A DNA stretch of 64,000 bases from Streptomyces sp. NBC_01689 (lineage in GTDB: Bacteria; Actinomycetota; Actinomycetes; Streptomycetales; Streptomycetaceae). Below, piece after piece: positions 1 to 64,000 of the stretch. The notes under the pieces were generated by a model that was not told the DNA's origin, did no database searches, and worked only from the letters and a program-made list of their open reading frames with translations. The stretch's first letter is position 1; each line of letters opens with the position of its first letter. The DNA is taken from assembly GCF_036250675.1 (NCBI RefSeq), contig NZ_CP109592.1, positions 434,001 to 498,000 on the forward strand, in the 5' to 3' direction. The translations under genes and the position numbers were made by a program.

Positions 1-596
1 CAGCCGGTGCTGTGGTCGGTCGCTTCGAGCAGATCCAGCCGGACGTCCTCGCGCGGGATGTAGTACCGCGTGGGCAGGCCGGTCTCGAAGAGCAGGACCG
101 GACGGTGGGTGTCGGCGACGAGCACGCCGTCGATCTCGACCCGGACGTGCCGGCCGCTGGGGATGGCGTCGACCCGTTTGTGCGGGTCGCGGGGGTGGAC
201 GAAGATCTCTTCCGTCTCCTCGTACCAGTGGTCCAGGCCCCGTCCTACACGCCGGAACCACTCGAAGGCGACGTGACCGGCCAGGTCGTCGGCCGGAAAC
301 GTCCAGGCCGCGTTCTCCAGCACGTCACCGTCGACGTCGAGGTCGTAGAAGATCCGCGATCCGGTGTGCGTGCCGGTCCGGGGGTTCTTCGCGGGGCGGA
401 GCAGGTCCTCGCGGACGTCCTCGCGCGGAAAGGCGTAGAGCGGTACCGGCACCCCTGGCTCCCACACGAGGAGGGGGTGCCTGCTGTCGACGACGGTGAC
501 CTCCCCGGTACGGCCGCGCACCCACCGTCCGCTCGGCTCCCAGAGGATGCCTTCGGGGGTTGCTCTGACGTCCGGCGCGGTGGGGAACGTGGTCAT
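1..596 (-). CDS. DUF427 domain protein, partial at left edge
   Basis: The reverse strand is open from an ATG at 596 to the window edge, giving 198 visible codons without a stop, so the 3' end lies outside. The start follows a GGAGA-type ribosome site. The protein reads MTTFPTAPDVRATPEGI and contains two copies of the DUF427 fold: the first around residues 20-90 (WVRGRTGEVTVVDSRHPLLVWE), the second around 120-195 (KRVDAIPSGRHVRVEIDGVL then RPVLLFETGLPTRYYIPREDV). Each copy ends in the typical YYIPREDV-like strand. The family is common in actinomycetes and has no assigned reaction. It is divergent from the BrkB-like gene, with 169 bp between starts. Confidence 0.85.
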   Translation of the reverse strand, partial: MTTFPTAPDVRATPEGILWEPSGRWVRGRTGEVTVVDSRHPLLVWEPGVPVPLYAFPREDVREDLLRPAKNPRTGTHTGSRIFYDLDVDGDVLENAAWTFPADDLAGHVAFEWFRRVGRGLDHWYEETEEIFVHPRDPHKRVDAIPSGRHVRVEIDGVLVADTHRPVLLFETGLPTRYYIPREDVRLDLLEATDHSTG

Positions 597-765
597 CGGC
601 TCTCCTTCTGCTCGGTCACGCGGGATGACTGCGGGTAGCCACCGGCCGACCGCCTCGTCCGCGGGGGCTCGTCCCACCTTGCGGCGGGTACTCCCGGTGT
701 TCAAGGCGAACGGCTTCCGGGCGGGCGGAACACATCCCCGGCGGCTGAGGGGGTACCCGGCCGTC

Positions 766-1815
766 ATGGCGAAGCTGCACGTTCCGGGGCGAGACGATCA
801 TCACGGCAGGGACGAGGTACTGCCGCCGGACGAGGTGGGCCCGGAGCCCCGGGTGGAGCGCGCCGCGCCGGACAGTCCGGCGAAACTGCCGAGGCGGGCC
901 TGGGGTGCGGCGCTGAAGGGCGCGGTGCGCGAGTTCAAGGACGACGAGCTGGTCGACCGCGCGGCGGCGCTGACGTACTACGGCGTGCTGGCGCTGTTCC
1001 CGGCACTGCTGGTGCTCGTGTCCCTGCTGGGCATCATCGGCAGATCCGCGACGGACAAGCTGCTGGACAATCTCCGGCAGCTCACCCCCGGCTCGGCCCA
1101 CTCCATCATCACCAGGGCCGTCGAACAGCTGCGGGACAACGCCGGCGCGGGCTCGGTCCTGGCGATCGTCGGCATCGTCCTGGCGGTGTGGTCGGCCTCC
1201 GGATACGTCGCGGCGTTCATCCGCGCCGCGAACGCGGTCTACGACATCCCGGAGGGCCGTCCGGTGTGGAAGATCCTGCCGGTGCGGGTCGGCGTGACCG
1301 TCGCGCTGATGATCCTCGCGGTCGCCGGGTCCGTCATCGTGGTCTTCTCCGGTGGAGTTGCTCGGCAGGCCGGACGCGCACTGGGTGTGGGAGACACAGG
1401 ACTGGCGGTGTGGTCGGTCGCGAAGTGGCCCGTGCTCGTCGTTCTGGTCACCGTCATGATCGCGATCCTGTACTGGGCGAGTCCGAACGCCAAGGTGAAG
1501 GGCTTCCGTTGGATCACCCCGGGCAGCCTCCTGGCTCTCGTGATCTGGATGATCGCCTCCGCCGGATTCGCCTTCTACGTGGCGAATTTCGCTTCGTACA
1601 ACAAGACCTACGGCACGATGGCGGGCGTCATCGTCTTCCTCGTGTGGCTGTGGATCAGCAATCTGGCGATCCTGCTGGGGCTGGAATTCGACGCCGAGAC
1701 GATCCGCCAGCGGGCCATCGCCGGGGGTCACCCGCCGGAGGCGGAGCCATACACCCAGCCGCGCGACACCCGCACGTGGAACGAGAAGGACCGCCGCCGG
1801 CTCCGCGACCTCTGA
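766..1815 (+). CDS. YihY/BrkB family inner-membrane protein
   Basis: A 349-residue integral membrane protein of the YihY/virulence factor BrkB family, whose transport role is unsettled. A hydrophilic N-terminus of about 55 residues is followed by the family signature DELVDRAAALTYYGVLALFPALLVLVS (read as DELVDRAAALTYYGVLALFP), then about six hydrophobic segments and the conserved stretch around LYWASPNAKVKGFRWITPG. The tail is short, charged and cytosolic. I chose the ATG at 766 because the family homology begins just after it and the upstream in-frame extension is low-complexity and unlike the family. An acidic helix-like segment precedes the first membrane span. No operon partner is evident; the next gene is 330 bp away. 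Confidence 0.85.
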   Translation: MAKLHVPGRDDHHGRDEVLPPDEVGPEPRVERAAPDSPAKLPRRAWGAALKGAVREFKDDELVDRAAALTYYGVLALFPALLVLVSLLGIIGRSATDKLLDNLRQLTPGSAHSIITRAVEQLRDNAGAGSVLAIVGIVLAVWSASGYVAAFIRAANAVYDIPEGRPVWKILPVRVGVTVALMILAVAGSVIVVFSGGVARQAGRALGVGDTGLAVWSVAKWPVLVVLVTVMIAILYWASPNAKVKGFRWITPGSLLALVIWMIASAGFAFYVANFASYNKTYGTMAGVIVFLVWLWISNLAILLGLEFDAETIRQRAIAGGHPPEAEPYTQPRDTRTWNEKDRRRLRDL

Positions 1816-2149
1816 CCGCGCCACGTGAGCCCCGCACACCAGGTCGGCACGCACACTCCTGACCGCGCACGCACGCCGATACGGGCCCGCCGCGACGGCG
1901 CGGGCGCCGCACGCCACACCCCGCCGCCCGCGCCGGGCAAGTGCGTACTGCCGCGGATTTCCGGCGGGACCGGGTGCGCGCGCCGGTCTCCGCGCTCCGG
2001 CCGCCCGTCTCCGTGCTCCGGCCCGTGCCGGGCTGATTCTCGATGCCTGCCCTGAACTGCCCGGTCGGGGGTACCCGCCTCATCACCGAACGCCGGTGCC
2101 CATGACAAGGCCCGGCGGTGACCGAGAAGTCCGGCAGGAGGTGATGGTC

Positions 2150-2593
2150 GTGTCGAGTGTGCGGTCGCACACGGAGAGGCCCGGCACGCAGGCGCAGGCG
2201 CAGGGGTCCGGATCGGATCAGGTGGGTGAGCTGGTGCACCGGGCCTCACAACAGCTGACCGAGCTGGTTCGGGGTGAACTCCGCCTGGCGCAGGCGGAGA
2301 TGAAGGAGAAGGGCAGGCATTACGGCAAGAGCGGTGGACTGTTCGGGGGCGCCGGGATCGTGGGCTTCCTGATGCTTCAGGCTCTGGTGGTCGCCGCGAT
2401 CGCCGCTCTGGCGGTGCCGCTGCCGGTGTGGGCAGCGGCGTTGATCGTCACCGGGGTGCTGGGCGCGATCGCCGCGGTCCTGGCCCTGACCGGGAAGAAG
2501 CAGGTCGGACGGGCGGCGCCGCCCGTGCCTGAGCAGACCATCGACAACGTGAAGGCCGATGTGGCCGAGATCAAGAGGAGTGCCCACCGATGA
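2150..2593 (+). CDS. Phage holin family membrane protein (actinobacterial holin-X type)
   Basis: A 147-residue protein of the actinobacterial holin-X (phage_holin_3_6) family. Residues about 20-60 form an amphipathic stretch (GELVHRASQQLTELVRGELR), followed by two hydrophobic hairpin segments (GIVGFLMLQALVVAAIAALA and VWAAALIVTGVLGAIAAVLAL). These proteins are chromosomal envelope proteins rather than true lysis holins. The GTG at 2150 lies 8 nt after AGGAGG (2136-2141); the ATG at 2144 would be too close. It is the first gene of a three-gene operon and its stop overlaps the next start (ATGA at 2590-2593), so the two are translationally coupled. Confidence 0.85.
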   Translation: MSSVRSHTERPGTQAQAQGSGSDQVGELVHRASQQLTELVRGELRLAQAEMKEKGRHYGKSGGLFGGAGIVGFLMLQALVVAAIAALAVPLPVWAAALIVTGVLGAIAAVLALTGKKQVGRAAPPVPEQTIDNVKADVAEIKRSAHR

Positions 2594-3060
2594 GCAAGCC
2601 GTCCGACCACGACCGGACCGCCGCCACCCCCGACGAGCTGCGTGAGCAGGTCGAGCAGACCCGTTCCGAGCTCGGTGAGACCGTCCAGGCGCTCGCCGAC
2701 AAGACCGATGTCAAGGCCCGGGCCAAGGAGAAGACGGCTGAGGTCAAGGAGAAGACCGTGGAGGTCAAGGAGCAGACCGTGGCGAAGGCCGGAGAGCTGA
2801 AGGCGAAGGCCGCCCAGGCGGCGCACTCGGTCCAGGAGAGGCTTCCGGACCAGGTGAAGGACAAGGCGGCGCAGACCGCGGCGCAGCTCCGGGAGAAGAC
2901 CGCGCAGGCCGGGAGCGTGTGGGAGGAGAAGGCTCCCGAACAGGTCCGGGTGCAGACCGCTCAGGGCGCCCGCGCGGTACGGGAGAACCGCAAGCTGCTG
3001 GTGGCGGCAGGGGGTGCGACGGTGCTCGCGTGGCTGATCTTCCGCCGGAAGAAGGGCTGA
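2590..3060 (+). CDS. DUF3618 domain protein
   Basis: A 156-residue, highly charged helical protein. The N-terminus carries the DUF3618 motif (PDELREQVEQTRSELGETVQ). The middle, residues 40-125, is a run of amphipathic 11-residue-type repeats rich in Lys, Glu and Ala (EKTAEVKEKTVEVKEQTVAK), similar in character to LEA or apolipoprotein helices. A single hydrophobic segment near the C-terminus (LLVAAGGATVLAWLIF) ends in RRKKG, which suggests a tail anchor. It is coupled to the holin-like gene and lies 5 nt before the DUF4235 gene. This trio is common in Streptomyces and is thought to be envelope-associated; no biochemical role is established. Confidence 0.85.
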   Translation: MSKPSDHDRTAATPDELREQVEQTRSELGETVQALADKTDVKARAKEKTAEVKEKTVEVKEQTVAKAGELKAKAAQAAHSVQERLPDQVKDKAAQTAAQLREKTAQAGSVWEEKAPEQVRVQTAQGARAVRENRKLLVAAGGATVLAWLIFRRKKG

Positions 3061-3065
3061 CGCCG

Positions 3066-3332
3066 GTGAACGCCTCGAGGGCCGCCTACAAGCCGGTCGG
3101 ACTCGCCCTGGGTGTTGCCGGCGGTCTGCTCGCCGGCATGGCTTTCAAGCAGGCCTGGAAGGTGCTCGCCCACTCCGAGGACACGCCGAACGCCACGGAC
3201 GAGAACCGTACTTGGCGGGAGATCCTGCTCGCCGCCTCGTTGCAGGGTGCGATCTTCGCCGGGGTCAAGGCCGCCGTCGACCGTGCCGGTGCGACCGCCA
3301 CGCGCCGTGTGACGGGTACTTGGCCAGGGTGA
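3066..3332 (+). CDS. DUF4235 domain membrane protein
   Basis: An 88-residue protein matching DUF4235: a first hydrophobic segment (KPVGLALGVAGGLLAGMAFKQ) with the conserved FKQAWK, a short polar loop (DENRTWREILLAASLQGAIF), a second hydrophobic segment and the tail KAAVDRAGATATRRVTG. The GTG at 3066 is taken because the family homology starts immediately there; it is 5 nt after the previous stop, with no independent ribosome site, which fits coupling. It is the last gene of the 2150-3332 operon; a strong hairpin follows at 3443. Function unknown. Confidence 0.82.
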   Translation: MNASRAAYKPVGLALGVAGGLLAGMAFKQAWKVLAHSEDTPNATDENRTWREILLAASLQGAIFAGVKAAVDRAGATATRRVTGTWPG

Positions 3333-3442
3333 CGTACAGCGGTGGGACGGTGATGCCGCCGGGTCCAGGCCGGCGACCCCTGCCGAGGCCCATCGGACGC
3401 GAGAGGACCGCACGGATCCGGCGTCTCGGGTCCCGGCGCACC

Positions 3443-3474
3443 GAAGCCCCCGGCCACAGCGGCCCGGGGGCTTC
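3443..3474. terminator. Bidirectional stem-loop terminator
   Basis: GAAGCCCCCG (3443-3452) pairs with CGGGGGCTTC (3465-3474) and an inner GGCC/GGCC extension tightens the stem. It lies between the convergent DUF4235 operon and the secreted-protein gene, so it can stop both. No T-tract, as is usual in this kind of genome. Confidence 0.6.
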
Positions 3475-3638
3475 CGCCGTTCCCGGGAGCATCTCGCCGC
3501 CCTCCACCGGCTGACGGTAGTCGACGTCAGCACCACCAGCCGCAGCGCCACGGAAGGCCGACTCGAGCCACCGGCCGAGTGGATGGCCACACCTGCCGGT
3601 ACGCCGACCGAGCCGAACGGTGGGCGCGGCGTAGGCCC

Positions 3639-4220
3639 TCAGCAGTTCGTCACGTAGTGAACCCACGTCCAGTCGGCGATCTCATCCTGGAAGTACGCGC
3701 CGGGGTCGACCCAGCGGACGACGAATTCGTCGTCCCGGAAGCCCGCTTGGGTTCCCGTGGTCTGATGGTTGATCCACGATCCATCACCGAACCAGGGGAT
3801 TTTGTACGCGGCGCAGGTGAACATGTCGATGACGTCGCCGGTGAAGTAGGTGCCGCTATAGGCGCAGAAGTGCTTGTAGTTGCAGGTGTACGAAGCCGCA
3901 CTGGACGGGTGGCGATCTCCGCCGGTTGCCGTCGGGAGCGCGAGCGTCAGGACAGCACCCTCTCCCAGCCGGATGCGGTTGGCAGAGATCTGCGTACCGC
4001 CCAGACCGACCAGGTAGGAATCGACCCGGCTCTGCAGCGTCTTCGTCTCCGCGGCGTTCAGCCCCAGTGCCCTGGCCTGTGAAGCGATGGCATCTTCGGA
4101 CACGGATTCGGCGGTGGCCGTACCGGACATCGTCAGGGCGGCGGACAGGCCCACCATGGCTGCCACGACACCGCGTGCCCAGGCGTGACGGCTCTTGCGT
4201 CCTTGCTCTCCGGATAGCAT
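3639..4220 (-). CDS. Secreted I36-like (peptidase inhibitor/crystallin-fold) protein
   Basis: A 193-residue protein with a signal peptide: RKSRHAWARGV, a hydrophobic core (VVAAMVGLSAALTMSG) and a likely cut after TATA/ESVS near residue 38. A helical linker follows, then a domain from about residue 105 with YTCNYKHFCAYSGTYFTG, an aromatic- and Gly-rich pattern with paired cysteines resembling the beta/gamma-crystallin-like fold of peptidase inhibitor family I36. The C-terminus ends WTWVHYVTNC, so at least four cysteines could form two disulfides. The likely role is extracellular protein binding or protease inhibition. It starts at ATG 4220; no operon partner. The family assignment is by pattern only and another small secreted family is possible. 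Confidence 0.6.
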   Translation of the reverse strand: MLSGEQGRKSRHAWARGVVAAMVGLSAALTMSGTATAESVSEDAIASQARALGLNAAETKTLQSRVDSYLVGLGGTQISANRIRLGEGAVLTLALPTATGGDRHPSSAASYTCNYKHFCAYSGTYFTGDVIDMFTCAAYKIPWFGDGSWINHQTTGTQAGFRDDEFVVRWVDPGAYFQDEIADWTWVHYVTNC

Positions 4221-4784
4221 TCGTGTTCCCCCTGATCCGGCCGAACCGTCGTAGGTTCATGGCTGCTGCCCCGGCCCGGTAGTCCGCGCCGCTTCGGATC
4301 GTGTCGGCTCTCCGCAAGCGCGTCAAAGGATTCGAACTGCATCGAAATGACGAGAGCGGTTCTCGCTCGTGGTGGCAGAGGGCGGGATCACCGGGAGGTG
4401 ATCGACGCGATTTCATTCACGTCGCAGAGTGGGTCGCAGTGGGTGGGTGCGTCTGCCCGCTGAGCACGGAAACCCGACCCGTATGTCGACCCGCCTGCCG
4501 ACGGGATCCCTCGCGGTACCGGAGCGCGCGACCGAGTCACCGGTGTTGCGCCCGGCGAGCCGGCGGTGCGCTGCGCTCTCGCCGGTCGCGTGCGATGTCC
4601 CGTGTCCTTGCGGTGGTTCTGGCCGGCACCGGACTCCTCAGAGGCCATCCACGCATGAGCCAACTCTCCTATGAGCGCTCAGAGTCGACGGTGTGCTGAA
4701 GGCCGGTGAAGACGGGATGGGACATGGCCGTGTGACCAAGGTATTGCGTCACGTCACCGTCCAACCCGCACGGCCCTCTTCACG
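4221..4784. other. Intergenic stretch, no supported gene
   Basis: 564 bp between two reverse-strand genes. Short open frames exist on both strands, but none has a family motif or a convincing ribosome site. The region should contain the promoter of the secreted I36-like gene; I could not pick one with confidence. Confidence 0.5.
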
Positions 4785-5249
4785 TCACAACGCTGAGAAG
4801 GTGTCGAGCGCTCCCACGGCCGCACAGACGTGGCCCGACCCGCCCTCGGACCGCCTCCCGGCGCACCACCAGGAGAGCAGCCCCTTCACGTCGCGCGCAT
4901 GCAGGCCCAGGTTGTGTTCGACGCACAGGGGCCACGCCTGCCACAGACGTTCAGCGACGGTTTCCTGCGCGGCCTCGGCGACGATCGCCAAGGCATGAGC
5001 CTGGTCTTCTGCCGTCTTTGGGTACAGATGACTACCGTGCCACCCGCCGTCGGCCAGGGCAACGTAGACGTACTCCGGCTCGCCAGCCTCGTAGGAAGGC
5101 TGGGCCAACAGTTGCAGAGCTCCCTGTTCAGGAAGAGTCACGGCCACGTCCTGGTTGAGGACCGCGAGAGCCTCGTCCCACCAGGGGTACTCGCCCCGCG
5201 AGACCCGACGGACTTCGGGTTGATCGAAATGAGCCTGCACAGGGCCCAT
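4785..5249 (-). CDS. Conserved-looking hypothetical protein
   Basis: A 154-residue soluble protein starting MGPVQAHFDQPEVRRVSRGE. It contains a compact, well-composed globular region (residues 15-130) with several Trp and conserved-looking acidic patches, for example EYPWWDEALAVLNQD and EPEYVYVALADGGWHGSHLY. It has no signal peptide, membrane segment or motif I recognise. An AGCGGAGA sequence lies immediately upstream of the start at 5249. Codon bias fits a real gene and the opposite frames do not look protein-like. It stands alone between two gene-poor stretches. Function unknown. Confidence 0.6.
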   Translation of the reverse strand: MGPVQAHFDQPEVRRVSRGEYPWWDEALAVLNQDVAVTLPEQGALQLLAQPSYEAGEPEYVYVALADGGWHGSHLYPKTAEDQAHALAIVAEAAQETVAERLWQAWPLCVEHNLGLHARDVKGLLSWWCAGRRSEGGSGHVCAAVGALDTFSAL

Positions 5250-5774
5250 TCTCCGCTACGGACGCCCGACCTGAATCGCGCACGACGTTGTGACTGCGCT
5301 CCCGTCGGGCGGCTGCGGGGCTGCGCAGAGGTCCACTGCACGCGGGCCCATGTGTCGAGGCCGCTGCTGTGGCAGCGGGAGCACCCCCGGAGAGTGGTGG
5401 GCTCGTTCCCTCGCTTCTACTCGGTCGCCCTCGCTAGGCTGCCCGTCGGGGCCCGGTGCAACGAGTAGGTGGCCGGCACGGCCCGGCCTGGCTCGTTCCC
5501 GTAGTGCGCAGTGCGGGGAGGGGGTGTTCGGGTGGTGGCCGGCAGGTACATCCCGATCGCGGGGGCCAGCACCTCCTGACCGGCGTGCGGCCTACTTCCG
5601 GCAGGCCGCCCGGTGCCCTGGTCGCCGGCCGAGTCCGGGGTAGCGGAGACCGAGCGGTATGACGGCACTGGGCGGCGTTCCGGCCGCCTATGCTCAGCCT
5701 GTGCGGCCGCTCGCCGGCCACATTGATCCGCTGATCGCGGCGTTTCAGCCGCGTCTGCCGTCGACCTCAAAACG

Positions 5775-5910
5775 GTGCCGGCGGTGATGCCGCCTTCTCG
5801 CTCGGGACCGGACAACTCGTTTTCGGTTGTCGTCGAAGGTCAGGAGGTGTCCATCCCCGGGCGTCCCTACCACGAAGAGCCGCCGACCGACGTGGTCGCG
5901 TCCCTAGTAC
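5775..5910 (+). pseudogene. Possible remnant of a small conserved protein
   Basis: A short frame reads DNSFSVVVEGQEVSIPGRPYHEEPPTDVVASL, better composed than its surroundings. It resembles, from memory, the start of a small actinomycete protein with a VxIPxRxYxxEP motif. After about residue 45 the frame turns into Arg/His/Pro-rich noise, so any original gene is broken. This is weak evidence, and the stretch may simply be chance. Confidence 0.25.
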
Positions 5911-6060
5911 GTGTACTCGATTCGCCCCATACGCACCCCAGGCATCTCCGCACACGGCCACCACGCGGGCCCGTCACGTCTGCCCGCGCAGCCAGGCGCA
6001 CTCGCGCGCGCAACCAGGCCGCCGACCATGCCCATCAACGCTCCTCAGCACCAATCTTGT

Positions 6061-6090
6061 CCTGTGGTCACTCCTCGGCGTGACCACAGG
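6061..6090. terminator. Perfect 11-bp inverted repeat, possible terminator
   Basis: CCTGTGGTCAC and GTGACCACAGG are separated by 8 nt. No gene ends nearby on either strand, so it may instead be a protein-binding palindrome or a relic of a lost gene. Confidence 0.35.
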
Positions 6091-6349
6091 GCATGACAGG
6101 GTCTTCCTCGTCGCACCCGCTCCGACGGCCTTCGAGGTTCGACACCCGTGAGTTCCGCTCCGAGCCCTCTTCGGAAGAGCCGAGCCCGCGCCCTGAAACG
6201 TGCCGCCCGGCCGTCTTGCCGCCTTCTGCGAGCGGTGCGTCGACATCACCGCAAGCGATCGAATTGCTACTCTCCGTAATTGGCGATTGCGTTCGGCGAT
6301 TGCCGGCGGGATTTTCCGTCCCGTCGTGGACAGCAGCAGAGGAAGACAC

Positions 6350-7009
6350 ATGCGTTTCCGCTTCGCCATGCCCGCCCTGGCGGCCGCCGCCACGCTCACC
6401 GGCACGGCGTTCACGTTCACCGCGCCGGCTGCGGGCTCAGCAGCCTTGAACGAACTGACCTACGGCAGCACGATCCTGTTGCAGAACCAGTACCAGGGCG
6501 ACGGCGGCTATCTGGACACCAACGGCCTCTCGCAGCAATCCGGCGCCAAGTACGACGTGAGCACCAACCAGACCCCCAACAGCCGCGGACCCAGGACCTC
6601 CGAGTGGAAGGTCGTCTCCGCCACCGGCAAGGCCAACGGACACCGCGTCATCAGCGGGGACGTCGTCTACCTCGTCAACCAGTACTCCACCGGCACCTAC
6701 CTGGACACCAACGGGCGCTCCACCCGCTCCGGCGCCAAGTACGACGTCTCCACCACCGCCCACAGGGATCGCGGCCACGGCACCAGCAAGTGGCACATCT
6801 TCGGCAAGACGTCCTCCCCCGCCGACGGCCACATCCGCACCAACGACGTCGTCAGCCTGCTCAACGACTACGGCTCCGCCAACGGCGGTTTCCTCGACGC
6901 CAACGGCCTGGCCGGCCAGCAGGGTGGCGCCAAGTACGACGTGTCCACCAGCCACTACAGCGACCGCGGCCCCGGCACCGGTTCCTGGAAGGTCCTCCCC
7001 GCCTCCTGA
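6350..7009 (+). CDS. Secreted protein of three internal repeats (lectin-like pattern)
   Basis: A 219-residue exported protein. ATG 6350 follows AGAGGAAG (6338-6345). The signal peptide is about residues 1-31 (MRFRFAMPALAAAATLTGTA, cut near AAGSA). The mature part is three repeats of roughly 60 residues at about 35-95, 96-157 and 158-219. Each has a hydrophobic strand, a YLDTNG or FLDANG turn, GAKYDVST, then RGxGTxxWKV. No catalytic residues or cysteines stand out. Threefold repeats with a terminal Trp suggest a beta-trefoil-like or other threefold binding fold, perhaps carbohydrate-binding. I do not recognise the family. It is monocistronic and followed by a strong terminator. Confidence 0.75.
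   Translation: MRFRFAMPALAAAATLTGTAFTFTAPAAGSAALNELTYGSTILLQNQYQGDGGYLDTNGLSQQSGAKYDVSTNQTPNSRGPRTSEWKVVSATGKANGHRVISGDVVYLVNQYSTGTYLDTNGRSTRSGAKYDVSTTAHRDRGHGTSKWHIFGKTSSPADGHIRTNDVVSLLNDYGSANGGFLDANGLAGQQGGAKYDVSTSHYSDRGPGTGSWKVLPAS
6452..7006 (+). repeat. Three tandem coding repeats within the secreted protein
   Basis: The block GGCGCCAAGTACGACGT recurs in all three units, near 6541, 6730 and 6925, at uneven spacing of about 190 bp. The motif CTGGACACCAACGG is shared by units 1 and 2. Similarity at the DNA level suggests fairly recent duplication or gene conversion among the units. Confidence 0.7.
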
Positions 7010-7030
7010 CCCTTCCCACGGAATCAACCC

Positions 7031-7060
7031 GCCGGTCCCGCGCCACCACGCGGGACCGGC
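7031..7060. terminator. Stem-loop terminator after the repeat protein
   Basis: GCCGGTCCCGCG (7031-7042) pairs perfectly with CGCGGGACCGGC (7049-7060) across a 6-nt loop, 22 bp after the stop of the secreted repeat protein. The remaining interval to 7474 shows no gene I can support. Confidence 0.7.
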
Positions 7061-7474
7061 GGCCCACGGGTGAAGTCGCCCGCTCCCTCTCTGCACGACC
7101 ACCACGCACCTGTCGGCCCCGTCGGGAGCGGGCCATCCGGTCTGCCGCCCCGGAAGTGGGGCGCGTCGTCCCTGCCGTTTGCGCAAGTCGTTGATCGGGC
7201 GAGGCACGCGCTCCCCTGTGCACGCCTCCATGGCGCGGCATCGGCGGCAGCCGGCCGGTCCCCTGCAAGTTCGGCACCCCGAAGGAGCGAACCCTCTGGT
7301 GCGCCCCGGCGCTCCGGGACACACGTTTGTTTGCACTCGCCCAGAACCGGGAGGATCGTGGTGGGTGGGCGGTGGCGTAGCCGGAAGGTGATACCCGTCG
7401 GACAGGAGGGTCCCGGCGCAGCAGCAGAGCAGCATCCTCGGACCGCTCAGCGACGTTCTCCTGGAGGGCACTCG

Positions 7475-8209
7475 ATGAGGCCGTACAGTCTGCCGGAATC
7501 GATTGAAGCGTGCCTGTTCGACCTGGACGGTGTCATCACGAAAACGGCCGTCGTGCATGCCGCCGCCTGGAAACGGACGTTCGACGACTTCCTTCTGCGG
7601 CACGACGGATCCGGTTTCACGCCCTTCGATGTCACCCAGGACTACGACGAGTACGTGGACGGGAAGCCACGCGCCGATGGTGTGCGCAGCTTCCTCGCCT
7701 CGCGCGGCATCAGGCTTCCCGAGGGCTCCCCGGACGATGAGGGGGACACGGTGCGGGGGCTGGGGAATCGCAAGAACGATCTTCTGTTGGAGATGATCAG
7801 CGCGGAGGGTGTCGAAGCGTACCCGGGCACCCTGCGCTATGTCCGAACGGTTCGGCAGCACGGCCTGAAGACGGCTGTCGTGTCCTCCAGCGCGAATTGC
7901 CGGGAGGTCCTGGTGGCGGTCGGGGCCGAGCCGCTGTTCGACGTCCGCATCGATGGGCTGGTGGCCGCGGAGCGTGGGCTTCCCGGCAAGCCGCATCCCG
8001 ACACGTTCCTGGCCGCCGCCCAGGACCTGGGTGTCACGGCTGGAGTGTCGGCTGTCTTCGAGGACGCGCTGGCGGGGATGGATGCCGGTCGGTCGGGCCA
8101 CTTCGGCTTCGTCGTGGGGGTCGACCGGGTCGGCCAGGCGGACGCTCTGCTCGCCCACGGCGCTGACATCGTCGTGCGGGACCTCGCTGAGCTGGAGCAC
8201 CAGGGATGA
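7475..8209 (+). CDS. Beta-phosphoglucomutase family HAD hydrolase
   Basis: A 244-residue HAD-superfamily protein of the beta-PGM type, which interconverts beta-glucose 1-phosphate and glucose 6-phosphate. HAD motif I is FDLDGVIT with the nucleophile Asp16 and acid/base Asp18. Motif II is TAVVSSSA, motif III Lys is in GLPGKPHPD and motif IV is VFEDALAG. A helical cap (residues 25-100) carries the DYDEYVDGKPRADGV loop typical of the phosphomutase branch. ATG 7475 follows GGAGGG. The stop overlaps the start of the GH65 gene (ATGA 8206-8209): the phosphorylase should release beta-glucose 1-phosphate that this enzyme converts for glycolysis. Confidence 0.88.
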   Translation: MRPYSLPESIEACLFDLDGVITKTAVVHAAAWKRTFDDFLLRHDGSGFTPFDVTQDYDEYVDGKPRADGVRSFLASRGIRLPEGSPDDEGDTVRGLGNRKNDLLLEMISAEGVEAYPGTLRYVRTVRQHGLKTAVVSSSANCREVLVAVGAEPLFDVRIDGLVAAERGLPGKPHPDTFLAAAQDLGVTAGVSAVFEDALAGMDAGRSGHFGFVVGVDRVGQADALLAHGADIVVRDLAELEHQG

Positions 8210-10569
8210 TCACGGACTCCTGTTTCGCCGTCGACCCTTGGGTCCTGAAGGAAACGCCTCTCAACCTGGACCTGCTGCCGCAGAGCGAATCGGTTTTCGC
8301 GCTCTCCAACGGTCATGTCGGCTGGCGCGGAAATCTTGACGAGGGCGAGCCTCACGGGCTGCCCGGCTCCTATCTCAACGGCGTCCACGAGTTGCACCCG
8401 TTGCCCTATGCGGAGGGCGGGTACGGCTACCCCGAGTCCGGTCAGACCGTCATCAACGTGACCAACGGCAAGGTATTGCGGCTGCTGGTTGACGACGAGC
8501 CCTTCGACCTGCGTTACGGCAGGCTCCGCAGCCACGAGCGGGTGCTGGACCTGCGCGCCGGCCTGCTCCACCGCAGGTGTACGTGGACCTCGCCCGCGGG
8601 CCGTACGGTACGGGTGCGCTCGACTCGGATGGTCTCCTTCACCCAGCGTTCCATCGCCGCGATCGCCTACGAGGTCGAAGCGGTCGACGCCCCGGTGCGC
8701 GTTGTCGTGCAGTCCGAACTCGTCGCCAACGAACAACTTCCGTCCGTCGCAGGCGATCCCCGCGCGGCCGCAGCCGTGGAGAGGCCCCTCGATGCGGAGG
8801 AGAACTGTGCGCTGGAGAACCGTCTCCTGTTGATGCACTGCACGCACAACAGCAGGTTGCGGGTCGCGGCCTCGGCCGACCACACCGTACAGGGGCCGGA
8901 GCAGACGCAGATCAGTGGCGAGAGCAGCGACGATGTCGCGCGCCTGACGGTCACGTCGATGCTGGCCCCGGGCGAGAAGCTGAGGATCGACAAGCTGGTC
9001 GCCTACGGCTGGTCACGCATGCGTTCCCTGCCCGCCGTACGCGACCAGGTGCAGGCCGCGCTCGCGGCGGCCGGCAGCACCGGCTGGCAAGGCCTGGTGG
9101 ATGAGCAGCGGCACTACCTGGACGCGTTCTGGGCACGGTCGGATGTCGAAGTCGACGGAGATGAGGAAATCCAGCAGGCCGTGCGGTTCGCGCTCTTCCA
9201 CGTACTTCAGGCGGGCGCCCGCGCCGAACTGCGGGCCATCCCCGCCAAGGGGTTGACGGGCACCGGCTACGACGGCCACTCGTTCTGGGACACCGAGACC
9301 TTCGTCCTGCCGCTGCTCACCTACACCTCGCCCGGTGCCGTCGCCGAGGCCTTGCGCTGGCGGCAGAGCACCCTGCCCGCGGCCCGGGACAGGGCCGAGC
9401 AGTTGGGGCTGCGCGGAGCCGCATTTCCTTGGCGGACCATCGACGGTTCGGAGTGCACCGCCTACTGGCCGGCCGGTACTGCCGCCTTCCATGTCAACGC
9501 CGATATCGCGGACGCCGTCATCCGCTACGTCTCCGCCACCGGCGACGAGGACTTCGAGCAGACCAGTGGGGTGGAGCTCCTTGTGGAGACGGCGCGACTG
9601 TGGATGTCGCTGGGCCATCACGACCACCGCGGCATCTTCCACATCGACGGTGTGACCGGACCGGACGAGTACAGTGCGATCGCCGACGACAACGCCTACA
9701 CGAATCTCATGGCTGCCCGGAACATGCGCGCGGCGGCCGACTGCGCCGAACGTCACCGTGACCGGGCGACGGCTCTTGGGGTGGACGACGAGGAGACCGC
9801 TGCCTGGCGCGACGCCGCGGAGGCCATGCACCTTCCCTACAACGACGACCTCCAAGTGCATGAGCAGGACGCGGGGTTCACCGGTCACCAGCTGTGGGAT
9901 TTCGCCGCCACCCGGCCCGACCAGTACCCCTTGCTGCTGCACTTCCCCTACTTCGACATCTACCGCAAGCAGGTGGTGAAGCAGGCGGACCTGGTGCTGG
10001 CCATGTACACGTGCGGCCGCTCCTTCGACACCGAACAGAAGGCCCGCAACTTCGCCTACTACGAACCCTTGACGGTCCGCGACTCGTCACTGTCCGCGAG
10101 CTGCCAGGCGGTCCTCGCGGCGGAGGTGGGCCATGAACGACTTGCCTACGATTATGCCGCCGAGGCTGCGCTGATGGACCTGAACGACTTGGAGAGCAAC
10201 ACCCGTGACGGGCTGCACATCGCCTCGTTGGCCGGTACCTGGATGGCCCTGGTGTGCGGTTTCGGAGGCTTGCGCCACGACGGCGACACGCTGTCGTTCA
10301 CGCCCCGACTGCCCGAAAACCTCAGCCGGCTCGCTTTCCACCTGGGGATCCGGGGCCGCCGCCTGCGGGTGGAGATCAAGACGGGAGTCGCCACGTACAC
10401 CGTGCTGGCCGGCCAGACCATGACGGTCCGGCATCATGGCGAAACCCTCACCCTCACGGCCGACTCTCCTGTGAGCCGCCCCGTTCCCGTCCCCACCGTC
10501 CGCCCGACCCCTGACCAACCTCCAGGCCGCAGCCCCGGTCAGCTCCGCCCGCACCACACGAGCCGGTGA
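8206..10569 (+). CDS. Glycoside hydrolase family 65 disaccharide phosphorylase
   Basis: A 787-residue cytosolic GH65 enzyme of normal family length. An N-terminal beta-sandwich (to about 260) is followed by a linker and an (alpha/alpha)6 catalytic barrel. The catalytic acid is Glu488 in DGVTGPDEYSAIADDNAYTN. Other GH65 signatures are FRGTGYDGHSFWDTE-like sequence (residues about 345-365, read as GTGYDGHSFWDTETFVLPLL), KQVVKQADLVLAM in the phosphate-binding area and the C-terminal beta domain. GH65 phosphorylases split alpha-glucosides such as trehalose, maltose or kojibiose with phosphate to beta-glucose 1-phosphate. The donor cannot be told from sequence by eye. Coupling to the mutase supports phosphorolysis. 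No dedicated transporter is adjacent. Confidence 0.9.
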   Translation: MITDSCFAVDPWVLKETPLNLDLLPQSESVFALSNGHVGWRGNLDEGEPHGLPGSYLNGVHELHPLPYAEGGYGYPESGQTVINVTNGKVLRLLVDDEPFDLRYGRLRSHERVLDLRAGLLHRRCTWTSPAGRTVRVRSTRMVSFTQRSIAAIAYEVEAVDAPVRVVVQSELVANEQLPSVAGDPRAAAAVERPLDAEENCALENRLLLMHCTHNSRLRVAASADHTVQGPEQTQISGESSDDVARLTVTSMLAPGEKLRIDKLVAYGWSRMRSLPAVRDQVQAALAAAGSTGWQGLVDEQRHYLDAFWARSDVEVDGDEEIQQAVRFALFHVLQAGARAELRAIPAKGLTGTGYDGHSFWDTETFVLPLLTYTSPGAVAEALRWRQSTLPAARDRAEQLGLRGAAFPWRTIDGSECTAYWPAGTAAFHVNADIADAVIRYVSATGDEDFEQTSGVELLVETARLWMSLGHHDHRGIFHIDGVTGPDEYSAIADDNAYTNLMAARNMRAAADCAERHRDRATALGVDDEETAAWRDAAEAMHLPYNDDLQVHEQDAGFTGHQLWDFAATRPDQYPLLLHFPYFDIYRKQVVKQADLVLAMYTCGRSFDTEQKARNFAYYEPLTVRDSSLSASCQAVLAAEVGHERLAYDYAAEAALMDLNDLESNTRDGLHIASLAGTWMALVCGFGGLRHDGDTLSFTPRLPENLSRLAFHLGIRGRRLRVEIKTGVATYTVLAGQTMTVRHHGETLTLTADSPVSRPVPVPTVRPTPDQPPGRSPGQLRPHHTSR

Positions 10570-10635
10570 CGACCGGGAGGCAAACCCGTCCCGGACTCAG
10601 CCGCCAACGCCCATGTGCGTGCCTCGCGGCCGGCT

Positions 10636-11859
10636 TCATCCGCGGGGCAGGCGCGGGCGGATGTGGGTAGCGGCGCTGAGCAGGGCGAGTGCGCCGCCGA
10701 GGGCGAAGCCGGCCGAGGTGCCGTATCCGTCGACGACCAGGCCGCCGACGAGTGACCCGGCGGCGAGTGCGACCTGGCAGGCGCTGACCAGCAGGGCCAT
10801 GCCGCTCTCGGGGGTCTCGGGTGTCGCGCGCAGGATCCACGTCTGCAGCGCCAATGGCACCGCGCCGAAGGCGGCGCCCCAGACCATGACGAGCACGACG
10901 ACTGCGGGTGCGGCGCCGACCAGCGTGGTGAGGAGGGCGACCGCGGCGGCGACCAGGACGGCCGCGGTGATGTAGACCGCGCGCAGGCTACGGCCGATGA
11001 TCGCGCCCGCGGCGAAGTTGCCGGCCAGGCCCGCCACGCCGTAGCCGAGGAGGACCAGGGTCACGGCGGATGAACCGAAGTGTGCCCGGTCCTCCAGGTA
11101 GGGGGTGATGTAGGTGTAGGCCGCGAAGTGCCCGAAAAAGATCAGAGCGGTGGCCAGCAGGGCGATGCGGGCAGCGGGACTGCGCAGGGACGACGTGAGC
11201 GTGGCCATCCGGATGGCTCCGGTGGGCGGCAGCGAGGGCAGTCGCAGTGCCAGAGCCGCAAGGGCGAGCAGGGCAGCGCCCGCGGCGACGACGAAGGCGG
11301 TTCGCCATCCGGCCAGGTGTCCGACCAGGGCGCCGAGCGGCAGGCTGACCACGGTGCCGGCGGAGATGCCTGCGGTGATGAGCGAGGTGGCACGGTGAAC
11401 CGCTTCCGCGGGCACCAGCCGGGCGGCGACTCCGGCGCCCATCGCCCAGAATCCGCCGACGCCGACACCGAGCAGGATCCTGGCCGCCGCCATCACCGCC
11501 ATGTCGGGGGCCAGTGCTGCCAGGACGTTGGAGGCCGCGATGAACAGCGCGAGCGCGATCAGAACCTTGCGCCGGTCGAGCTTTCCTGAGGCGATGGTGA
11601 GCAGCGGCGCTGTGACCGCAGCCATGAGACCGGGCACGACGACGACCAGGCCCACGGTGCCGACGGAAACGTGGAGGCTGGATCCGATGACGGGCAGGAG
11701 CCCGATCGGCAGGAACTCCGAGAGCACCAGCACGAAGGACACCAAGGCCACCGAGACGACGGCAGGCCAGTCGCTCAGCGGTGAAGGTCTGCCGTGGGCG
11801 CTTACTTGTATCGACTCCGGACGGCTGACGACCGATGCCGCACTGGAATGCTCACTCAT
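10636..11859 (-). CDS. MFS exporter, DHA1 (AraJ/PbuE-like)
   Basis: A 407-residue, 12-span major facilitator. Span 1 (VVSVALVSFVLVLSEFLPIG) and the motif SEFLPIGLLPVI are characteristic of the AraJ/NepI/PbuE efflux branch. The motif A loop is GKLDRRKVL. The ATG at 11859 follows AGGAGAG. The gene converges on the GH65 gene with 66 bp between stops. Upstream, GGACCGATGG at 11986-11995 matches the core of the TetR operator candidates at 13925 and 14270, so it may share that repressor. The substrate is unknown; exporters of this branch move purines, sugars or drugs. Confidence 0.85.
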   Translation of the reverse strand: MSEHSSAASVVSRPESIQVSAHGRPSPLSDWPAVVSVALVSFVLVLSEFLPIGLLPVIGSSLHVSVGTVGLVVVVPGLMAAVTAPLLTIASGKLDRRKVLIALALFIAASNVLAALAPDMAVMAAARILLGVGVGGFWAMGAGVAARLVPAEAVHRATSLITAGISAGTVVSLPLGALVGHLAGWRTAFVVAAGAALLALAALALRLPSLPPTGAIRMATLTSSLRSPAARIALLATALIFFGHFAAYTYITPYLEDRAHFGSSAVTLVLLGYGVAGLAGNFAAGAIIGRSLRAVYITAAVLVAAAVALLTTLVGAAPAVVVLVMVWGAAFGAVPLALQTWILRATPETPESGMALLVSACQVALAAGSLVGGLVVDGYGTSAGFALGGALALLSAATHIRPRLPRG

Positions 11860-12259
11860 GCTTTCTCTCCTGGAAAGAACGGGGTCCGTAGGGGCTGGTG
11901 CCGCGCTGGGCGCGGAGGCTGCGCCGCCCTGGGACGGGAGCGGCGTCGGTCACACCGACGTGACCTGAGAACGAGGCGAGCGCACGGACCGATGGATTCG
12001 CCGCGCCGCTGTCGGCGCCCGTCACAACAGCCGTCTTCTTCTCGCGCTGTCCTGTGAAGATTCACCCGCCAGTGGATTCTGGGTAACAGCAAGGGTTGCG
12101 ACTGAGGTCGTGATTCTGCCCTGTGCGAATCGACGGATCAGGCATCAATATCAGTTACCGCGGTTTGTGCCTGTGACCACCGAAACCACGGCTCCTTACT
12201 CCCGCACTCGCCCTCCTTTCTGGAGGGAGTGCGGGAGTGCAGAAGATTGACGGCAAGGG
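11860..12259. other. Intergenic region with weak operator match and terminator
   Basis: 400 bp upstream of the MFS gene and downstream of the NTF2-like gene. It holds GGACCGATGG (11986-11995), the shared core of the local TetR operator candidates, and the hairpin at 12198-12238. No gene seen. Confidence 0.5.
12198..12238. terminator. Long stem-loop terminator
   Basis: ACTCCCGCACTC plus CCCTCC on the left arm pairs with GGAGGG plus AGTGCGGGAGT on the right, with one bulged G and a short TTTCT loop. It lies just past the stop of the NTF2-like gene at 12260 on the reverse strand. Confidence 0.75.
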
Positions 12260-12712
12260 CTACATGCTGCCGCGCACCGATTGGCCCCAGTTGATCCCGT
12301 CGGCGTGCGTACCGGCGAAGTCCGGGTCTTCGTAGATGTGGAGCCTTTTGATGCGTTCACCCTCGAACTCGAAGACATTGCAGAACAATCCGTAGGACGC
12401 CGTTCCGTCGGGGAACGCGGCGCCGGACGTGGTGGTGCCCCGTACTGAACCTTCGGTGACCACATAATTTCCGGAGGATATGACGGTGAATCCCGGGATG
12501 TCGTGCTGGATCGAAGATATCTGTCCGGCGAATCCCTGGGCGAACGCGGCTATCTGATCCTTCCCGGTGGCAATACCGAACTTCGGGAAGAACATCTGAG
12601 CGTCGTCCGTGAAGAGGTCGAGGATTTTCGGGTCGGCGGAGTCCACCATACGGAAGTACCTGACTGCTACCTGTTCGCGTGCAGCCTGGAGGGCGCTCAT
12701 CTTCTCGTTCAT
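12260..12712 (-). CDS. NTF2-like (SnoaL-fold) protein
   Basis: A 150-residue single-domain protein of the nuclear transport factor 2-like superfamily. The N-terminal helices (ALQAAREQVAVRYFRMVDSA) are followed by DLFTDDAQMFFPKFGIATGK, the usual cone-shaped fold entry, and C-terminal strands (GLFCNVFEFEGERIKRLHIY) ending in EDPDFAGTH. Such proteins act as isomerases, hydrolases or small-molecule binders; no active site can be named here. ATG 12712 follows AAAGGAG. It is the second of two NTF2-like genes on this strand, the other at 13381, with a decayed pirin gene between. Confidence 0.8.
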   Translation of the reverse strand: MNEKMSALQAAREQVAVRYFRMVDSADPKILDLFTDDAQMFFPKFGIATGKDQIAAFAQGFAGQISSIQHDIPGFTVISSGNYVVTEGSVRGTTTSGAAFPDGTASYGLFCNVFEFEGERIKRLHIYEDPDFAGTHADGINWGQSVRGSM

Positions 12713-12796
12713 TCTGACTCCTTTGAGAATCTCATGTCTTGCGTACGTCAGGTGCGGCGAACCCACTGCGGGCGCTCGACCGGGCACCTGCCCTGA

Positions 12797-12827
12797 CCCG
12801 CATGACTCGTGCGGGGCGGGTTTTTTT
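12797..12827 (+). terminator. Intrinsic terminator with T7 tract on the + strand
   Basis: CCCGCA (12797-12802) pairs with TGCGGG (12810-12815), followed by GCGGG and seven T (12821-12827). A T-run of this length is unusual in this DNA. It points rightward although all flanking genes read leftward, so it may end an antisense transcript or be a relic. Confidence 0.45.
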
Positions 12828-12832
12828 GTGAA

Positions 12833-13290
12833 CAGCGCCTGCGCGGATGCGTTGGCCTTCGGATCCGGTGATGCGTGCCGCATCCCCTTGGCCGAGGGAG
12901 CCGGAGCCATCCAGGACCGACCCCGCGTTCAGCCACGAAGAGGTACACGAACGGTGCTGTCGCCGGCTGCACCGTCTCGCCGGGCGGAGCCGGGCGAGGT
13001 GCAGAGCCGCGTGCTTCTGTCTGATGAAAATGGCGCGGGCATCCGCAGTGCTTGCGGATCCCTGATGCCAGGATGACCCATCCGCCTTGATCGAGCGGTG
13101 CGTTGATGTCCAGCTGCTCGTAGCCCGTAGTCACGTTGGCCGTGGGGTCCGCGTGTTCCTGGTCACCGGGCAGGGTCCAGGAGTCGTTCTTCTCGCTGCG
13201 CAGCATTCCGGAGCCGGCCGTCAGCCGCTGGGCCGGCCCGGGACGGATGATCCCGTTGTGGCCGGTCGTCCGGGGGACGCACGTTGAGGT
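12833..13290 (-). pseudogene. Decayed pirin family gene
   Basis: Reading leftward, one frame gives GHNGIIRPGPAQRLTAGSGM followed by LRSEKNDSW, the pirin motif normally RxGxxQxMTAGxGIxHSE. It continues to TTGYEQLDINAPLDQGGWVI, with about a dozen residues missing before it. A second frame then carries AIFIRQKHAALHLARLRP. The first frame returns with ETVQPATAPFVYLFVA, and a third gives GSVLDGSGSLGQGDAARITG to about 12833. The 5' part is missing. Pirins are bicupin proteins, some with quercetinase activity. At least three frame changes and a deletion make this a pseudogene. It lies between two NTF2-like genes and probably belonged to their operon. Confidence 0.7.
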
Positions 13291-13380
13291 AGCGGTGGCC
13301 GCTGCGTCCACTCGAGGGGTGCTGAGTCACCCCCGGTGGGGCTCGCGGATGAGGCGGGTGGAGACCTTGCCTCGGATCTC

Positions 13381-13779
13381 TTACTGCGCGTATGCCTGTG
13401 CGACCTTGGCGGTGTCTTCGTACAGATACAGCTTGCTGATCTTGTCATCGACGACCTGGAAGTGCATGGCGATGGGCATCTCGTAGACGCGGCCCGTGCT
13501 TCGTGCTGTGCGGGTGAACTCGCCCAGGAGCACGGCGTGTTCGCCTTCCACGATCAGGGCTTCGACCTTGTCGACGTTCTCTTCCGGCACGATGTTCTCG
13601 CCGAGGACCCTGAGGTAGTCGGCGACCTCGGCCGGCGTCGTGCGCCGTCCCGTCCAGGGAAGCTGGTCAGATCCGGGGACGTACCAGTCGATCACTTCGG
13701 CGAAGACCTTCGCCACGGCATCCGGGTCTCCGGCGCCGAGCAGACCGAGGAACTTTTCGACGACCTCGCGTGTGGTCAT
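13381..13779 (-). CDS. NTF2-like protein, limonene-epoxide hydrolase/SnoaL type
   Basis: A 132-residue protein of the SnoaL-like branch of the NTF2 superfamily. It starts MTTREVVEKFLGLLGAGDPD, then VIDWYVPGSDQLPWTGRRTT, which matches the WxxPGxxxxPxxG entry of the SnoaL/ketosteroid isomerase-like fold, and closes with MPIAMHFQVVDDKISKLYLY. The usual role would be isomerisation, epoxide opening or ligand binding on a small hydrophobic compound. ATG 13779 is the first gene of the leftward unit. A TetR-type operator candidate lies 146 bp upstream (13925-13940), matching one in front of the divergent TetR gene, so it is probably under that repressor. Confidence 0.8.
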   Translation of the reverse strand: MTTREVVEKFLGLLGAGDPDAVAKVFAEVIDWYVPGSDQLPWTGRRTTPAEVADYLRVLGENIVPEENVDKVEALIVEGEHAVLLGEFTRTARSTGRVYEMPIAMHFQVVDDKISKLYLYEDTAKVAQAYAQ

Positions 13780-13924
13780 GTTTGCGCATCCTTCATTCGT
13801 GTGGGGGTGGCAGCTGCGGCCCCCAGCGCTTCGCGGCTCCTGCGGCGCGGCGGGAAGGAGATATTCACCCGAGGGGCATACCGGGGCATATCAGCTGCAG
13901 TCTCGCGATCGAGTCAAACATATA

Positions 13925-13940
13925 TGGACTGAACGGTCAA
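13925..13940. promoter_or_regulatory. TetR operator candidate, site 1
   Basis: TGGACTGAACGGTCAA, 13 of 16 positions identical to the site at 14270-14285 and close to the full palindrome TTGACCGATCGGTCAA. It lies on the NTF2-like gene side of the divergent region 13780-14304, in which I see no gene. Confidence 0.5.
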
Positions 13941-14269
13941 GAAGAGGTGCTGTCGCGGAGGTCACTCTGCACAGCCCGATCACATGGCTGCCTGTGCGGC
14001 GACATCGCACGGGGCCGCCCGGGGCGACCCCCGCCGGTCGATCAAGCGGGCCTTGCTGTGAAGGGTTGACTCGACCGCCACACCCTTGGGATGTTCGTCC
14101 CTTTTCGGCTGTCAGACACTCCCGCTTCGATGCGGAATGTATCGGCACCCGTACTCTCGGTGACAGCTGTGGGCTGTTGGCGCGAAGCGGATGGGAGCGG
14201 CGATGCGTCAGGTGCAGGCGCGCCGCATTCCCGCCCTCGGGTATCGGTGTGGCCGGTGACGCACCCTTA

Positions 14270-14285
14270 TGGACCGATGGGTCAA
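14270..14285. promoter_or_regulatory. TetR operator candidate, site 2, with leaderless promoter
   Basis: TGGACCGATGGGTCAA differs from the palindrome TTGACCGATCGGTCAA at two positions. It lies 20 bp before the TetR start at 14305. A -10-like TACATT at 14293-14298 is 6 nt from that ATG, so a leaderless transcript would have this operator over its -35 region, fitting autorepression. Confidence 0.5.
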
Positions 14286-14304
14286 CAACTGTTACATTGG
14301 CCTG

Positions 14305-14892
14305 ATGGGTCGCCCACGACACTTCGACGAGAGCCAGGTTCTACAGAACGCGCGAGAGCAGTTCTGGAACCGGGGATACACCGCCACATCCATGGACGAC
14401 CTCATGGCCGCCACCGGGCTGGGCAAGGGAAGCCTGTATGGAGCGTTCGGTGACAAGCGCCAGCTCTTCCTGCGCACACTGGACGACTACCGCGACGAGC
14501 AGCTCGACGGCGTCCGGCGGACGCTGACCGGGCCGGGCACGGGGCTTGAACGACTCGGGAACCTCCTTGACGACGCTTCCCGCGGTTACGCGAACGACAT
14601 CCACCGGCGCGGTTGCTTCCTGGCCGGCAGCACCTCCGAACTGCACGCTCGGGAGCCGGACGTCACCGCACGCGCTCGCACGACGTACCAGGAGATCCAA
14701 GACCTCCTGACCGCCTGCGTGAAGGACGCGCAGCGAGAAGGAGACCTATCGGCGGACGCCAGCCCGGAGGCCGTGGGCGGCATGCTGCTCGCGGTCCTGC
14801 AGGGCATCGAGTTCCTCGCCAAGACCAACATGGACGCCTCGGCCCTCGTCCAGATCGGCCGCTCCGCGATGGCGAACCTCCCGCGCCCCTGA
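14305..14892 (+). CDS. TetR/AcrR family repressor
   Basis: A 195-residue repressor. The N-terminal helix-turn-helix spans residues about 8-50: FDESQVLQNAREQFWNRGYT, then ATSMDDLMAATGLGKGSLYG and AFGDKRQLF. The C-terminal ligand domain contains a single Cys in RRGCFLAGSTSEL, a stretch shared with NemR/AcuR-like regulators of electrophile responses. The start ATG 14305 has no ribosome site but is 6 nt from a TANNNT element, suggesting a leaderless mRNA; an in-frame ATG at 14269 is the alternative. Operators at 13925 and 14270 point to control of itself, the divergent NTF2-like gene and perhaps the MFS gene. Confidence 0.88.
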   Translation: MGRPRHFDESQVLQNAREQFWNRGYTATSMDDLMAATGLGKGSLYGAFGDKRQLFLRTLDDYRDEQLDGVRRTLTGPGTGLERLGNLLDDASRGYANDIHRRGCFLAGSTSELHAREPDVTARARTTYQEIQDLLTACVKDAQREGDLSADASPEAVGGMLLAVLQGIEFLAKTNMDASALVQIGRSAMANLPRP

Positions 14893-15261
14893 ACACCTGT
14901 CGATCGAGTGGCCCTGGGGAGAAGGCAATCCTGACAACAGGAGCCGACGAGAAGACACTCACCGCCCTCGCCGCACTACCCCGCCCCACCAGCTGACGAC
15001 CCCGAACGACGCTCCGCCCGGCTGGATGACCCTGGCCTGCACCTGGCCGAAGCCTGTTCCGACGCGACCAGGTGTCGGACGGGGATTCGTCGGGGCCCGA
15101 AGGAGCGCGTTCCGTCGCTGGTGGACCTCGGTGACGACGACGCGGATCTTCTGCTGGTGGTGATGGAGGTGGTACGGAAGGCTGCGGGGAAACTACGGGC
15201 CGACCATGGTGCCGCGTCGATCACCACGTACAAGGGCCCGTGCCACGGGTCGAAGCACGGT
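14893..15261. other. Intergenic, no supported gene
   Basis: 369 bp between the convergent TetR and decarboxylase genes. A + strand stretch at about 15120-15255 translates smoothly (DLLLVVMEVVRKAAGKLRAD) but has no start signal or family match; it could be a fragment of a lost gene. Confidence 0.4.
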
Positions 15262-16914
15262 CTAGGCGGAGTAGAGCGTCCCGATGTTGTCGTGGAGTTG
15301 GTTGGCCAGGGGCGGCGCGGTGTAGGTGTCGGTCATGACCTCGATGTAGCAACCGGTGTCGGCCTTCGCCGCGGTCTCCATGGCGCGGTCGAGTTCGGCG
15401 AGGGTCGACACCCGGGCCGTGAACCAGTCCGCACAGCCGAGGGCCTGGGGCAGTTCCGCGTACCGCCAGTCGGCCAGGTCGTTGTAGGCGATGCCCGGGT
15501 CCTTGCAGAGCAGTCGCTCGATCAGGTAGCCGTGGTTGTTCAGGACGAACACCACGGGGCGCAGGCCGAGTCGGCCGAACTGGCTGATCTCCTGCGCGGT
15601 GAGCTGGTGGGAGCCCTCACCGGTGATCAGGACGACGCGCCGCGCGTCTGTGGCGGCGACGGCCGCGCCGACCGCGGCGGGGGTGGCCCATCCGATCGAG
15701 CTCCACAGCGACTGGTTCTGGAAGGTGGCGCCCTGGGGCAGCCGGGCGAAGGCCATCCCCATGGACACGGTTCCGGTCTCGGCGACCAGGACGTCGTCGC
15801 GGTCGAGGAAGTTCTCCCAGCGGGGGTAGAGGTTGTCGGCGGTGATGGAGTCGTCACCGCCACCGCCCCCCGTGGACATGCGGGTCACCTCGGCCGACGG
15901 GCTCGGCCACTGCCTGCGGGGCAGTTTGCGGGTGAGAGCGGCAAGGAGGTCCTTCATCTCCACGCTCTGGTACGTCATTCCGTCGACGCTGACATGGTGG
16001 TGGCGGATGTCGATCGTACGGCCGGGGTCGAGATGGGCGGTGAAAGCTCCGGTGTTGAAGTCGTGCATCATCGCGCCGACGAGGACGACGACGTCGGCGT
16101 CCTCGACGAAGCGCCGGACACTCTCGTTCATGAGCTTGCCGTCGTACATGCCGATGAACGCGGGCTGGTCCTCGTCGAGGACTCCCTTGTCGGCCATCAT
16201 GGTGGCGAAGGGCAGTGCGCTGGTGTCGAGGAACTGCTGGAGGTCCGCGCCGAGTCCGGCGCGGACGGTGAGGATCCCGGGCAGGACGCAGGCGCTGTCG
16301 GCCCGGCCGAGCATGTCGGTGATGGCCCGCACCGCCGCCTGTACCTGCGCGGGGTCACTGGCCGGCGCGGGAATGGGCTGGGCCTCGCCGACCACCGGCA
16401 TCTCCGCGAGGTCGGCGGGGAACGCCATGTAGACCGGGCGGCGGTGATAGAGCGCCGCGGCGATGAGACGCTCGGTCTCGGCGGCGGTGTTCTGGGGCGT
16501 CATGATGGCGCTCGCGCACACCACGGGCTCGGTCATCTTCCGGAAGAGGTCGAACTCGCCGTTGCCCAGAGTGTGGTGGACCAGCGAGTGGTGGGCCTGG
16601 ACGGGCATCTTGGGCATGCCGACGAGGTGGAACAGCGGGAGATGCTCGGTGTAGGCGCCGGCGATGCCGTTGATCGCGCTGAGCTCGCCGACCCCGTAGG
16701 TCGTGCACACGGCGCCGACGCCGCGCAGGCGGGCGTAACCGTCCGCGCTGTAGGCCGCGTTGAGTTCGTTGCAGCTGCCGATCCATTCGATGTCCGGGTG
16801 TTCGGCGATGGCGTCGTCGACGGGGAACGCGAAGTCGCCGGGGACACCGAAGACATGGTGCACGCCGATGTCCCGCAGTCTGTTCAGCACGTGTTGGATC
16901 ACGGTGGTGGGCAT
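15262..16914 (-). CDS. Thiamine-diphosphate 2-keto acid decarboxylase (pyruvate/indolepyruvate type)
   Basis: A 550-residue enzyme of the pyruvate decarboxylase family. The N-terminal diphosphate-binding half has GVPGDFAFPVDDAI and the cofactor-activating Glu50 in CNELNAAYSADGYAR. The His-His dyad at 113-114 (QAHHSLVHHTLGN) takes the same numbers as in Zymomonas Pdc, as I recall. The C-terminal ThDP motif runs from GEGSHQLTAQEI to VLNNHGYLIE, whose Glu is the last active-site acid. The family removes CO2 from pyruvate, indolepyruvate, phenylpyruvate or branched keto acids; the substrate is not readable here. ATG 16914 follows AGGAAAGGAA. It stands alone, with 496 bp to the HxlR gene upstream. 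Confidence 0.88.
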   Translation of the reverse strand: MPTTVIQHVLNRLRDIGVHHVFGVPGDFAFPVDDAIAEHPDIEWIGSCNELNAAYSADGYARLRGVGAVCTTYGVGELSAINGIAGAYTEHLPLFHLVGMPKMPVQAHHSLVHHTLGNGEFDLFRKMTEPVVCASAIMTPQNTAAETERLIAAALYHRRPVYMAFPADLAEMPVVGEAQPIPAPASDPAQVQAAVRAITDMLGRADSACVLPGILTVRAGLGADLQQFLDTSALPFATMMADKGVLDEDQPAFIGMYDGKLMNESVRRFVEDADVVVLVGAMMHDFNTGAFTAHLDPGRTIDIRHHHVSVDGMTYQSVEMKDLLAALTRKLPRRQWPSPSAEVTRMSTGGGGGDDSITADNLYPRWENFLDRDDVLVAETGTVSMGMAFARLPQGATFQNQSLWSSIGWATPAAVGAAVAATDARRVVLITGEGSHQLTAQEISQFGRLGLRPVVFVLNNHGYLIERLLCKDPGIAYNDLADWRYAELPQALGCADWFTARVSTLAELDRAMETAAKADTGCYIEVMTDTYTAPPLANQLHDNIGTLYSA

Positions 16915-17410
16915 CGCGAAGTTCCTTTCCTCGGGTGGCACCACCGCTCCAGGGCGTGACTGCGCGAGGGCCCTCCGGGAAGTCGGCGACGCGCCCACAC
17001 GTAGGGCCCGGGCGTTCCGCGGAGTGGTTCCGCGCTCCGTGGGCTTCCTCCGCGTGCCGTGCGCTTTCTCCGTCGTACCCCTCGCCTCTCCCCCGTGAGC
17101 GCCTCGCCCCTCCCCCAGGGTCGACAAGGGCGACGTCGGTCCGTGCGGGGACGACCAGGTCCGGTCATGTTCGGAGACGACCGTGTGGGGGGGCGCTCGG
17201 AGACGATGTCTCGTGTGCGGACGACGCCGTCCGGCCTCGATCAGCGCAGGGAACGCCACGGAGAGTAGCTGATGCCGCTGTGCAGAACGCGCGGACCGCG
17301 TGATCCGCTCCCGCACCATGCTGTCCGCATCCCGCTCGGCCCGCAACCGGTGACTTGGTGCGCGTCAGCGATTCCCGGGGCCGCAGGCCTCGGCGCGCCT
17401 GCGGGGCCGC
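16915..17410. other. Intergenic, no supported gene
   Basis: 496 bp upstream of the decarboxylase. No copy of the GGTTTG-N5-CAAACC box is present, so the decarboxylase does not appear to share the control of the next cluster. Short Arg-rich frames only. Confidence 0.5.
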
Positions 17411-17869
17411 TCAGGCCTCGGGTCCCGCCATCGACCAGCCCGGCGCGTTGGGCGTCCAGTGAAGACCTCCGCTGTCGAGCGCCTCTCCGCACTCGCCGCA
17501 GACGGTGGTGGGCCGGACCCGGTGGCCGCGGTGTTCCAGGATCATGGGCGGCTCGGCGACGGCCCAGCGGTCGCCCCACGCCAGCAGGCTGACGAGCAGC
17601 GGCAGCAGTTCCCTGCCGGATTCGGTGAGGTGGTACTCGAATCGCGTGGCCTGATACTCGCGCTTCTCCAGAATACCCTCGGCCACGAGGGATTTGAGTC
17701 GCGCGGCGAGCCGGTCGCGCGGCGCTCCCGTGTTGCGGGCGATCTGGCTGAAGCGACGGTTGCCGAACATGATCTCGCGGGCGATCAGCAGCGACCAGCG
17801 GTCGCCGACCAGCTCCAGGGTGGCCGCGACCGCGCAGGGCCTTCCGGGGACTACGGGAAAATCGGGCAT
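17411..17869 (-). CDS. HxlR family winged-helix repressor 1
   Basis: A 152-residue HxlR-type regulator. The winged helix spans residues 10-105: CAVAATLELVGDRWSLLIAR, REIMFGNRRFSQIARNTGAP, then the recognition helix GAPRDRLAARLKSLVAEGIL. A conserved N-terminal Cys12 lies in GRPCAVAATLELVGD. The C-terminal tail has CGECG, a CxxC pair that could bind zinc or act as a redox switch. ATG 17869 is 19 bp from a perfect GGTTTG-N5-CAAACC palindrome, strongly suggesting autorepression. The recognition helix is nearly the same as in the second HxlR protein at 22625, so both may read the same box. Confidence 0.88.
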   Translation of the reverse strand: MPDFPVVPGRPCAVAATLELVGDRWSLLIAREIMFGNRRFSQIARNTGAPRDRLAARLKSLVAEGILEKREYQATRFEYHLTESGRELLPLLVSLLAWGDRWAVAEPPMILEHRGHRVRPTTVCGECGEALDSGGLHWTPNAPGWSMAGPEA

Positions 17870-17887
17870 GTTTCAGCATATCAATTT

Positions 17888-17908
17888 ACGGTTTGTGTAT
17901 CAAACCGT
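17888..17908. promoter_or_regulatory. HxlR box 1
   Basis: ACGGTTTG-TGTAT-CAAACCGT, a palindrome with 8-bp arms and a 5-bp spacer. It lies 19 bp upstream of the HxlR1 start and is the first of five copies of GGTTTG-N5-CAAACC between 17.9 and 22.7 kb. Confidence 0.8.
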
Positions 17909-18020
17909 TCATTGCGGGCAACGAAGGCGTGCGACAGGGGTGGCACAGGGCTTCGCGCCGCGACGAGCTTCCCAGGCGCACCCCGTCAACACACGTTGGC
18001 GGCAGCCGAGCGTCCTGTTA

Positions 18021-18039
18021 TGGTTTGAAATCCAAACCA
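18021..18039. promoter_or_regulatory. HxlR box 2 at the VOC gene promoter
   Basis: TGGTTTG-AAATC-CAAACCA, with its centre 132 bp from box 1 and 17 bp before the VOC start codon. TGTTAT at 18016-18021 could be a -10 element partly covered by the box. A repressor here would block transcription start. Confidence 0.8.
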
Positions 18040-18055
18040 CTCTGGAGGACGGCCC

Positions 18056-18472
18056 ATGTCCGCTCGCGTCACCCCTTACCTCAACTTCGCCGGCAACGCG
18101 CGTGCGGCGATGGAGTTCTACCACTCGGTCTTCGGCGGCACCCTGGACTTCACCACCTACGCGGACCTGCGCCGAGCGGCGGACGCCGGCCAGGAGAACC
18201 TGGTCGCCCACTCGATGCTCAAGGGCGCCACCGGCGTCGTCCTCATGGGATCGGACACCACGGCCCCGGAGGGGGGCCAGACCCGGGGCGCCTTCTCCGT
18301 GGCCCTCGGAGGCGACGAAGAGCACCTCACCGCCTACTGGCACCGGCTCGCCGACGGCGGAACCGTGACGGTGCCCTTCGCCAAGTCCGCGTGGGGCGCG
18401 CTGCACGGACAGTGCGTCGACAGGTTCGGGACTTCCTGGCTGGTGAACGTGACAGCCGGGACGGCCTCCTGA
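18056..18472 (+). CDS. VOC superfamily (PhnB/glyoxalase-like) protein
   Basis: A 138-residue protein of the vicinal-oxygen-chelate superfamily, PhnB-like branch: TPYLNFAGNARAAMEFYHSV, FGGTL, then VAHSMLKGATGVVLMGSDTT, and DGGTVTVPFAKSAWGALHGQ with the closing DRFGTSWLVNV. Metal-binding positions in this branch are often not conserved, so an enzymatic role is uncertain; sequestration of a toxic compound is possible. ATG 18056 follows CTGGAGGAC. It is monocistronic, divergent from HxlR1, under box 2 and followed by a very strong terminator. The immediate partner set is HxlR, VOC and the DHA2 exporter. Confidence 0.82.
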   Translation: MSARVTPYLNFAGNARAAMEFYHSVFGGTLDFTTYADLRRAADAGQENLVAHSMLKGATGVVLMGSDTTAPEGGQTRGAFSVALGGDEEHLTAYWHRLADGGTVTVPFAKSAWGALHGQCVDRFGTSWLVNVTAGTAS

Positions 18473-18506
18473 GAGTCCGTCACTTCAGGCTCGTCACCTC
18501 GTGGTC

Positions 18507-18553
18507 GACCCTCCTGCCCGGGATCCGATTCCGCGATCCCGGGCAGGAGGGTC
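18507..18553. terminator. 19-bp perfect stem-loop, bidirectional terminator
   Basis: GACCCTCCTGCCCGGGATC (18507-18525) pairs exactly with its complement at 18535-18553 across a 9-nt loop. It separates the convergent VOC and DHA2 exporter genes. Confidence 0.85.
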
Positions 18554-18576
18554 TTCCGTCGTGAAGGGCACGGCAC

Positions 18577-20031
18577 TCAGGGCGCCGAGGCCGCGGACCC
18601 CGATCGCAGACGCGGCAGGGCCTGGACCACGCCCGCGGCGAGGCCGAGCACCGCGAAGACCCACCAGATGTGCTGGAAGTTGTCCACTCCTGGACCCGTT
18701 TTCGATGTCCCCAGAAGAGCCACGAAGATGCTGACCCCCAGGACCGCGCCGAGTTGCCGAAAACTGGAATTGATCGCGGATCCGACGGCGAACTGTGCCG
18801 GGGGAAGTTTCGCGACGGCGGCTCCGGACTGCACAGGCAGCGTGAGACCGATTCCCAGACCGGTGAGCAGCGTCCAGGGAAGCCAGTGGGTGACCCAGTG
18901 CGGCGAGGAGTCGACGAAAAGGGCGAATCCGAGGCAGCCCAGAGTCCAGGTGACGGCACCGGCGAAAAGCACGCGGCGGTGGCCTACGACGGTGGCCAGC
19001 TTGGTCGTGGAGCGCGCGATGACGGTGACGACGATCGGCCCGGCGGAACTGGCGAGCGCCGCACGCAGTACCGAGTAGTGCCATTCCGTCTGGAGGAAGA
19101 TCAGATTGGCGAGGAGAAGTCCGAAGAACGCGGTCGAGAACAGAAGCGTGGCGGCGTTGATCTCGGAGAACTGACGCTCCTTGAAGAGCGCGAGGTCCAT
19201 CACCGGCCGCGCCGCCTTAGACGTACGCCACAGGAAGACGGGAAGGGCCAGGGCCGCCGCCACGAATCCCATCACCACCCATGTGTCGGACCATCCGCGG
19301 GAAGGTCCCTCGATGATGGAGAAGCTGAGGAGCGCGGGAATCGCGGCCACGAGAAGCGCCCCGACGGGATCGGGAAGGCCGGAGGCCCCCGGGTCACGGG
19401 ACTCGTGGAGCAGGCTTCTGCCGAGCGCCACGATCACAACGGCGATCGGCACGTTCACCAGGAAGATCCATCGCCAGGACGCGTACTCGGTGAGCAGCGC
19501 TCCGAGCGTGGGGCCGACCGCTGCCGCGGCGGCCGCCATCGCGCCCCAGACGCCGATCGCGACATGTCGGCGGGCGGCGGTGAACTCGTGCAGGACGAGC
19601 GCGAGCGAGGACGGCACGACCAGCGCGGCGAAGACCGCCTGCAGGGCGCGGGCGGTGATCAGCACCCCGGCGCTCGGCGCCAGTCCGCACAGCGCGCTCA
19701 TGAGCGCGAATCCGGTGATGCCCACGATGAATATGTTCTTGCGTCCATAGCGGTCGGCCACCCGGCCCGCCGGGATGAGCATGGCCGCGAACACCAGGCT
19801 GTATGCGTTGAGAACCCACGCCAGATGTCCGGCCGTGGTGTCGAAACTGTGACTGATGGTCTGGAAGGCAATGTTGACAATAGTGGTGTCGAGGAAAACC
19901 ACGAAAGCACCGAGGCTGCCCAGGGCCAACACCCAACCGGCCCGCCGGTTTTCGGTGGGTGCCTCGTCCCGGGATCTTCCCTCGACCGTGTTCCGGTTTT
20001 CCCCCACGGGGGCGCGCTGTGCGTTGTTCAC
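18577..20031 (-). CDS. MFS multidrug exporter, DHA2 (14-span)
   Basis: A 484-residue 14-span transporter. DHA2 motif C-like and motif A features: LDTTIVNIAFQTISHSFDTT (motif D1), RVADRYGRKNIF (motif A) and the EmrB/QacA-type WRWIFLVNVPIAVV. These proton-driven pumps export cationic or lipophilic compounds. I prefer the GTG at 20031, which has GAGGAG 8 nt upstream; an ATG 36 nt further upstream is in frame but lacks a site. HxlR box 3 is 60 bp upstream. It converges on the VOC gene and diverges from the PIG-L gene, so it is probably the efflux arm of this cluster. Confidence 0.87.
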   Translation of the reverse strand: MNNAQRAPVGENRNTVEGRSRDEAPTENRRAGWVLALGSLGAFVVFLDTTIVNIAFQTISHSFDTTAGHLAWVLNAYSLVFAAMLIPAGRVADRYGRKNIFIVGITGFALMSALCGLAPSAGVLITARALQAVFAALVVPSSLALVLHEFTAARRHVAIGVWGAMAAAAAAVGPTLGALLTEYASWRWIFLVNVPIAVVIVALGRSLLHESRDPGASGLPDPVGALLVAAIPALLSFSIIEGPSRGWSDTWVVMGFVAAALALPVFLWRTSKAARPVMDLALFKERQFSEINAATLLFSTAFFGLLLANLIFLQTEWHYSVLRAALASSAGPIVVTVIARSTTKLATVVGHRRVLFAGAVTWTLGCLGFALFVDSSPHWVTHWLPWTLLTGLGIGLTLPVQSGAAVAKLPPAQFAVGSAINSSFRQLGAVLGVSIFVALLGTSKTGPGVDNFQHIWWVFAVLGLAAGVVQALPRLRSGSAASAP

Positions 20032-20090
20032 CGTACACAACTCCTCATGTCCTGTTGTGAGCTGCAACTTGCTCAGGTACGGTAACAGTG

Positions 20091-20113
20091 CATGGTTTGA
20101 AACTCAAACCATG
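20091..20113. promoter_or_regulatory. HxlR box 3, between exporter and PIG-L genes
   Basis: A GGTTTG-AAACT-CAAACC core extended by CAT and ATG to 9-bp arms, the longest of the five. It lies 60 bp before the exporter start and about 245 bp before the PIG-L start, so it could serve both directions. Confidence 0.8.
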
Positions 20114-20297
20114 TAATCCGAGTCACCGTGCCGTAAGGAGATGCGGGTGAGGGACCGGCTCGATGGAGCCGGCCTGGACGCCCGTTTCACCGACCGTCAT
20201 CGGTGGTCGCCGTGGCATGTCCGCCGCGTTCCGGCTCTCTTCGAATCCGTCGGGATGTCACACGCGGACTCGGTAATGGCTGCCAGAAGAAGTCGAC

Positions 20298-20332
20298 GAC
20301 ACCTGTCGACGCGACACGCGTCGACAGGTGTC
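20298..20332. promoter_or_regulatory. Perfect 16-bp inverted repeat before the PIG-L gene
   Basis: GACACCTGTCGACGCG (20298-20313) and its exact complement (20317-20332) flank ACA. It ends 26 bp before the PIG-L start. It could be an operator dyad, an RNA hairpin that limits translation, or a leader-end terminator. No T-tract follows. Confidence 0.7.
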
Positions 20333-20358
20333 TGTCGCGTCAGAGAGAAGCGCTCACC

Positions 20359-21240
20359 ATGCATTCACCGGAGAACCGCCGGCCGACGCTGATGGTCGTG
20401 CACGCGCACCCGGACGACGAGGCCAGCCAAACGGGCGGCACCCTCGCGCGATACGCGGCCGAGGGGTTCCGGACGGTCCTCGTCACCTGCACCGACGGCG
20501 GACAGGGAGACGGGGTCGGGGGCGAGAAACCCGGTCACCCAGGGCACCGGCCGGAGGAGGTCGCCGCACGGCGCTCCGACGAGCTCGCGAGGTCCGCTGC
20601 CGCACTGGGCGTGAGTCGTCTGATCCGCCTGGGCCATCCCGATTCCGGTCTGCCCGGCTCCCCCGACGACGTCGATCCTCGGGCGTTCGGCAGACGCGAC
20701 GGCGAACCCATCGTCCGTCGCCTCGGAGCCCTCCTGCGCGCATACGAGCCGGACGTCCTGGTGACCTATCCCCCCAACGGGCTCTCGAACCACCCGGATC
20801 ACGTCCGGACACACGAACTCACGACCGCCGCGTTCGAGCGCCTCCGGACCGCCGGTGGCTTCCCCGTCCGGGAGGGCACCGGCACACCCTCCGGCCGGCG
20901 TCTGCCGAAGCTGTACCACATCGCCCTCTCCGTCTCCCGCCTCTCGGCGGTCCGAACCCGGGCACAGGAGCTCTTCGGCCCCGACACCTGGACTCCCCCG
21001 CTGGAGATGGGTGTGGACGACGGCGACGTCACCACTGTCGTCGACATCTCCGGGTTCTGGGACCACAAGCTCCGGGCGCTGGCGGCACACGCCGGCCAGC
21101 AGGACGCCCAGGCCCTGCTGGGGATGCTGCGCCTGACCGGTGGCGAGAACCCCGCGGAGGAGTACGTACGCGTCAACCCGCCGTGGACCGGCGGAGAGCG
21201 GGAGAGCGACCTGTTCCAGGGCTTCGCAGACGGGAGTTGA
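20359..21240 (+). CDS. PIG-L/LmbE family deacetylase (MshB/Mca-like)
   Basis: A 293-residue zinc-dependent N-acetyl hydrolase. The family metal motif is VVHAHPDDEAS (His17, Asp19, Asp20) and the second site is SNHPDHVRTHEL. The DSGLPGSPDD loop is of the kind seen in mycothiol-pathway members. Actinomycete PIG-L proteins include MshB (mycothiol synthesis) and Mca, the mycothiol S-conjugate amidase that starts detoxification of electrophile adducts. The sequence is closer in style to Mca, but the assignment is not certain. ATG 20359 follows AGAGAGAAG. It shares the intergenic region with the exporter and HxlR box 3, which supports a detoxification role. Confidence 0.82.
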   Translation: MHSPENRRPTLMVVHAHPDDEASQTGGTLARYAAEGFRTVLVTCTDGGQGDGVGGEKPGHPGHRPEEVAARRSDELARSAAALGVSRLIRLGHPDSGLPGSPDDVDPRAFGRRDGEPIVRRLGALLRAYEPDVLVTYPPNGLSNHPDHVRTHELTTAAFERLRTAGGFPVREGTGTPSGRRLPKLYHIALSVSRLSAVRTRAQELFGPDTWTPPLEMGVDDGDVTTVVDISGFWDHKLRALAAHAGQQDAQALLGMLRLTGGENPAEEYVRVNPPWTGGERESDLFQGFADGS

Positions 21241-21415
21241 CCTCCACCTCTCCTCCGTCCCGGATCGCCGGACGCCAAGTGCCGCCGCACAGCGCCTTGG
21301 TGGCGTCCAGCGCTGCCACGGCCGGCCCCTTCCGCAGGAGCCGGCGGTGCCCCTTACGCGGGAGCCGGCCATGCCGCTCCCGCGGGGACACGGGAGCGGC
21401 ACCGCCGCGATCGGC

Positions 21416-22396
21416 TCACTCCTCGGTGGAGAGGCCCTCCGCCACCGTACGAGCACCGCCGGCCGCAGCCTGCGCACCTCGCTCGTGGAGAGGGGCTGTC
21501 GGCGTGCGGTCGATCCGCAGGCCGAGGAGTTCAGGGCGGCTGTAGTGGCCGCGCGCGTCCATCAACCGCTTGCGCTGGTCGATCAGTCCGAAGTCCAGGT
21601 CGGCGATGACCTCGCCCTCACCGGAGGTGAGCGGCTCGCCGAGAACGCGTCCCTCGGGGTCGACGATCGCCGTGAAGAATCCGCCGGAAAGCGCCGGGCC
21701 GCCGGTGTCCTCGGCGATGCGCCCCACCTGGTCCTGGTCCAGCCACGCGGTCGCGCAGACCACGAAGCAGGCGGCCTCCAGAGCGTGCTGACGGATGTTC
21801 ACCTCGATCTGCTCCGCGAACAGCGCCCCGCCGAAGGAACCGGGATACATCGCCGCGTGGATCTGCTCGCCGTCGGCGATCAACGCGTAGCGGGCGAGGG
21901 GCTGGTAGTGCTCCCAGCAGGCGAGTTGGCCGACACGGCCGACGGCGCTGTCCACAGCGCGCAGGCCGGAGGCGTCGCCCTGCCCCCAGACGAGCCGCTC
22001 GTGATAGGTCGGCGTGATCTTCCGGCGGCGCTGGATCAACGTGCCGTCCGCGTCGAACAGGAGCTGCGTGTTGTAGATGGTCCCGCCGTCCCGCTCGTTG
22101 ACACCGATCGAGACGACCATGTGTGCCTCGCGCGCGGCCCGGGCGATGGCGTCGGTCTCGGCGGACGGCACCGTCACCGACTCCTCCAACAGACGCAGCG
22201 GCTCCTTGGCCATGGCGTAGGGCGCCTGCACGAAGGAGAAGTAGGGGTAGTAGGGAATGACGGTCTCGGGGAAGACCGCGTACTGGACCCCCTTCGTACC
22301 CAACTCGCGGATCTTGTCGACGACCTTCTCGACGGTGCCCGCTCGGCTGTACAGCACCGGGCTGATCTGGACTGCGGCTGCCTTCACTACGGTCAT
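21416..22396 (-). CDS. Nitrilase (carbon-nitrogen hydrolase)
   Basis: A 326-residue true nitrilase-branch enzyme, converting nitriles to carboxylic acid and ammonia. The catalytic triad is visible: Glu44 in FPETVIPYYPYFSFVQ, Lys126 in RRRKITPTYHERLVWGQGD and Cys160 in GQLACWEHYQPLARYAL. The PTYHERLVWGxGD and CWEHxxPLxRY signatures separate nitrilases from amidases and cyanide hydratases in most cases. ATG 22396 follows AAGGAA. It diverges from HxlR2; two HxlR boxes lie in that region, on the HxlR2 side, about 220 bp upstream. Aromatic or aliphatic specificity cannot be read. It might act on cyano compounds or cyanogenic detoxification products. Confidence 0.9.
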   Translation of the reverse strand: MTVVKAAAVQISPVLYSRAGTVEKVVDKIRELGTKGVQYAVFPETVIPYYPYFSFVQAPYAMAKEPLRLLEESVTVPSAETDAIARAAREAHMVVSIGVNERDGGTIYNTQLLFDADGTLIQRRRKITPTYHERLVWGQGDASGLRAVDSAVGRVGQLACWEHYQPLARYALIADGEQIHAAMYPGSFGGALFAEQIEVNIRQHALEAACFVVCATAWLDQDQVGRIAEDTGGPALSGGFFTAIVDPEGRVLGEPLTSGEGEVIADLDFGLIDQRKRLMDARGHYSRPELLGLRIDRTPTAPLHERGAQAAAGGARTVAEGLSTEE

Positions 22397-22611
22397 GGTG
22401 CGGTTCCTTCTCGATGGGCGGGGTCGTCGCCTGCGGTTCTGTACGCGTCGGCAGAGGCGGAGGTCCGCACGGCGCCGGGGCTCGGCCGCCCGTGGGCGCG
22501 CGCCGGGGTCCGGCATGCCGGCGGTCAGCGCCCCGGAGGACGGTTCCTCGGCGGCCTCGGGCGAACGGTGGCCCCGGAACGGCCGGCGTTCGATCCGACG
22601 ACTTCCCGGAC

Positions 22612-22671
22612 TAAGATGGTTTGAATGTCAAACCAATCGCAGCATACACATGCAGGTTTGGAAAACAAACC
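22612..22671. promoter_or_regulatory. HxlR boxes 4 and 5 with leaderless promoter of HxlR2
   Basis: Box 4 is TGGTTTG-AATGT-CAAACCA (22617-22635) and box 5 is GGTTTG-GAAAA-CAAACC (22655-22671), centres 37 bp apart. A -10-like TAAGAT (22612-22617) ends 7 nt before the HxlR2 ATG at 22625. Box 4 therefore covers the -10 edge, start site and initiation codon, and box 5 lies inside the coding region. Confidence 0.75.
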
Positions 22672-23095
22672 GAAGCGGGACTCCCTGGCGTTCGCGCTCG
22701 ACGCGGTCAGCGACCGGTGGTCCCTGCACATCGTGCGCGCGGTGGCCTTCGGCGCGTCGCGTTACACGGACATCCTGCGCGCGGTGGGAGCACCGAGAGA
22801 TGTCCTGTCCTCCCGGCTCCGCAGGCTCACCGCGTCCGGGATCCTGCGCCCGCACTCTCCGGAGAAGGGCCGGCTCGCCGGGTACGAGCTGACCCGGAAG
22901 GGCCGCGAGCTCGGCCGGGTCGTCCTGGTACTCAAACGCTGGGGCGACACCCACGGCGGGGACGACGTGCCCCGGGTCGACTTCGTCCACGACGTCTGCG
23001 GCGAGGTGTTCGTCGCCGAGGTCCACTGTCGCGCTTGCGGGAGTCCGATCGGGTCGGGCGAGTTCTCCGTCCACCACGCGTCTCAGGACTGCTGA
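22625..23095 (+). CDS. HxlR family winged-helix repressor 2
   Basis: A 156-residue HxlR regulator. After a 17-residue lead, the winged helix runs DSLAFALDAVSDRWSLHIVR, then AVGAPRDVLSSRLRRLTASG, almost the same recognition helix as HxlR1 (GAPRDxLxxRLxxL). The C-terminus has four cysteines, three of them in DVCGEVFVAEVHCRACG, resembling a small zinc ribbon or redox cluster, and the last residue is Cys. The ATG at 22625 is inside HxlR box 4 and probably leaderless; a TTG at 22658 is a weaker alternative. It probably represses itself and, with or against HxlR1, the VOC, exporter and possibly nitrilase genes. Confidence 0.86.
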   Translation: MSNQSQHTHAGLENKPKRDSLAFALDAVSDRWSLHIVRAVAFGASRYTDILRAVGAPRDVLSSRLRRLTASGILRPHSPEKGRLAGYELTRKGRELGRVVLVLKRWGDTHGGDDVPRVDFVHDVCGEVFVAEVHCRACGSPIGSGEFSVHHASQDC

Positions 23096-23246
23096 CGCCC
23101 GGCCACCGGGACGAGGAGCCGCTGTCCGCGGCAGGGCGCGGGCGCGCGTGCGGCTCACACGGGGAACGCGGACGCCGCGAAAATTCCGTCGGCCTGGACG
23201 GGAAGAATCCAGACTGGGCACTTGGTTCTAAATCAGGTAGCGTCGA

Positions 23247-23256
23247 TTACCGGTAA
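23247..23256. promoter_or_regulatory. TTACCGGTAA palindrome, operator candidate
   Basis: A 10-bp perfect palindrome 62 bp before the GTG of the small coupled gene at 23318. It is unlike the GGTTTG box and may be the operator of the third HxlR protein encoded downstream. Confidence 0.4.
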
Positions 23257-23317
23257 CTGAACAACACGCTCCATCGCAGGGCGCGCGACACCGATCGCAC
23301 CCGGAAGGGAGAGGGCC

Positions 23318-23626
23318 GTGAGCTGGGACAACACGTGGATGATGGGAGTGCGACTCCACTCGGACACGGAATCGCCCGTCAGCTACTTCTGTCTCGTGGA
23401 CGGCACTGTCAGCGGCGCCGGAGCCCGCAGCACCGCCGTCAGCAGGGCCGTACGCACCTCCGAGATCCCGGCTCGCACCGACACCGGACCGGATGCCCCG
23501 TGGGCGCGGGTGCAGCGCCTGGTCCACGATCCGCTGGGCCGGATCTCACTGTCCGCCCCGCTCCCCGCCGAGCCCTCGCCGGCCACACGAGCCCCCCTCG
23601 CACCGCTCACCGGGGAACCATCATGA
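23318..23626 (+). CDS. Small hypothetical protein coupled to HxlR3
   Basis: A 102-residue protein, MSWDNTWMMGVRLHSDTESP followed by VSYFCLVDGTVSGAGARSTA. The GTG start is preceded by GGAAGGGAGAGG, and the stop overlaps the ATG of the HxlR-SCP2 gene by ATGA (23623-23626). The ribosome site and coupling support a real gene. Composition is soluble; the C-terminal 30 residues are Pro/Ala-rich. I do not recognise it. Its position suggests a partner or sensor for the regulator. Confidence 0.5.
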   Translation: MSWDNTWMMGVRLHSDTESPVSYFCLVDGTVSGAGARSTAVSRAVRTSEIPARTDTGPDAPWARVQRLVHDPLGRISLSAPLPAEPSPATRAPLAPLTGEPS

Positions 23627-24288
23627 CCCGGTCCTACGAACAGACCTGCCGCATCGCCCGCGCCCTCGACGTGCTGGGGGAGCGCTGGACGCTCCTCATC
23701 GTGCGCGAGCTCGCCCTGGGACCACGCCGGTACGGTGACCTCCTCGCCGACCTGCCCGGCATGGGCACCAGCCTGCTCGCCGCTCGGCTGAGGCACCTGG
23801 AGCGGTACGACGTGGTGCGCCGTACGGTCCTGCCCGGCCCGGGGCGCGCCGCGGGATACGAGCTCGGTGCCCGGGGTACGGCCCTGACACCGCTCCTGGC
23901 GTCCCTCGTCGAGTGGGGCGGAGGCCTCGCTCCCCCGCCGCCCGGCTCCTTCGACCGGGCCGCCTGGACGATGCTGGCCATGCGCCTCACGGCTCCTGGG
24001 GAGGCGGTCGACTTCGACACCGTGACGGAGATCGCGGTGGACGGGGAGACGCTGTGGCTGCAGGGCGACGGCGAGCGGGTGCGGCTGGAGACCGGCCCCG
24101 CGCCGGTGAAGCCCGGGCTGCGGCTGACCTCGGGGAGAGCGACGTTCCAGGCTCTCGCCACGGGTGGGGTGACCGTCGACGACGCGATGGCCTCCGGGGA
24201 ACTCGCCGTACAGGGCGACGCCGACCGCGCCCGGTTGTTCTTCGACCTCTTCAGCCTGACGAACCCCTCCCCCGCCCACGGTCATTGA
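23623..24288 (+). CDS. HxlR winged helix fused to SCP2-like domain (HxlR 3)
   Basis: A 221-residue two-domain regulator. Residues 1-100 are an HxlR winged helix (QTCRIARALDVLGERWTLLI, then LPGMGTSLLAARLRHLERYD). Residues about 110-215 resemble an SCP2 sterol-carrier fold (FDRAAWTMLAMRLTAPGEAV to the closing GELAVQGDADRARLFFDLFS), which binds lipophilic ligands. Cys6 takes the usual HxlR position. The recognition helix differs from HxlR1 and HxlR2, so a different operator is expected, perhaps TTACCGGTAA at 23247. It probably controls its own two-gene unit and perhaps the NmrA-like gene 91 bp downstream. Confidence 0.85.
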   Translation: MTRSYEQTCRIARALDVLGERWTLLIVRELALGPRRYGDLLADLPGMGTSLLAARLRHLERYDVVRRTVLPGPGRAAGYELGARGTALTPLLASLVEWGGGLAPPPPGSFDRAAWTMLAMRLTAPGEAVDFDTVTEIAVDGETLWLQGDGERVRLETGPAPVKPGLRLTSGRATFQALATGGVTVDDAMASGELAVQGDADRARLFFDLFSLTNPSPAHGH

Positions 24289-24379
24289 CCCGGCGTTCCT
24301 GAGCACCTTCACGCGCCGGACACCTCATCTCCGTCCCGCACCCCGGCGGTACGGACCCGTTCGAGAGAAGGAAATCAAC

Positions 24380-25255
24380 GTGACGAACCGCAACCTCCTG
24401 GTGATCGGAGCCACCGGCAAGACCGGCAGGCACACCACCGAACTGCTGCTCCAGCGTGGCCATCACGTCCGCGCGCTCGTCCGGACCGTCGACGAACGCT
24501 CCCGCGAGCTCGCGGATCTCGGTGCGGAGCTCTCGGTCGGGGACGCCCATGACCTCGACTCCCTGGCCCGGGCCACCGAAGGGATCGACGCCGCCTACTT
24601 CACCTATCCGATCCTGCCCGGCCTCATGGACGCCACGGCGAACGTCGCCCAGGCGGCGGAGGAGAACGGCGTGGGCGCGATCGTGAACATGTCCCAGATC
24701 TCGGCCCGCCGCGAGTCCCGCAGCAACGCGGCGCGCCAACACTGGGTCGCCGAACGGCTGCTGGACCGCGCCCGGCCCGCGGTCACCCACCTCCGCCCCA
24801 CGTTCTTCGCCGAATGGCTGGTCAACATGTGGGACGGCACGGGCGAACTGCGCCTGCCGTTCGCGGACGCGCGCCACGCGCCCATCGCCGCCGTCGACCA
24901 GGCGAAGGTGATCGCCGCCGTCCTCGAGGAGCCCGCCCCGCACGCGGGCAAGATCTACCCGCTCTACGGCGCGGTCGAGTTGAACCACTACGAGATCGCC
25001 GAGGCGATGTCCCGCGCCCTGGGCCGCGAGGTGACCTACGTACCCGTGGAACTCGACGAGTTCGCCGCCATCCTGGAGAAGCGAGGTGCCTCACCGCATC
25101 TCGTCCAGCACCTTGTCGCCGTCGCCGTCGACTACCGCAACGGCATCTTCTCCGGTATGAACGACCTGGTGAAGAGAATCGGCGGCGACGACCCGCTCGG
25201 CGTCGAGGACTTCGTAGCCCTGAACCGGTCCTTCTACGACGGCCACTCCGCGTGA
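24380..25255 (+). CDS. NmrA-like NAD(P)H-binding protein
   Basis: A 291-residue atypical short-chain dehydrogenase of the NmrA/QorB type. The Rossmann motif is LLVIGATGKTGRHTTELLLQ (GxxGxxG) and a typical ALVRTVDERS strand follows, implying NADP preference. No YxxxK pair is evident where classical SDRs have it, as in NmrA proteins, which sense NAD(P) or reduce quinones and other electrophiles. GTG 24380 follows GAGAAGGAAA. It is the third gene in the direction of the HxlR3 unit and could be its regulated target. Confidence 0.83.
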   Translation: MTNRNLLVIGATGKTGRHTTELLLQRGHHVRALVRTVDERSRELADLGAELSVGDAHDLDSLARATEGIDAAYFTYPILPGLMDATANVAQAAEENGVGAIVNMSQISARRESRSNAARQHWVAERLLDRARPAVTHLRPTFFAEWLVNMWDGTGELRLPFADARHAPIAAVDQAKVIAAVLEEPAPHAGKIYPLYGAVELNHYEIAEAMSRALGREVTYVPVELDEFAAILEKRGASPHLVQHLVAVAVDYRNGIFSGMNDLVKRIGGDDPLGVEDFVALNRSFYDGHSA

Positions 25256-25325
25256 GATCCCTTGTCTGTCCGGGGAGTTGAGCGCCGTACCCTGCCGACG
25301 GCGCCCGCCTGGGCGCGAAGGTCAC

Positions 25326-25355
25326 GGCGCCCCGGACAGGCCGTCCGGGGGCGCC
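25326..25355. terminator. Stem-loop terminator
   Basis: GGCGCCCCGGAC and GTCCGGGGGCGCC pair with one extra G, in the gap between the convergent NmrA-like gene and the sugar ABC operon. It can serve both. Confidence 0.65.
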
Positions 25356-25465
25356 GCTCCGAGGAGGCCCTGAGGCCTGTACGGCCGGCCCTGGGACCGC
25401 GGTCCCCTGCTCTCACCCTGCGGACGTGGGCGATCCGAAGGAGTCCCGGACCCGGGCCGGAGATC

Positions 25466-26488
25466 TCACAGCACGCGCCGTCGGCGTCCCAGCCACGTCT
25501 GCGCGATCACCACCACGGCCAGGAACGCCCCGCTGACGACCTGTTGGTAGGCCGAGTCCAGCGAGCCGATCTGGTTGATGACGTTCTGGATCACCTTCAG
25601 CAGCAGGACGCCCACCAACGACCCGCTGATGAACCCGAATCCCCCGGTGAGCAGTGTGCCTCCGATCACCACCGCGGAGATCGCCTCCAGTTCCATGCCG
25701 GAACCGAGGATCGTCACGCCCGACACCAGCCAGGCCGCGTTGAGGGCCCCGGCGAACCCCGCGCAGAGTCCGGAGAGCGTGTAGACGGAGATCTTCGTAC
25801 GGGCCACGGGGGCACCCATCAGCGCCGCCGCGTCCTCGTTCCCCCCGACCGCGTAGACGTACTGGCCGAACCGGGTGCGCCGGAGCACCACCGCGCCGAG
25901 CACGAACAGCGCGAGGGTGATCCATACGGGCACGCCGACGCCGAGCAGGGTGTTCTGGCCCAGCTTCGCGAAGAAGGAGTCCTTGTCGACGAGATACGTC
26001 TTCGAGCCCTCGTCGGTGACGGACAGCAGGATGCCCCGGGCGCCGAGCATCGACGCCAGCGTCACGATGAAGGGAGCCAGTCGCGAGCGGGCGATCAGCA
26101 GGCCGTTGAGCAGCCCGATCGCTCCGCACACGGCCAGGGGCAGCAGCAGCGCCACCGCCGTTCCGTACCGCGACCCCCAGGCTGCCAGCACCCCGCCGAG
26201 GGCGAACAGCGAACCCACCGACAGATCGATGCCGCCGGTGACGATGACGAAGGTCATGCCGAGCGCGACCACGGCGAGGAACGCCGAGGAGAGCGCCATG
26301 TTCTCCAGGTTGTCGCCGGTCAGGAAGGTGTCGAAGCTCAGCGACGCGGCGATCATCGCGACGATGAGGGTGACCAGGGCGCCGTGCTGCTGGGCGAGCG
26401 CGCTGAGCCGCTCGGACCGGGAGGCACCGGTCGGTTCGTCCTCGGCCGTGCTCTTGGCGATCACCGGAGTGTCCACGTCGGTCGTCAT
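25466..26488 (-). CDS. Sugar ABC transporter permease, YjfF-like
   Basis: A 340-residue permease of the ribose/galactofuranose class. It has a hydrophilic N-terminus of about 35 residues, then 8-10 membrane spans with the BPD_transp_2 signature VVALGMTFVIVTGGIDLSVG, FIVTLASMLGARG and AISAVVIGGTLLTGGFG. These stretches read like E. coli YjfF, one of two permeases in the galactofuranose system. The start ATG 26488 overlaps the stop of the preceding permease gene (ATGA 26485-26488). It is the last gene of a four-gene leftward operon. Confidence 0.87.
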   Translation of the reverse strand: MTTDVDTPVIAKSTAEDEPTGASRSERLSALAQQHGALVTLIVAMIAASLSFDTFLTGDNLENMALSSAFLAVVALGMTFVIVTGGIDLSVGSLFALGGVLAAWGSRYGTAVALLLPLAVCGAIGLLNGLLIARSRLAPFIVTLASMLGARGILLSVTDEGSKTYLVDKDSFFAKLGQNTLLGVGVPVWITLALFVLGAVVLRRTRFGQYVYAVGGNEDAAALMGAPVARTKISVYTLSGLCAGFAGALNAAWLVSGVTILGSGMELEAISAVVIGGTLLTGGFGFISGSLVGVLLLKVIQNVINQIGSLDSAYQQVVSGAFLAVVVIAQTWLGRRRRVL

Positions 26489-27447
26489 CGCTTTCCTCGT
26501 TCCCGTGCCGCGTAGACGGCGAGGACGATCACCACGGCCTGCGCGATCTGGGTCCACGACGGCGGCAGATCGTGCTTGATGAGCGTGGTGGTGAGCAGCT
26601 GGATCAGTACGGCTCCGGCGACCGTGCCGCCGATCCGCACGCGCCCTCCGCTCAGCGGGGTGCCGCCGACCACCACCGCGGTGATCGCGGAGAGTTCCAT
26701 CAGGTTGCCGAGCGAAGTCGGGTCGCTCGCGGTCAGACGGGCGGTGGCCAGCACCCCGGCGACGGCGGCGAGGACGCCGGAGCAGACGTACACCAGGATC
26801 AGCACGCGCCGCACCGGCAGTCCGGCGAGCCGGGCCGCCGGCCGGCTGTCCCCGATGGCCAGGAGCTGCCGCCCGAAGGTGGTGCGCCGTACGACGAAGG
26901 CCACGAGCAGCGCGAGCGCGGCGGCGATCAGGACGAGGTACGGCACGCCCAGGACGTCGCCCGAGCCGAGGGAGGCCATGGCCGGGTCGTGGACGTCCTT
27001 GAGCTGCGGGAGGAGCACCAGGGCGAGGCCGCGCCCGGCCACCATCAGGGCGAGGGTGGCGACGATCGGCTGCACGCCGACGAACGCGATGAGCGATCCG
27101 TTCGCGACCCCGATCACGGCACCGCCCACGAGGGCGATCAGGATGGCCGCCCAGGGCCCGTAGCCGAGGTAGAGCGACAGGAGCGAGGTGGACAGCGCCA
27201 TCACCGAGCCGACCGCCAGGTCGACGCCCTCGCTGCCGATCGCCAGCGCCATGCCGAGGGCCACGATCAGGACGGGGGCGACCTGGACGGCCTGGGTACG
27301 GAAGTTCTCGGTGGACAGGAAGTGCGGGGTGAAGACGGTGTTGACCAGGAAGAGGACCACGACGCCCAGGTAGACGCCGTACTCCTGCAGGAGGTGCAGC
27401 AGTCGGTCGCGGTCGGCGGTCATCCGCCCCAGGGTCAGGTCAGTCAT
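26485..27447 (-). CDS. Sugar ABC transporter permease, YtfT-like
   Basis: A 320-residue permease. It carries VLIVALGMALAIGSEGVDLA, VQPIVATLALMVAGRGLALV and ELSAITAVVVGGTPLSGG. QPxVATLxLMVAGRG is a hallmark I recall from E. coli YtfT. The start at 27447 overlaps the end of the ATPase gene by 8 nt, and its stop overlaps the next permease. Two different permeases, as in the ytf system, suggest a heterodimeric membrane channel rather than the homodimer of ribose systems. Confidence 0.87.
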   Translation of the reverse strand: MTDLTLGRMTADRDRLLHLLQEYGVYLGVVVLFLVNTVFTPHFLSTENFRTQAVQVAPVLIVALGMALAIGSEGVDLAVGSVMALSTSLLSLYLGYGPWAAILIALVGGAVIGVANGSLIAFVGVQPIVATLALMVAGRGLALVLLPQLKDVHDPAMASLGSGDVLGVPYLVLIAAALALLVAFVVRRTTFGRQLLAIGDSRPAARLAGLPVRRVLILVYVCSGVLAAVAGVLATARLTASDPTSLGNLMELSAITAVVVGGTPLSGGRVRIGGTVAGAVLIQLLTTTLIKHDLPPSWTQIAQAVVIVLAVYAARERGKR

Positions 27448-28981
27448 CGTGGCCTCCCGGGCCGGTGCCGCTCCCGGTGTCCGCGGGTGCGGCGGCGATG
27501 GCGCGCATGAGCCGGTCCTCGGTGACGGCGTCACCGGTCAGTTCCTCGACGACCGCACCGTCCTTGAGGACGATCACCCGGTCGCTGCCCTCGATCAGTT
27601 CCTCGGGGTCCGAGGAGATGAGCAGGACGCCGAGTCCGTCGTCGGCCAGTTCGTCGATCAGTTTCTGCACCTCCGCCTTGGCGCCGACGTCGATGCCCCG
27701 GGTCGGCTCGTCGAGGAGCAGGACCTTGGGCTGCATGGCCAGCCAGCGGGCCAGCAGGACCTTCTGCTGGTTGCCGCCGGACAGTTCGCCCACCTTCTGG
27801 TGAGGGCCCGCGGCCTTGATCCGCAGCCGCTTCATGAAGGTCTCGACGATCCGGTCGATCCGTGCCTCGTCGACCAGGCCGAAGCGGGAGAGGCCCGGCA
27901 GCGCGGCGAGCGCGATGTTCTCGCGGACCGAGAGGCCCGGCACGATCCCCTCGGCCTTGCGGTCCTCGGGGAGCAGGCTGATGCCCGCCCGGATCGCGGC
28001 GGGTGTGGAGCCGCTGCGTACCCGGGCCCCCGCGACCACGACCTGCCCGGAGTCGGTGGGCAGCGCGCCCGCGATGGCCTTGGCCGTCTCGGTCCGGCCC
28101 GACCCGAGCAGACCGCCGAGGCCCACCACCTCGCCGGGGCGGACCGAGACGGACACCGCGTCCAGTTGGTGACGTACGGTCAGTTCAGTTGCCTGGAGCA
28201 CGGGTTCGGCCTCGGCCTGGTGGCCGCCGGCGAACTTGGTGAGGCCGTCCTCGCGTACGTCCGTGATCTCGCGTCCGAGCATCAGCGCGACGAGTCTCAG
28301 CCGGTCGAGTTCGGCGATACGGCCGGTGTGCACGACCTTGCCGTCGCGCAGCACCGTGACCGTGTCGCAGATCTCGTACAGCTCGTCGAGCCGGTGACTG
28401 ACGTAGATCACCGCGATACCCCGTTCGCGCAGCATCCGGATCACGCCGAACAAGGTGCGGACCTCGCGGGGTTCGAGCGAGGAGGTGGGTTCGTCCATGA
28501 CGACGACGCGGGCGTCGACGGAGACGGCGCGGGCGAGCGCCACCATCTGCTGTGCTCCGACGCCCAGTTCGCGCAGCGGGCGGCGCACGTCGACGCGCAG
28601 CCCGAGCTCGCGCAGTGCCGCGTCCGCCTCCCGGTGCATGCGCCGGAAGTCGATCAGGCCCAGCCGGTTGCGGGGTTCGCGGCCCAGGAAGAGGTTGCGG
28701 GCCACGGTCATCAGGGGGACGAGGTTGACCTCCTGGTAGATGGTGGATATGCCCGCGTGCTGCGCATGCAGCGGGGTGGCGAAGCGGACCGGGGTTCCGT
28801 TGTACGTCACCTCGCCCTCGTCGGGCTGGTAGACCCCGGTGAGGACTTTGATGAGGGTCGACTTGCCCGCGCCGTTCTCGCCGATGAGGGCGTGCACCTC
28901 CCCGGCGCGGGCCGTGAAGTCCACCTGGGACAGGGCCTTCACGCCGGGGAAGGTCTTGGACAGACCGGTGACCGACAACAT
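27440..28981 (-). CDS. Sugar ABC transporter ATPase (two nucleotide-binding domains), YtfR-like
   Basis: A 513-residue cytosolic ATPase with two ABC domains. Domain 1: Walker A GENGAGKST, a divergent signature in the VGAQQMVALARA region and Walker B VVVMDEPTSSL. Domain 2: degenerate Walker A GLLGSGRTE, signature ELSGGNQQKVLLARWLAM and Walker B VLLLDEPTRGIDVGAKAEV. This asymmetry is normal for the ribose/xylose/galactofuranose class. ATG 28981 is 1 nt after the stop of the binding-protein gene, so the genes are cotranscribed and coupled. Confidence 0.9.
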   Translation of the reverse strand: MLSVTGLSKTFPGVKALSQVDFTARAGEVHALIGENGAGKSTLIKVLTGVYQPDEGEVTYNGTPVRFATPLHAQHAGISTIYQEVNLVPLMTVARNLFLGREPRNRLGLIDFRRMHREADAALRELGLRVDVRRPLRELGVGAQQMVALARAVSVDARVVVMDEPTSSLEPREVRTLFGVIRMLRERGIAVIYVSHRLDELYEICDTVTVLRDGKVVHTGRIAELDRLRLVALMLGREITDVREDGLTKFAGGHQAEAEPVLQATELTVRHQLDAVSVSVRPGEVVGLGGLLGSGRTETAKAIAGALPTDSGQVVVAGARVRSGSTPAAIRAGISLLPEDRKAEGIVPGLSVRENIALAALPGLSRFGLVDEARIDRIVETFMKRLRIKAAGPHQKVGELSGGNQQKVLLARWLAMQPKVLLLDEPTRGIDVGAKAEVQKLIDELADDGLGVLLISSDPEELIEGSDRVIVLKDGAVVEELTGDAVTEDRLMRAIAAAPADTGSGTGPGGHDD

Positions 28982-28982
28982 G

Positions 28983-30083
28983 TCAGTAGGCCTTGCCCAG
29001 GTCCGACTTGGCGTTGGCGGTGGTGTACTCGCTGTCCTGGATGACGATGTCCTGGGCGACCTTCTCCCCCTTGGTGAAGGAGTCGAGTGTCTGGAAGGCG
29101 AGCGGCCCGAAGCGGGGGTTGGACTCGACGACACCGTCGATCCAGCCGTCGACGATGCCCTGGACGGCGTTGCGGGTCCCGTCGATGGTCACGATCTTCA
29201 CCGCGCCCGGCTGCTTGCCCGCGCCCTTGAGGGCGTTGACCGCGCCGAGTCCCATCTCGTCGTTCTCGGCGTAGATCCCGGTGATGCCGGGCTTGGACTG
29301 GATGAGGTTCTCGGTGACCGACTGGCCCTTCTCCCGGGCGAATTCACCGGTCTGCTTGAAGACGATCTTGAGGCCGGGTGCCTTCTCCTTGACGCGGTCC
29401 TCGAAGCCCTTGGTGCGTTCGGTGGTCACGTTGTTGCCCGCGGCGCCGAGCAGGATCGCGATCTCGCCCTTGCCCCCGGTCGCCTCGATCATCCGGTCCG
29501 CGGCCCGCTTGCCCTGCTCGACGAAGTCGGAGCCGATGAAGCTCACATAGTCCTTGCAGGCGGCGGCGTTGATCTTACGGTCGATGGTGATGATCGGGAT
29601 GTGCTTGGCGGAGGCCGAGCGCAAGACCGGCTCCCAGCCGTCCGAGTTGAGCGGTGCGATCACCAGGAGGTCCGCGCCCTTGGCGATGAGGTCCTGGACG
29701 TCGCTGATCTGCTTGGAGAACTGCGACTGGGCGTTGGCCGTCAGCAGCTTCACGCCCCGCTGCTTCGCCTCGGCCTTGATCGACGCGGTCTCCGCGATCC
29801 GGAAGGGGTTGGCCTCCTTCTCGGACTGGGAGAAGCCGACGGTCGCCGACTTCAGGTCGGTCTTCTTCGCGCCGTAGGCGTCTATGGCACAGGTCGGGCC
29901 GGAGCCCGTGGACGGTGAGGCGACGACCTGTCCCCCATCGCCCTGGCTGGTGGAGCTCTTGTCCTTGTCGGCGGAGTCGTCCTCCGACTTCGCGCAGCCG
30001 GAGACGAGCGCCAGGCTCGTGATGAGGCCGGTGGCGAGGAGGGTCCTGGCGTAGGTGCGGTGGCGAGGTGCGATCGGCTTCAT
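28983..30083 (-). CDS. Sugar-binding lipoprotein, YtfQ-like (galactofuranose type)
   Basis: A 366-residue lipoprotein: signal peptide with lipobox LVSGC (Cys30), then a Ser/Asp-rich linker. The periplasmic-binding type I fold begins TVGFSQSEKEANPFRIAETA. VGFSQxxxExxxRxAE, GWEPVL and IDGTRNAVQGIVDG correspond to E. coli YtfQ, the galactofuranose-binding protein. It delivers a furanose sugar to the YtfT/YjfF-like permeases. It is the first gene of the operon, with LacI-type operator candidates at 30113-30126 and 30181-30195. The LacI gene and a secreted GH2 enzyme next door suggest uptake of the sugar the enzyme releases. Confidence 0.86.
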   Translation of the reverse strand: MKPIAPRHRTYARTLLATGLITSLALVSGCAKSEDDSADKDKSSTSQGDGGQVVASPSTGSGPTCAIDAYGAKKTDLKSATVGFSQSEKEANPFRIAETASIKAEAKQRGVKLLTANAQSQFSKQISDVQDLIAKGADLLVIAPLNSDGWEPVLRSASAKHIPIITIDRKINAAACKDYVSFIGSDFVEQGKRAADRMIEATGGKGEIAILLGAAGNNVTTERTKGFEDRVKEKAPGLKIVFKQTGEFAREKGQSVTENLIQSKPGITGIYAENDEMGLGAVNALKGAGKQPGAVKIVTIDGTRNAVQGIVDGWIDGVVESNPRFGPLAFQTLDSFTKGEKVAQDIVIQDSEYTTANAKSDLGKAY

Positions 30084-30112
30084 GGAGTCCCCAAACGGCG
30101 CGGCCCCGGCGC

Positions 30113-30126
30113 TGAGAGCGCTCCCG
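30113..30126. promoter_or_regulatory. CebR-like palindrome before the ytfQ-like gene
   Basis: TGAGAGCGCTCCCG matches the known cellulose-utilisation box TGGGAGCGCTCCCA at 12 of 14 positions and contains the perfect core GAGCGCTC. It lies 30 bp upstream of the binding-protein start, where a bound LacI-family repressor would interfere. Confidence 0.5.
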
Positions 30127-30180
30127 GGGGGTGATCGGCTCTTGCGGTCAACTCGGTGTACACGTCGTTCCGGGGAGGTT

Positions 30181-30195
30181 TTTACATCGTTGGAA
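30181..30195. promoter_or_regulatory. LacI operator candidate A
   Basis: TTTACATCGTTGGAA matches the reverse complement of the 15-mer at 31341-31355 at 13 of 15 positions. It lies about 100 bp upstream of the ABC operon. A related copy, TACACGTCGTTCC, is at about 30159. The AACGTT-like centre is typical of LacI-family operators. Confidence 0.5.
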
Positions 30196-30227
30196 GGAGG
30201 CTGTAAAGCCTTCGGTCCGAAATCTCG

Positions 30228-31241
30228 TCAGCGCCGCCCCAGCGTGCTCTCGCGCTCCACCAGCCGGAAATCCGCAGTCAGTTCACGTCCACCGGGCTCC
30301 GTACGACCCGACAGGCTGCGCAGCAGGGAAGCCACCGCCATCCGCGCGATGGCCTGCTTGTCCGGCGAGATCGTCGTCAGCGTGACGGCACCGAACCGCC
30401 CCTCCTCGATGTCGTCGAAGCCGACCACCGCGACATCCCACGGCACCCGCAGCCCACGCTCGTGCAGCACCCGCATCGCACCGATCGCGACCAGGTCGTT
30501 GTAGGCGAAGACCGCGTCCGGACGCACACCGGAGTCGAGCAGCCGGGCCATGCCCCGCGCCCCCTCCTCCCGGTCCCAGCCGCCGACCGGCACCACCAGG
30601 TCGTCGGGTGCCGGCACGCCGGCCTCCGTCAGTTCCTCGCGCCAGCCGGCCAGTCGCAGATGGGCCGGCCGGTTGGCCGAATCCGTACGGGCCCCGAGAT
30701 AGGCGATCCGTGAGCGTCCGCGGCTCAGCAGATGGCGTACCGCACTGCGCGCGGCCGCCACGTTGTCGATCGCGATGTGGTCGTAGGGCAGTTCGTACTC
30801 CCGCTCGCCGAGCAGGACGAGCGGCACGTCGTCGGTCCGCGAGCGCAGGTCCTCGGCCTCGAGCTCCAGCGGACTGAGGATCAGTCCGTCGATCACATTG
30901 GCCCGGAAGCCCTGGCTTACCAGCACCTCCTGCTCCCGATCGCCCCGCGTGTGGTCGAGGAGCACGGTGAACTCGTGCTCGGCGGCCGCGTCGATGACCG
31001 CTCCGGCCAGCTCGGCGAAGTACGGGTTGCCGAGCTCGGGAATGGCGAGGGCGATGATGCCCGTACGCCCCTTGCGCAGGCTGCGCGCCGTGAGGTTCGG
31101 CCGGTAACCCAGCTCGTCGATCGCCTCCTGGACCCGGGCCCGCATGGCCGGAGTGACGTGCGGATAGTTGTTCACGACGTTCGAAACCGTCTTGATCGAG
31201 ACGCCGGCGTGCTCCGCGACGTCCTTCAGGCTGACCCGCAA
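30228..31241 (-). CDS. LacI family repressor of the galactofuranose-like locus
   Basis: A 337-residue LacI/GalR regulator. The HTH and hinge helix: SLKDVAEHAGVSIKTVSNVV, NNYPHVTPAMRARVQEAIDE and LGYRPNLTARSLRKGR. A periplasmic-binding-type sensor domain follows (GIIALAIPELGNPYFAELAG and PDAVFAYNDLVAIGAMRVLH). The start is TTG 31241 with AGGAG 5 nt upstream; no ATG or GTG fits the family start. It sits between the ABC operon and the divergent GH2 gene, with a shared 15-mer before each, so it should repress both until the sugar or a derivative binds. Confidence 0.88.
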   Translation of the reverse strand: MRVSLKDVAEHAGVSIKTVSNVVNNYPHVTPAMRARVQEAIDELGYRPNLTARSLRKGRTGIIALAIPELGNPYFAELAGAVIDAAAEHEFTVLLDHTRGDREQEVLVSQGFRANVIDGLILSPLELEAEDLRSRTDDVPLVLLGEREYELPYDHIAIDNVAAARSAVRHLLSRGRSRIAYLGARTDSANRPAHLRLAGWREELTEAGVPAPDDLVVPVGGWDREEGARGMARLLDSGVRPDAVFAYNDLVAIGAMRVLHERGLRVPWDVAVVGFDDIEEGRFGAVTLTTISPDKQAIARMAVASLLRSLSGRTEPGGRELTADFRLVERESTLGRR

Positions 31242-31340
31242 GGGATCTCCTCTCCATCGATGTGCGTCTCTGCCACCTGTACGTTTGTCATGACCCTGGA
31301 CAGAGACCGGGACCCGTGCTGTGATGCCAACTCCCGTTCC

Positions 31341-31355
31341 TTCCAACGTTGTACA
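31341..31355. promoter_or_regulatory. LacI operator candidate B at the GH2 promoter
   Basis: TTCCAACGTTGTACA is centred on the palindrome AACGTT and is 13/15 identical, inverted, to candidate A before the ABC operon. It lies 46 bp upstream of the GH2 start and about 100 bp from the LacI start. Confidence 0.5.
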
Positions 31356-31400
31356 GACAGAAGCAACGAGCCGCCACCCTTCCTCAGCCAAGGAGGATCC

Positions 31401-34004
31401 GTGCGCATCAGAAGAATCCGAACTCGAATGGCACTCCTGCTCGTCGCGGTGCTCGGCATGGCGGGACTGTCCGCCGCACCGGCCGCCACCGCCGCCGACG
31501 AGCCCGTGGAGGTCCACGGGCTGAAAGGCGAGTACTACACCCAGTCCGCCCCCGGCGCCTTCGACTTCCACGAGCTGAAGGCCACCGGATTCGACACCAA
31601 CCTCGACTTCGACAACCTGGAGCCGCGACTCGCCTTCGCCACCGGTCAGTCGGACGACGTCAACGTCCGCTGGACCGGCCGGATCGTCCCGGAGAAGACC
31701 GGCGCCACCACCTTCTCGATCATCGGCGACAACGGATTCCGGCTGTGGGTCGACGGGCAACTCGCCATCGATCACTGGGTCGACGACTGGGACCGTGAAC
31801 AGACCTCCCAGCCCGTCGAGCTGACCGCCGGCCGGGCCTACGACATCAAGGTCGAGTACTTCGAGCACTTCGGCGGCTCCAACCTCCATCTGCGCTGGAC
31901 CCCGCCGGGCGGCACGAAGACGGCCGTCCCGCAGTCGGCGCTCCGGCTGCCCGACGGATATGCCTATGACGGCGCCATCGCAACCACGGTGGAGAGGGAC
32001 GGCCGTACCCTGCGCCTCGACTTCGCCCAGGCGCTCGCCGCGCCCCCGGCCGGTCTCACCGACCACCTCGAAGCCGTCATCGGCGGCGCCAAGTGGCCCC
32101 TGTCCACGGCGAAGCTGGACCCGGCCGACCCGAAGTCGCTGCTCGTCCGGCTGAAGGAACCCGTCGTCGGCAATAAGACCGGCACGGCCCGGGGCACCGC
32201 CGACCTGAGCTACGACGGCAAGGGCGGCCTCTCCGGTACGAGCGGCAACGTTGTCAACACCTTCTGGAGCAGCGGCTCCAACCACTCCACCTACCAGCTG
32301 CGGACGAAGTGGGCGGACGACGTCGGCCCGCGCAACGCCCACCCCGAGTACCCCCGGCCCCAGCTCACCCGGGACAACTGGCAGAACCTGAACGGGTCCT
32401 GGCAGTTCGCCGCGGCCAAGGCGGGCGACCAGCCGCCGGTCGGCAGGAACCTCGCCGAGAAGATCCTCGTGCCCTACCCCGTGGAATCCCAGCTCTCCGG
32501 CATCGAACGGCACGAGGACCGCATGTGGTACCGCCGCACCTTCACGGTCCCCAAGGACTGGCGGATCGGCTCCGGCAAGCGGCTGCGGCTCAACTTCGGC
32601 GCCGTCGACTGGCGGGCCGAGGTCTACGTCAACGGCACCAAAGTCGCCGAACACCAGGGTGGCTACGACAAGTTCAGCGCCGATGTGACCGCCGCGCTGA
32701 AGCCGGGAAGGACTCAGGAGCTGATCGTCGGCGTCTACGACCCGACCGACGCGCAGGGCGGCGAGAACCCGCCGGTGGGCAAGCAGCGTCTCGACCCCAG
32801 CGGCATCTGGTACACCCCGTCCTCCGGAATCTGGCAGACGGTGTGGATGGAACCGGTCGCCTCCGACCACGTCGACTCGCTCAAGCTCACGCCCGACGTG
32901 AAGAACAGCCGGCTCAGCGTCGAGCCGCAGGGCGTCCGCAGCGGGGTGCCGGTCACCGCCACCGCCTACGCCGGACACAAGAAGGTCGCCACCGTGACCG
33001 GCCGCACCGGGCAGCCGCTCACTCTGAAGATCGTCAACCCGCACCTCTGGTCGCCGGACGATCCGTTCCTCTACGACCTGAAGGTCACGGTCGGCGCGGA
33101 CCGCGTCGGCAGCTACTTCGGGATGCGTTCCATCGCCGTGGAGAAGGTGGACGGGACCCCGCGCACGGTCCTCAACGGCAAGCCGGTCTTCATGATGGCC
33201 ACCCTCGACCAGGGCTTCTGGCCCGACGGTCTGCACACCGCGCCGACCGACGAAGCCCTGGCGTACGACCTGAAGATGCACAAGCAGATGGGCTTCAACG
33301 CGGTCCGCAAGCACATCAAGGTGGAACCCGACCGCTGGTTCTACTGGGCGGACCGGCTCGGCCTGATGGTCTGGCAGGACATGCCCGCCATGACGGCCGG
33401 GGTCGATCCGGACGCCGCGTCCCGCGCCGAGTACGAGCGCGAGATGAAGCAGATGATCGACGAGCACATCAGCAGCCCGTCGGTCGTCATGTGGGTGACC
33501 TTCAACGAGGGTTGGGGCCAGTACGACGAGGCCCGCATCGCCGACCAGGCCAAGTCCTGGGACCCCACCCGCCTCGTCAACTCCATGTCGGGCATCAACC
33601 TCGGCGTGGACGGCGGCACCGGCGACATCATCGACGAGCACGGCTACCCGAGTCCGGCACTGCCGCCCGACCCCGACGGGAAGCGCGCCCTCGTCAGCGG
33701 AGAGTACGGCGGTCTCGGCCTCGCGGTGCCCGGTCACGCCTGGTCGGTGCAGCAGTCCTACGTGGACGTCGACCCGGCGACGTACACCGACGACTACCTG
33801 GCCCGCCTGGACGAGGTGCACAAGCTCGCCTGCAAGGGCGGCAACGGCGCCGTCTACACCCAGATCTCGGATGTGGAGGGCGAGTTGAACGGGCTGATGA
33901 CGTACGACCGCAAGGTGGTCAAGCCCGATGTGAAGCGGCTGAAGGCGGCCCACGACGCGCTGATCCACGACGCGTCGCAGCCCACACCGGCAGGCTGCTC
34001 CTGA
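31401..34004 (+). CDS. Secreted PA14-GH2 glycoside hydrolase, putative beta-galactofuranosidase
   Basis: An 867-residue exported enzyme. The signal peptide is MRIRRIRTRMALLLVAVLGM, cut near ATAA/DE. A PA14 carbohydrate-binding domain covers residues about 35-185 (GLKGEYYTQSAPGAFDFHEL, GDNGFRLWVDGQLAIDHWVD). GH2 follows: jelly-roll from about 320 (RPQLTRDNWQNLNGSWQF), immunoglobulin-like domain and a TIM barrel from about 590. The acid/base is Glu703 in VTFNEGWGQY and the likely nucleophile is Glu768 in VSGEYGGLG. GH2 holds several beta-glycosidases; Streptomyces beta-galactofuranosidases are, as I recall, GH2. Neighbouring YtfQ-like uptake genes favour that. GTG 31401 follows AAGGAGGA. A terminator follows. 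Confidence 0.85.
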   Translation: MRIRRIRTRMALLLVAVLGMAGLSAAPAATAADEPVEVHGLKGEYYTQSAPGAFDFHELKATGFDTNLDFDNLEPRLAFATGQSDDVNVRWTGRIVPEKTGATTFSIIGDNGFRLWVDGQLAIDHWVDDWDREQTSQPVELTAGRAYDIKVEYFEHFGGSNLHLRWTPPGGTKTAVPQSALRLPDGYAYDGAIATTVERDGRTLRLDFAQALAAPPAGLTDHLEAVIGGAKWPLSTAKLDPADPKSLLVRLKEPVVGNKTGTARGTADLSYDGKGGLSGTSGNVVNTFWSSGSNHSTYQLRTKWADDVGPRNAHPEYPRPQLTRDNWQNLNGSWQFAAAKAGDQPPVGRNLAEKILVPYPVESQLSGIERHEDRMWYRRTFTVPKDWRIGSGKRLRLNFGAVDWRAEVYVNGTKVAEHQGGYDKFSADVTAALKPGRTQELIVGVYDPTDAQGGENPPVGKQRLDPSGIWYTPSSGIWQTVWMEPVASDHVDSLKLTPDVKNSRLSVEPQGVRSGVPVTATAYAGHKKVATVTGRTGQPLTLKIVNPHLWSPDDPFLYDLKVTVGADRVGSYFGMRSIAVEKVDGTPRTVLNGKPVFMMATLDQGFWPDGLHTAPTDEALAYDLKMHKQMGFNAVRKHIKVEPDRWFYWADRLGLMVWQDMPAMTAGVDPDAASRAEYEREMKQMIDEHISSPSVVMWVTFNEGWGQYDEARIADQAKSWDPTRLVNSMSGINLGVDGGTGDIIDEHGYPSPALPPDPDGKRALVSGEYGGLGLAVPGHAWSVQQSYVDVDPATYTDDYLARLDEVHKLACKGGNGAVYTQISDVEGELNGLMTYDRKVVKPDVKRLKAAHDALIHDASQPTPAGCS

Positions 34005-34076
34005 CGGCGGGCCGCCCGGCCGGCGCCTCACCGCTTCATCGTAGGCGCCACGTTCCGACCCGCTGACGGGTCATCG

Positions 34077-34116
34077 GCACGGTCCGCTCCCCCGAGGACG
34101 GGGGAGCGGACCGTGC
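34077..34116. terminator. 17-bp perfect stem-loop terminator after GH2
   Basis: GCACGGTCCGCTCCCCC (34077-34093) pairs exactly with 34100-34116 across a 6-nt loop, 73 bp past the GH2 stop. Confidence 0.85.
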
Positions 34117-34225
34117 CTCGTCCGTCCCGCCCCGCCACTCGTCCCCCCGCTCGCCGGACGAGCCGCCTCACCGGTTTTCGCGTGCGCCACCGTGAGGGGT
34201 GCCGGAGAAGGGGTAGACGGCCGTC

Positions 34226-34456
34226 ATGATCTCCCCCCGTGTCCTCGCAGCCGACAGCTCGTCCTCGCTCCCCCTGATCGTCGCCGGCGTGGTGCTCGCC
34301 GCCCTCCTGATCGGCGCGTTCTGGTACGGCAGCCGCCGTACCGCACGCCGCGTGGACCCCGGCGCCCGCCCGGCGGACCAGAACCCGCGAGCGGCGACAC
34401 GACAGAACTCCTGGCAGACCCCCGACGACGACCCCGACCGCCGCCCGCGGACCTGA
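34226..34456 (+). CDS. DUF6479-type small membrane protein
   Basis: A 76-residue protein with one membrane span (LPLIVAGVVLAALLIGAFWY), then GSRRTARRVDPGARP and a Pro/Asp/Arg-rich tail with the SWQTPDDDP motif. This is the layout I associate with the DUF6479 family of Streptomyces. The Arg-rich stretch after the span predicts the C-terminus inside. It is a single gene between the GH2 terminator and the convergent LacI gene. No function is known. Confidence 0.65.
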   Translation: MISPRVLAADSSSSLPLIVAGVVLAALLIGAFWYGSRRTARRVDPGARPADQNPRAATRQNSWQTPDDDPDRRPRT

Positions 34457-34568
34457 CCGCCCCTCCCCCGTGCGTCGCACACCGTCGTTCGCCCGGCCTG
34501 CGTCCCGGGCGTCCGGGCTCGGGGGCCCGGGCGGTGACGAAGCGCGGTGTGTGCGGACGCCGGCCGGC

Positions 34569-35591
34569 TCACGCCGTGCCGGGCGGCGCCGTGCTCTGGC
34601 GCACCACGAGATGCGTGGCCAGCTCGATGCGCTGGGCGGTCTTGCCGGACTCGTCGCGGTGGAACAGCATGCGTGAGGCCTCCTCGGCCATGTGCCGCAG
34701 CGGCTGGTGCACCGTGGTGAGCGGCGGGCTCGACCACTGCGCGAGCGGTACGTCGTCGTAGCCGACCACCGACAGATCCCGCGGTACGTGGAGTCCCTTG
34801 ACGCGGGCCGCCTCCAGCACGCCGAGCGCCTGGAGGTCGCTGCCCGCGAAGATCGCGGTCGGCCGGTCCGGGCCGTCCAGCAGGCTCATCGCGTGCTCGA
34901 AACCGCCCTGCACATGGAAGTCGCCGAAACGGATGAGCCGAGGGTCCACCTCCAGGCCGGCCATGGCCATGGCGGAGCGATAGCCGTCCAGGCGGGCGAG
35001 AGAGCACAGCATGTCCTCGGGACCGGTGATGATCGCGACCCGTTCGTGGTCCTGTGCGGTGAGATGCCGGGTGGCGGCGAGGCCGCCGGCCCAGTTCGCC
35101 GACCCGACCGACGGCACGTCGGGGTCGGGGTCACCGGCGGGATCGACCACGACGAAGGGGATGGCCGCCGCCCTGAGCTGCCGTTTGACGTCCTGCGGGA
35201 GGGTGGAGAAGACCAGGACGACGCCCAACGGCTTTCTCTGCAGGACGCCCGCGAGCCATTCCGGCCCGGGGGTGTGGCGCGTGCCGCTGACGGTGAGGAC
35301 GACCGTGGCACGGTTGTCCCGCGCCACCTGCTCCACGCCCTTGATCAGTTCCATCGCCCAGATGCTGTCCAACTCGTGGAACACCAGTTCCAGGAGGGCG
35401 GGCTGCGACGACGTCCGGGTACGCCGGCGGTAGCCGTGCTCCTCCAGCAGTCGTTCCACCTTGGCCCGGGTCACGCGTGACACATCCGCGCGGCCGTTCA
35501 GCACCTTCGAAACTGTCGGCAACGAAACGCCGGCCACTCTCGCCACTTCGGCCAGGGTCACCCTGCCGTTCGCCTCGTCCTCTTCGCTCAT
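34569..35591 (-). CDS. bxlR: LacI family repressor of the xylobiose operon (BxlR-like)
   Basis: A 340-residue LacI regulator: HTH TLAEVARVAGVSLPTVSKVL, then NGRADVSRVTRAKVERLLEE, and a sensor domain ending PLAQWSSPPLTTVHQPLRHM, a C-terminal signature common in xylan-utilisation repressors of actinomycetes. It is divergent from the ABC transporter/GH3 operon across 139 bp, which contains the palindrome CGAAA-C-TTTCG. BxlR of S. thermoviolaceus sits in the same position next to bxlEFGA and, as I recall, binds a CGAA/TTCG dyad released by xylobiose. The name rests on gene order and operator type. Confidence 0.8.
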   Translation of the reverse strand: MSEEDEANGRVTLAEVARVAGVSLPTVSKVLNGRADVSRVTRAKVERLLEEHGYRRRTRTSSQPALLELVFHELDSIWAMELIKGVEQVARDNRATVVLTVSGTRHTPGPEWLAGVLQRKPLGVVLVFSTLPQDVKRQLRAAAIPFVVVDPAGDPDPDVPSVGSANWAGGLAATRHLTAQDHERVAIITGPEDMLCSLARLDGYRSAMAMAGLEVDPRLIRFGDFHVQGGFEHAMSLLDGPDRPTAIFAGSDLQALGVLEAARVKGLHVPRDLSVVGYDDVPLAQWSSPPLTTVHQPLRHMAEEASRMLFHRDESGKTAQRIELATHLVVRQSTAPPGTA

Positions 35592-35708
35592 GCCTGCAGG
35601 ATATAGCCACCGGCTCAGACAACGGTCCGAGCAAGTGCCTGCATGACCATTGACCGTGTCTCAGGCCTGACCTAGTGTCCGCAGCGCCAATACTTTCGGT
35701 AATGCATT

Positions 35709-35723
35709 CGAAACTTTCGAAAG
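35709..35723. promoter_or_regulatory. CGAAA/TTTCG operator of the bxl-like operon
   Basis: CGAAACTTTCG (35709-35719) is a perfect dyad; it overlaps a second one, CTTTCGAAAG (35714-35723), and a further half-site CTTTCGG lies at 35693. It is 8-22 bp before the binding-protein start. CGAAA elements of this kind are known upstream of Streptomyces xylanase genes. Confidence 0.7.
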
Positions 35724-35730
35724 GCGAAGG

Positions 35731-37035
35731 ATGAACACACGTGCGCGCATGCCCAGACTGGTGGCCTGCGGTGCGACGCTCGCCCTGGCGCTGAGCCTCT
35801 CCGCCTGCGGCGGCGACAACGGCAAGGCGTCGTCGAACGACGGCAAGATCCACGTCCTGGTCTACGGGGACGCCAGCAACAAGGTCGAGAAGCAGATCGT
35901 CGACACGTTCAACAAGACGTCCGACGTCAAGGCCGTCCTCGACACCATCCCCGGTGCCGACTATCAGCAGAAGCTCCAAACGATCATCAACACGCCTCAG
36001 GCGCCGGACATCTTCTTCAACTGGGGCGGCGGCAGCATCCAGCCGTTCGTCAAGGCCGGCCTGCTGATGCCGCTGGACAGTTTCATCAAGAAGGACCCGA
36101 ACCTGGAGAAGAGCTTCCTGCCCTCGGTCGTCAAGAGCGCGGTCGTCGACGGGACGTCCTACGGCGTGCCGATGCGCGGCACCCAGCCCGTGCTGCTGTT
36201 CCACAACAAGAAGGTCCTCGACGACGCGGGTGTGAAGCCCCCGCAGACGTGGGACGAGCTGCTCGGCGCGGTCAAGAAGCTCAAGGCGAAGGGCGTCACC
36301 CCCATCGCCCTCGGTGGCGGCGACAGATGGCCCACACTCATGTGGTTCGAGTACCTCTACGACCGCATCGCCGGCCCGGGCCTGTTCCAGAAGGCCCATG
36401 AGGGCGACAAGAAGGCGTGGGAGAGCGCCGACAGCAAGAAGGCCCTGAGCATGATCAGGGAACTCGTGGACGCCGGTGCCTTCGGCAAGAACTACGACTC
36501 CGTGAAGTACACCAACGGCGCCTCGCCGGCGCTGCTGGCGTCGGGCAAGGCCGGGTTCGAGCTGATGGGCTCCTGGTACTACGCCCAACAGCAGTCGGAC
36601 GCCAAGGCGTTCGCGGAGAAGGACCTCGGCTACACGACGTTCCCGACCGTCCCCGAGGGCAAGGGCGACGCGGCGGACGTGGTCGGGAACACCAACAACT
36701 TCTACTCGGTGCTGAAGAAGACCAAGCACCCCGAAGCCGTCGGTGAGTTCCTGAAGCTCATGTACTCGGACGAGTTCGTGAAGGCGCAGCTGGCCATCGG
36801 CAACCTGCCGACCACGACGAACACCCCGAAGTTCCTCGGCACCTCGGCCGACCCCGACTACTCACGCTTCCAGTACGACCTGGTCGCGAAGGCCCCCGCG
36901 TTCCAGCTGTCCTGGGACCAGGCGTACCCGCCGGCGGCGGGCACGCCCATCCAGCAGGCCGTGCAGCAGTTCTTCAACGGCCAGATCGACGCGGACGGCT
37001 TCATCCAGGCCATGCAGGCCCTCCCGACCGAGTGA
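35731..37035 (+). CDS. bxlE: Extracellular sugar-binding lipoprotein, xylobiose type
   Basis: A 434-residue family-1 solute-binding protein. Signal peptide with lipobox LSLSACGG (Cys28). Typical features are YQQKLQTIINTPQAPDIFFN, the hinge-region GVPMRGTQPVLLFHNKKVLD and WTFDE-like pocket residues in PPQTWDELLGAVKKLKAKGV. It captures an oligosaccharide outside the cell for the two permeases downstream. ATG 35731 follows GGCGAAGG. No ATPase gene is present; as in other Streptomyces carbohydrate systems, the shared ATPase MsiK would be needed. Operon order and the adjacent operator suggest xylobiose. Confidence 0.82.
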   Translation: MNTRARMPRLVACGATLALALSLSACGGDNGKASSNDGKIHVLVYGDASNKVEKQIVDTFNKTSDVKAVLDTIPGADYQQKLQTIINTPQAPDIFFNWGGGSIQPFVKAGLLMPLDSFIKKDPNLEKSFLPSVVKSAVVDGTSYGVPMRGTQPVLLFHNKKVLDDAGVKPPQTWDELLGAVKKLKAKGVTPIALGGGDRWPTLMWFEYLYDRIAGPGLFQKAHEGDKKAWESADSKKALSMIRELVDAGAFGKNYDSVKYTNGASPALLASGKAGFELMGSWYYAQQQSDAKAFAEKDLGYTTFPTVPEGKGDAADVVGNTNNFYSVLKKTKHPEAVGEFLKLMYSDEFVKAQLAIGNLPTTTNTPKFLGTSADPDYSRFQYDLVAKAPAFQLSWDQAYPPAAGTPIQQAVQQFFNGQIDADGFIQAMQALPTE

Positions 37036-37042
37036 ACGGCTC

Positions 37043-37999
37043 ATGACCACACAGATCACGAGCTCTCCGTCCACCGCCAGGTTCCGCAAGGAGGCCTCGC
37101 GGTGGCCGGCCGGCTCACACGCCGCAGACGTGGGACGGCCCGGCTTCGGCTGGGCTCTGCCCGCCACCCTCTTCTTCGCCCTGTTCGCCCTCGTTCCGCT
37201 GGTCATGGTCGCGGTGCTGTCCTTCATGAGCTGGAACGGGCTCGGCTCCCCCCAGTTCGTGGGCATGGACAACTGGTCACGTCTGGTGGACGACCCCGTG
37301 ATGCTCAAGAGCATCTGGACGACCCTGCTCCTCACCGCGCTGGGCATCGTCATACAGACGCCGCTCAGCATCGTCCTCGGGACCTGGGCCGCCGGCCACC
37401 AGCGCAATCGCGCCGTCCTGTCGGCCGTCTACTTCGTTCCGCTGCTGCTGTCGGCCACCGCGGTCTCCGTACTGTGGCGGGCCCTTCTCGACCCCAACTT
37501 CGGCATCCCCGCGGACGCCACCTGGCTGTTCGGGGACGGCAACCTGTTCGGCAAGCAGACCACCGCCATCGGGGTGCTGGCCTTCGTCAGCACCTGGCAG
37601 TTCACTCCCTTCCACACCCTGATCTACCAGGGTGCCGCCAGGGCCGTCCCACAGGTGCTCTACCAGGCCGCGGAGATCGACGGAGCGGGCCGCTACCGGC
37701 AGTTCTTCCACATCACGCTGCCTCAACTGCGCAACTCGATGATCACCTCGATGATCCTCATGACGGTCGGCGGGCTGACCACCTTCGAAACGGTCCTCAT
37801 CCTCACGCAGGGAGGACCGGGGACCGACACCACCATCAGCGCCTACTACATGTACGAAAAGGCCTTCAAGAGCTTCGATTTCGGCACCGGCTCCGCCATC
37901 GCCCTCACCCTGGTGGTCGCCTCCACGGTCATCTCGCTCATCGTCGTGCGGGTGTCCGGCTACGACAAGATGCGCAGCTCCATGGAGGGGGTGGCATGA
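37043..37999 (+). CDS. bxlF: ABC sugar permease 1, xylobiose type
   Basis: A 318-residue MalF-like permease with six predicted spans after a 40-residue cytosolic lead. The permease EAA loop is EIDGAGRYRQFFHITLPQLR (EAAxxDGA-type), followed by SMILMTVGGLTTFETVLILT and TQGGPGTDTTISAYYMYEKA. The start is 7 nt after the binding-protein stop and its own stop overlaps the next start. It forms the channel with the following gene. Confidence 0.86.
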   Translation: MTTQITSSPSTARFRKEASRWPAGSHAADVGRPGFGWALPATLFFALFALVPLVMVAVLSFMSWNGLGSPQFVGMDNWSRLVDDPVMLKSIWTTLLLTALGIVIQTPLSIVLGTWAAGHQRNRAVLSAVYFVPLLLSATAVSVLWRALLDPNFGIPADATWLFGDGNLFGKQTTAIGVLAFVSTWQFTPFHTLIYQGAARAVPQVLYQAAEIDGAGRYRQFFHITLPQLRNSMITSMILMTVGGLTTFETVLILTQGGPGTDTTISAYYMYEKAFKSFDFGTGSAIALTLVVASTVISLIVVRVSGYDKMRSSMEGVA

Positions 38000-38814
38000 G
38001 GCGCCGTCCCAACTACCTGGCCGGCGTCGGCTCCACCGTCTGGCTGTTCGTGGTGGGTCTGCCCCTGTACGTGATGCTCGCCGCGACACTGCGGACCCGC
38101 GGTGACTATGCCGCGAACGGCCCGGTGTCCGTGCCGGACACCTTCACTCTCGACAACTACTTCGGCGCCTTCGACGCCGACTTCGGTCAGTACTTCCTCA
38201 ACACGGTCGCCGTCACGGCAGCCGTGGTCGCCCTGGTACTGGTCCTGGTCCCGCCGCTCTCCTTCGCCATCGTGCGCAGCCGCAGCAGGGTGACCTCACT
38301 GGTCTTCCGCCTGTTTCTGCTGGGGCTCGCCATTCCGGCGCAGGCGGTGATCGTGCCGATGTTCTACCTGATCAGCGAGGCGGGGCTCTATGACAACCTG
38401 CTCGGCGTCATCCTGCCGACGGCCGCGTTCTGCCTGCCGATGTCGGCGCTGATCCTCAGCGGTGCGATGCGTGACATCTCCCCCGAGCTGTTCGAGGCCA
38501 TGGCCGTGGACGGCGCGACTCCGCGCCGCATGTTCTTCCAACTGGTCGTACCGCTCTCGCGCGGCGGCCTGTCCACGATCACGGTCTTCTCCGCGCTCCA
38601 GGCATGGAACGGCTTCCTGTTCCCGCTCGTGCTGACCCAGTCCGACTCCACCAAGGTGATCACGCTGGGTCTGTACAACTTCCAGACCGAACACGGCATC
38701 GACATTCCCGGCCTGCTGGGCGCCGTCATGCTGTCCATGATCCCTGTTCTGCTCGTTTACCTGTTCGCCCGTCGCGCCCTGGTCCAGGGCCTGATGGGCG
38801 TCGGAGGAAAGTGA
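37996..38814 (+). CDS. bxlG: ABC sugar permease 2, xylobiose type
   Basis: A 272-residue MalG-like permease, six spans. The EAA loop is FEAMAVDGATPRRMFFQLVV, and the C-terminal span ends VYLFARRALVQGLMGVGGK, typical of the second carbohydrate permease. The start ATG 37996 overlaps the bxlF stop by ATGA. The short N-terminus begins directly with a span (GVGSTVWLFVVGLPLYVMLA). Confidence 0.86.
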   Translation: MRRRPNYLAGVGSTVWLFVVGLPLYVMLAATLRTRGDYAANGPVSVPDTFTLDNYFGAFDADFGQYFLNTVAVTAAVVALVLVLVPPLSFAIVRSRSRVTSLVFRLFLLGLAIPAQAVIVPMFYLISEAGLYDNLLGVILPTAAFCLPMSALILSGAMRDISPELFEAMAVDGATPRRMFFQLVVPLSRGGLSTITVFSALQAWNGFLFPLVLTQSDSTKVITLGLYNFQTEHGIDIPGLLGAVMLSMIPVLLVYLFARRALVQGLMGVGGK

Positions 38815-38821
38815 TCGCCAC

Positions 38822-41191
38822 GTGGCCGTAGAGACCACCCCCGCAGCCCCTCTCTGGAACGATCCGAACCGGCCCCTCACCGCCAGAGTCACGGCTCTCA
38901 TGGCGGCGATGACCCTGGAGGAGAAGACCGCCCAACTCCACGGCGTGTGGGTCGGCGCCTCCGACCAGGGAGGAGAAGTGGCCCCCCATCAGCACGACAT
39001 GGAGGAGGCGGTCGACCTCGACGCGCTGATGCCCACCGGGCTGGGGCAGCTGACCAGGCCGTTCGGCACCGTACCCGTCGACCCCGCGCTCGGGGCCCTC
39101 TCCCTGCACCGCACCCAGGCACGCATCGTCTCCGCCAACCGGTTCGGCGTCCCGGCTCTCGCGCACGAGGAGTGTCTGGCCGGCTTCGCCGCCTGGGGGG
39201 CGACCGCCTACCCGGTTCCGCTGTCCTGGGGTGCCACGTTCGACCCCGGGATCGTGCGCCGGATGGCCGCCGCCATCGGCCGGGACATGCGGTCGGTCGG
39301 TGTCCACCAGGGACTCGCACCGGTCCTCGACGTGGTGCGCGACGCCCGCTGGGGCCGTGTCGAGGAGACGATCGGCGAGGACCCCTATCTGGTCGGAACC
39401 ATCGGCACCGCCTACGTCCAGGGGCTGGAGTCGGCGGGAGTCGTCGCCACCCTCAAGCACTTCGTCGGATACTCCGCCTCCCGTGCGGGACGCAACCTCG
39501 CCCCCGCAGGGATCGGCGTCCGCGAGCGGGCCGACGTCCTGCTGCCCCCGTTCGAGATGGCCGTGCGCGAAGGCGGCGCCCGCTCGGTGATGCACGCCTA
39601 CAACGACACCGACGGGGTCCCCGCCGCCGCCGACAGGCGGTTGCTCACGGAACTCCTGCGTGACACATGGGAGTTCGAGGGCACCGTGGTGGCCGACTAC
39701 TTCGGCGTCGCCTTCCTCAAGACGCTGCACGGCGTCGCGGCCGACTGGGCCGGAGCCGCGCACACCGCCCTGGCCGCCGGCGTCGACGTGGAACTGCCCA
39801 CCGTCAAGACCTTCGGCGAACCGCTCGTCCAGGCGGTCAAGGACGGCCGCATCCCGGAAGCACTGATCGACGTAGCCCTGCGCCGAGTTCTCCTCCAGAA
39901 GGCCCAACTCGGCATGCTGGACCCTGATTGGGACCCGGTGCCGGCCGCTCTGCGCGGCGTCGACCTCGACGACCCGGAATCGCTGCGCGGCAAGGTCGAC
40001 CTGGACCCCCCTGCCAACCGTGAACTGGCCCGCGAGATCGCCGAGAAGGCCGTAGTCCTCCTCAGCAATGACGGTGCACTGCCCCTCACCGAACCCCGCC
40101 GTATCGCGCTGATCGGTCCCAACGCGGGCGAGGCCACCGCCGTGCTCGGCTGCTACTCCTTCCCCCTGCACGTCGGCGTCCGTCACCCGGACATCCCCCT
40201 CGGCATCGACCTGCCAACCCTCCACGACACCCTCGCCGCCGAGTTCCCGCAGGCGGACATCACCGTCCTCCGTGGCACGGGCATCGACGACGGAGACCTC
40301 TCCGGGATCGACGAGGCGGTGGAGGCGGCCCGGACCGCCGACATCGTCATCGTCGTCCTCGGCGACCGCGCGGGCCTCTTCGGCCGCGGCACCAGCGGTG
40401 AGGGCTGCGACGCGGAATCGCTCACGCTCCCCGGTGCCCAGCAGGAGCTACTCGACGCCCTGCTCGACTCCGGCCGGCCCGTGGTCACCGTCCTGCTCGC
40501 GGGCCGGCCCTACGCTCTCGGCCGGGCCGTGGACGAGTCCGCGGCGATCGTGCAGTCCTTCTTCCCCGGGGCGGAAGGCACCCACGCGATCGCCGGGATA
40601 CTCAGCGGTCGCGTCAATCCCTCAGGGCGCCTGCCCGTCAGCGTGCCCCGGCGACCCGGCGCCCAGCCGACCACGTACCTCGGTGCCCGACTGGCCCAGG
40701 CCAGCGATGTCTCCAACATCGATCCGACCCCCGCGTTCGGCTTCGGCCACGGCCTGAGCTACACCACATTCGCCTGGAGCGATCTCACCGTGGAGACACG
40801 GCAGGCGTCGGCGGAGGGCGAGTTCACCCTCGCCTTCACGCTCCGCAACACCGGCGAGCGGTCCGGTACCGAAGTCGTCCAGCTCTATCTCCACGATCCG
40901 GTGGCCTCCGTCGTCCAGCCGGTGCAGCGCCTTGTCGGCTACACCCGGGTCCCGCTGGCGCCGGGCGAGGCCCGCCGCCTCCATGTGACCGTTCCCGCGG
41001 ACGTCGCCTCGTTCACCGGTCGTGACGGCCGCCGCGTCATCGAACCGGGCGAACTGGATCTCCGTCTGGGGTCGTCGAGCACCGCCGCCCGACTGGGCAC
41101 GACGGTCACCCTCACCGGCCCCGGTCGTGAGGTGGACGGACCCCGTCGCTTCCACGCGACCTTCGTCCAGGAGGCTACTCAGGAAGGGTGA
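38822..41191 (+). CDS. bxlA: GH3 beta-glycosidase, probable intracellular beta-xylosidase
   Basis: A 789-residue cytosolic GH3 enzyme with no signal peptide. The (beta/alpha)8 domain holds RWGRVEETIGEDPYLVGTIG, LKHFVGYSASRAGRNLAPAG (KHF) and the nucleophile Asp292 in VVADYFGV. An alpha/beta sandwich follows from about residue 400 (VVLLSNDGALPLTEPRRIAL) and a fibronectin III-like domain at about 675-750 (NTGERSGTEVVQLYLHDPVA). It would split imported disaccharides to monosaccharide. GTG 38822 has GGAGGAAAG about 11 nt upstream. The operon and BxlR-like repressor favour xylobiose; a beta-glucosidase is possible. Confidence 0.85.
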   Translation: MAVETTPAAPLWNDPNRPLTARVTALMAAMTLEEKTAQLHGVWVGASDQGGEVAPHQHDMEEAVDLDALMPTGLGQLTRPFGTVPVDPALGALSLHRTQARIVSANRFGVPALAHEECLAGFAAWGATAYPVPLSWGATFDPGIVRRMAAAIGRDMRSVGVHQGLAPVLDVVRDARWGRVEETIGEDPYLVGTIGTAYVQGLESAGVVATLKHFVGYSASRAGRNLAPAGIGVRERADVLLPPFEMAVREGGARSVMHAYNDTDGVPAAADRRLLTELLRDTWEFEGTVVADYFGVAFLKTLHGVAADWAGAAHTALAAGVDVELPTVKTFGEPLVQAVKDGRIPEALIDVALRRVLLQKAQLGMLDPDWDPVPAALRGVDLDDPESLRGKVDLDPPANRELAREIAEKAVVLLSNDGALPLTEPRRIALIGPNAGEATAVLGCYSFPLHVGVRHPDIPLGIDLPTLHDTLAAEFPQADITVLRGTGIDDGDLSGIDEAVEAARTADIVIVVLGDRAGLFGRGTSGEGCDAESLTLPGAQQELLDALLDSGRPVVTVLLAGRPYALGRAVDESAAIVQSFFPGAEGTHAIAGILSGRVNPSGRLPVSVPRRPGAQPTTYLGARLAQASDVSNIDPTPAFGFGHGLSYTTFAWSDLTVETRQASAEGEFTLAFTLRNTGERSGTEVVQLYLHDPVASVVQPVQRLVGYTRVPLAPGEARRLHVTVPADVASFTGRDGRRVIEPGELDLRLGSSSTAARLGTTVTLTGPGREVDGPRRFHATFVQEATQEG

Positions 41192-41437
41192 CCGGGCACC
41201 TTCCGGACGTCTTCCGGCACCGACCGTCGGACAGGCACGGCAGACGGCACCTCGTACCGCCGTGAGCGCCTGCCCGAGGAGGATCCGAGCCGGACGCGTC
41301 CCGGGCGACGCCGTCCACGACCGGCCGCGACGCGCGGACCCGGTCTCCGGACCGGCGTCGCCCGGACGGGAGTCCCCCGGGACGGCTGATCGACCGGAAC
41401 GGGGGCACTAGGCCGGGGATGCGGAGGGAGGTTCCGG

Positions 41438-42697
41438 ATGCCCCGGTTCCACGGTTGGCGCGATCGCGTGCGGAACGGCGCGGCCAGATTCGGTGAACGG
41501 CGTGAGCGGGCCCGGGCGGCTCGTGCCGCCGCGGATCGCGAGACGGAGCCGGACCCGGCGCGGCCCACGGAGGTCCGCCGGGACCGCCCGCGCACCCCGG
41601 ACCCTGCCGCCGCGGTCCCCTGGGGTCTACGGGTGGCGGCGGAGACGGGCTGGCGGTTCCTGGTCCTGGCCGCGGCGGTGTGGGTGCTCATGCGAGTGAT
41701 CGGTTCCGTACGACTGGTCGTCCTCGCCTTCGTCGTCGCACTGCTGATCACCGCGCTGCTCGAACCGACCGTCGCCCGGCTGCACCGCGCCGGGCTGTCC
41801 CGGGGGCTGGCCACCGCGGTCACCGCGCTCTGCGGGTTCCTCGTGCTGGGGCTGGTCGCCTGGTTCGTCGTATGGCAGGTGCTCGCCAACGTCGACACCC
41901 TGTCCGGCCGCCTCCAGGACGGAGTCGAGCAGCTCAAGCAGTGGCTGCTCCAGAGCCCGTTCCACGTGACCGAGCAGCAGATCAACGATGTCGCCAAGAA
42001 CCTGAGCGACGCGATCGGCACCAGTACGAGCCAGATCACCTCCGCGGGCATCCAGGGGGTCACCGTGCTGGTCGAGGTCCTCACCGGCATGCTGCTCACG
42101 ATGTTCTCCACCCTGTTCCTGCTCTACGACGGCAGGCGCATCTGGGAGTGGACACTGAAGCTGGTTCCGGCCGAGGCCCGGCCGGGCGTGGCCTCGGCCG
42201 GCCCGCGTGCCTGGCGGACGCTCACCGCGTACGCGCGCGGGACGATGCTCGTCGCGTTCATCGACGCTCTCTTCATCGGGCTGGGCATCTACTTCCTCGG
42301 CGTGCCGCTCGCCGTTCCCCTCGGGGTGGTGATCTTCCTCTGCTCGTTCGTGCCGCTGGTCGGTGCGGTGGCCTCCGGCGCGGTCGCGGTCGTGGTCGCC
42401 CTGGTCACGCAGGGCGTGTTCACCGCGCTCATGGTCCTGTTGGTGGTGCTCCTGGTGCAGCAGATCGAGGGGCACGTCCTGCAGCCGTTCATCCTCGGGC
42501 AGGCCGTGCGGGTGCACCCGCTGGCCGTCGTCCTGGGCGTCGCCACCGGGGGCCTGGTCGCGGGGATCGGCGGCGCCGTGGTCGCCGTACCGCTGATCGC
42601 CGTGGTCAACACCGTGGTCGGACATCTTCACGCGCGGACCGGCGAGGGCGAAGAGGTTCAGGCGGCGACGGCCGTTCCCGGTACCGCCGGTGAGTAG
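41438..42697 (+). CDS. AI-2E family transporter
   Basis: A 419-residue membrane protein of the AI-2E (TqsA/PerM) family. A long charged N-terminus (residues 1-70) precedes the spans RFLVLAAAVWVLMRVIGSVR and VVLAFVVALLITALLEPTVA. The conserved central loop, FSTLFLLYDGRRIWEWTLKL, and the final helices ILGQAVRVHPLAVVLGVATG match the family (GxxxxxHPLxVLLGVxxGG). Members export autoinducer-2 or act in ion/osmotic homeostasis; no substrate can be inferred. ATG 41438 follows GGAGGTTCCGG. Single gene. Confidence 0.85.
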   Translation: MPRFHGWRDRVRNGAARFGERRERARAARAAADRETEPDPARPTEVRRDRPRTPDPAAAVPWGLRVAAETGWRFLVLAAAVWVLMRVIGSVRLVVLAFVVALLITALLEPTVARLHRAGLSRGLATAVTALCGFLVLGLVAWFVVWQVLANVDTLSGRLQDGVEQLKQWLLQSPFHVTEQQINDVAKNLSDAIGTSTSQITSAGIQGVTVLVEVLTGMLLTMFSTLFLLYDGRRIWEWTLKLVPAEARPGVASAGPRAWRTLTAYARGTMLVAFIDALFIGLGIYFLGVPLAVPLGVVIFLCSFVPLVGAVASGAVAVVVALVTQGVFTALMVLLVVLLVQQIEGHVLQPFILGQAVRVHPLAVVLGVATGGLVAGIGGAVVAVPLIAVVNTVVGHLHARTGEGEEVQAATAVPGTAGE

Positions 42698-42950
42698 GCG
42701 CTCCGGACGTCACCGCATAGCGGCGTTCCGCGGCACCTTCGCCCCGCAGCAAACCCTCCACCCCGTCCGCGACGGCGACGAAGAGGCGTGCGCGGACGGT
42801 CTGGTCGACTACCGGTGATACACGTCGCCGCCGCATCCCTCTCGACGAGAGGCCGACGTCGACGGAGACCGTGCCGGAACACGCGGTCACGGAACGTCCG
42901 GTCGCTGGGTACGAACCCCCCTGCTCCCGGGCGTCCAGCAAGATGGGCGC

Positions 42951-44300
42951 ATGAGTGAACTGCGCGGTGACCTCGACCGGTTGAGCGGCGACGAGAGACT
43001 GGTACCCGAGTGGCTCGGCGGGCTGGCGGTCAATCCGGCGCTGCCCGCGTCGGTGCTGGCCCGTCTGCTGACCGTGGAGCGACTGCCCGCGTACTCGTCC
43101 TCCTGGCTCGCGGCACGCCGTCTCGACCGGGAGAGCACGGCCCTGCTGGTGGCCTCGCCGCGGGTCGACCACCGCCTCACGGCACTGGAGAACTCGACCG
43201 CCGACGTCGACGTACTGGCCCGCCTTGCCCGTGATCCCGAACCACGGGTCCGTCGCGTGTACGCGGCGATCGCGGGCGACTTCGGCCGACGCATACCCGA
43301 CGGGGTCCCCGAGATCTGGGCCGCCGACAGCGAGGCGCAGGTCCGGCGCCTGGCCATGCAGTGGGACGTGCCCATCGGCCTGCGGGCACGACTCGCCGAG
43401 GACGAAGACGCCTCGGTGCGGGCCGCGGCGCTCACCCCGGAGGTGTGGCCGCGGCTCTCCCCCGCCGTGCGCGACGCCCTGCTCGGCGACTCCGAGCCCC
43501 GGGTCCAGGACGCCCTGGCCAGGATGTTCCCACCCGCGCCGACGCCCCGGCCCGAGCCCGGGGTCCGGGTCGCGGACCCCGACCCCTTCGTACGCGGCAG
43601 GGCGGCCCAGGATCCGGAAGTACCGACCGTTCTGGCCCTGCGACTCGCCGACGATCCCGACGACTCCGTGCGGCTGTCCCTCTCGATGCGCGAGGACCTC
43701 ACGGAGGAACAGCGCGCGGCCATCGCGTACGTCGTGCCGAACGGCTACCACACGCCGCCGCGTTGGATCGTGGAAGGCGGCCACCTGCCGGACGTCGCCC
43801 GGCGGGCCGCGGCTTCCGGTCACGTCCTGCTCCGGCGGAGCATCGCCATGCAGCGGCACCTGCCCGCCGACGTGGTGGACCGTCTCGCCGAGGACGAGGA
43901 CTTCTTCGTCAGACTCACCCTCTGCGAGTCCTGCGAGGACGCCCCGCACGCGCTCGTGGTCGACATGTACGCGCACTGGCACGGCCTCAAGTGGACCTTC
44001 CTGCGTACCCACCCGAACTTCGCGCGGCCCGGACTCGCCAGGTTCGTCGACCACCCCAATCCGCGGCTGCGCCATGCCGCCCTGGACGACCCCGAAGGCG
44101 GCCCCGACCTTGTGCTGCGGCTGATCGGCGATCCTGACGTCGGCTGCTGGGCACTGCGGGATCCCAGGCTCCCCGCCGAGGAACTGCGTCGACGCCTCGG
44201 CGTCCCCGGCTCCGCACTGAACGCCGCGGCCAACCCCACCCTGCCGACGGCGACCATGCACCGTCTCCTCGATCTCTCCGGAGTGACCGTCGTCGGATGA
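42951..44300 (+). CDS. Leucine-rich repeat variant (LRV/HEAT-like) protein
   Basis: A 449-residue soluble alpha-solenoid. It repeats a 24-residue LRV-like unit, for example DVDVLARLARDPEPRVRRVY, GLRARLAEDEDASVRAAALT and LALRLADDPDDSVRLSLSMR. About a dozen units follow a short N-terminal cap that also reads LRV-like. The consensus is LARLAxDPDxxVRxAxAxxP. Such solenoids bind proteins; no catalytic domain is present. It contains one CxxC pair (ESCEDAPHALV is a near match, with two Cys in LCESCED) that could hold metal, as LRV proteins can carry Fe-S near one end. ATG 42951 lacks a clear ribosome site. Confidence 0.72.
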   Translation: MSELRGDLDRLSGDERLVPEWLGGLAVNPALPASVLARLLTVERLPAYSSSWLAARRLDRESTALLVASPRVDHRLTALENSTADVDVLARLARDPEPRVRRVYAAIAGDFGRRIPDGVPEIWAADSEAQVRRLAMQWDVPIGLRARLAEDEDASVRAAALTPEVWPRLSPAVRDALLGDSEPRVQDALARMFPPAPTPRPEPGVRVADPDPFVRGRAAQDPEVPTVLALRLADDPDDSVRLSLSMREDLTEEQRAAIAYVVPNGYHTPPRWIVEGGHLPDVARRAAASGHVLLRRSIAMQRHLPADVVDRLAEDEDFFVRLTLCESCEDAPHALVVDMYAHWHGLKWTFLRTHPNFARPGLARFVDHPNPRLRHAALDDPEGGPDLVLRLIGDPDVGCWALRDPRLPAEELRRRLGVPGSALNAAANPTLPTATMHRLLDLSGVTVVG

Positions 44301-44373
44301 ACCCACCGAACCCCCGTATCAGCGCCACCGGTCGTGACGCCCGGCCACGGCACCTCACCTGAGGGCGCTGCCC

Positions 44374-44409
44374 AGAGGCGCACGGTCCCGTCGGGGACCG
44401 TGCGCCTCT
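44374..44409. terminator. 16-bp perfect bidirectional terminator
   Basis: AGAGGCGCACGGTCCC (44374-44389) pairs exactly with 44394-44409 across GTCG. It separates the convergent LRV gene and the CU044_5270-family gene. Confidence 0.85.
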
Positions 44410-44415
44410 CCCCCG

Positions 44416-45333
44416 TCAGCCGATCCTGTCGGTCAGGCCCGCGAACAGGTACGTCGCCCGGCGTTGGTCCTTCTCACTCCGCCACGGCTCGCTGAGTTCC
44501 AGGAGCGTGCTGGTCCTCGGGTCGATGATCACCTTGGTGATGCCGACGCCTCCGTGAAAGACCAGTTCCGTGCCGGTGCGCCCGGCATGGTCCTTGACAA
44601 CGCCGCCGACGCTCACGCCCTTCAGCCTGCCCAGCGCCTTGAACAGCCCACTGCGCAGTTCGGGACGGGCGGGGGCGTTGGCGAGCAGGGTGGTCGCCTG
44701 CACGAAGCCGAGCGTGGCCGCGTCCTCGTCCCCTTCCGCGGAAGCCTTCGTCGTGCTCTCGATCAGCCGGAGCAGCGACGCGGGGTCGGTGGTCAGCCGG
44801 TCCAGACCGCTCCAGTCGACGTTCTTCGAGCCCAGTCGCCAGCCGGGGAAGTGTCCCTTGCGGACGGCCTTGCCGTCGAAGGTCCTGCCGGGGACCAGGT
44901 AGGTCGATTCCATGGACCGCGAGATGTACTCGTAGGCGTTGAAGGGCGCGGTGTGGATTTTCCAGTACGCGCCCGCACCGGTGGAGCGGGCGGCGGCGAC
45001 CTCGGCGACGTCGTCCAGGAAGACCGACGCGGGACGCGCCCGCGTCCCGGGCCGGGCCGGGGCCGTTCCCATGGTCGCGCCCGTCACGGCGATGCCGGCC
45101 GCGACCGCGACGGCGGCCAGCAGCGCGACGACGCGGCGGCGCCCACGGAACGGCGTCAGCACCGCGTCCGCGGTCGCTGTCCGTCGCGGGGCCCGCCCCG
45201 ACTCCTCCCTGGCGGCCTCCTCGACCGCCGCCAGGGCTCGGGCCAGCGTCGCCGCCGACGGGGGCTCGACGCGTCCCGCCGCCTGGAGCGCCTCGGCGCC
45301 CGGGAAGTCCAGCAACGCCTGTCGCTCTGTCAT
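44416..45333 (-). CDS. CU044_5270 family membrane-anchored protein
   Basis: A 305-residue type II-like membrane protein. A cytosolic N-terminus of about 65 residues, one span (VVALLAAVAVAAGIAVTGAT) and an extracytoplasmic domain with ARSTGAGAYWKIHTAPFNAY and a late GGVGITKVIIDPRTSTLLEL, the layout of the CU044_5270 family often encoded after an ECF sigma factor. ATG 45333 has GGAGGAG 7 nt upstream; ATG 45363 is in frame and touches the sigma gene stop, but its site is weaker. It may modulate the sigma factor, although it lacks a zinc anti-sigma HxxxCxxC motif. Confidence 0.8.
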   Translation of the reverse strand: MTERQALLDFPGAEALQAAGRVEPPSAATLARALAAVEEAAREESGRAPRRTATADAVLTPFRGRRRVVALLAAVAVAAGIAVTGATMGTAPARPGTRARPASVFLDDVAEVAAARSTGAGAYWKIHTAPFNAYEYISRSMESTYLVPGRTFDGKAVRKGHFPGWRLGSKNVDWSGLDRLTTDPASLLRLIESTTKASAEGDEDAATLGFVQATTLLANAPARPELRSGLFKALGRLKGVSVGGVVKDHAGRTGTELVFHGGVGITKVIIDPRTSTLLELSEPWRSEKDQRRATYLFAGLTDRIG

Positions 45334-45359
45334 GCGCGTCTCCTCCACGTCATGTGTGC

Positions 45360-45950
45360 TCATGTCAGGTCCCCCGTCACGGCCAGGTTCCGTCCCGCGG
45401 AACGGACCGGCGCGAGCCGCTCGCGCAATCTGCCCCGGGCCCGGTGCAGCCGTGACCGGGCCGTACCCGCCGGGACGCCGACGGCGGCCGCCGCCTCGGC
45501 GGGCGTCAGCTGCTCCCAACTGACGAGGAGGATCACCTCCCGCTCCTCCGGGGGCAGTTCCGCCAGCGCGCGGCGCAGGGCGGGCGCCAGCGCCGCCGCG
45601 TCCAGCCGCTGGTCCACCGCCTGCCACGGGTCGGTGATCTGTGCCCCCGGCAGGGCCTCCGCCCGCGCGGTCCGTCGCGCATGGCCCGCGAGGACGTTGC
45701 GGGCGACTCCGAACAGCCAGCCTCGCGCGGATCCGCGCGAGGCGTCGAAGGTGCGTCGCGCCGCGAACGCCTGCAGCCACACCTCGGCCAGCAGATCGTC
45801 CGCCGCACCCGGCATCCGACGTGCGAAGTAGCCGTGCAGGGCCGCCGAGTACTTCTCGACCAGCGGCGCGAACGCGGCGGGGTCGTCGGCGGCCGAGGTC
45901 AACTGGGCGTCACCGTCGCGGTCGCCGTGCTCGTCCTGTTCCGATTCCAC
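45360..45950 (-). CDS. ECF RNA polymerase sigma factor
   Basis: A 196-residue sigma-70 family ECF factor. Region 2: FAPLVEKYSAALHGYFARRM, then DDLLAEVWLQAFAARRTFDA and GSARGWLFGVARNVLAGHAR. Region 4: LPPEEREVILLVSWEQLTPA and AAAAVGVPAGTARSRLHRAR. The linker holds DPWQAVDQRLDAAALAPALR. ATG 45950 begins a two-gene unit with the CU044_5270 protein; the spacing between genes is 26 nt, or overlapping if the longer start is used. Targets and signal are unknown. Confidence 0.88.
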   Translation of the reverse strand: MESEQDEHGDRDGDAQLTSAADDPAAFAPLVEKYSAALHGYFARRMPGAADDLLAEVWLQAFAARRTFDASRGSARGWLFGVARNVLAGHARRTARAEALPGAQITDPWQAVDQRLDAAALAPALRRALAELPPEEREVILLVSWEQLTPAEAAAAVGVPAGTARSRLHRARGRLRERLAPVRSAGRNLAVTGDLT

Positions 45951-46273
45951 GGAATCTCCGTCTCCGACCGTCGGACGACGGTCTCACCCCGTACTTGTCA
46001 CCCGGCGCCCGTCGCGTTCGCGGCCCGTCCCGTCCCGTCTCGAACAGCGTCGACAACGATTCCACGGCCGCTCACGGCGGCCCGTGCCGTCACGTGGACC
46101 GCCGGGGCCGGCGCGGGTCCGCTGCGCCGAGTTGTCCGGACCTGCCGGCACGGACGAGCTGGGCGTGGCGAAGTACCCAGGTGAGGGGAGACGTTCGGCC
46201 CCTTCCGTGGCCGCGGCTGCCGGCCACGCCGATATCCTCTCCGGAAACCGATCCGACGAAGGGCGAGGACCCA
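45951..46273. other. Divergent intergenic region
   Basis: 323 bp between the divergent sigma factor and small hypothetical genes. It should hold the sigma factor promoter. I found no confident -35/-10 pair or palindrome and no gene. Confidence 0.45.
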
Positions 46274-46579
46274 GTGATCCGTGACCTGTACAACGTCCGG
46301 GTACAGCCCGAGGAAGGCGGCTGCACGCCGCTGACCGAGGAGGAGGAACGGCGGGCGCGGGCGGTGTTGTTCAGCGATCTCGGCCATGTCATCGCCGAAC
46401 GGGGCTGGGTCCGGTTCCCCGCTCACTCACCGGAGGAACGTCGCCGACTGGTCGATGTCGCCCGACGCCTCAGTGCTCATTGGGGGCAGCGGGTGTTCGT
46501 CGAAGCCGAGGACCAGTGCGCCATGAAACTCCATCTGGCCGGGCACGGTACGCAGCCCGCAGGTCCCCCGTTGCCGTAG
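46274..46579 (+). CDS. Small hypothetical protein
   Basis: A 101-residue protein starting MIRDLYNVRVQPEEGGCTPL. The middle, ARAVLFSDLGHVIAERGWVR, and RRLVDVARRLSAHWGQRVFV look like a helix-strand-helix globular fold, ending in a short disordered tail. GTG 46274 follows CGAGGACCC, with GAAGGGCGAGG further upstream. One Cys in the N-terminal loop and one near the end. I do not recognise the family. It stands alone, converging on the SDR gene. Confidence 0.55.
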   Translation: MIRDLYNVRVQPEEGGCTPLTEEEERRARAVLFSDLGHVIAERGWVRFPAHSPEERRRLVDVARRLSAHWGQRVFVEAEDQCAMKLHLAGHGTQPAGPPLP

Positions 46580-46678
46580 CGGGAGACGGTCGCCCGTGCG
46601 GCACGCGCGCCTCGGCGTCCCAAGACGCCTTGCGGCCCCGGGAGTCGGAGCCGCACGCGCGCCGCCACGGGACAGCCC

Positions 46679-47479
46679 TCAGAACGCCGAGCGGATGAGC
46701 CCACCGTCGACGCGGATCGTCGCTCCGCTGATGTACTGGGCGTACTCGCTGCACAGGTAGGCGACCGCCGCCGCGATCTCGACCGGTTCGCCGAACCGCT
46801 CCTGGTCGTTGGGGATCAGGGCGTCGACGGCGTTGGGCTGGATCTCCTCCCACGTGCGGCCCCACCCGCGGGCGGGTCCGATCCCGGTGACCAGTTCCTT
46901 CGTCGCCTCGACGAGGATCGCGCCGGGCGACACGACGTTCGAGGTGACACCGCTGCCCTTGAGCTCCCTGGCCAGGGACACCGCCAGGTTGTGCCGTGCG
47001 GCCAGCGTGGCGTTGTACTGCGGGTGGGTGTTCATCGGCTGCGAGGCGAGACCGCCGCCGATCGTGACGACCCGGCCCCAGCCGCGCTCACGCATCGCCG
47101 GGACCAGGTGCTGGATCAGCCTGACACCCGAGACGACGTTGACGTTGTACGTGTCGAGCCATTCCTCGGGGGTGGCCTGCGCCCACGAAAGGTGCCGGTA
47201 GAAGCCGGCGTTGTTGACGAGGATGTCGACGGGCCCGCCCTCCGTGGCGGCGCGGGCGACTTCGGCGGCGGTCCGGTCATCGGCGAGGTCACCCACCACG
47301 GTGGTGGCGATCCCGCCCGCCTCGCGGATGTCCTGCGCGACCGCCTCGGTACGCGCCTTGTCCCGGCCGTGCACCACGACGGCCGCGCCTTCGGCCGCCA
47401 GCAGCTTCGCGGCGGCCTCGCCGAGTCCCGAGCTGGAACCCGTGACGAGGGCCCGCCTGCCGGTCAGATCGAGGTCCAT
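46679..47479 (-). CDS. SDR-fold oxidoreductase lacking canonical Ser and Lys
   Basis: A 266-residue short-chain dehydrogenase. The cofactor motif is TGSSSGLG (residues 13-20), with NNAG at 89-92 and the C-terminal SGATIRVDGG. At the active site Tyr155 is present (HPQYNATLAARHNL), but position +4, normally Lys, is Leu159, and position -13, normally Ser, is Gly142 in VTIGGGLASQ. It may be a divergent branch that uses other residues, or a non-catalytic binder. ATG 47479 begins it. It diverges from nothing intact; a truncated MBL gene lies upstream on the same strand. Confidence 0.8.
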   Translation of the reverse strand: MDLDLTGRRALVTGSSSGLGEAAAKLLAAEGAAVVVHGRDKARTEAVAQDIREAGGIATTVVGDLADDRTAAEVARAATEGGPVDILVNNAGFYRHLSWAQATPEEWLDTYNVNVVSGVRLIQHLVPAMRERGWGRVVTIGGGLASQPMNTHPQYNATLAARHNLAVSLARELKGSGVTSNVVSPGAILVEATKELVTGIGPARGWGRTWEEIQPNAVDALIPNDQERFGEPVEIAAAVAYLCSEYAQYISGATIRVDGGLIRSAF

Positions 47480-47629
47480 GTCCTAGCCTCTCTGGGCATT
47501 CAGATGTCGTAAACACGCAGGTAGCACGCCTTACGAGAAAGTCTACACCTGTATACTTAGCTCGATCGGCCCGCACCTGGCGCGAGGCCCCTCCCGACCG
47601 GCTTCGGGGTCGTGGCGTCGACGGAGGGG

Positions 47630-48015
47630 TCAGGCGTCGGTCCAGGACCGTGCGTCACGCGATCCGCGCACGCGCTGGAAATGCGGGTCCGGGAAGTGGG
47701 CCGTCCCCACCGCGACGCCGTGCTCCGCCAGCCGGGCGAGAAGTTCCTCACGCGCCCTCAGCGCCTGGGCCGCGTCGCTGTCGAAGAGGGACGAGATCCC
47801 GGTGTCGTTGAGCCGGAGCGGGTGGTGCACGGCGTCTGCCAGCAGACAGGCCTCCTGGCCCCCGGCCGTGATCCGCACCACGTAGTGGCCGGGCGTGTGA
47901 CCGGGCGCGTGGTGGGCGACGACTCCGGGGGCTGCCCGCACGGTGGGACCGTCGACGGGCCGCAGGACCCCCGCGGCCCCTGGCACCCTCCAACACGATC
48001 CGGGCAGGGTCTCGA
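47630..48015 (-). pseudogene. 5'-truncated metallo-beta-lactamase-fold gene
   Basis: The C-terminal half of an MBL-fold hydrolase is intact: GVLRPVDGPTVRAAPGVVAH, HAPGHTPGHYVVRITAGGQE and the metal-site LLADAVHHPLRLND, continuing to VGTAHFPDPHFQRV. The N-terminal HxHxDH zinc motif and the first beta-sheet are missing. Sequence before REEIETLPGSCWRV (about 48015) is Arg/Pro-rich noise. The frame stays open to the stop near 47630 but has no start signal. It is probably inactive and left by a deletion. Confidence 0.65.
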
Positions 48016-48547
48016 TCTCCTCACGAGCCGGGCCGCGGCACCGCCACCCCATCCGTCCGACCGCCACACCCGGGGCGGGGCCGGTGGCCCCGCCCACCCC
48101 GCGGAGTGGGGCGACAGCCGACGAGCAGGCGACTTGACCGGCGACCGCGCGTCGGCACGGGACAGGGTGACATGCGGGCCCGCACCTCAGCACGAGCCGG
48201 CACTGACACGCCGCGCCCGCGCGGATGAGCGCCCGCGGGGCCGGCCCACCTCACCTCCCTCGCGCCACCACGCCACGCCTCGCGGGCAGGACGTACGTCG
48301 GTCGGCCTCGCCCTCCATCTCGATGCGCACGCCCGGCGTCGACCCGTCGACCCGTCGACCCGGAGCCTGCGCTCACCGATGGTCGCCACGGCCCGAACCT
48401 CACACACCGCGTGCACTATCGCGACCAAGAGTAACACCGACGTGTCATAACTCCCTCCATAGAGACACACTTGCGCCTGGATTCACTTTGCTAACTGCTA
48501 CAGTCTAGATGCACTTACACTTCACCCATGACTCGAAGGATCCCGAC
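48016..48547. other. Intergenic region before aldehyde dehydrogenase
   Basis: About 530 bp with no supported gene; frames are low-complexity. The last 130 bp are AT-richer than the surroundings (around CACTTTGCTAACTGCTACAG) and contain TACAGT at 48499-48504, which could be a -10 element for the dehydrogenase. Confidence 0.45.
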
Positions 48548-49993
48548 GTGATCACCTACGACCGACTCTTCATAGGCGGCACCTGGACCGAGCCCAGCAG
48601 CGCCGATCTGCTCGACATCCGCTCCCCGCACGACCAGTCGCTCGTCGCTCGCGCTGCGCAGGCACAGCCCGCCGACGTCGACCGCGCGGTCGCGGCCGCC
48701 CGCGCCGCCTTCGACAGCGGAGTGTGGAGCGGCACCGGCCCGGCGGAGCGGCTGGCGGTCCTGCGCCGGTTCAACGAGCTCCGTGAGCAGAACGCCGAGA
48801 AGATCGCGTCGCTCATCACCGCGGAGAACGGCTCGGCCGGCTGGTTCACCCTCGCCGGGCAGGGCGGCCTGACACGACAGGCCAACGCCTACTTCAAGGC
48901 CGCCGAGGAGTTCGACTGGGAGACCACCCTCACCCCGTCCGACCCCGCCAACCCGTTCCGCAGCATCGTCCGCCGTGAGGCCATCGGGGTGGTCGCCGCC
49001 GTGATCCCCTGGAACTCACCGTTCTCCTCCGCGACGGCCAAGATCATCCCCGCGCTGCTCGCCGGAAACACCGTGGTCCTCAAGGTCTCGCCGGAGAACT
49101 CGCTCAGCATGGGGTTCCTCGCCGAACTGCTGGAGCGGACCGGCCTGCCCGAGGGTGTCGTCAGCGTGCTTCCCGCCGACCGCGAGACGAGTCAGTACCT
49201 GATCTCGCACCCGGACGTCGACAAGATCGCCTTCACCGGTTCCACCGGCGCCGGCCGCGCGATCGCGTCCATCGCGGGCCGCCAGCTCAAGCGTGTCAGC
49301 CTGGAACTCGGCGGCAAGTCCGCCGCGTTGATCCTCCCGGACGCCGACATCCAGAAGTCCGTGGAGGGGCTGAAGTTCGGCTCCCTGCTGAACAACGGAG
49401 AGGCGTGCATCGCCCAGACCCGTGTGCTCGCCCCCCGCTCGCGCTACGAGGAGGTCGTCGAGGCGCTGAAGGAGCTGGTCGGTTCCCTCAAGGTGGGTGA
49501 CCCCCTCGAACAGGACACCTTCATCGGCCCGATGATCCGCCACGACCAGCAGCAGCGCGTCATCGACTACATCAAGATCGGCATCGACGAGGGTGCCCGC
49601 CTGGTCGTGGGCGGTCCTCAGGTCCCGGAGGGTCTGGAGTCCGGCAACTACGTCACACCGACCGTCTTCGCCGACGTCGACAACTCCATGCGCATCGCGC
49701 AGGAGGAGGTCTTCGGCCCGGTCCTGGTCGTGATCGCGTACGAGGACGAGGACGACGCCGTCCGCATCGCCAACGAGTCCGAGTACGGCCTGTCCGGTGG
49801 CGTCTGGTCCGCCGACCCCGAGCACGCCCTCGCCGTCGCCCGCCGCCTGCGGACGGGCACCGTCACCGTCAACGGCGCTCCCATCGGCTTCGACGGCCCC
49901 TTCGGCGGCTTCAAGAACAGCGGCCTCGGCCGCGAGTACGGAGCCGTCGGCCTCGGCACCTACACCGAGTACAAGACCGTCACCACCGCCTGA
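48548..49993 (+). CDS. NAD(P)-dependent aldehyde dehydrogenase
   Basis: A 481-residue ALDH-superfamily enzyme oxidising an aldehyde to acid. It has IPWNSPFSSATAKIIPALLA (cofactor-binding), FTGSTGAG, the general base Glu253 in LELGGKSA and the nucleophile Cys287 in NNGEACIAQTR, and the late signature EEVFGPVLVVIAYEDEDDAV. The usual Q before the Cys motif is E here (GEAC), a tolerated variant. GTG 48548 follows GAAGGATCCC; an ATG at 48509, 4 nt after a TACAGT-like element, would add 13 residues. Single gene followed by the DHA2 exporter at 160 bp. The substrate is unknown. Confidence 0.9.
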   Translation: MITYDRLFIGGTWTEPSSADLLDIRSPHDQSLVARAAQAQPADVDRAVAAARAAFDSGVWSGTGPAERLAVLRRFNELREQNAEKIASLITAENGSAGWFTLAGQGGLTRQANAYFKAAEEFDWETTLTPSDPANPFRSIVRREAIGVVAAVIPWNSPFSSATAKIIPALLAGNTVVLKVSPENSLSMGFLAELLERTGLPEGVVSVLPADRETSQYLISHPDVDKIAFTGSTGAGRAIASIAGRQLKRVSLELGGKSAALILPDADIQKSVEGLKFGSLLNNGEACIAQTRVLAPRSRYEEVVEALKELVGSLKVGDPLEQDTFIGPMIRHDQQQRVIDYIKIGIDEGARLVVGGPQVPEGLESGNYVTPTVFADVDNSMRIAQEEVFGPVLVVIAYEDEDDAVRIANESEYGLSGGVWSADPEHALAVARRLRTGTVTVNGAPIGFDGPFGGFKNSGLGREYGAVGLGTYTEYKTVTTA

Positions 49994-50153
49994 GCCGGTC
50001 CCGGAGCCCTCGGAAGTAGGGCGCCGACCGTCCCCTCCCCGTGATCTCCCCCGCCACGCGCATCCGGAAGGCGGCCCGCGAGAAGGCCGTCAGGGCCCTT
50101 CGGTCCGCCTTCCGGCGATGCCGTGTGCGCTCGTTCCCGAAGGACCCTCCTTC

Positions 50154-51680
50154 ATGCCCCACGCACGTCCGTCCCGGACCGCCGCCCCGAGGATCGCGGC
50201 CGCCATGAGTGCCCTGGTCCTGGCGGTCCTGCTGTCCGCGCTCGACCAGACCATCGTCTCCACCGCGCTGCCCCGTATAGCCGAGGACCTCGACGGCTTC
50301 GCGTCCATCGCCTGGGTCAGCGCCGCCTACCTGCTCGCCTCCACCGCGGCCACGCCCCTGTGGGGCAAGCTCGGCGACATGTTCGGGCGCAAGCGCCTCT
50401 ACCTCGCCTCCACCACTCTTTTCGTCGTCGCCTCCGCCGCCTGCGGTCTCGCACAGAACCTGCCCGAGCTCATCGGCGGCCGCGCCCTCCAGGGCATCGG
50501 GGGCGGCGGCATGATCGTGCTCACCTTCGCCCTCGTCGGCGACGTGGTGCCGCCCGGTCAACGGGGCAGGTACCAAGGCATGTTCGGCTCCGTGTACGGG
50601 ATCGCCAGCATCGTCGGCCCGCTGCTCGGCGGCATCTTCACCGACCAACTCTCCTGGCGGTGGGCCTTCTTGATCAACCTTCCCGTCGGAGCGGTCACCC
50701 TCGCCGTCGCCGCCCGTGTCCTGCCCGCCGGTGTCCGCCGCACCACCGCCCGTATCGACCACCTCGGCGCTCTGCTGCTCGCCGCGATCGCCACCGGCAT
50801 CGTGCTCGTCACCTCCTACGGCCGGTCCTGGGGTTGGGGCTCCGTGCGGGTGATCGGTCTTGTCGTCACCACCGCCGCGCTGGCCTCGCTCCTGCCCACG
50901 GTCGAGCGACGGGCGGCCGCCCCCATCCTGCCTCTGCCCATGCTCACCTCGCGCACGGTGGCCTTCGCGTCGTCGATCGGGTTCGTCGCCAACGCCGCGA
51001 TGTTCAGCGTGCTCGTCTACCTGCCCACCTATCTGCAGATCGTCCACGGCGTCTCCGCCACACTGTCCGGCGTACACATGCTGCCCCTGGTCCTCGGCCT
51101 CGTCGTCAGCCAGTCGCTCGCCGGGCGCTGGGCCTCGCACGTCGGACGGCTCCGGACGATCCTGGTCACCGGGCTCCTGCTCAACATCGCCGGTCTGCTC
51201 CTCCTCGGCACCCTCAGCGGCACCACGTCGACGCCGGAGCTCAGTGTCTACTTCCTCGTCACCGGGTTCGGCATCGGCATGGTCCCCATGGTCGTCCTCA
51301 CCGCCGTGCAGAACGCCGTCGCCCCCGAGGACATCGGGGCGGCCAGTGCGGTGGTCACCTTCGCCCGCTCCATCGGCGCCGCTTTCGGCGTCGCCGTCTT
51401 CGGGACCCTGCTCACCTCCCACTTCACCGGCAGGCTCCACCACCTGCACCTGCAGGCCGTCTCCGACCCCTCCCGACCGCAGACGATCCAGGCGCTCCCC
51501 CACACCGTCCGCTCCGTGGTCCTCGACGCCTTCGCCCATGCCACCGGCGACGCCTTCCTCCTGCTCGCCCCGCTGGTCCTCGTCGGGACCGTCCTGGCCC
51601 TGTTCCTCAAGCCGGCACAGGATGCTTCCCCGGCCCGGCCCGAGTCCCCTCTCCCGCGGGAAGGCGCCTCGGCGGCCTGA
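50154..51680 (+). CDS. MFS multidrug exporter, DHA2 (14-span)
   Basis: A 508-residue drug:proton antiporter. LSALDQTIVSTALPRIAEDL is motif D1 of DHA2 pumps, GKLGDMFGRKRLYL is motif A, and WRWAFLINLPVGAVTLAVAA is the EmrB/QacA loop. Fourteen spans are evident, with a late TAVQNAVAPEDIGAASAVVT. ATG 50154 follows AAGGACCC. The TetR gene 96 bp downstream on the same strand is its likely regulator, a common exporter-TetR arrangement. The drug class cannot be read. Confidence 0.88.
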   Translation: MPHARPSRTAAPRIAAAMSALVLAVLLSALDQTIVSTALPRIAEDLDGFASIAWVSAAYLLASTAATPLWGKLGDMFGRKRLYLASTTLFVVASAACGLAQNLPELIGGRALQGIGGGGMIVLTFALVGDVVPPGQRGRYQGMFGSVYGIASIVGPLLGGIFTDQLSWRWAFLINLPVGAVTLAVAARVLPAGVRRTTARIDHLGALLLAAIATGIVLVTSYGRSWGWGSVRVIGLVVTTAALASLLPTVERRAAAPILPLPMLTSRTVAFASSIGFVANAAMFSVLVYLPTYLQIVHGVSATLSGVHMLPLVLGLVVSQSLAGRWASHVGRLRTILVTGLLLNIAGLLLLGTLSGTTSTPELSVYFLVTGFGIGMVPMVVLTAVQNAVAPEDIGAASAVVTFARSIGAAFGVAVFGTLLTSHFTGRLHHLHLQAVSDPSRPQTIQALPHTVRSVVLDAFAHATGDAFLLLAPLVLVGTVLALFLKPAQDASPARPESPLPREGASAA

Positions 51681-51776
51681 GCGCGAAGGAAACCGGCGAC
51701 GCCGGCCACCGGGTCACGCGCCGGCCACCCGGTGCAGGCGCCGGACGGGCCTGAGGTGCACCGTATGCTCATCCTC

Positions 51777-52400
51777 ATGAGTGCCGCACTTCCCGCCCGC
51801 AAACGCGACAGCGCCGCGACACGCGAGGCGATTCTCGCCGCCGCGGTCGTGGAGTTCACGGAGCACGGCTACGCCGCGGCCGGGGTTCGCCAGATCTCCG
51901 AGCGGGCCGGGGTCACGGCCATGATGATCAACCGCTATTTCGGGTCGAAGAAGAACCTGTTCGTCCACGCCGTGGACCGTGCCTTCGGCCCCCCGACCAT
52001 CGTCGGAGACCGTCCCGCCGATCTGCCGGGCACCATCGCCGGTGCGCTCGCCGAGCGGACGGGCCCCGGTGCCGAGCGGCTCGACCCCTTCCTCCTGCTT
52101 CTTCGCTCCGCGCCGGAACCCGAGGCGGCCGACATCCTCCGCCAGGGCATCGAGGCCCACGTGGGCGCCCGTCTCTCCGCGCTGCTGGACGGTCCCGCCC
52201 CGGACGTCCGCGCACAGCTCGGCCTCGCCCTGGTGGCGGGAACATGGCTGCTGCGTACGGTGGTCGGTACCACCGCCCTCGCGACGGCCGACAACCACAG
52301 CCTCGCGGCTCTCCTCACGGAGATGCTGGAGCCGGTCGTCCAGGGGACCCCTGCCGAGGCCCGGCCCGACAGCGCCGCCGGTGGTACCACCCGGGGATGA
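51777..52400 (+). CDS. TetR family repressor, probable regulator of the DHA2 exporter
   Basis: A 207-residue TetR protein. HTH: REAILAAAVVEFTEHGYAAA, GVRQISERAGVTAMMINRYF and GSKKNLFVHAV. The C-terminal domain (GPGAERLDPFLLLLRSAPEP to the end) is of the TetR_C type found next to efflux genes. I take ATG 51777: TATGCT at 51764-51769 is a -10-like element 7 nt upstream, giving a leaderless mRNA. In-frame ATG 51765 overlaps that element. It is separate from, but next to, the exporter gene. Confidence 0.85.
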   Translation: MSAALPARKRDSAATREAILAAAVVEFTEHGYAAAGVRQISERAGVTAMMINRYFGSKKNLFVHAVDRAFGPPTIVGDRPADLPGTIAGALAERTGPGAERLDPFLLLLRSAPEPEAADILRQGIEAHVGARLSALLDGPAPDVRAQLGLALVAGTWLLRTVVGTTALATADNHSLAALLTEMLEPVVQGTPAEARPDSAAGGTTRG

Positions 52401-52621
52401 CCAGGTCGGCGACCCGGCGCTCCGGCCCGGAGAGCGCGCCGACGCCGCGTCGTGTCTCCTCGCCGCGTACCTTCCGCCAGGTCTCCGGACGCCTCGGCGA
52501 CATGCCGGTGACCGCACCGTGTCGATGCCTCAAATTCGTTGCAGAACAGTCCAGTTGACGTTCTGAGGACCCGTCGTGCATCAACACTTCCTTCATCAGT
52601 TCCGCTGGGCGGCGCAGGCGG

Positions 52622-52825
52622 TTGAACCCCACCGGCCGAGTATGTGGCCTCTACTCACGGGCCGATCCCTTCGGCGAGGCGCGCAACGGTGTCACCGACG
52701 ACGATCTCATCGAGAGCGGGAAGTATCTCGTGGACGGCGCGCGCGGCGCTCTCCCCTTCGACTGGTTCAAGTACCGGCTCAATCCCGTCACGGTGACCGC
52801 CACCGACCGGGTCGGGACGACGCAC
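52622..52825 (+). pseudogene. Unidentified coding fragment
   Basis: A short frame reads ADPFGEARNGVTDDDLIESG and KYLVDGARGALPFDWFKYRL, ending NPVTVTATDRVG, with strong coding-like composition but no start or stop of its own. It is cut off abruptly where a kinase tail begins (about 52829). I do not recognise the parent. It looks like a fragment joined to the next pseudogene by a deletion. Confidence 0.45.
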
Positions 52826-52828
52826 GGG

Positions 52829-54836
52829 ACGTCGTGGCCCGCTGTCCGTCCAAGGAGGCGGCGGACAGACCGACGGCCGGGGAACTGCGGGACCTGCTGG
52901 CCGTGGACACGCCGGACGGTGCCGGTCAACTCCCCGACTCCGTCGTGCAGATGATCGCCGCGCGCTCCGCCGAGGGCCCCGTACTGCCCGAGATCGAGCC
53001 GACGGTCCTGGACGAGTCCGCCGCCGTACCCGCACCGGACGACGGTGAGCCCAGGGACGCGGTCCCCCACGACCTGAGCCGCCGTCGACTGCTGCTGGCC
53101 GGCGGGGGGTGCTCCTCGCCGCGGGCGGCGCGAGCGCCGCGGTCCTGCTCACGGGAGGAGACGGCGCGAAGAACCCGATGACGTCCCGGCCCGTCCTCGG
53201 CGTGCACACCACCGACTCGGAAACGCGCTTCAGCCGGCCCAACGCACACGCCGCCGAACTCGCGGTCGCCCAGCACAACGCGACGCCGGGCCGCGCGTAC
53301 CGCCGAAAGTGCGGGTCCTGCAGGACCACGGCGACGCCACCGGAGCCCAGTCCGTCGCCGGACGTTTCACCGCGGACCCGGACGTCGTCGCCGTGCTCGG
53401 GCCCGTCACCGAACTCCCGATGCGGTTCGCGGCGAAGGTCTACGGGGACGCCGGACTGACCCATGTGTCCAGCACCACGGGCCAGCAGGACTACTTCGTC
53501 ACGTCGCCCGTCTCGTCCTTCCAGACCGGCGTCGCGCACGCCGCGCTCGGCGGCTGGTTCGCACTCCCCGCCCTGATCACCAAGTGGCCGGGGCGTATCG
53601 GCGTCGTCCTGGACCGCTCCGGCGGTACGACCATCCAGGACCAGGCCACCTTGCTGGTCCAGCAGTGGAGGGACGCGCCGGGCGGTCGGACCGTGCCCCG
53701 GGTCGTGGCCGAGACGAGCGGGGACGGCCCGGCCGCCATCCGCTCGCTGCTCGCCGCGGGCGTCACCGCCTTCGCCCATCTCGGCCCGCTGGACGCCACC
53801 GTCGCCGCGGCCGGACAACTGTCCGCGGCCCGCTTCTCCGGCCCCCGCTGGATGCAACACCTGCTCTACGGCACGGACTTCCCGAGCCGGGCCGGCGCCG
53901 CCGGCGAGGGCTGGTACGTGGTCGACTCGGCGGTGGACCCTCCTTGCTCACCACGAAGGCGGCACGGGAGTTCACGGCCGCGTGGCGCAAACGATTCGGG
54001 ACCGCGCCGGAGCCGTACGCCGCCGAGGCCTGTACGCGGGCCCGGATCGCCCTGCTGGTCACGCGGGCCGACACCGACGAACTCGACGGCGTCGGCCTGA
54101 CCGGCGCACTGCTGCTGCGCCCCACCAGGACCGCCGGCAACCCGCGATCCTGCGCTATCTGAACCGGGTGGTGAAGCCCGGGCGTTCGGCGGTGGTCCAC
54201 GACCCCTCCGACGCCGACGACACCCTTCAGACGGTCCGCATCATCACCGTGCACAAGAAGCTCGACGGTGCGGCCACCGTCGAAGAGGTCGCGGCGGACG
54301 AGGACTTCACCGCCGCGGCCGCGCGGATCACGGCCCGCGGCGAGGACGCGGTCGTGTTCGCGGGCGTGCACCCCGACCGCGCCGCGTCCTGAGCCCGCGC
54401 GCTGCGTGACGCCGGCTACCGGAGGACACGGGTCCCGGACGAACACGTCGTCGGCACCTCCTTCCTCGACGTGGCCGAAGGCTGGCTCGTCGGCACGGGG
54501 TACACGGACGCCACGGCCGACCCGCGCACCAGGAAGTTCGCGGCCGCCCACCGGGCCCGCTACCACGCCGCGCCCGCACCCTGGGCCGCCGAGGACTACG
54601 ACGCCGTCCGCTTCGCGGTCCACGGCCCAACGGCCGCCGGGGACGACGCCCGTGCCACCGTCCGCGCCGAACTCCTGCGTCACCCTTGGCAGGGCATCAC
54701 CCGCGAGGTCAGCTACGACCCCGACTCCGAGTTCTTCCAGGCGGTCGAGGACTCCGGCGCGTTCCTCTGCCAAGTCACGGACCACGCGGCCCGGTTGGTT
54801 TCCCGCGCGGACGACATCGGCGGCTCGGCCACCTGA
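52829..54836 (+). pseudogene. Broken kinase/ABC substrate-binding fusion gene
   Basis: This reads as the remains of a Ser/Thr kinase-substrate-binding fusion of Streptomyces type. CPSKEAADRPTAGELRDLLA is the last kinase subdomain (CxxxxPxxRPTxxEL); then come SRRRLLLAGGG, a membrane anchor (VLLAAGGASAAVLLTGGDGA) and a branched-chain-amino-acid-type binding domain from SRPVLGVHTT to FLCQVTDHAARLVS. The frame changes near 53110, 53300, 53940 and 54140, and a TGA sits in frame at 54390. The kinase core is missing. Four frameshifts and a stop rule out a working protein unless the sequence has errors. Its permeases are not here. Confidence 0.75.
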
Positions 54837-54837
54837 C

Positions 54838-54935
54838 GGGGGCGAACTCGGTGGCGGACGACCGTCGGGCGGCACCGCTTCGGGGACGAGGGCGAACTCG
54901 GTGGCGGGCGGCCGTCGATCGGCACCGCATCGTGG
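54838..54935. repeat. 50-bp imperfect tandem duplication
   Basis: GGCGAACTCGGTGGCGG occurs at 54841 and 54891, and the units stay similar through CGGCACCGC. The two copies follow the last pseudogene stop and precede the APC gene; no function is apparent. Confidence 0.6.
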
Positions 54936-54976
54936 GCGGCGGCCACGGCTTCGACCGGCCCTGTCCGAGCGGCACT

Positions 54977-56242
54977 TCAGGAACGGGTGACGGCCCTGCG
55001 CAGGCCGTAGGCGACCGCGCCCGCCACGATCACCGCGGCTCCCCACAGCACCGACGCGCGCGGCAGCGCGAACGCCAGGGTCAGACAGCCGGCCGTACCG
55101 AGGATCGGCACGATGCGTGGGGGACGGCCCTCGGCCGGGGTGAGGGTCCAGGCGGAGGCGTTTGCGACGGCGTAGTAGACCAGTACGCCGAAGGAGGAGA
55201 AGCCGATCGTGCCGCGCAGGTCGGCGGTGGCGGCCAGGACGGCGACCACCGCCCCGACCGCGAGTTCGGCACGGTGCGGCACCTCGAGCCGCGGGTGGAC
55301 CGCGGCCAGTACGTGCGGCAGGTGCCGGTCCCGGGCCATGGCCAGGGTGGTCCGCGAAACCCCGAGGATCAGCGCCAGCAGCGACCCGGTCGCCGCCACG
55401 GCGGCTCCGAGGCGCACCACCGGCGCCAGTCCGGGTACCCCGGCGACACGTACGGCCTCGGCGAGCGGGTCCGCGGTGCGGGCGAGGCCTTCCGGACCGA
55501 GCGTCACGAGCACGGCGACGGCGACGGCCGCGTAGACGGCCAGCGTGATGCCGAGCGCGACGGGGACGGCCCGCGGAATGGTCCGCTCGGGGTCGCGGAC
55601 CTCTTCGCCGAGGGTGGCGATGCGCGCGTATCCGGCGAACGCGAAGAACAGCAGTCCGGCGGCCTGGAGCACGCCGGCGACGGTGGCGTCCGTCCCGATG
55701 TCCAGTCGTGCGGCCCGCCCCTGGCCGTCGGCGAGGCAGACGGCGACGACCGAGGCGAGCACCGCCAGGACGACCGTCACGATCCCGCGCGTCACCCATG
55801 CGGACTTCTGCACTCCGGCGTAGTTCACGGCGGTCAGCACCACCACGACGGCGACCGCCACGGCATGGGCCCGGCCCGGCCACGCGTAGGTGCCCACGGT
55901 CAGGGCCATCGCGGCACAGGACGCGGTCTTGCCGACCACGAAGGCCCAGCCGGCCAGGTACCCCATGAAGTCACCCAGTTGTTCGCGTCCGTAGACGTAG
56001 GTGCCGCCCGACCGCGGGTGGCGCGCGGCCAGGCGGGCGGAGGAGGTGGCGTTGCAGTACGCCACCAGGGCGGCGAGCCCGAGGCCGATCAGCAGCCCTG
56101 ATCCGGCCGCACGGGCAGCCGGTGCGAGCGCGGCGAAGACACCCGCGCCGATCATCGAGCCGAGCCCGATCACCACGGCGTCGGACATGCCCAGGTGCCG
56201 CTTCAGCTCTCCCGTGCCGGCCGAAATCCCCGACGTTCCCAT
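54977..56242 (-). CDS. APC family amino acid/polyamine permease
   Basis: A 421-residue, 12-span APC-superfamily transporter. GMSDAVVIGLGSMIGAGVFA is the family span-1 motif with GSMIGAGVF, followed by RHPRSGGTYVYGREQLGDFM and FFAFAGYARIATLGEEVRDP. IPRAVPVALGITLAVYAAVA completes the family pattern. It imports or exchanges an amino acid or amine. ATG 56242 follows GAGGAGCG; ATG 56260 is in frame but lacks a site. Single gene. Confidence 0.87.
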   Translation of the reverse strand: MGTSGISAGTGELKRHLGMSDAVVIGLGSMIGAGVFAALAPAARAAGSGLLIGLGLAALVAYCNATSSARLAARHPRSGGTYVYGREQLGDFMGYLAGWAFVVGKTASCAAMALTVGTYAWPGRAHAVAVAVVVVLTAVNYAGVQKSAWVTRGIVTVVLAVLASVVAVCLADGQGRAARLDIGTDATVAGVLQAAGLLFFAFAGYARIATLGEEVRDPERTIPRAVPVALGITLAVYAAVAVAVLVTLGPEGLARTADPLAEAVRVAGVPGLAPVVRLGAAVAATGSLLALILGVSRTTLAMARDRHLPHVLAAVHPRLEVPHRAELAVGAVVAVLAATADLRGTIGFSSFGVLVYYAVANASAWTLTPAEGRPPRIVPILGTAGCLTLAFALPRASVLWGAAVIVAGAVAYGLRRAVTRS

Positions 56243-56409
56243 CGCTCGCTCCTCGCACATGGCCCACGGGCCGACTGACTCCCTTGCAGGCGCAGGATAG
56301 GGAGCCCGGGTGTCGAGCGGGCTACGTGCCGGTCGTACGCAGGCCGCTGCCGCACGACCGGTGGGCGGCGGATGGACCAGAAGCGTTCGGGCGGTGCCCA
56401 GGTGTCATG

Positions 56410-56787
56410 TCAGGACGCGGACGCCGACTCGTCGAACCGGGCACGGTTCACGCAGATCTCGTCGTGGTGGGTGCCCGCCCAGTCGATGAGCACCGTGACG
56501 GCGCCCAGCAGCGTGACGCCGAGGTCGGTCAGTGCGTACTCGACCCGCGGAGGAACCTCGGGGTAGGCGCTCCGTGTGACGAGACCGTCGCGCTGGAGCT
56601 GGCGCAGGGTGTGCGTGAGCATCCGCTGGGAGATCCCCGGGATGGAGCGTTGCAGGTCGGTGTAGCGCACGGGCCCGTGCTCCAGCGTGCCGATCACCAG
56701 CACGGTCCACTTGTCACCGGCCCGGTCAAGGACGTGCCGGATGCCCTCGCCCTTCTCGATGGGCCAGCGCGCGCAGGGCCCCGCCAT
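56410..56787 (-). CDS. HxlR family winged-helix regulator 4
   Basis: A 125-residue HxlR protein: HVLDRAGDKWTVLVIGTLEH, YTDLQRSIPGISQRMLTHTL and RQLQRDGLVTRSAYPEVPPR, the classical SIPGISQRMLT recognition helix that differs from HxlR1 and HxlR2. The N-terminal Cys5 is in the sensor position of this family. It has no C-terminal cysteine tail. It is divergent from the broken quinone oxidoreductase gene, the standard arrangement for HxlR/QorR regulators and their oxidoreductase target. No GGTTTG box is in the 152-bp gap. Confidence 0.87.
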   Translation of the reverse strand: MAGPCARWPIEKGEGIRHVLDRAGDKWTVLVIGTLEHGPVRYTDLQRSIPGISQRMLTHTLRQLQRDGLVTRSAYPEVPPRVEYALTDLGVTLLGAVTVLIDWAGTHHDEICVNRARFDESASAS

Positions 56788-56939
56788 CGCGGCGGCCCGC
56801 GCGTCCCGCGAGGACGTTTCGCCGCCGCGTGGGTTCCCGTGCCGTCCCCCGTCGGGTGACAGCTGCCGGCGAACCGCGAACGCGCGGGGTCCAGCCCGCC
56901 GCCGCCCCCTTCGCCCACCCCCTTCTCCGGAGGAAGATC

Positions 56940-57840
56940 ATGCTGATGCGTGCCGTCACCGTCTCCCGCTTCGGCGGCCCCGACGCCGTGGAGATCACCG
57001 AGCACCCGAGACCGGAACCGGGTCCCGGTCAGGTCCGGATCAAGGTGGCGGCGGCCGCGCTGAATCCCGTGGACGCGGCCATGCGCTCCGGCGTGTTCGG
57101 CGGTCAGGAACGGATCGGACTCGGCTTCGACGTCGCGGGCACCGTCGACGCCGTCGGCCCCGGCGCCGCCTGGTCGACCGGCGACCGTGTCATCGCCCTG
57201 GCCACCGGCCATCACAAGCCGCTCGGCACCCACGCCGACCACGTCGTCCTGGGCGGCAGCACTCTCGCACCCGCTCCGGCGACCCTCGACGACCGCCACG
57301 CGGCCACACTCCCCCTCAACACGACCACGGCCGCCCAGTCACTGCGGCTGCTCGCGCTGGCTCCCGGGCAGAGCCTGCTGGTCACCGGAGCGGCGGGAGG
57401 CGTCGGCGCCCACACGGTGGAACTCGCCCACCGGCAGGGGCTGAAGGTCACCGGACTCGATTCGGCCGCCCACGAGGACTAGCCTGCTCTCCCGTGGCGC
57501 CGATCACTTCCTGACTCGCGGGCAGCCGCTGGCGGTCACCTGCTTCGACGGTGTGCTGGACGCCGCGAGGCTGGGACGCGAAGCGCTGGCCGCCGTCCGC
57601 GACGGCGGGGTCTACGCCGGTCTGTGGCCGAGCCAGGAACCCGAGTCCGAGCGCGGCATCCGGGTCGACGCGCTCGGTGTGCGCGCCGACGGCGCCCTGC
57701 TCACCGAACTGTCCGCGCTCGCGGACCAGGGGGTGCTGCGGGCCCGCGTCGCGGAGGCCTACCCCCTCCATTCCGCGGCACAGGCCCACGCACGGCTGTC
57801 CCGAGGAGGCCTGCCCGGAAGGATCGTGCTCGTCCCCTGA
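56940..57840 (+). pseudogene. Frameshifted zinc-independent quinone oxidoreductase (MDR family)
   Basis: A quinone reductase/alcohol dehydrogenase-like MDR gene, NADPH-dependent. The first frame gives MLMRAVTVSRFGGPDAVEIT, GHNP-like catalytic loop AAAALNPVDAAMRSGV, and the cofactor motif LVTGAAGGVGAHTVELA, ending at a TAG (57480-57482). The next frame carries GADHFLTRGQPLAVTCFDGV to the C-terminus GLPGRIVLVP. A frameshift near 57484 breaks the gene, and about 15 residues of the cofactor domain are missing. ATG 56940 follows GGAGGAAG. Divergence from HxlR4 supports a former electrophile or quinone response. Confidence 0.75.
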
Positions 57841-58133
57841 GACCGGACGACCCACCGGACGCCCCGGCCGGGGACTGTGGGCCGACCCGTACCGCCTCAG
57901 CCCGCAGGTGCCCGCCACCGTGCAGGGTGCCGCAGAGGCGGCGCCCTGCGGGTGCCGACACGTGGGAACACCGGAGCCGCACGGTTTCGCGGCACCGCGC
58001 GGCTGACACCGGCCCCTGGACGCGCCCACCCACGCTCCGGCCACGTCGGCTCGGGAGCCTCCTCAGGTGTGGTCTTCGGGCGGGCGCCGGGGGCTTCGGC
58101 GCGCCAGAGGTTCCACGACCGCCGGCAGGTCCT

Positions 58134-58793
58134 CTACTCGTACCGGTACTTCAGCGACTCCTCCTCCGCCCGCTCGATGTCGGCGATCGTCAGCTCGGGC
58201 ATGCGCAGTTGGGCCAGCGTCACCTCGGCCGAAGCGGGCTGGGCGTCCGCCGGAAGCCACTCTTCCGGCTTCCACGCCCCGCTGCGCAGCAGCGACTTGG
58301 GACAGTGCGGGTAGACCTCCTCGATCCCCACCACCAGCGCGCTGGCCGGCGGCTTGCCCACGGCGGTCAGCTGCGCCAGAAGCTCCGGGCGCGTGGAGAC
58401 GCAGGCCCGGCCGTTCACCCTGAGCGTCGTGGTGCGTCCCGGGATGACGAACAGCAGCCCCGCCCGCCCCGTCGCGACGACGTTCCGCAGGGTGTCCAGA
58501 CGCTTGTTGCCGGTCGCGTCCGGGATCGCGACCGTCCGTGCGTCCAGGACGGCGACGAACCCGGCGGGGCCACCACGGGGGGAGACGTCGCAGTTGCCTT
58601 CGGCGTCCACGCTGGCGACCAGGACCAGGGACGAGCATCCGATCAACCGTCGGGTCTGCTCGGTGAGTTCCGTCATCTGCTTGCGCACGGCCGCGTCACT
58701 GGGGAGTGCGTAGGTCCTGCGCAGCACCTCCTGGTCGGACACGGCGTCGAGACGGAGCGAGTCGAAGGCACTGCCGGCAAGGGATGTCGTCAT
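58134..58793 (-). CDS. PPOX-class flavoprotein, MSMEG_1061-type
   Basis: A 219-residue flavin-binding protein of the pyridoxamine-phosphate-oxidase-like superfamily, MSMEG_1061 branch. Residues 45-150 form the split barrel: SSLVLVASVDAEGNCDVSPR, GGPAGFVAVLDARTVAIPDA and TGNKRLDTLRNVVATGRAGL, a typical FMN-binding pattern. It then has LRVNGRACVSTRPELL. Members bind FMN or F420 and reduce small molecules; the electron donor cannot be told. ATG 58793 has GGGAGCATG-like context. Single gene. Confidence 0.82.
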   Translation of the reverse strand: MTTSLAGSAFDSLRLDAVSDQEVLRRTYALPSDAAVRKQMTELTEQTRRLIGCSSLVLVASVDAEGNCDVSPRGGPAGFVAVLDARTVAIPDATGNKRLDTLRNVVATGRAGLLFVIPGRTTTLRVNGRACVSTRPELLAQLTAVGKPPASALVVGIEEVYPHCPKSLLRSGAWKPEEWLPADAQPASAEVTLAQLRMPELTIADIERAEEESLKYRYE

Positions 58794-59160
58794 GCTCCCG
58801 ACCCTAATGGGCCACGCCACAGGTGACCTTGCTCGGTGAGCACGGCCACCTGGAGAGACCCCCGGCCGGCACCGGACCGACAGCCCACCCGGATCACCGG
58901 ATCCGACCCGAGCGGCGCATCGCTTCCAACTCCGCACGAATGCACAGGGGCAGACGAGAGACACATATGCGCATGTACGCACATTCTGGCCCCAGATCGG
59001 ACCGGTCGTGGCCTCCGCTCCACCGACACCCCTGTGTACAGAAGGTGTTGGCGCACCGCGCGCCTCCGACGCCCGTACACCGCACAGCCGCGCTCACCGC
59101 ACATCATGCGCACATGACAGGTGTCGGCGTCCGATAGACTTCCTCGAAGGGAGGTTCTCG
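58794..59160. other. Divergent intergenic region
   Basis: 367 bp between the PPOX and winged-helix genes. GCGCATGTACGCACA near 58970 is a partial palindrome. No gene. Two divergent promoters should lie here; GATAGACT near 59135 may be part of the second. Confidence 0.45.
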
Positions 59161-59697
59161 ATGTCCGTAGAGGCAGATGCCCTGGAATCCTTGAGCGACG
59201 TCTACACCCATCGGGTCAGGGACGACCTGGAGCGGGTCGAGGCCGAGATCGCCCGGACCGAAGCCCGACTCAGGGCACTTCGGGCGGATCATGTCCTCCT
59301 GAGCCGGATCTGGGAGAACCTCGGCGACCCCAGTGAGGCGACGCCGGCCGCAGCCGCAGCACCGCGCGGACGCTCCTCCGAGTCGGAGGCCGGGACATCA
59401 GGAACGACAAGGCGCCCTCCCGCTCGTTCGTCGTCCGCCGGTACGGGGCGCCGGGCTCCGGCCGCCGAGCGCGGCTCCGTCCGTGACGCCGTCCTCACGC
59501 ACCTGCGCGCATCAAAGCACCCGGTTTCCGTCAACGACATCTTCGCGGCCCTGCCCGCCAAGGTGCAGGCCTCAGGGAAGGTCGTCGTCCGCAACACCGT
59601 CGAGGCCCTGGTGGCCAAGGGCACGGTCGTACGCGCACGAGAAGGAAAGTCCGTTCGGTACACCCTGGTGCCCACATCCACTGAAGCCGACGTATAG
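59161..59697 (+). CDS. Coiled-coil winged-helix protein, possible regulator
   Basis: A 178-residue protein. Residues 12-50 form a coiled coil (RVRDDLERVEAEIARTEARL), residues 60-95 are Ser/Ala/Pro-rich and disordered, and residues 105-170 are a winged-helix fold (RGSVRDAVLTHLRASKHPVS, VNDIFAALPAKVQASGKVVV, RNTVEALVAKGTVVRAREGK). The last part has a typical wing (SVRYTLVP). It may bind DNA as a dimer. No named family is recognised. ATG 59161 follows GAAGGGAGG. It is single, upstream of a serine hydrolase. Confidence 0.68.
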   Translation: MSVEADALESLSDVYTHRVRDDLERVEAEIARTEARLRALRADHVLLSRIWENLGDPSEATPAAAAAPRGRSSESEAGTSGTTRRPPARSSSAGTGRRAPAAERGSVRDAVLTHLRASKHPVSVNDIFAALPAKVQASGKVVVRNTVEALVAKGTVVRAREGKSVRYTLVPTSTEADV

Positions 59698-60024
59698 CCA
59701 GCGCGGAGGGGGGTGTTGAGGGCCGGGGTTGCCGTGGGCCGGGACGTGAAGAGTCGCCGGTGTCCCAGCAGCGGCCGGGTCCCAGCGCCGGTCAACGGCC
59801 CGGTCACCGTGCACGCCTCGGAGTAATCAATTGAGTAGCCGATACTCATCTCCGTCCTCCCACCTTCGACTACCCTCCGAAGGGCTCTCCAGGGCTGCGC
59901 AAGGCCCGTCGGAGCCGGCCTCACCCCTGGGTCGCAGGACGAATCGCCGACCCGAGTTCCGTGTTCTCCTCCCCGTCCCCCGATCGTGACCGACGGCTTT
60001 CCCGGACTCTCGAAGGAGCATGAC
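59698..60024. other. Intergenic region
   Basis: 327 bp before the serine hydrolase. CGAAGGGCTCTCCAG and CCTTCGACTACCC near 59870 are mild dyads only. No gene supported. Confidence 0.4.
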
Positions 60025-61362
60025 TTGCGTGTGGATATGCGTGTTCGGCGGCGCCCGCGACTGACGGCGTTTCGCGCGGTGACGACGGTTCCGGTGGCCG
60101 CGGCCCTCGTGGTGGCCCTCGCCGCGACGCCGTCGAGTGCGCACGCGATGCACGGGAGTGCGGCGGTCCGCGCGAGTGCGGCCGCCGGCACTCGGACGCC
60201 CTCGGCGGCCCGACCGGACGGCATTTCGGAGACACGCGCTCATCTGCGGGAGCTGGCAAGGAAGTTGGTGGAGGAAGGCGTGCCCGGAGTGATCGTGCGG
60301 GTGGACGACGGTCACGGCAGGCCCGTCGAGATCTCCGAGCAGGCCGCGTGGACGAGGAAGGACCATCTGCTCCGGGCCGACGACGAGGTGCGAGAGGCCT
60401 CCAACACCAAGACGGTGATGGCCACCCTCGTCCTCCAACTGGTCGCCGGGCACCGACTCGCCCTCAGCGACCCGGTCGACAAGTGGCTGCCCGGCCAGGT
60501 GCGCAACGGTGGAGCGATCACCCTGCGCATGCTGCTCAACCACACCAGTGGGCTGTTCGACTACACCGAGGATCCCGCCCTCGCACCTGCCCTCACCGGC
60601 CGGGACTCCCACGTATGGACGTCGACGGAGATCCTGAGCCTGGTGAGCGGGCACCCGGCACTGTTCGAGCCCGGCACCGAGTGGTCGTACAGCAACACCA
60701 ACTACATCGCGATCGGGGCCGTCCTGGAGAAGGCCACCGGCAAGAACCTCGCGACGCTGGTGCGGGAGCGGATCGCCCGGCCCCTGGGGCTCCGGCACAC
60801 CTTCTACGCCACCGGCTCGGCCTGGCACGGCCGGCACGCGCACGGCTACGAGCCGGACGCCGCCCACATGCCACCGGAGGTCCCCGACGACTTCAGGGAC
60901 TACGCGGGACCGCGGCACGACGACCACGTGGACGTCACCGGCGACTACGTCACGGCCGACGGAGCGGATGCCGCGATCGTGTCCACCGCCGATGACTGGT
61001 CCCGTTTCTACCGCGCGTTGATGTCGGGCCGGCTGCTGCCCGCCGCCCAACTGGCCGAGATGCGCACCACCGTGCCGGAGGGCGGACCGGACGACCCGGA
61101 CGAGCTCGGCTACGGGTTGGGCATCGAGTCGGCGAAGACCTCCTGTGGCACGGTCTGGGATCACGTCGGCGTCGTCCCGGGCTACGCGACCTACAACGTC
61201 ACCGACTCCACCGGCCGTCGCACGGCCGCCTTCTTCTTCGCCACGACCACTCTCACCAAGCAGGCCCACCAGACCGGTGCGGCCCTCATGGACGCGGTCA
61301 ACTGCGCCGTGTTCGACCGAGCGACGCGCCTCGGCGGGAGCCGCCTCTGGATCGCCGGATGA
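60025..61362 (+). CDS. Secreted serine hydrolase, class C beta-lactamase/DD-peptidase fold
   Basis: A 445-residue exported serine hydrolase. The signal peptide has an Arg-rich start (RVRRRPRLTAFRAV) and a hydrophobic core (VTTVPVAAALVVALAATPSS), cut near SAHA. Catalytic motif 1 is Ser126-x-x-Lys129 in EASNTKT. Motif 2 is Tyr222-Ser-Asn in EWSYSNTNY, and the third, normally KTG or HxG, is HVGVVPGY. It looks like a D-alanyl-D-alanine carboxypeptidase or esterase. The start is uncertain: TTG 60025 (6 nt after AAGGAG), GTG 60031 or ATG 60037. Two cysteines in the mature protein (SCG and NCA) could form a disulfide. Confidence 0.84.
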   Translation: MRVDMRVRRRPRLTAFRAVTTVPVAAALVVALAATPSSAHAMHGSAAVRASAAAGTRTPSAARPDGISETRAHLRELARKLVEEGVPGVIVRVDDGHGRPVEISEQAAWTRKDHLLRADDEVREASNTKTVMATLVLQLVAGHRLALSDPVDKWLPGQVRNGGAITLRMLLNHTSGLFDYTEDPALAPALTGRDSHVWTSTEILSLVSGHPALFEPGTEWSYSNTNYIAIGAVLEKATGKNLATLVRERIARPLGLRHTFYATGSAWHGRHAHGYEPDAAHMPPEVPDDFRDYAGPRHDDHVDVTGDYVTADGADAAIVSTADDWSRFYRALMSGRLLPAAQLAEMRTTVPEGGPDDPDELGYGLGIESAKTSCGTVWDHVGVVPGYATYNVTDSTGRRTAAFFFATTTLTKQAHQTGAALMDAVNCAVFDRATRLGGSRLWIAG

Positions 61363-61476
61363 AACGCCGCACTCAGCGTTTATCACTGAGGCCGGACAGG
61401 TCGACCTCGGTCGCCCTCGGTCCAGCACGGGCGTCCCTCCCGCTCGGGTGCCGCGCGTCCGTACGGGCTGCCAACC

Positions 61477-61482
61477 TATAAT
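61477..61482 (+). promoter_or_regulatory. Consensus -10 element of the phosphatase gene
   Basis: TATAAT is an exact consensus -10, 19 bp before the start at 61502 and upstream of GAGGGAG. No clear -35 sequence matches at the usual spacing, so it may need an activator or start from an extended -10. Confidence 0.6.
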
Positions 61483-61501
61483 CGACGCTGAGGGAGCCGC
61501 C

Positions 61502-63742
61502 ATGGTGACCAGCAGCGGAACCGGAGAACACCGCCGTCCGGACCGGCCCGTACCCGCGCCGGACACGGATCTCATGGACGTCCTCTACGCCACTGTGCGC
61601 GAGACGATGCGGCGGATCGACGCGGCGGCGGCCGCGGTCTACCTCGTGACCGAGGGCGGCACCGAACTCCGCCCGGCACTGATCGCGGGCAGCACACCGT
61701 CCCTGTTCACCCTGCCGGCGCGGATGCGCCTCGACCAGCCCTACGCGACAGCCCGCGCCGTGGCGTCGGGAACCACCGCCCTCCTGCCCGATCCCGACCC
61801 CGCGCCGTCCCGGCAGAGGTACACCCGGCCCTACCCGTACGCCGCCCTCGCGGCCCCGGTCCTTTCGGGTGGGCGTCGCTTCGGCACGCTGACCGTACTG
61901 CGCCTGGAGACCCTCGGCGCCTATCCCGGGGCGGACCGCACGGTCGTCGAGTCCATCGCGGCCGAGACAGCCGATGCCCTCACCGCTCTCACGGAACGTG
62001 GCGTGCCGATCACCCCCGGCCCCCTGCCCGCCGTGGTACCGATCAGGGCCGGCAGCGCCGAGACACCCGGCTGGGGAGTGCCCGGCGTCCCCGGCTCCTC
62101 GGGCGTGAGCCTGATGTTTCCGCTGCGACTGCTCTCCGAGCTGCTGAACCAGGCCACCACTCCCGGTGACGTCGTCGCCGCGGCCCAGGAATGCATCATG
62201 GCCCCGCTGCACGCCGACGCCCTGGTCCTGGCCTCGGCCGACGCCACCCACCTGTGGGTCCTGGGGCACAGCGGCAGGTCCTCGGGACTGGTCCGGAACG
62301 TCCACGGCGCCGCGCTCAGCGCCTCGACCCCTCTGGCGCAGGCGGCGCGGGGACGCGCGCTGTTCCTCTCCGCGGAGTCTCCGCCGGCCTCTCCCGACGC
62401 GTACGACGACCCTCCGCGGGCGGAGGCGTTCCTGCCCCTCATCGCCGGCAGCCGGACCGCCGACCTGGCCCTCGCGGGACGGAAGAACATCGTGGGCGTC
62501 TGCTGCCTGTCGTTCCCGGGGCCGCGCGGCTTCCCGCCCGAGGAGAGGGCCACCCTGAGCATGATGGCCGCCCTGCTCGGCGCGGCGGTGCAGCGCGTAG
62601 GACTCGGCGAGAAGCAGCGCCGGAGAGCCGAGGGTCTGCAACGACGCCTCCTGCCCTCAACCCTGCCCGAGCTCCCCCGGCTGACGACGGCGGCGCGGTA
62701 CCGTCCCGCCACGGTCGCGGCGCGGGTGGGCGGCGACTGGTACGACGTGATCAGGGTGACGGACGAGCGGATCGTGCTGGTCGTCGGCGACGTGGAAGGG
62801 CACTCCGTGGAGAGCGCCGCGGTCATGAGCCAGGTACGTACCGCGGTGGCCGCCTACGCATCCGAAGGGCACCGGCCCGCGACGGTGATCGACCGGACCG
62901 CGGGACTGCTCTGCGCACTGCGCACGGAACTGCTCGTGACCTGCTGTGTCGTCGCGCTGGACACGGCTGACGGGACGGCGGAGGTGGCCCTGGCCGGACA
63001 TCCGGAACCGCTGGTGCTGCGGCCCGACGGCAGCACCGGCAGGCTGGAGGCACCGGCCAACGTCCCGCTCGGCGTCCGCGCGCAGGACGCCTACCGGGGG
63101 CGTGAGCACACCCTCCCGCCCGGAACGGTGCTGATGCTGTACTCGAACGGCCTGATCGGCGGAAACGCCACCGACCCCTGCTCCAGCGCGCAGACGCTCC
63201 TGCACGCGGGGCACCGTGCCGGATCCACCGACCTCGAACAGTTCGCCGACCGGCTCGTCGCCGAGAGGTCCGACCCGCAGGAGCTCCGGGACGACGCCGT
63301 ACTGCTCCTGGCCCGCTTCGAGGAGACCGTCGGCACGGGGCCGCCACGGACGGCAGGCCTGCGCATTCAGCGGCGGGACGTCCAAGGGGTCAAAGCGGTA
63401 CGGAACTTCGTGAACGACCGGTTGGACGCCTGGGGGCTCTCCGGGCTCTCGGAGTCCCTGCGTCTCGTCGCCTCCGAGATCGTGACCAACGCGCTGATCC
63501 ACGCGGGAAGTGACGTCGATGTCCGGCTGAGGGCGTTCCCGGATCATGTACGTCTGGAGGTACGGGACTCCGACAGCAACCCGCCCGTTCCCTCCCCGCT
63601 GGCCCTCGAAGAGGAGGAGAACGCGGAGGCCGAACACGGCCGCGGCCTCCTCATCGTGGAAGCGCTCGCCGGTGGGTGGCACAGCTTCCCCAACGGCAGG
63701 GGCAAGACGGTGTCACTGGACCTGCCTCTCACGGCTGGATGA
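61502..63742 (+). CDS. SpoIIE-type serine phosphatase with GAF and ATPase domains
   Basis: A 746-residue cytosolic stress-signalling protein. It has two GAF-like domains (about 20-165, VYLVTEGGTELRPALIAGST; and 205-365, GVCCLSFPGPRGFPPEERAT), a PP2C/SpoIIE phosphatase (about 378-600; LQRRLLPSTLPELPRLTTAA, RVGGDWYDVIRV, VGDVEGHSVESAAVMSQVRT) and an RsbW-type HATPase domain (about 620-740; ASEIVTNALIHAGSDVDVRL, HGRGLLIVEALAGGW). It would dephosphorylate anti-anti-sigma factors and may also phosphorylate them. ATG 61502 follows GAGGGAG and a TATAAT. The 3' end overlaps the convergent MerR-like gene by 30 nt. Confidence 0.87.
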   Translation: MVTSSGTGEHRRPDRPVPAPDTDLMDVLYATVRETMRRIDAAAAAVYLVTEGGTELRPALIAGSTPSLFTLPARMRLDQPYATARAVASGTTALLPDPDPAPSRQRYTRPYPYAALAAPVLSGGRRFGTLTVLRLETLGAYPGADRTVVESIAAETADALTALTERGVPITPGPLPAVVPIRAGSAETPGWGVPGVPGSSGVSLMFPLRLLSELLNQATTPGDVVAAAQECIMAPLHADALVLASADATHLWVLGHSGRSSGLVRNVHGAALSASTPLAQAARGRALFLSAESPPASPDAYDDPPRAEAFLPLIAGSRTADLALAGRKNIVGVCCLSFPGPRGFPPEERATLSMMAALLGAAVQRVGLGEKQRRRAEGLQRRLLPSTLPELPRLTTAARYRPATVAARVGGDWYDVIRVTDERIVLVVGDVEGHSVESAAVMSQVRTAVAAYASEGHRPATVIDRTAGLLCALRTELLVTCCVVALDTADGTAEVALAGHPEPLVLRPDGSTGRLEAPANVPLGVRAQDAYRGREHTLPPGTVLMLYSNGLIGGNATDPCSSAQTLLHAGHRAGSTDLEQFADRLVAERSDPQELRDDAVLLLARFEETVGTGPPRTAGLRIQRRDVQGVKAVRNFVNDRLDAWGLSGLSESLRLVASEIVTNALIHAGSDVDVRLRAFPDHVRLEVRDSDSNPPVPSPLALEEEENAEAEHGRGLLIVEALAGGWHSFPNGRGKTVSLDLPLTAG

Positions 63743-64000
63743 ACCTTCCTCACGGCGGCGCGCATCCACGTCACTCTGCGCGTCCGGGCCGTCACGTCGC
63801 AACCGGTCCAGTGCTCCGACGACCGCCGCGGGGGTGGCGGCCTCGGCCTCGCCGCAGGCACGCAGATACGCCTGGATGGCCTGTCGGTTGCGTTGCAGCA
63901 CGTCGATGCGGCGCTCGATGCCGCTGAGTTGACGGCGCAGTCCGTCCGGATCCGCGGGCGCGGGGCGTCTGAGTCGGGCGGGAACCCTTCGCGGCCGAGG
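63713..64000 (-). CDS. MerR-like regulator C-terminus, partial at right edge
   Basis: The reverse strand is open from the window edge (64000) to a TGA at 63713, 95 residues. It ends with a coiled coil (GLRRQLSGIERRIDVLQRNR, then QAIQAYLRACGEAEA), the dimerisation helix seen at the end of many MerR proteins, and a charged tail. The N-terminal helix-turn-helix lies outside the window. The MerR call rests on the coiled coil alone. It overlaps the phosphatase gene end by 30 nt. Confidence 0.5.
   Translation of the reverse strand, partial: PRPRRVPARLRRPAPADPDGLRRQLSGIERRIDVLQRNRQAIQAYLRACGEAEAATPAAVVGALDRLRRDGPDAQSDVDARRREEGSSSRERQVQ

Follow-up and report, generated by a model that had tools for sequence, protein, structure and literature searches.

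Five exact copies of the palindrome GGTTTG-N5-CAAACC lie within a 4.8-kb gene cluster of the Streptomyces sp. NBC_01689 window (the whole stretch analysed, 64,000 nucleotides), and they probably mark a locally confined, autoregulated HxlR regulon whose binding and repression we predict from sequence. HxlR2 dimers, and probably HxlR1 dimers too, would occupy the 17-bp box and obstruct RNA polymerase on the promoters of HxlR1, the VOC gene, the DHA2 exporter and HxlR2, until a toxic or electrophilic compound lifts the block and allows the exporter and the VOC protein to be made. Autorepression of HxlR2 would act through two boxes whose centres are 37 bp apart: the first spans the start codon and the second lies within the reading frame. 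The cluster contains the following elements.

17411–17869, minus strand: HxlR1, 152 aa (PF01638, 71.8 bits, cut-off 20.8)
17890–17906: Box 1, GGTTTGTGTATCAAACC, 20 nt upstream of the HxlR1 ATG
18022–18038: Box 2, GGTTTGAAATCCAAACC, 17 nt upstream of the VOC ATG
18056–18472, plus strand: VOC-superfamily gene, 138 aa (PF06983, PF00903)
18577–20031, minus strand: DHA2-type MFS exporter (TIGR00711, 221.7 bits, just below the cut-off of 230.2)
20094–20110: Box 3, GGTTTGAAACTCAAACC, inside perfect 10-nt arms CATGGTTTGA/TCAAACCATG
20359–21240, plus strand: PIG-L family deacetylase (PF02585)
22612–22617, plus strand: -10-like TAAGAT, read from the sequence, ending 7 nt upstream of the HxlR2 ATG
22618–22634: Box 4, GGTTTGAATGTCAAACC, covering the HxlR2 start codon (22625) and encoding MSN
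22625–23095, plus strand: HxlR2, 156 aa (PF01638, 53.4 bits, cut-off 20.8)
22655–22671: Box 5, GGTTTGGAAAACAAACC, within HxlR2 codons 11–16 (GLENKP)

The five copies had been recognized in a first-pass annotation, whose positions (17888, 18021, 20091, 22617 and 22655) needed only slight shifts. Allowing up to two mismatches returned the same five boxes in the window and added none, and none of 100 dinucleotide shuffles of the window reached five (mean 0.87, largest 3). The remainder of the 9,958,319-base genome holds no further exact box, and a reversed control pattern has no match anywhere in it. With one mismatch allowed, the whole genome yields a single extra site (C1:5059275), which we read as chance because it falls inside a 770-codon ORF (L147:907-3219) returned by a simple ORF picker. 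Among 294 other genomes of the genus, 13 carry the exact box, with 15 copies in all and at most two in any one genome. One palindrome therefore stands at several promoters and is absent elsewhere in the genome, as expected of a shared operator. The many random matches that could have undermined the annotation's reading did not appear; its expectation of further boxes at related detoxification genes failed, and a genome-wide detoxification regulon is ruled out. An extended motif, ATGGTTTG-N5-CAAACCAT, was rejected as the general form, its only occurrence being Box 3, in a single genome of 199 from the genus.

Palindromes can be repeats, and clustering in a single place would fit a local repeat. 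We nonetheless hold it extremely improbable that the boxes are a repeated element or a product of chance rather than operators: the shuffles and the whole-genome and genus counts exclude chance, the arms are fixed between copies while spacers and flanks differ, and the pair at HxlR2 is conserved across genera. In all five boxes four of the five spacer bases are A or T, in a window of 69.9% GC.

Promoter-like elements or start codons fall partly within the boxes. Box 1 overlaps the -35 element (17898-17903) and spacer of a minus-strand sigma-70-like promoter found by a promoter scan, whose -10 element (17875-17880) ends 5 nt upstream of the HxlR1 ATG. The consensus scan did not return promoters for the VOC gene or the exporter; by eye, Box 2 overlaps a -10-like TATGGT (18019-18024) preceded at 17 nt by TTGGCG (17996-18001). 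The exporter putatively starts at GTG 20031, chosen by a Shine-Dalgarno-like sequence, and its ORF reaches further, to TTG 20067. Box 3 lies 62 nt from this GTG and 248 nt from the PIG-L ATG. Because of this 248-nt gap and the perfect inverted repeat (20298-20332) within it, control of the PIG-L gene by Box 3, and with it membership of that gene in the regulon, is doubtful. Thus the earlier proposal that each box lies at or near a promoter stands for four of them, Box 5 being inside the HxlR2 frame, while the PIG-L gene, which it had named as a target of Box 3, is unlikely to be one.

The HxlR2 end of the cluster is where conservation is clearest. The box pair recurs in 11/11 Micromonospora orthologs, again 37 bp apart, with one mismatch in their Box 4 (CCAACC), and the geometry of the -10-like hexamer is kept in all 11 loci as TAGTGT (9) or TAGAGT (2). 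Since TAAGAT ends only 7 nt before the HxlR2 ATG, the mRNA is probably leaderless. Within Box 5 the codons TTG, GGT and AAA are each present in 12/12 sequences; from codon 18 on, TTG accounts for 5/177 Leu codons, and the corresponding counts are 12/141 for GGT and 11/58 for AAA. The operator pair thus appears, from these alignments, to dictate the N-terminus (MSN...GLxxKP), written in rare codons over a tail predicted to be disordered (residues 1-15).

Alternatively, translation of HxlR2 may begin at codon 12, a TTG within Box 5; Box 4 would then be a conventional promoter operator, and coding sequence would overlap Box 5 alone. The predicted disorder of residues 1-15 would suit such a start, as would the 23 of 45 short homologs that begin at the codon-12 position and the equal variation of codons 4-10 at their three positions (4, 4 and 4 of 7 in 11 Micromonospora sequences). 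We consider it unlikely, given that the hexamer 7 nt upstream of the ATG, a leaderless geometry, is present in 12/12 sequences (the window and 11 Micromonospora) and that no Shine-Dalgarno-like sequence was seen upstream of the TTG. MSN is also kept in 63/74 longer homologs, a retention for which the DNA box by itself could account.

Conservation does not extend to the whole cluster. The 11 Micromonospora genomes that carry HxlR2 have no exact box other than the one at HxlR2 itself, so that a box at both VOC gene and exporter does not recur there. VOC relatives (62-63% identity) adjoin HxlR2 in two Micromonospora loci, and the hydrolase-VOC stretches present in L136 and L142 have no box even with three mismatches allowed. 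A membrane protein divergent from Micromonospora HxlR2 had no Pfam or NCBIfam match in the one copy searched. Orthologs of HxlR2 at E 1e-30 were confined to its own genome among 392 of the genus (9 first-look candidates scored per listed genome), and those of the exporter at E 1e-120 to its own among 328 (4 candidates scored per listed genome). Class-wide, HxlR2 was found at E 1e-25 in 8 of 394 genomes, the seven besides its own being 41-45% identical; the family of G494 gave 0 of 12, an uninformative count, and a plasmid search with HxlR2 gave 328 records, all below 60% identity.

In regard to which protein reads the box, the annotation had noted near-identical recognition helices and called the palindrome an HxlR-type site, and both observations are borne out. 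HxlR1 (GAPRDRLAARL) and HxlR2 (GAPRDVLSSRL) share the GAPRD helix, and the box class tracks this feature. A box with up to two mismatches lies near or upstream of the gene start at 37 of 53 HxlR loci with a G[AG]PxD helix (16 lack one) and at 1 of 43 loci without such a helix, counts that include related loci and so are non-independent; the background for such boxes is 12 sites in 685,378 bases, or 0.0049 per 280 bp. Boxes with two mismatches precede two GAPRD paralogs in the window's own genome (L148, L149), and of 14 exact-box loci retrieved from other genomes of the genus, 4 have an HxlR1-like gene as well as a DHA2-type exporter beside the box. The box is therefore not peculiar to the HxlR1/HxlR2 pair and, by sequence comparison, belongs as a variant to a broader class of HxlR operators. 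At 9 of the 14 loci, however, tblastn found no HxlR. A GAPxD helix would then go with operators of the form GGTTKG-N5-CMAACC or close to it, and this link would allow HxlR targets to be predicted in actinomycetes, whose genomes hold many members of the family.

It is also conceivable, if on balance improbable, that a single reader, HxlR2 or HxlR1, controls all five boxes, the other HxlR having another target or being a relic. Across genera only the HxlR2 pair is conserved, and the two proteins align at only about 37%, as this idea would predict. Set against it are the shared helix, Box 1 at HxlR1's own promoter, and same-class boxes upstream of HxlR1 relatives of at least 50% identity (31/46 loci, one exact, L076). 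On the main reading HxlR1 and HxlR2 would share all the sites.

The two proteins would differ in sensor chemistry. HxlR1 has Cys12, Cys124 and Cys127, and Cys12, near the N-terminus and before the first helix pair, is kept in 84/86 aligned relatives, as a thiol sensor would require. HxlR2 has Cys125, Cys135, Cys138 and Cys156 and no cysteine before residue 125; a nearly invariant Asp19 sits at about the place of the HxlR1 N-terminal Cys. Sequence relatives were found among solved HxlR-type structures, and a fold comparison placed MarR-family entries level with those of HxlR and QsrR and hence does not separate these families.

A fuller reading, to which we give a little less than an even chance, is that an HxlR1 that bears a thiol and an HxlR2 that lacks the N-terminal Cys read the same box on shared promoters as a two-repressor logic locus. 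The HxlR2 pair would lie within its own first 16 codons, so that MSN-(about 7 residues)-GLxxKP would record DNA binding and not protein function. Such a locus may have arisen when an HxlR2-VOC module joined a DHA2 exporter and HxlR1, the boxes then becoming identical, and it would offer a natural setting for studying how two paralogous sensors share one site.

Titles and abstract openings among the literature matches listed, with most subscription journals outside the scope, held no description of the GGTTTG-N5-CAAACC box. B. subtilis HxlR, YodB and HypR, autoregulators of the HxlR family (PF01638, DUF24), resemble the present proteins in their winged-helix family, palindromic operator and neighbouring detoxification or export gene, and HxlR1 Cys12 is presumably equivalent to the Cys of YodB and HypR. 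B. subtilis HxlR is reported to act as an activator that senses formaldehyde via Cys11 and Lys13, and was co-crystallised with the DNA CAGTATCCTCGAGGATACTG (PMC7835342). The operator here differs from that sequence, and HxlR2 lacks a Cys at the place of Cys11.

A closer arrangement is found in Streptomyces and Kitasatospora, where an HxlR1-like gene is divergent from a DHA2-type exporter (e.g. L008-L015, L017-L019). Most of these loci share the GAPRDRLAARL helix and a same-class box, and a same-family exporter is adjacent; in that arrangement the region between the two genes holds a single box, GGTTTG-N5-CCAACT. In the window, by contrast, the gene divergent from HxlR1 is the VOC gene, the exporter is more distant and only 41-43% identical to theirs, and five exact boxes serve two HxlRs. 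For sites within a reading frame the familiar likeness is lac O2 in lacZ, an operator overlapping coding sequence. Unlike lac O2, both HxlR2 sites lie in the first 16 codons of the repressor's own gene, and the amino acids and rare codons that result are conserved between genera; the locus would be a compact case of a repressor binding site that dictates its own protein's sequence and codon choice.

As the first-pass annotation had claimed, a pattern scan of the window returns just five exact copies of the palindrome GGTTTG-N5-CAAACC. They start at 17890, 18022, 20094, 22618 and 22655 (Boxes 1 to 5), and each spacer has four A or T among its five bases. No further window site appears at up to two mismatches, and none of 100 shuffled windows held five boxes. 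The search of the whole genome (9,958,319 bases, two contigs) cuts both ways: the additional boxes predicted at detoxification genes are missing, as is the scatter of random matches that would speak against a regulon, for no exact copy lies outside these five, and one mismatch admits a single extra site, within a 770-codon frame called by a simple ORF picker. A search of 294 further genomes of the genus finds 15 copies of the exact box, spread over 13 genomes with no more than two in each. The cluster and its neighbours comprise the following.

17411-17869, minus strand: HxlR1, passing the PF01638 cut-off
Between HxlR1 and HxlR2: VOC-superfamily gene, DHA2-type exporter, PIG-L deacetylase and Nit6803-like nitrilase, with NCBIfam matches under their curated cut-offs
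18507-18553: inverted repeat with perfectly matched 19-nt arms, in the gap where the VOC and DHA2 genes converge, probably their common terminator
20298-20332: inverted repeat whose 16-nt arms match perfectly around a 3-nt loop, between Box 3 and the PIG-L start, possibly PIG-L's own operator or attenuator
22625-23095, plus strand: HxlR2, passing the PF01638 cut-off
23626-24288: third HxlR gene, with no box in the window scan, fused to an SCP2-like tail slightly below cut-off
24380-25255: NmrA-like gene, following the third HxlR

The claim that each copy sits at or near a promoter holds for Boxes 1 to 4. Box 1 covers the -35 element and spacer of a sigma-70-like promoter of HxlR1, the only such site returned by a promoter scan of 17400-23200, with 5 nt from the -10 end to the ATG; Box 2, by eye, overlaps a -10-like TATGGT 17 nt after TTGGCG, upstream of the VOC gene; and Box 4, immediately 3' of TAAGAT, contains the HxlR2 start codon. 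It fails for Box 5, which lies within the HxlR2 reading frame. The assignment of Box 3 to both DHA2 and PIG-L survives for DHA2, 62 nt from the GTG we took as its presumed start, and is doubtful for PIG-L, 248 nt away beyond an inverted repeat. We infer from these sequence facts that HxlR dimers on the boxes would block initiation at HxlR1, VOC, DHA2 and HxlR2, that HxlR2 would repress itself from the box pair at its start codon, and that some compound would free the dimers.

Both regulators carry the recognition helix GAPRD, in agreement with the near identity reported earlier. We compared 97 loci of HxlR1 relatives: 64 from a scan of named genomes, 29 besides our own from a longer match list over 199 genus genomes, and four paralog regions of the window's own genome. 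A box (up to two mismatches, from about 250 bp upstream to 30 bp inside the gene) accompanied 31 of 46 relatives at 50% identity to HxlR1 or more, 6 of 20 at 45-50%, 1 of 25 at 38-45% and none of six below that, against a background of 12 sites in the remaining 685,378 bases, or 0.0049 per 280 bp. Helices of the form G[AG]PxD went with a box in 37 of 53 loci and other helices in 1 of 43 (one locus unscored), an association whose Fisher p of 1e-12 is overstated because the loci are related. Two paralogs in the same genome (L148, L149) combine GAPRD with two-mismatch boxes, so cross-talk with this system is possible. Of the 15 exact boxes in other genus genomes, 14 were fetched; five adjoin an HxlR1-like gene, four of these also a DHA2-type exporter, and the other nine have neither alongside.

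The HxlR2 operator pair recurs in Micromonospora, where 11 of 160 genomes encode orthologs at 67-73% identity. All 11 have GGTTTGAATGTCCAACC, one mismatch from the box, over the ATG and, at a spacing of 37 bp, an exact box at codons 11-16 that is the sole exact box in its genome. The hexamer ending 7 nt 5' of the ATG is TAGTGT (nine) or TAGAGT (two), with TAAGAT at the same distance in the window. On the opposite strand, 28 nt away in all 11, lies the ATG of a 334-344-codon frame, whose L136 copy looks by eye like a membrane protein and has no Pfam or NCBIfam match. Downstream of HxlR2 in two of the 11 loci (L136, L142) are an alpha/beta hydrolase gene and, in convergent orientation, a VOC gene that shares 62-63% identity with the one in the window and has no box within three mismatches; given this adjacency, the pairing of HxlR2 with VOC may go back a long way.

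The boxes also appear imprinted on the protein, Box 4 encoding MSN and Box 5 GLxxKP. In 12 HxlR2 DNA sequences, Gly11, Leu12 and Lys15 are invariably GGT, TTG and AAA, codons used for 12 of 141, 5 of 177 and 11 of 58 such residues from codon 18 on, and third-position GC is 0.47-0.76 over codons 1-17 versus 0.81-0.94 later. Among 120 listed of 128 homologs found, 74 have at least 24 residues ahead of the DRW alignment anchor, and these keep MSN in 63 cases and GLxxKP in 56. Residues 1-15 are predicted to be unstructured (pLDDT <50), so no folding reason is apparent for the conservation of these motifs. Against an imprint, 23 of 45 short homologs start at the Box 5 TTG position; moreover, codons 4-10 vary equally over the three codon positions (4, 4 and 4 of 7) and so do not by themselves prove translation. 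Two homologs annotated three codons earlier (P0065, P0109) begin MVWMSN and MVRMSN, as expected from the proteins if Box 4 there were GGTTTGG-ATG or GGTTCGA-ATG, with the gene prediction starting at the preceding ATG.

The two regulators probably answer different signals, since their cysteines differ. HxlR1 has Cys12 (in 84 of 86 aligned relatives), Cys124 and Cys127 (79 and 81 of 83). HxlR2 lacks the N-terminal cysteine and has a nearly invariant Asp19 at roughly its position; all 52 aligned members share Cys125, Cys135 and Cys138.

Searches of the genus detect HxlR2 in a single genome out of 392 (E 1e-30) and the DHA2 gene in a single one out of 328 (E 1e-120), each time our own, and the closest DHA2 genes among the loci compared (68%) belong to Planotetraspora and Trebonia (L022, L025). 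Other actinomycetes are therefore the probable source of the locus, which would be a mosaic. The HxlRs beside those two exporters carry other helices (GVSRD, GASRD), and helix and half-site may change together. The nearest upstream box-like sites are AGTTGTGACTTCCAACT at L022 and TGTTGTGATTTCCAACC at L025.

Among the matches listed, literature titles and abstract openings gave no account of this box. The DNA in the Bacillus subtilis HxlR complex differs from it (PMC7835342). In structural alignment, the HxlR2 model matches MarR-family entries as well as it matches HxlR and QsrR structures.
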